Shown here: positions 1 through 14,405 of the stretch, piece by piece | Layout of the letters: every line of letters begins with the position of its first letter | Position numbering within the stretch: position 1 is the stretch's first letter | Assembly (NCBI GenBank): GCA_023419055.1 | Contig: JAEZYO010000096.1 | Location: forward strand, 1-14,405 | Direction: 5' to 3' | Origin: Pseudomonadota bacterium | Lineage (GTDB): Bacteria > Myxococcota > Polyangia > Polyangiales > Polyangiaceae | DNA length: 14,405 nt | Made by a program: the position numbers and the translations under genes | The notes under the pieces: model-generated | The model's database searches: none | Told to the model about the DNA's origin: nothing | The model's input: only the letters and a program-made list of their open reading frames with translations

Positions 1-1
1 C

Positions 2-1150
2 TCCATCGGACTCGACCTGCCGGTTTACCTGCTTCAGAGCGGCGACGCGGATCCTTCCTTCGCGGGTCTCGGGGACGTTCGAGTGGTCCCGAAGCTACGG
101 ATCTTGCGAGATCGCGAGGCACCGCTCGGCCTCGCTCTCGCGGTGGAGCTCCGCGCACCCACCCATACGGGTGATTTTTCGGGCGGCGCGCGCAACGTCG
201 GCGTCGTGCCCAAGCTCATCGCCGATCACCGGTACCTGAACGGGCTTCGCATCGGCGCGAACGCCGGCGTCGCCATTCGCGAGAGCACGAGCTTCGCGAA
301 CGTGGAAGCCGGCAGCGAGTTCATCGCGGCCGGCGCGCTCGGCTACCGCCTCGGCGGCATCGAAGGCAACACCGAGCTCGGTATCGAGCTCCCGCTCGCG
401 CTCGGGCTGTCCGAGACGGATCGAGAGGAAGTCGCCCTCGAAGCGCTCCCGTTCGTGCGCCACGACATCAGCGAAGAATGGGAGCTCAGCGGAGGCGTCG
501 GAGTAGGCATCCTCGCCGGCTACGGCGTCCCGACGATGCGCGCCTTCGTGGGCGTGCGGTATCGGCCGACCTCACACGACGCGGACGGTGACGGCATCCC
601 GGACAGCCGGGATCGGTGCCCTGCGGAACGCGAAGACATCGACGGCTACGACGACCACGACGGCTGCCCCGAAGAAGATCCGGACACCGATCAGGACGGC
701 ATCGCCGACGGGCAAGACCTCTGCCCGGACGCCAAGGAAACCATCAACGGCTCGGAGGACGACGACGGCTGCCCCGACAGCGGCGACCCGCGCGTGATCT
801 ACGAAGACGGCCAGTTCAAGGTGCTCGAGACGGTCGAGTTCGAGCACGGGTCGGCCAAGCTCGAGAAGGACAGCTTTTCACTCCTGGATCAGGTGGCGCT
901 CACCATCAAGGCGAACCCGCAAGTCGAGCGCGTTCGCGTGGAAGGGCACACCGACGACACCGGCCCGCGAGACGTCAACGTCCGGCTGAGCAAGCAGCGC
1001 GCGGCCGTGGTCCGCGAGTACCTCATCAAGAAGGGCGTGAGCCCGCGGCGGCTCTCGGCGACCGGGTACGGCCCCGACAAACCGCTGGTCGAAGGAACGA
1101 GCGAGTCAGACCGCGCGAAGAACCGCCGCGTGGAGTTCGTCGTGGAGTGA
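2..1150 (+). CDS. OmpA-family outer-membrane protein with thrombospondin type 3 repeats (5' end outside window)
   Basis: The frame is open to the left edge, so the start lies upstream; 382 residues are visible. The first part (to about nt 570) looks like outer-membrane beta-barrel sequence, with alternating small and aliphatic residues and many glycines. Next come two aspartate-rich calcium-binding thrombospondin type 3 repeats, DADGDGIPDSRDRCP from nt 578 and DTDQDGIADGQDLCP further on, each followed by a D-D-x-D-G-C-P block. The C-terminal third (about nt 825-1150) is an OmpA/MotB peptidoglycan-binding domain, with the VEGHTDDTG motif, the SKQRAAVVREYL helix and the terminal NRRVEFVVE strand. 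By family knowledge this domain binds peptidoglycan non-covalently and ties the outer membrane to the wall. Family assignment is firm; the specific role is unknown. It ends in TGA, 85 nt before the kinase start proposed here. Confidence 0.93.
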   Translation, partial: SIGLDLPVYLLQSGDADPSFAGLGDVRVVPKLRILRDREAPLGLALAVELRAPTHTGDFSGGARNVGVVPKLIADHRYLNGLRIGANAGVAIRESTSFANVEAGSEFIAAGALGYRLGGIEGNTELGIELPLALGLSETDREEVALEALPFVRHDISEEWELSGGVGVGILAGYGVPTMRAFVGVRYRPTSHDADGDGIPDSRDRCPAEREDIDGYDDHDGCPEEDPDTDQDGIADGQDLCPDAKETINGSEDDDGCPDSGDPRVIYEDGQFKVLETVEFEHGSAKLEKDSFSLLDQVALTIKANPQVERVRVEGHTDDTGPRDVNVRLSKQRAAVVREYLIKKGVSPRRLSATGYGPDKPLVEGTSESDRAKNRRVEFVVE

Positions 1151-1195
1151 AGAGCGGTTCGCGCGACAGGTGCGAGGATGTCGCAGGGCGGCACC

Positions 1196-1225
1196 GTGAC
1201 GAGCCACGCGCGGCGACGCTATAGT
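1196..1225 (+). promoter_or_regulatory. Possible sigma-70-like promoter of the kinase gene
   Basis: TATAGT at 1220-1225 is a good -10 match in otherwise very GC-rich sequence. GTGACG at 1196-1201 is a mediocre -35, with an 18-nt spacer. If used, transcription would begin about 1231-1233, just before ATG 1236, giving a leaderless or nearly leaderless mRNA and ruling out GTG 1224 as the start. The call rests on sequence inspection only and could be chance. Confidence 0.3.
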
Positions 1226-1235
1226 GCGAAGGTTC

Positions 1236-2507
1236 ATGGAGGACTTCGTCGAAGCGCGCGTCGGGCAGCTGATGGGCCAACGCTGGACGTTGCGCCGAGT
1301 GCTCGGAGTGGGCGGGATGGCCGCGGTCTACGAAGCGACCGACGAGAGCGGAGCCGAGGTCGCGGTCAAGGTGCTTCACCCGGAGTTCGGCGCTCGCTCT
1401 CAGGTCCGTGAACGCTTCCTGCGGGAAGGCTACGTGGCTAACCGCGTCGACCACCTGGGCGCGGTGCGCGTGCTCGAGCACGGAGCAGTGGACGATCGCA
1501 ACGTGTTCCTCGTCATGGAGCTCCTGCGGGGGGAGTCGCTCGCCGATCTCGTCGCGCGCCAGGGAACGTACTCGGTCGCGAGCCTGCTCGATCTGATGGA
1601 TCAGGTGCTCGACGTCCTCGCCGTCGCTCACGAAGCCGGGATCGTTCACCGCGATCTCAAGCCGGACAACCTCTTCGTCACCGAAGAGGGCGCGATCAAG
1701 GTCCTCGACTTCGGGGTGGCGCGCGTGCTCGAGGGCGCGCCGGACGACCTCCGCACTCGCACGGGGATGGCGATGGGCACGCTCTCTTACATGGCCCCGG
1801 AGCAAGCGCTCGGGAACCGAGGGGAGGTCGACGGTAGGATCGATCTGTTCGCGCTCGGCGCGACGGCCTTTCGCGTCCTCGCCCGGCGCCGAATTCACGA
1901 GGCCGACAGCGACGCGGGCTTGCTCGTCGCGATGGCGACCAAACCCGCTCCGCCGCTCGCCAGCGTCGTGGCAGACGTTCCTCCGGGTGTCGCCGCCATC
2001 GTCGACCTTGCCCTCGCCTTCAGCCGCGACGCTCGCTACCCCGACGCTCGCACCATGCGAGAAGACGTGCTCGCCGTAAAACGCGGGGACGCTCCCCCCT
2101 ACGCCAGTAGCCGCCACCGCGCCCGCGACGAGGCGACGCAGGCGGGGGTTTCGCTCCCGGCGTCGACGGCCGCTACACGTGCGCCGGTGGAGGCTTTCGC
2201 GGCGACGGCGCTGGCCTTGCCGGCGCCTCTCGCAACGAGCTCGCCCTCGAACTCCACGCCGGAGGCGATCGACGCTTCGACGAGCGCACCTCGAGCGATA
2301 CCGCCTTGGCAGCTGGCGGTCGCCGCGGTGGGTCTCCTGCTCCTCGGCGGACTGCTCTCACTCACCTTCTCCGGCTCTGCACCCGATGCCACGGAAGACG
2401 CCGAAGCCGCGTCGCGCTCGCTCGAGGGGACGGAGCTCGGACAGGCGCGCGAGGAAGAGCCCCGGGACGTGCAGCACGGGAACGAGCGCACTCGCGCCCG
2501 ACGCTAG
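1236..2507 (+). CDS. Membrane-anchored serine/threonine protein kinase (Hanks/PknB type)
   Basis: 423 residues from ATG 1236. An in-frame GTG at 1224 would add four; I prefer 1236 because 1224 lies inside a -10-like TATAGT and neither start has a proper Shine-Dalgarno. Numbered from 1224, the kinase domain spans about residues 20-285. It has the glycine loop GVGGMAAVY (28-36), catalytic Lys49 in VAVKVL, HRDLKPDN (142-149), DFG (162-164) and APE (191-193), so it should be active. An Ala/Pro/Ser/Thr-rich linker (about 290-360) follows, then one hydrophobic span (363-383), then a short charged tail. This is the usual topology of a cytoplasmic kinase tethered to the inner membrane. The tail has no recognisable sensor domain. 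By family it autophosphorylates and phosphorylates Ser/Thr on partner proteins; its partners are unknown. The TAG stop overlaps the stop of the opposing gene within CTAG at 2504-2507. Confidence 0.93.
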   Translation: MEDFVEARVGQLMGQRWTLRRVLGVGGMAAVYEATDESGAEVAVKVLHPEFGARSQVRERFLREGYVANRVDHLGAVRVLEHGAVDDRNVFLVMELLRGESLADLVARQGTYSVASLLDLMDQVLDVLAVAHEAGIVHRDLKPDNLFVTEEGAIKVLDFGVARVLEGAPDDLRTRTGMAMGTLSYMAPEQALGNRGEVDGRIDLFALGATAFRVLARRRIHEADSDAGLLVAMATKPAPPLASVVADVPPGVAAIVDLALAFSRDARYPDARTMREDVLAVKRGDAPPYASSRHRARDEATQAGVSLPASTAATRAPVEAFAATALALPAPLATSSPSNSTPEAIDASTSAPRAIPPWQLAVAAVGLLLLGGLLSLTFSGSAPDATEDAEAASRSLEGTELGQAREEEPRDVQHGNERTRARR

Positions 2508-2776
2508 CGCGAAGGCCCGGCCGAACTCAGGTTCGGCGCGTCGACGAGGATCGTGCCGCGCACGTATCCGGCCTCGCCGCCCCCTTCCCTGAGGAGCTCC
2601 CAGCTGTCGATCGACACCGCGTAGCGCCGCCCTTCCTCGGTCTCGAGGATGCCGCTTGCCAGCGCCGGGTGCGAAGCGAGATACGGAGCGATCCAGGCAG
2701 TAAAGACGCGCGCATCTATCCTGAGCCGCGCGAGCGAGCAGATCTCGTCACCGTCCTGGCTCAATAGGCGCGCCAC
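2504..2776 (-). CDS. Small hypothetical protein
   Basis: I do not recognise this protein. From GTG 2776 it has 90 residues, beginning VARLLSQDGDEICSLARLRI and including the segment ILETEEGRRYAVSIDSWELL. It has no signal peptide or membrane span, and it looks like a small alpha/beta cytoplasmic protein. Codons in the body are strongly G/C-ending like its neighbours, and the TAG stop abuts the kinase stop in CTAG, the same compact arrangement as at 6119-6122. Both support a real gene. The frame stays open upstream to TTG 2890 (128 residues). That extra stretch has less typical codons and holds a hairpin and repeats, so I prefer the shorter start. It could be cotranscribed with the FKBP gene upstream. 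Confidence is moderate that it is coding and low for the start. Confidence 0.5.
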   Translation of the reverse strand: MARLLSQDGDEICSLARLRIDARVFTAWIAPYLASHPALASGILETEEGRRYAVSIDSWELLREGGGEAGYVRGTILVDAPNLSSAGPSR

Positions 2777-2831
2777 CAAACCGCATTTACTGCCTAAACG
2801 TGGCCGCGGTCCAGGTATCCCGTGCGCCGTG

Positions 2832-2865
2832 GCGCTTTGCCCCGATGAGCGTCGCGGCAAAGCGC
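2832..2865. repeat. 10-bp inverted repeat (hairpin)
   Basis: GCGCTTTGCC (2832-2841) and GGCAAAGCGC (2856-2865) are perfect inverse complements around a 14-nt loop. Inside the loop CGA and TCG can add three more pairs across one C/C mismatch. The stem is strong in RNA on either strand. No U-run follows on the minus strand, so terminator function is uncertain. Confidence 0.55.
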
Positions 2866-2888
2866 TAGCGACCAAACCGCCGGACCGC

Positions 2889-2904
2889 AATGTTGTACAA
2901 CATT
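2889..2904. promoter_or_regulatory. 16-bp perfect palindrome, possible operator
   Basis: AATGTTGTACAACATT is a perfect dyad, and it is A/T-rich in a very GC-rich setting. It lies 11 nt past the FKBP stop on the minus strand and upstream of the small hypothetical gene. The size and symmetry fit a binding site for a dimeric helix-turn-helix regulator, possibly controlling an internal promoter for the downstream gene. The regulator is unknown. The sequence differs from the marR-region palindrome, although both contain ACAAC/GTTGT half-elements. Confidence 0.35.
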
Positions 2905-2915
2905 CGGGGCAGCGC

Positions 2916-3236
2916 TCAGCCCACGCCGAGGAGCTCGACCTCGAAAACCAGCGTCGAATTCGGCGGGATCACCGGAGGGAAGCCGCGCGCGCCGTAGCCG
3001 AGCTCCGGCGGGATGGTGAGGCGACGCTTTCCCCCTACCTTCATGCCGGCGACGCCTTCGTCCCAACCCTTGATCACTCGGCCCGCTCCGAGTGGAAAGT
3101 CGAAGGGCCGGCCGCGATCGAGGGAACTATCGAACTTCGAGCCGTCAGTGAGCGTCCCCGTGTAGTGAACCGTGACCTTCTTCCCGGCCACCGCTTCAGC
3201 ACCCGTACCAATCTGTAGATCTTCGACCTTCAACAT
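2916..3236 (-). CDS. FKBP-type peptidyl-prolyl cis-trans isomerase
   Basis: 106 residues, a single complete FKBP domain close in size to human FKBP12 (about 108). The pocket residues are in place: Tyr25 (VHYTG), Phe35-Asp36 (KFDSS), Phe45, Val54-Ile55 (GRVIKGWDE), Trp58, Tyr81 (GYGARG) and Phe98 (LVFEVELL). It should therefore be catalytically competent and able to bind FK506-type macrolides (family knowledge). There is no signal peptide, so it is presumably a cytoplasmic folding enzyme. It starts at ATG 3236, only 40 nt after the marR stop on the same strand, and cotranscription is likely. Only a weak Shine-Dalgarno is visible. Family assignment is very secure. Confidence 0.96.
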
Positions 3237-3276
3237 GAGGCGAGACCTACACGACTTCGCGCGTGCAAGATAGTGC

Positions 3277-3780
3277 TTAACGTGGCGCTCTCACGCGCCT
3301 GCCGCGCACCGCTGCCGCGCCGCCGAGCTCCTCCAGCAGCTTCGCGAGGAGAGCTCTCGCCGCGTCGAAGGCGGACTCGCCGGCAAGCTTCGCCAACCTG
3401 CGCTCGAGCCGCGCGCGCGCGCGCCGGCTCGTTTGCACGCTCCTACGACCACGCTCGCTCAACCTCACCTTGTGAATTCGCGCATCCTTCGGATCACGCT
3501 CGCGCTCCACGTATCCGAGCCGGAGGAGCTCCGCGATCACCTTCGAGGCGGCCTGCTGCGTCACGCCGAGGCGCGCGGAAAGTTCCCCGATCGTCCGCTC
3601 TCGTTCCAAGAGGTGTTGAAAGACGAAGCCGTGCGAGAAGGTGAGGCCTTCGAAGCCCTCGCGCTCGAGCTCTCGCTTCACCGCGTCCGCGTAGCCGTAA
3701 CCCACGAACAGCGCGAGGTGTCCGAGGTCGAGGCTCGAGAGGTCGAGGTTCTGTTCGTCGGGCTCGCGTCGATCCGGCAC
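3277..3780 (-). CDS. MarR-family winged-helix transcriptional regulator
   Basis: 167 residues from GTG 3780. The winged helix spans about residues 62-112: [20 protein letters not shown] is the helix-turn-helix, followed by [18 protein letters not shown] and a beta wing ending VRLSERG. Flanking helices would form the dimer interface, and the C-terminus is Arg-rich. By family, a dimer represses divergent genes and lets go on binding a small ligand or on oxidation. The start is uncertain: ATG 3831 (26-nt-frame extension beginning MNNYGCG) and TTG 3858 are also open. I chose GTG 3780 because GGTAGG lies 9 nt upstream and it leaves the operator palindrome (3814-3827) outside the coding region. The divergent SnoaL-like gene is the obvious target, together with marR itself. 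Confidence 0.9.
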
Positions 3781-3813
3781 GACCGACAACCTACCCGAGC
3801 GCGCGGTGGCTCC

Positions 3814-3827
3814 ACAACCATAGTTGT
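3814..3827. promoter_or_regulatory. MarR-type operator, marR-proximal copy
   Basis: ACAACCATAGTTGT is an ACAAC-N4-GTTGT palindrome 34 nt upstream of the chosen marR start. The same 14-bp sequence occurs in inverse orientation at 3855-3868. Two sites in a divergent marR intergenic region are the classic arrangement for autoregulation plus control of the neighbour. The binding protein is inferred from position only. Confidence 0.7.
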
Positions 3828-3854
3828 TCATCGCGCTTGCGGCGGCGCATATGC

Positions 3855-3868
3855 ACAACTATGGTTGT
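3855..3868. promoter_or_regulatory. MarR-type operator, SnoaL-proximal copy
   Basis: ACAACTATGGTTGT is the exact reverse complement of the site at 3814-3827; the centres are 41 bp apart, close to four helical turns. It ends 3 nt before ATG 3872 of the SnoaL-like gene, so bound repressor would block transcription or initiation there. It leaves no room for a Shine-Dalgarno ahead of that ATG. Confidence 0.7.
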
Positions 3869-3871
3869 TCA

Positions 3872-4279
3872 ATGACCAGCAAGGAACGAGCCAACGTCGA
3901 CACCGTCCGCCGCTACTTGGCGGCCCTCGCGGAGCAGGCGACCGGCGAGGAGCTCGGCCGCTTCTTCGACGATTCCGTGGAGCAGGTCGAATTCCCCAAC
4001 CGACTCACGCCGGAGGGAAAGAAGCGCGACAAGGCGGCGCTGCTCGCGGGCGCCGAGAGCGGAAAGCGCGTGACCACGAACCAGCGCTACGAGGTGCTGG
4101 CCATCCTCGCGCAAGGAGACCTCGTCGCGGTCGAGGCGGAGTGGTCGTGCACGCTGCGAGTACCGCTCGGCAAGCTCGCGAGCGGAGACACGATGCGCGC
4201 CCGGCTCGGCATGTTCATCGAGCTCGCAGACGGCCGAATCCGCTCTCTACGGAACTACGACTGCTTCGAGCCATTCTAA
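3872..4279 (+). CDS. SnoaL/NTF2-like fold protein
   Basis: 135 residues, beginning MTSKERANVDTVRRYLAALA and ending RSLRNYDCFEPF. The pattern is that of small SnoaL-like/NTF2-like polyketide-cyclase-fold proteins: an N-terminal helix, then FFDDSVEQVEFPN, then curved beta strands (LVAVEAEWSCTLRVPLG, ARLGMFIELADGRIRSLRNYDCF). Members are often orphan enzymes or ligand-binding proteins, and the substrate cannot be predicted. It is divergent from marR and preceded directly by an operator palindrome, so it is probably induced when MarR is released. ATG 3851, reading MHNYGCS through the palindrome, is an alternative start. The ABC exporter begins 49 nt downstream and may be cotranscribed. Confidence 0.85.
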   Translation: MTSKERANVDTVRRYLAALAEQATGEELGRFFDDSVEQVEFPNRLTPEGKKRDKAALLAGAESGKRVTTNQRYEVLAILAQGDLVAVEAEWSCTLRVPLGKLASGDTMRARLGMFIELADGRIRSLRNYDCFEPF

Positions 4280-4328
4280 CCCTTAAGAGATATCGACCGC
4301 GGCCGTAGGGGGGTGTGCAACCCAACGA

Positions 4329-6122
4329 ATGACGAACCACGAAGCCGACACGCACCTCGCCCCGACACCCCGCCCCCTGCGTCTCGCCCTCGCCCGTATC
4401 GCTCCGTTTCTCGGCTGCCAAAAGCTTCGGATCGCCCTGATCGGCATCGTCGCCGTCGCGATGTCCGCGTTCGCCGCGATCGAGCCTCTCGCCGTAAAGC
4501 ACCTGTTCGATCGGCTGCTCGGCGCCACGGGAGCTCGGCACGTCCTCGTACCCATCGTCGTGCTCGGCGTCGTGCTCTTGACGCGCGAGCTGTTCGCCGC
4601 GGCGCTCGAGCGACTGGTGTGGCGGGTTCGGCTGGACGCAAACTTCGCGCTGCTCTCCGCGGCGGTGGATCGCCTCCACACGCTGCCGCTCTCGTATCAC
4701 CGCAATCGGGGCGTGGGCGCGACGATGACGCGACTCGACCGGGGCATCAGCGGAGCGACCGCTGCCTTCTCCGACCTCCTGGTGCAGCTCCTGCCCTCCC
4801 TCGCGTACCTGGTGCTCTCGCTCGTCGTCATGTTCGACCTCGAGTGGAGGCTCGCGCTCTCGGTGCTCATCTTGGCTCCATTGCCCGCGATCGTGGGCGC
4901 CCACGCAGCGCGGGAGCAGGTGTCCCGCGAGCGGCGCTTCCTGTCTCGCTGGACCCGCGCCTTCGCGCGCTTCAACGAGGTGCTGAACGGGATCGTCGTG
5001 GTGAAGAGCTTCGCGATGGAAGATCGCGAGAAGCGGCGCTTCTTGCGCGGTGTCTCCGAGGCCAACGCCATCGCGATCGAGGGCGTTCGCACGGATTCGC
5101 GCACCACCGCCGCCAAGAACGCGGCCATGGCCCTGGCGCGGCTCTGCGCGCTCGGCCCCGGCGGCTACCTGGTCCTCACCCACCAGGTCGGCGTCGGAAC
5201 GCTGCTCGCTTTCGTGGGCTACCTGAGCGGCCTCTTCCAACCTGTCCAGACCCTCACCGGTACGTACCAGACGTTGAAGCGCGCGAGCGTGTCGCTCGAG
5301 AGCGTGATCACCGTCCTCGATACCGAGGACACGCTCGGAGATGCGCCCTCCGCGCGCGACGCCGGTCCCATCACCGGTCACGTCGAGTTTCGCGACGTCG
5401 GCTTCGAGTACCGGAAGGGCAAGCGCGTCCTCGACGGCGTGAGCTTCTCGGCCAAACCCGGCGAGGTGGTCGCGCTCGTCGGTCCGAGCGGCGCGGGCAA
5501 GAGCACCCTGATGGCGCTGCTTCAGCGCCTCTACGATCCTTCGCGAGGCAGCATCCTGATCGACGGGCACGACGTGCGTACCTTCAAGCAACGCTCGCTG
5601 CGGCAGCGTATCGGAGTCGTCATGCAAGAAGCGATGCTCTTCAGCGACTCGGTGCGCAACAACATCGCGTTCGGAGCGCCCGACGCGACCGAGTCGCAGA
5701 TCCAGAGGGCTGCGCGCGCCGCGAACGCCCATCACTTCATCGAGCGCCTTCCCCAGGCGTACGAGACTCACGTCGGCGAACGCGGAAACAAGCTGTCGAG
5801 CGGGGAGCGCCAGCGCGTCGCCATCGCGCGAGCGCTGTTGAAGGACGCTCCCATCCTGGTGCTCGACGAGGCGACGTCTTCGCTCGACGCGGAGAGCGAG
5901 GCCGAGGTGAAGGACGCGCTCTCGCGCCTCACGCGCGGAAGGACCACCTTCGTGGTCGCGCACCGGCTCTCGACCGTGGTCGCCGCCGATCGCATCGTCG
6001 TGCTCAAGGACGGCGGCGTGGAAGCGATAGGGACGCACGAGGAGCTCGAGCGCACGAACGGGTACTACGCTTCGCTCGTCGAGCGACAACGCGACGGCGT
6101 GCTGCTCGACGAAGCCGCCTAA
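4329..6122 (+). CDS. ABC exporter, fused permease-ATPase half-transporter (MsbA/MDR type)
   Basis: 597 residues, the usual size of a half-transporter that works as a dimer. Residues about 30-320 form the six-span type 1 exporter membrane domain, for example LIGIVAVAMSAFAAIEPLAV and LVLSLVVMFDLEWRLALSVL. The nucleotide-binding domain covers about 355-590, with Walker A GPSGAGKS (385-392), Q-loop Gln433, signature LSSGERQ (489-495), Walker B ILVLDE (509-514), D-loop SLD and switch His545. All catalytic residues are present. By family it exports lipids, drugs or peptides using ATP; the substrate is unknown. The signature deviates slightly from LSGGQ but should be functional. The start is ATG 4329; a G-rich stretch about 16 nt upstream is a distant Shine-Dalgarno. 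Its TAA overlaps the stop of the convergent gene. Confidence 0.94.
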   Translation: MTNHEADTHLAPTPRPLRLALARIAPFLGCQKLRIALIGIVAVAMSAFAAIEPLAVKHLFDRLLGATGARHVLVPIVVLGVVLLTRELFAAALERLVWRVRLDANFALLSAAVDRLHTLPLSYHRNRGVGATMTRLDRGISGATAAFSDLLVQLLPSLAYLVLSLVVMFDLEWRLALSVLILAPLPAIVGAHAAREQVSRERRFLSRWTRAFARFNEVLNGIVVVKSFAMEDREKRRFLRGVSEANAIAIEGVRTDSRTTAAKNAAMALARLCALGPGGYLVLTHQVGVGTLLAFVGYLSGLFQPVQTLTGTYQTLKRASVSLESVITVLDTEDTLGDAPSARDAGPITGHVEFRDVGFEYRKGKRVLDGVSFSAKPGEVVALVGPSGAGKSTLMALLQRLYDPSRGSILIDGHDVRTFKQRSLRQRIGVVMQEAMLFSDSVRNNIAFGAPDATESQIQRAARAANAHHFIERLPQAYETHVGERGNKLSSGERQRVAIARALLKDAPILVLDEATSSLDAESEAEVKDALSRLTRGRTTFVVAHRLSTVVAADRIVVLKDGGVEAIGTHEELERTNGYYASLVERQRDGVLLDEAA

Positions 6123-7789
6123 AATCCCGGCGACTGCGCTGAAGCGGGCTCTTCGGCGAGCGGAGCTTCTTGCGCGCCGGCGGGGGACGCCTTCTGCGGC
6201 TTCGCCGGGCGCGCCGGCTCGTCGTCATCGAGCTCTACGCCGTACGGGTTGTCGTCGACCGCGGGCTTCGGCTTCGATGCCGTACGCGCGGTGCCTTGTG
6301 ACTCCATCGCCTCGGTGAGAAAGCTCGGGGGCGGAGCCGTCGGAGCCGTCTCCGCGAGCTCCACTTCGACCCGCGCGCGCGCGACCTTGGGCGGGGCCGG
6401 CGGAGCCTTGGGGAGAGCGCTCAGCGAGAGGACGGGCACCGCGGGCAACGTCTCCTCCGCTTTTGGCCGAACGGGCGCGGGCGGCGCGGCCGGGACGGCG
6501 CTCGCCGTCGCGGGGACCGTCGAAACGATCACGAGCGGCGTGGGCTCGGGACGATGAACCGCGATCGCAGTGACGATCGATGCCAGGAGGGCGGAGCCCG
6601 CGGAGGCCATGACCAGGTTCCGCGTGACGACCGTCCGCCGGCGCTTGCCCGCGTGCGTATATTCCTGCTCGGCAGCCCCCGCTTCAGCGGGCGGAGGAGT
6701 CGTGATCGGCTGGAGCGAATCGGGGACGAGCGAGGTCACCGCCGGGACCGTCGGGGGCGGAGCGGGAGAGACGACGATGGACGGTAGCGAAGGTTGCCGC
6801 GCACGGATCGGCGGCGCGCCCGACGGCGCTGCGGGCCGAGACGAGGGAGGGGGCGGCGTCGCGGGCCTCGATGGCGGCGGAGCCGCGCTGCGCGAAGGCG
6901 CTGGAGGCCGCTCGGAGGGCCCGACCGAGATGATGCGGGCCGGCGCGAGCGAAGCAGGTCGGGCCGGTTCAACCGGCTGCGCAGCCTCGTCGCGAGCCTC
7001 CTCCGCGAAGGCCAGCGTCGCGATGGGGCGCTCGTATACGGCGAGCGCCTTCTCGTCGGCTGTCGCAGCGGGCGGCGCCGCCGACGTGGACTTCCCGTGC
7101 GCCTCCTGAATTTGGCGCATCTTCAGCGTGTTGACGACCTGCGTCACGTTGTCGTCGTCATCGTCGTCGTCGTGACGGGAAGCTACCGGGTTGCTCGGCC
7201 GCGGATTGACCGGCTTGGAACCAAGCGGCGAGATTACCCCTGGATGAATCGACGCCATCGAAGGGCGGCTCGGGCGCGGTACCGGCGGCGAGGTCGAGCG
7301 CACCTTGGAGAGATCGGCGCGAGTCACCGGGTTCCTCGGGAGCGCGATGCGACGCGCACCCACCGGGGTGACGGGCGAGAGCGGAGAACCCTTTGCGATA
7401 GCGTTAGCAGGCGGCTCGCTCGGCCGGCTCGGGTTCGCGGATGCGCTCGGCGGCGGCGAGCTCGGCGCGCCGGTGATCGCGGACACGCCGGCGCCGCTCG
7501 GGACCTTCGGCGCCGACGGAACGAGCAACGCGAGCGCCGGAACGCTGCCGAGCTCGGTCCATTCCGACATGCCCCTCTTCCACACCAGCGACGTCGCGGA
7601 GATGCGACCGACCTTGAGCGCGTCGAGCAGCTCGAGCGTCGACATCACGACGATGTCGTCACCGCCGACGTTGACCCGGTAGTGCTCGGATCGATCGCTC
7701 GCGGGCGCTCGACTCGATGCCTCGGGCTTGTCCGAGTGCGCCGAGCTCTTCGAGGAAGTTTCCCAGTCGTCGTCGATCGAGTCCGCCAA
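6119..7789 (-). CDS. GYF_2-domain, proline-rich single-span membrane protein
   Basis: 556 residues from TTG 7789, the first start after an in-frame TAG, with a weak AGGG 8 nt upstream. Residues about 36-90 form a GYF_2 (DUF4339) domain: HYRVNVGG, then ELLDALKVGRISATSLVWKRGMSEWTELGSVP. By family this fold binds proline-rich or other peptides. About 300 residues of Pro/Ala/Ser-rich low-complexity linker follow, including a run of seven Asp (nt 7151-7171). A basic KRRR patch and one hydrophobic span (about 390-411) come next, then another Pro-rich region and an acidic, Pro-rich tail. Topology is probably N-terminus inside with an extended periplasmic tail. It resembles in layout GYF proteins linked to myxobacterial envelope and motility machines, but I see no specific partner. 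Function unknown. Confidence 0.85.
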   Translation of the reverse strand: MADSIDDDWETSSKSSAHSDKPEASSRAPASDRSEHYRVNVGGDDIVVMSTLELLDALKVGRISATSLVWKRGMSEWTELGSVPALALLVPSAPKVPSGAGVSAITGAPSSPPPSASANPSRPSEPPANAIAKGSPLSPVTPVGARRIALPRNPVTRADLSKVRSTSPPVPRPSRPSMASIHPGVISPLGSKPVNPRPSNPVASRHDDDDDDDNVTQVVNTLKMRQIQEAHGKSTSAAPPAATADEKALAVYERPIATLAFAEEARDEAAQPVEPARPASLAPARIISVGPSERPPAPSRSAAPPPSRPATPPPPSSRPAAPSGAPPIRARQPSLPSIVVSPAPPPTVPAVTSLVPDSLQPITTPPPAEAGAAEQEYTHAGKRRRTVVTRNLVMASAGSALLASIVTAIAVHRPEPTPLVIVSTVPATASAVPAAPPAPVRPKAEETLPAVPVLSLSALPKAPPAPPKVARARVEVELAETAPTAPPPSFLTEAMESQGTARTASKPKPAVDDNPYGVELDDDEPARPAKPQKASPAGAQEAPLAEEPASAQSPGF

Positions 7790-7923
7790 ACCGAGCGCCC
7801 TAAAACGGGAGGATAGCTAATGCGGCGCCGTTCGCGAGGCTAGCCGGAACCATCCCCTGCCGCACGAACATGGTGGGCAACAATTTCCAGGAGCAACGGA
7901 CGAAAGGAGGTCGGCTCTCCGCG

Positions 7924-8310
7924 CTAACGCGAACCGGGCATCCGAGGCTTGATCGCGTCGTACCGAGTCGCCTGCTCCGGCGTCAGAACGGCCCTGATTT
8001 CACCATCGATGCGCGCCCGCAGGGTCCGAACCGGATCACCGCAGGACTCGAACATCTGCTTGCCGACGCGGTCGCGCTCGGCGCGGTGCTGCTCGAAAAT
8101 GCCGCGAATCTTCGCGGCTTGGGCGGCGTCGAGGTCGAGCTCGCGTTCGAGGGCGCGCAGCCTGAACTGCTCGAAGGCCTCGCGATCGCCGGTAAAGAGC
8201 CCGCGGGTTTCGGCGCGAGCATAGGCATACGAGGCCGAGCCGCCCGCGACCGCGCCGAAAAGAAAGACTCCTGCCACGAGCCCGTACGCCTTCAGCCGTG
8301 CTCGGGTCAC
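7924..8310 (-). CDS. Periplasmic Spy/CpxP/CnrX-like (LTxxQ, metal-resistance family) sensor
   Basis: 128 residues from GTG 8310, whose GTGA overlaps the stop of the preceding gene. Residues about 8-28 (YGLVAGVFLFGAVAGGSASY) are a signal anchor or signal peptide. The rest is helical and polar, with ALERELDLDAAQAAKIRGIF, then EQHRAERDRV, and a VLTPEQATRYD motif (LTxxQ, 109-113). This is the pattern of the Spy/CpxP/ZraP/CnrX superfamily of periplasmic chaperones and metal sensors. His75, Met86 and Cys90 are possible metal ligands. As third gene after an ECF sigma factor and a small membrane protein, it probably acts as the periplasmic sensor that holds the anti-sigma factor in check (inference). 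It ends in TAG; no obvious terminator follows. The family call is fairly good; the sensor role rests on context. Confidence 0.8.
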   Translation of the reverse strand: MTRARLKAYGLVAGVFLFGAVAGGSASYAYARAETRGLFTGDREAFEQFRLRALERELDLDAAQAAKIRGIFEQHRAERDRVGKQMFESCGDPVRTLRARIDGEIRAVLTPEQATRYDAIKPRMPGSR

Positions 8311-8582
8311 CAGACGAGCTCCTGGGTGGCGGGCTCGGAAGCGGCGATGGCCCGATTCGAGGATTGCTCGCTCTGGAGCGCCCAGGCAGCAGAGAGCAAC
8401 GCCGCCACGATCGCCACGGGCAGTAGCCGGCGAGCGGAGCGCAGCAGCTCGACCCCCGGGACGAACGCCGAATCGCCCACGCCGAGCATGACGCGGTCCG
8501 CGAAGCCCGAGCTCGCCCGAAGAGCGGCGGTTCGCGCGCCGAGCTCCGCGAAACGCTTCGAGAGGTCGTCGCCTCCGTTCAT
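8307..8582 (-). CDS. Small single-span membrane protein, probable anti-sigma factor
   Basis: 91 residues, translationally coupled on both sides: its ATG overlaps the sigma stop (ATGA, 8579-8582) and its TGA overlaps the next GTG (GTGA, 8307-8310). The N-terminal 50 residues are soluble with amphipathic helices (DLSKRFAELGARTAALR). They are followed by one membrane span (RLLPVAIVAALLSAAWALQ, about 52-70) and a 20-residue periplasmic tail. There is no Cys or His, so it is not a ZAS-type zinc anti-sigma factor. Size and topology recall CnrY, the short membrane anti-sigma factor of the CnrYXH metal system, although I see no clear sequence signature. The anti-sigma assignment is therefore from position, size and topology, not a recognised domain. 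Confidence 0.75.
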   Translation of the reverse strand: MNGGDDLSKRFAELGARTAALRASSGFADRVMLGVGDSAFVPGVELLRSARRLLPVAIVAALLSAAWALQSEQSSNRAIAASEPATQELVW

Positions 8583-9106
8583 TCCTTCCTCCTCTCACGC
8601 AGCGCGGCCCTCGCTCGGACCAGCCGCTGCTCGACTGCTCCTTCCGAGCACGAAAGGATGGTCGCGATCTCGGGACTCGTGAGCCCCTCGACCGCCTTGA
8701 GGACGAGCGCTGCCCGCTGCTCCGGCGGTAAGCCCTCGAGAAGATCGGCGAGCTCGCGCAACGCGACGCGCGACTCGAGCAGGGAGGCGCCTTCCCAAGC
8801 TCGCTGCGTCAGCTCGTCGGCGGGAACGCGCCTGCGTGACCGGCCTCGCAACGCGTCGATCGAAGCGTGCGTGACGATGCGATAGAGCCAGGTCTTGACG
8901 GTCGAGCGCCCATCGAAACGGCCGGCCACGAGCTCGCGGTGAGCTTTCACGAAAGCGTCCTGCACCACGTCCTCCGCATCAGCCAGGCTCCCCAACATGC
9001 GCGCCGACAGCCGCACGAGCTCGTCGCCGGTCGCTTCTACGATCGTTCGAAAAGCTCGGGTGTCTCCCGCTGCGACTTCGCGAGCCGCCTCTTCCAGGGT
9101 GTGCAC
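8579..9106 (-). CDS. ECF-type RNA polymerase sigma factor
   Basis: 175 residues from GTG 9106, preceded by GGAG at 9113-9116 with ideal 6-nt spacing. Region 2 covers about 18-90, with LADAEDVVQDAFVKAHREL (core binding and -10 recognition) and STVKTWLYRIVTHASIDALR. Region 4 covers about 115-172, with LPPEQRAALVLKAVEGLTSPEIATILSCSEGAVEQRLVRAR, whose helix-turn-helix reads the -35. Regions 1 and 3 are missing, as expected of extracytoplasmic-function sigma factors. It is first in a three-gene operon with a small membrane protein and a periplasmic sensor, and divergent from a MacAB-TolC efflux operon, its most likely target besides itself (inference). I could not find a convincing pair of matching ECF promoters in the intergenic region. 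Confidence 0.95.
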   Translation of the reverse strand: MHTLEEAAREVAAGDTRAFRTIVEATGDELVRLSARMLGSLADAEDVVQDAFVKAHRELVAGRFDGRSTVKTWLYRIVTHASIDALRGRSRRRVPADELTQRAWEGASLLESRVALRELADLLEGLPPEQRAALVLKAVEGLTSPEIATILSCSEGAVEQRLVRARAALRERRKE

Positions 9107-9301
9107 GCTGCTCTCCGAACGGCGGCGTCATGGTCCATTGACGACGCAGCCGGAGCAACCCCTACGGACCCTGGTGCGGAGCGAGCAGCGCGAATTCGGC
9201 ACGACGGCTCAACCTTGCGAATTTCATCGACTTTTGGCTCTCGACTATTTTTCCGCACCGCGCAGCGTAGGGTTCGGCCCCCTTCCGGCGTCGATGCTCT
9301 C
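9107..9301. other. Divergent intergenic region between the sigma operon and the efflux operon
   Basis: These 195 nt should hold both promoters. An A/T-richer patch lies at about 9211-9252, including TTGCGA (9215-9220) and TATTTT (9246-9251), but the 25-nt spacing is too long for sigma-70. TTGACG at 9138-9143 has no matching -10. No GGAAC/CGTC-type ECF promoter and no good dyad operator is evident by eye. Coordinates are simply those between the two chosen starts. Confidence 0.4.
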
Positions 9302-10612
9302 GTGGAAGCGACGACGGGCGATCCCGAGGTCCTGAAGAAGCTCGGTGTAGGCAAGCAGCGCAAAGGCCGGAGCTGGCTGGTGCGAGCCTTCGTGCTCATC
9401 GCGGTGCTCGCGCTGGCAGGCGGGTTCTTCGCTTGGCGCGCCAACCAGTCTCAAGCCAAGACCGAGACCTACGTCACGGCGCCCGTCGAGCTCGGTGATC
9501 TCCGAGAGACCGTCACGGCGACCGGCACCTTGAGCCCGCTCGACTCCGTCGAGGTCGGCGCCGAGGTGACCGGCCGCGTGATCAAGGTCCACGTCGACAT
9601 CAACGATCGCGTGGAAGAAGGCCAGATCCTGGTCGAGCTCGACACCGAGCAGCTCAAGGCGCGCGTCGACGAATCTCGAGCGCAGCTCTGGAGCTCTCAA
9701 GCCTCGCAGAAGAACGCGCTCGCGACGAGCAAGGAGGCCGAGGCGAAAGCAGCGCGCACGCTCGAGCTCCACAAGCGCGGGCTCGCGTCGGATCAGGAGC
9801 GCGAGACCGCGGACGCAGCGCTCGATCGGGCCAAGGCGTCGGTCTCGAGCGCGGCCGCCCAGGTCACCGTGGCGCAGGCCGGCTTGAAATCGGCACAAAC
9901 TTCGCTCAGCAAGGCGATCATTCGCTCTCCGATCACCGGCATCGTGCTCGCGCGCAGCGTCGAGCCCGGCCAGACCGTGACCGCAGGCTACCAGACCCCG
10001 ATCTTGTTCACGCTCGCCAAGGACCTGAGCCAGATGCAGCTCAAGATCGACGTGGACGAGGCCGACGTCGGGAAGGTCAGGGACGGCCAGGCGGCGACGT
10101 TCGTGGTGGACGCGTACCCGAAGCAGAATTTCGACTCGAAGGTCGTGCGCCTGAGCAACCTGCCGAAGACGGGGACCACCGTCATCACTTACGAGGGTGT
10201 ACTCACCGTCGACAACTCGGATCGGCTGCTGCGCCCCGGCATGACGGCGACCGCGACGATCGTCGTGAGCGAGAAGAAGGGCGTGCTCTCCATCCCGAAC
10301 GCCGCGCTGCGCTTCCAGCCCACCCAGCCGAAGACCAGCCTGATGGGCCCCGGCTTGCCCCTGCCGGGGATGGGCGGAGGGATGCGCGGCGGAGGGATGC
10401 GCGGCGGCGGTGGTTCGCCGAAGGCCGCGGGCTCCGCTGCCCCTTCCGCGCCGGAGAAGAAGCAAGACGGCGTCTACGTGGTGAAGAACGGCGCCCTCTC
10501 GCGCGTGCCGGTCGAGCTCGGCGCGAGTGACGGCCGCCGCACCGAGATCAAGGGCGGCGCAGTGACCCAAGGCTCCGAGGTCGTGATCGACGTGGCGGAG
10601 ACGCCTCAATGA
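9302..10612 (+). CDS. macA: MacA-type periplasmic adaptor (membrane fusion protein) of a tripartite efflux pump
   Basis: 436 residues from GTG 9302. The frame stays open upstream, but that stretch overlaps the sigma gene and lacks adaptor features. A cytoplasmic leader precedes one membrane span (about 26-44). Then come a lipoyl half (LSPLDSVEVGAEVTGRVIKVHVDINDRV split around the hairpin), a long coiled-coil hairpin (about 112-204, Ala/Gln/Glu-rich), and the second lipoyl half with IIRSPITGIVLARSVEPGQTV. The beta-barrel follows (LKIDVDEADVGKV), then a membrane-proximal domain. By family it links the inner-membrane ABC permease to TolC. A Gly/Met-rich insertion (about 347-372), encoded partly by a tandem DNA repeat, interrupts the membrane-proximal domain. 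No good Shine-Dalgarno is seen. The stop overlaps the next ATG (ATGA). Confidence 0.92.
   Translation: MEATTGDPEVLKKLGVGKQRKGRSWLVRAFVLIAVLALAGGFFAWRANQSQAKTETYVTAPVELGDLRETVTATGTLSPLDSVEVGAEVTGRVIKVHVDINDRVEEGQILVELDTEQLKARVDESRAQLWSSQASQKNALATSKEAEAKAARTLELHKRGLASDQERETADAALDRAKASVSSAAAQVTVAQAGLKSAQTSLSKAIIRSPITGIVLARSVEPGQTVTAGYQTPILFTLAKDLSQMQLKIDVDEADVGKVRDGQAATFVVDAYPKQNFDSKVVRLSNLPKTGTTVITYEGVLTVDNSDRLLRPGMTATATIVVSEKKGVLSIPNAALRFQPTQPKTSLMGPGLPLPGMGGGMRGGGMRGGGGSPKAAGSAAPSAPEKKQDGVYVVKNGALSRVPVELGASDGRRTEIKGGAVTQGSEVVIDVAETPQ
10373..10402 (+). repeat. Tandem 15-bp repeat inside macA
   Basis: Two exact adjacent copies of GGCGGAGGGATGCGC (10373-10387 and 10388-10402) are preceded and followed by imperfect copies. 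They encode a G-G-G-M-R repeat in the adaptor. The unit keeps frame (15 bp), so slippage would change loop length without breaking the protein. Confidence 0.85.
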
Positions 10613-11364
10613 GCAGCGCGATCGGAGCGCCGCGTGCGGTGGTGGAGTTCCGCGGCGTCTCGAAGATTTACGGCGAAGGCGACACCGAGGTGCGCGCGCT
10701 CGACGCGGTGGACATGCGCATCGACGAAGGTGAGTTCGTGGCGATCATGGGCGCGAGCGGCTCCGGAAAATCGACCTGCATGAACATCGTCGGTTGCCTG
10801 GACGTGCCGACCGGCGGCGCCTACCTCTTCCGAGGAGTGGACGTCGGCTCGCTCGACTCCGATCAGCGCGCGCTCCTGCGCCGTCACTACGTGGGCTTCG
10901 TGTTCCAGGGCTTCAACCTGCTGGCCCGCACGAGCGCCCTCGAGAACGTCGAGCTGCCGCTCGCCTACCGGCGGATCCCGAGCCGGGAGCGGCGCGAGCG
11001 GGCGCTCGCCGCGCTCGACGCGGTGGGTCTCGCCGATCGCCATCGCCACACGCCCTCCGAGCTCTCGGGGGGTCAGCAGCAGCGCGTCGCCATCGCGCGG
11101 GCGCTCGTCTGCGAGCCCTCGCTCCTGCTCGCGGACGAGCCCACGGGCAACCTCGACTCGTCGCGCAAGGTCTAGATCATGGAGCTCTTGGTGAAGCTCA
11201 ACGAAGACCGGAACATCAGCATCGCGATGGTGACGCACGAGCCCGACATGGAGCGCTTCGTCGGGCGCGTGATCTTGTTCCGCGACGGCAAGGTGGTCGA
11301 CCACGGCGTCGCTCGCCGGAGCAGTTTGCCGCCTCACCACGAGCAGCCCGGCGAGGGCGCATGA
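10609..11364 (+). pseudogene. macB: MacB-type ABC transporter ATPase, interrupted by an in-frame amber codon
   Basis: A 251-codon ATPase of the MacB/LolD family, with TAG at codon 189 (11173-11175). Before it lie Walker A MGASGSGKST, Gln100 of the Q-loop, signature LSGGQ (152-156), Walker B LLLADE (172-177) and D-loop NLDS. After it, in the same frame, lie IMELLVKLNEDRNISIAMVTHEPD, with the switch His, and VILFRDGKVVDHG. Homologues usually have Glu here (..VEIM..), so GAG to TAG is the simplest change. The stopped product (188 residues) lacks the H-loop. An AAGG at 11167-11170 sits 8 nt before ATG 11179, so reinitiation could make the 61-residue rest. Overlaps at both ends (ATGA with macA, ATGA with the permease) are intact. 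It may be a pseudogene, a split gene, a readthrough case or a sequencing error. Confidence 0.85.
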
Positions 11365-12566
11365 TCCGGCTCACGCTGCTCATGGCGCTGCGCGAGATCC
11401 GCCGCAACACGCTGCGATCGTTCTTGACCATGCTCGGGATCGTGATCGGCGTGGGCGCCGTGATCGCGCTCGTGACCATCGGCGAGGGCGCGAGCGCGCG
11501 CGTGACGGCGGACATCGGCAAGCTCGGGAACAAGCTCCTGATCGTGATGCCCGGCGGCATGCGCCGCTCGAGCGGCTTCTCGAGCGCCGCCGCGTTCACG
11601 CGTGACGACGTCCTTTCGATTCAGAGCGACGTGATCGGCGCCGACAAGGTCGCTCCCACCGTGAGCCGTCAGTCGCTCGTGGTCTGGGGCAACCGCAACT
11701 GGCGGACGAGCGTGACCGGAACGACGAACGCCTACTTGGACGTGCGCGCGTACACCGTCGCGAAGGGACGCGGCCTCTCCGACGCCGAGATGGCGGCAGG
11801 GCAGCCGCTCTGCCTGCTCGGCGCCACCACCGCCCGAGAGCTCTTCGGCAGCAGCGACCCCATCGGAGCCACCGTGCGCGTCGAGAAGCTGAGCTGCGAA
11901 ATCGTCGGCACCCTCGCGCCGAAAGGCCAGTCCGGGATGGGGCAGGACCAAGACGACGTGCTCATCATGCCGCTCCGCGCCGTGCAGCGGCGCCTCGTCG
12001 GCACGAACGACATCAGCGCGATCTACGTCTCGGCTGGCCCCTCTCACAGCACGACGCGGGTGAAGCAGCAAATCGAGAACCTTTTGCGGGAACGCCGGCG
12101 GATCGGCGCGGGCGCAGAGGACGACTTCAGCGTGCGCGACATGCAAGAGATCGCCGAGGCCATGAGCAGCGCCACCGGAACCATGACCGCGCTGCTCGGC
12201 GCGATCGCCGCGGTGAGCCTGTTGGTCGGCGGCATCGGGATCATGAACATCATGTTGGTCAACGTGACCGAGCGCACGCGCGAGATCGGGATCCGGCTCG
12301 CGATCGGCGCGCTCGCCAGCGAGGTCTTGCTCCAGTTCTTGGTCGAAGCCGTGGTGCTGTCGCTGCTCGGCGGGATGCTCGGGATCGCGATCGGCCTCGG
12401 CACCTCGCTCGCGGTGACGCGCTCCCTCTCGATGCCCTTCGTCGTTCAACCCGACATCCTGATCTTGGCCTTCTGCTTCTCGGCGCTGATCGGCGTCCTG
12501 TTCGGTTACCTGCCGGCGCTGAAGGCCGCGCGCATGAATCCCATCGAGGCATTGCGACATGAGTGA
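11361..12566 (+). CDS. macB: MacB-type ABC transporter permease (FtsX family)
   Basis: 401 residues from ATG 11361, overlapping the ATPase stop. TM1 is at about 21-41 (FLTMLGIVIGVGAVIALVTI). A large periplasmic MacB core domain (about 42-272) follows, then three spans at about 276-300, 326-352 and 365-387. Between TM2 and TM3 lies the conserved coupling segment RTREIGIRLAIGA, and the protein ends with the family's AARMNPIEALRHE. ATPase and permease are separate genes here, unlike the fused E. coli MacB. By family this mechanotransmission-type permease drives substrates from the periplasm through adaptor and TolC. Without a working ATPase upstream it would be idle unless another ATPase serves it. 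LolC/E-like roles are possible but less likely given the adjacent adaptor and TolC genes. Confidence 0.93.
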   Translation: MIRLTLLMALREIRRNTLRSFLTMLGIVIGVGAVIALVTIGEGASARVTADIGKLGNKLLIVMPGGMRRSSGFSSAAAFTRDDVLSIQSDVIGADKVAPTVSRQSLVVWGNRNWRTSVTGTTNAYLDVRAYTVAKGRGLSDAEMAAGQPLCLLGATTARELFGSSDPIGATVRVEKLSCEIVGTLAPKGQSGMGQDQDDVLIMPLRAVQRRLVGTNDISAIYVSAGPSHSTTRVKQQIENLLRERRRIGAGAEDDFSVRDMQEIAEAMSSATGTMTALLGAIAAVSLLVGGIGIMNIMLVNVTERTREIGIRLAIGALASEVLLQFLVEAVVLSLLGGMLGIAIGLGTSLAVTRSLSMPFVVQPDILILAFCFSALIGVLFGYLPALKAARMNPIEALRHE

Positions 12567-14109
12567 CCGACGCTTTCCGGGTCTAGCCCCCTTTCTTTCG
12601 CTCCTGTTCGTGGCCGGGGCTGCGCGGGCGGAGGAGCCCGCCAATAGCGCCGCGCCGGCGACCACCGCGACGACCGCCGCGCCACCGAGCGCTCTCCCCG
12701 AAGGGAGCGAGGGCATCGACGAACGCTCGGTCGTGCGGCGCGCCCTTTCGAACAACTCTTCCCTGATCTCCGCCAAGCTCGACGTCGAGCGCGCCAAGCA
12801 CGAAGTTGCCGCCGAAGAGGGGCGCTACCCCTACGTCTTCCAGGCGGACGCCGGATACACGCGCAGCGCTTCGCCTCGCCTCAACCCCGACGACTCGGTC
12901 CGCACCAGCACCTCGCGCTCCTACACGGTCGGGACCGCGCTTCGGCGAACGTTCGCGAACGGCACCAGCGCGGAGCTCCGGCTGCAAGGCGAGCGCTTCG
13001 AGAACGACGCGGAGACGAGCGAGCTCGGCGGCCTCTCTTCGAGCAGCGGCTACGGCACCTCCGCGCGCGCGACGCTCAACCAGCCGTTCTTGCGCGGCGC
13101 CGGCACGCGCGTCGGCGAGTCCGAGCTCCGCTCCGCTCGCTGGAACCGCACGCTCGCCGAGCGCTCGAAGACACTCGCCGAGAGCGAGCTCGTGCGCGAC
13201 GCGTTGGTCGCGTATTGGGAGCTCTGGTACGCGGGTGAAGCGCTCGCCATCGAGCAGAAGGCGCTCGAGCTCAGCGAGCGCCAAGCGGAGGAGGCGCGGC
13301 AGCAGGTCTCGGCGGGATCGCTCTCGCAGAGCGGCGTCTTGACCTTCGAGACCCGCGTCGCCGAGCTCGAAGAGTCGGTCGTCTCCGCTCGCATCCTCCG
13401 CGAGCAGCGCGCGCTCGAGCTCGGTCGCTTGATGGGCTCGAACGACGAGCGCGCCGCGTACCTCGCCGCCTCCACCGAGCCTCCGCTCGACGGGCCGAGC
13501 GCGAGCCGAGCCGAGATCGAGGCTGCGCTGCGCGGCGGTTCGCTCGAGCTCTCGACGCTCGAAGCACAGGTGGCGCTGGCCAAGACGCGCGCCGAGGTCG
13601 CAGGCGAGAGCAGCCGCCCCCGGCTCGACCTCGAGGCTTACCTCGAGACGCAGGGCATCAGCGAGCGCCTGCCGAAGGCCGCCGAGCGAGCAGGCCAGAT
13701 GAGCTGGGTCACCGCGCACGTCGGGCTCGTGTTCGAGCTCCCGCTCGACGATTCTCGCCTCACGGCCGAGCGCAGCAGCGCGCAGCTCTCCGTACGCATC
13801 GCCGAACAGAGCGTGGTCGCGGAGCGCGAGCGCATCACCGCCGCGGCCACGCTGGCTCGCTCTCGGGAGGACGCTGCACAGAGGCGGCTCACGCTCGCCA
13901 CGCGCACGCTCGCCGTCGCCGAGAAGACGTACGAGGCGGAGAAGGCGCGCTTCGAGTTCGGGCAGTCGATCCCGATTCAGGTCCAGGAAGCCGAAGACGA
14001 CCTCCGGCGCGCTCGCCTGCGGGTAGCTCGCGCTCGGGTCGACCTGGCGGCGGCGCGTGTCGATGTGCTCCACCTCGCGAACCGCTTGCTCGCGAACTAC
14101 AAAGGCTAA
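12559..14109 (+). CDS. TolC-family outer-membrane efflux channel
   Basis: 516 residues from ATG 12559, overlapping the permease end by 8 nt. A signal peptide (MSDRRFPGLAPFLSLLFVAG, then AARA before EE) is followed by an Ala/Thr-rich linker. Two outer-membrane-efflux-protein repeats come next: long alpha-helices (VERAKHEVAAEEGRYPYVFQ; ALAIEQKALELSERQAEEAR; AEKTYEAEKARFEFGQ; EAEDDLRRARLRVARARVDL) alternating with beta segments (SYTVGTALRRTFANGT; WVTAHVGLVFELPL). The second repeat ends in the usual VDVLHLANRLLANYKG. By family it trimerises into a barrel plus periplasmic tunnel that docks to the adaptor. It is the last gene of the efflux operon proper and completes the MacA-MacB-TolC set. Confidence 0.93.
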   Translation: MSDRRFPGLAPFLSLLFVAGAARAEEPANSAAPATTATTAAPPSALPEGSEGIDERSVVRRALSNNSSLISAKLDVERAKHEVAAEEGRYPYVFQADAGYTRSASPRLNPDDSVRTSTSRSYTVGTALRRTFANGTSAELRLQGERFENDAETSELGGLSSSSGYGTSARATLNQPFLRGAGTRVGESELRSARWNRTLAERSKTLAESELVRDALVAYWELWYAGEALAIEQKALELSERQAEEARQQVSAGSLSQSGVLTFETRVAELEESVVSARILREQRALELGRLMGSNDERAAYLAASTEPPLDGPSASRAEIEAALRGGSLELSTLEAQVALAKTRAEVAGESSRPRLDLEAYLETQGISERLPKAAERAGQMSWVTAHVGLVFELPLDDSRLTAERSSAQLSVRIAEQSVVAERERITAAATLARSREDAAQRRLTLATRTLAVAEKTYEAEKARFEFGQSIPIQVQEAEDDLRRARLRVARARVDLAAARVDVLHLANRLLANYKG

Positions 14110-14131
14110 AAGCGCACTTGCGAAACAGCGC

Positions 14132-14159
14132 CGGCTTCTGCTGAACTGAGCAGACGCCG
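14132..14159 (+). other. Hairpin abutting the start codon of the next gene
   Basis: CGGC-t-TCTGCT (14132-14142) pairs with AGCAGA-c-GCCG (14149-14159) around a 6-nt loop GAACTG: ten pairs with one mismatch. The 3' arm ends directly before ATG 14160 and covers the only weak Shine-Dalgarno-like bases (TGAG). It may attenuate the efflux transcript (no T-tract, so not a standard intrinsic terminator) or limit translation of the downstream gene. Confidence 0.45.
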
Positions 14160-14405
14160 ATGCGCTCGGTCCTCTCGAGAGTCGCGCTCCTCGCCGGCTT
14201 CTCGGTCGCTGCTGGCGAAGCGGCGGCGCAGGGCGAGTCCCCGCCCTCCTCCCCCGCGCCGAAGGCGGCGACGGCACCCGTCATCGTCCCGCCCAAGCTC
14301 GTGAGCGACGTCGACGTGCCTTACCCCGAAGGCGCGAGCGGCGACGCGACGGTGACGCTCGTGCTCGTGGTCGCAGCTGACGGCTCGGTGAGCTCCGCGA
14401 TGCCC
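14160..14405 (+). CDS. Exported protein with N-terminal TonB-C-like domain (3' end outside window)
   Basis: The first 82 codons are visible, from ATG 14160. A signal peptide (MRSVLSRVALLAGFSVAAGE, then AAAQG) is followed by a Pro/Ser/Ala linker (SPPSSPAPKAA) and PPKLVSDVDVPYPEGASGDA, then TVTLVLVVAADGSVSSAMP. The P-P-K-L...Y-P-E...G...V-x-L-x-V-x-x-D-G-x-V pattern is that of the TonB C-terminal domain. Such a domain at the N-terminus of an exported protein is typical of myxobacterial TonB-dependent-receptor-like or TonB-family fusion proteins (established style; the receptor part is not visible here). It starts 50 nt after the TolC-type gene on the same strand and may belong to the same transcription unit. 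Confidence 0.75.
   Translation, partial: MRSVLSRVALLAGFSVAAGEAAAQGESPPSSPAPKAATAPVIVPPKLVSDVDVPYPEGASGDATVTLVLVVAADGSVSSAMP

Follow-up and report, generated by a model that had tools for sequence, protein, structure and literature searches.

An in-frame amber codon (TAG) interrupts the ATPase gene of a MacAB-type export operon in the analysed window, a stretch of DNA of 14,405 nucleotides. It falls past the D-loop of a MacB-type ABC ATPase, ahead of the switch histidine, and splits the gene into open reading frames of 188 and 61 residues. The TAG is probably a recent, strain-private nonsense substitution, which most likely disabled this copy of the ATPase in an ordinary MacAB-type operon of an uncultured Polyangiaceae-like bacterium. 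The weights given to this explanation and to its rivals are our own judgement.

The operon lies on the forward strand and comprises overlapping genes for an adaptor, the ATPase, a permease and an outer membrane protein (Table 1). The adaptor matched the RND_mfp subfamily with 169 bits against a cut-off of 94.9, and its true start is probably further in than position 8867, with GTG 9302 as one candidate. The permease carried both the MacB_PCD and the FtsX domain of a MacB-type permease. Its length matched nearly all of the 120 relatives listed, the best of which was 91% identical. The relatives that bore a name, a minority of these 120, were mostly Polyangiaceae or Myxococcales, and also Sorangiineae, Myxococcota and, once, Pseudomonadota. 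In the genomes that were read by way of G001 and G002, the near-full-length permease matches had at most 55% identity and two partial matches had 62 and 63%, and the ATPase matches reached up to 71%.

Adjoining the operon on the reverse strand (7924–9106), there was an ECF sigma factor gene, a short ORF of 91 aa whose likeness to an anti-sigma factor was judged only by eye, and a gene that matched LTXXQ (CpxP-like) weakly, under the cut-off. These divergent genes could regulate the operon. A second ABC exporter was found at 4329–6122 on the forward strand; it was uninterrupted, had fused membrane and ATPase domains, and was MsbA-like below the equivalog cut-offs.

Table 1. Features of the export operon, its interrupted ATPase gene and the TAG-ended reading frames of the window.
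Feature	Position	Strand	Evidence
Periplasmic adaptor (MacA/HlyD-like)	8867–10612	+	HlyD_D23 and HlyD_3 above Pfam cut-offs
ABC ATPase, N-terminal 188 residues	10609–11175	+	ABC_tran 108 bits (cut-off 25); alignment with 120 relatives
AAGG, Shine-Dalgarno-like	11167–11170	+	8 nt before ATG 11179; codons for Lys187-Val188
In-frame TAG, codon 189	11173–11175	+	Glu in 117/120 listed relatives, Asp in 3
ATPase C-terminal remainder, 61 residues	11179–11364	+	Helix remainder, switch histidine, last strands
MacB-like permease (MacB_PCD + FtsX), 401 aa	11361–12566	+	MacB_PCD 162.2 bits (cut-off 27), FtsX 69.5 bits (cut-off 25.5)
Outer membrane efflux protein (TolC-like)	12559–14109	+	OEP 98.3 bits (cut-off 22)
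TAG-ended ORF	1224–2507	+	Protein kinase, strong family match
TAG-ended ORF	2504–2890	-	
TAG-ended ORF	6119–7789	-	
TAG-ended ORF	7924–8598	-	Weak family match below cut-off

The ATPase frame begins at ATG 10609 and, past the TAG, stays open to the TGA at 11362–11364. The start overlaps the adaptor stop codon (TGA 10610–10612), and the permease start (ATG 11361) overlaps the TGA of the ATPase frame. The preliminary description had given the stop, the frame ends, the lengths of the two pieces and both overlaps, and direct reading confirmed all of them. The third-position GC content was 0.91 before the TAG and 0.92 after it, which indicated that the 61-residue downstream frame had kept the character of a gene and did not arise by chance.

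The 188-residue piece held Walker A, the signature LSGGQ, Walker B and the D-loop in one PF00005 domain, along with the Q-loop; the match covered positions 1–136 of the 137 in the profile and residues 31–179 of the protein. The switch histidine of the H-loop (His210) was located past the TAG, in the 61-residue piece. Because the ABC_tran profile ends before the break, it is blind to the truncation. The alignment with the relatives shown had no gap at the break, and both pieces retained conserved residues in it.

Of the 7999 candidates scored in the protein search for the 188-residue piece, the best 120 were all 222–266 aa long and uninterrupted; none of them ended near residue 188, and the window's own piece was not among them. 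This search and the one with the 61-residue piece were run on 90% clusters, in which the individual members are invisible. The five closest relatives among those listed (P0121–P0125) were uninterrupted proteins of 251 aa each, 89–97% identical over the 188-residue piece. The search with the 61-residue piece, among candidates of about 34–107 aa, returned only one protein, which was 100% identical, sat on a contig of 17740 bases and was taken as the window's own. Thus, no recurrent split ABC ATPase was found among the 120 listed relatives or as a foreign C-terminal piece. Viral contigs yielded 19 relatives with at most 44% identity.

A single nucleotide change separates the TAG from a glutamate codon. 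The expectation that codon 189 would be Glu held within the clade, as the residue counts among the best 120 of the 7999 candidates showed (Table 1), and more distant relatives had other residues there as well. Among the best 80 genome loci that matched the N-terminal piece, none of which was titled Polyangiaceae or Myxococcales, 87 of 89 matches spanned this column, with Glu in 63, Asp in 8, Ala in 5, Gln and Ile in 3 each, Gly in 2, and Asn, Val and Met in 1 each. The two remaining matches fell short of it, one at a contig edge and the other where the alignment ended and the frame continued. Residue 189 is therefore conserved in the clade and not essential across the wider family.

Stops within the core of related ATPases were not seen in two background sets. 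In the best 80 loci, 7 of the 89 matches contained a stop, and all of these were at residues 7, 9 or 231–243, outside the core. The second background set comprised 99 genomes from the phylum to which G002 belongs, with 81 matches in 61 genomes at 1e-60. Nine of these were flagged with a stop; on re-reading, six had it at residue 8 or 236–241, and the other three had none in the aligned residues (about 10–231). Thus, none of the 89 matches and none of the 81 had a stop within residues 12–230, which gives a rough background only since both sets consist of distant relatives, and the sets are not strictly independent because the genome of locus L002 is G002. A relative of the permease in genome G045 (contig C1, 2390866–2392819) appeared as three adjoining matches, one of them with an internal TAG; this may be a further broken gene or a set of tandem copies. 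This one listed permease match indicated that such breaks occur elsewhere.

The window differed from all of P0121–P0125 at five positions only (33, 150, 189, 244, and 248). Compared with P0122, there were six differences in residues 1–188, one in 190–228 and five in the tail (229–251); compared with P0121, there were five, three and seven, respectively, and the intact pair P0121–P0122 differed at three, two and seven positions. Within residues 190–228, the window showed 3, 1, 4, 4, and 4 differences from P0121–P0125, and pairs among these five showed 2–5, or none for the near-identical P0123 and P0124; such small protein-level counts do not separate a recent change from an error or from continued selection. 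The preliminary description had noted no further decay, and none was visible beyond the TAG, the core of the 61-residue piece being as similar to its relatives as intact pairs are to each other. The lack of visible drift downstream suggested that the TAG is recent, or is an error, or that the C-terminal piece is still under selection.

An error in the consensus or in the sequencing of this metagenome contig would mean that the organism has a sense codon here and that its pump is intact. We regard this as rather unlikely. It would fit a change of a single codon in a gene with no other visible damage, a 61-residue piece known from one contig only, and listed relatives (the best 120 of 7999) that are all uninterrupted. 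The C-terminal piece without drift would fit it as well, as it would a very recent change or continued selection. However, no positive sign of an error was seen: the adjoining permease was full length compared with its relatives, and the family matches of the adaptor and the outer membrane protein were unbroken. Our literature search found no report on telling nonsense mutations from sequencing errors in metagenome assemblies. The preliminary description had left "recent, error, or tolerated" side by side. The absence of the stop from all 120 listed relatives and the five unique differences support the first two, and nothing positive was found for the third.

The consequence of a genuine stop was considered on a structure model of the intact relative P0122 (33 sequences; mean pLDDT 86.7; pTM 0.83). 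In this model, residue 189 lies in the helix 184–201, directly after the D-loop Asp183 and ahead of the strand leading to the invariant His210. The C-terminal piece would hold that histidine and the strands 204–209, 220–225, and 228–231. Since the break is inside the helix 184–201 of the model, the 188-residue product would be without a core part of the nucleotide-binding fold. The switch histidine has a known role in ABC ATPases, and on that ground the truncated ATPase, and with it this pump copy, has most likely lost its activity. If the nonsense allele is real, ribosomes would halt at codon 189, and the product would end before the switch histidine, without the helix remainder and the final strands of the fold.

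A restart at ATG 11179, which begins 3 nt past the TAG, may yield the 61-residue piece, and the restarted ribosomes may then continue as far as the ATGA overlap at 11361, where translation of the permease could begin. Published work describes termination-reinitiation where stop and start codons adjoin or overlap (PMC6728339). The AAGG 8 nt before an ATG just past the stop, which had been pointed out earlier, was confirmed by reading positions 11167–11170 and 11179. This arrangement is what a tolerated split would need, in which reinitiation makes both pieces and these form a partly working ATPase, or else the 188-residue piece acts alone. The conserved residues kept in both pieces and the C-terminal piece without excess changes are also in line with such a split. 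We consider it improbable. The generic anti-SD duplex at the restart site (−3.8 kcal/mol) was the weakest of the four operon starts compared (ATPase, −6.6; permease, −7.0; OEP, −5.9 kcal/mol). The Lys-Val under the AAGG was also present in the five closest listed relatives, and the restart ATG corresponded to Met191, found in 112 of 120. Because the AAGG and the ATG fall in codons of residues common to intact relatives, there was no sign of an evolved split, and an evolved restart site was rejected as far as the relatives' protein residues, rather than their DNA, can tell. The claim of two working fragments fared poorly in other respects as well: the protein search contained no other separate C-terminal piece, the 120 listed relatives included no 188-aa form, and the break cuts a core helix of the P0122 model. 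Our literature search found no report of fragment complementation in ABC nucleotide-binding domains. It is very improbable that a single message yields both pieces by termination-reinitiation across the 3-nt gap and that these come together as a functional two-part nucleotide-binding domain, with a cut in a core helix after the D-loop being tolerated, and interest in a split ATPase would rise only if the two pieces were shown to work together.

A −1 frameshift ahead of the TAG, which would fuse the ATPase to the permease, was also rejected as a rescue, because the fused product would again be without the switch histidine. No slippery heptamer was seen by eye beside the TAG. The permease frame extended, without a stop, 189 codons ahead of its own start (10794–12566, forward strand), across the ATPase gene; this is probably a by-product of the high GC content, which was 68.6% in the window.

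The TAG could also be read as an amino acid, through an amber suppressor tRNA or recoding, which would give a full ATPase of 251 residues and would agree with the open and conserved frame past the stop. We hold this to be extremely improbable. TAG terminated 4 of the 14 other ORFs examined in the window, which were chosen by us (Table 1), and no tRNA gene was found in the 14,405 nt. In the accessible text of a survey of over 250,000 genomes with Codetta, all previously known bacterial changes reassign UGA, the five new codes concern arginine codons, and no bacterial reassignment of UAG is named (PMC8629427). The earlier argument from four other genes ending in TAG therefore holds, and general amber recoding was rejected on these counts together with the survey, as far as its accessible text goes.

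A recent nonsense substitution in this copy of the ATPase remains our preferred reading. The operon resembles MacAB-TolC (E. coli MacB; PDB 5nik, 5lj9) in having an adaptor, a MacB-like permease and a TolC-like protein in one operon, and the intact relative P0122 was 46% identical to the ABC domain of E. coli MacB in the fold alignment. In contrast to that system, the ATPase and the permease of the window are on separate genes, and the ATPase is cut by a stop. Neither the N-terminal piece (198.7 bits) nor the permease (252.7 bits) reached the cut-off of 966 of the MacB equivalog NF007826, which describes a fused ATPase-permease, and the adaptor (181.8 bits) was below the cut-off of 342 of the MacA equivalog NF008606. 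The free-standing MacB-type ATPases of Polyangiaceae, Myxococcales and metagenomes, P0121–P0125 among them, had similar length, sequence and motifs; the 120 listed are uninterrupted, whereas the window copy has the stop.

By fold, the P0122 model matched MJ0796, 5xu1 and MacB ABC domains. The nearest solved relatives of P0122 in both sequence and fold were 5xu1, an ABC ATPase of S. pneumoniae, and MJ0796 (1f3o, 1l2t), which are likewise free-standing and of the MacB/LolD type. At the aligned position 189, these two have Gln and Lys, respectively, compared with Glu in the clade. This indicated that the residue can vary and that only the stop is unusual.

Nothing calls for a new mechanism, and a premature stop in one copy of an export-pump gene is ordinary. 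Annotation based on domains would call the broken ATPase intact, as ABC_tran matches the truncated piece almost fully, and caution is needed on this point. If real, the TAG would be a further null allele of a pump subunit, carried by an uncultured population of myxobacteria.
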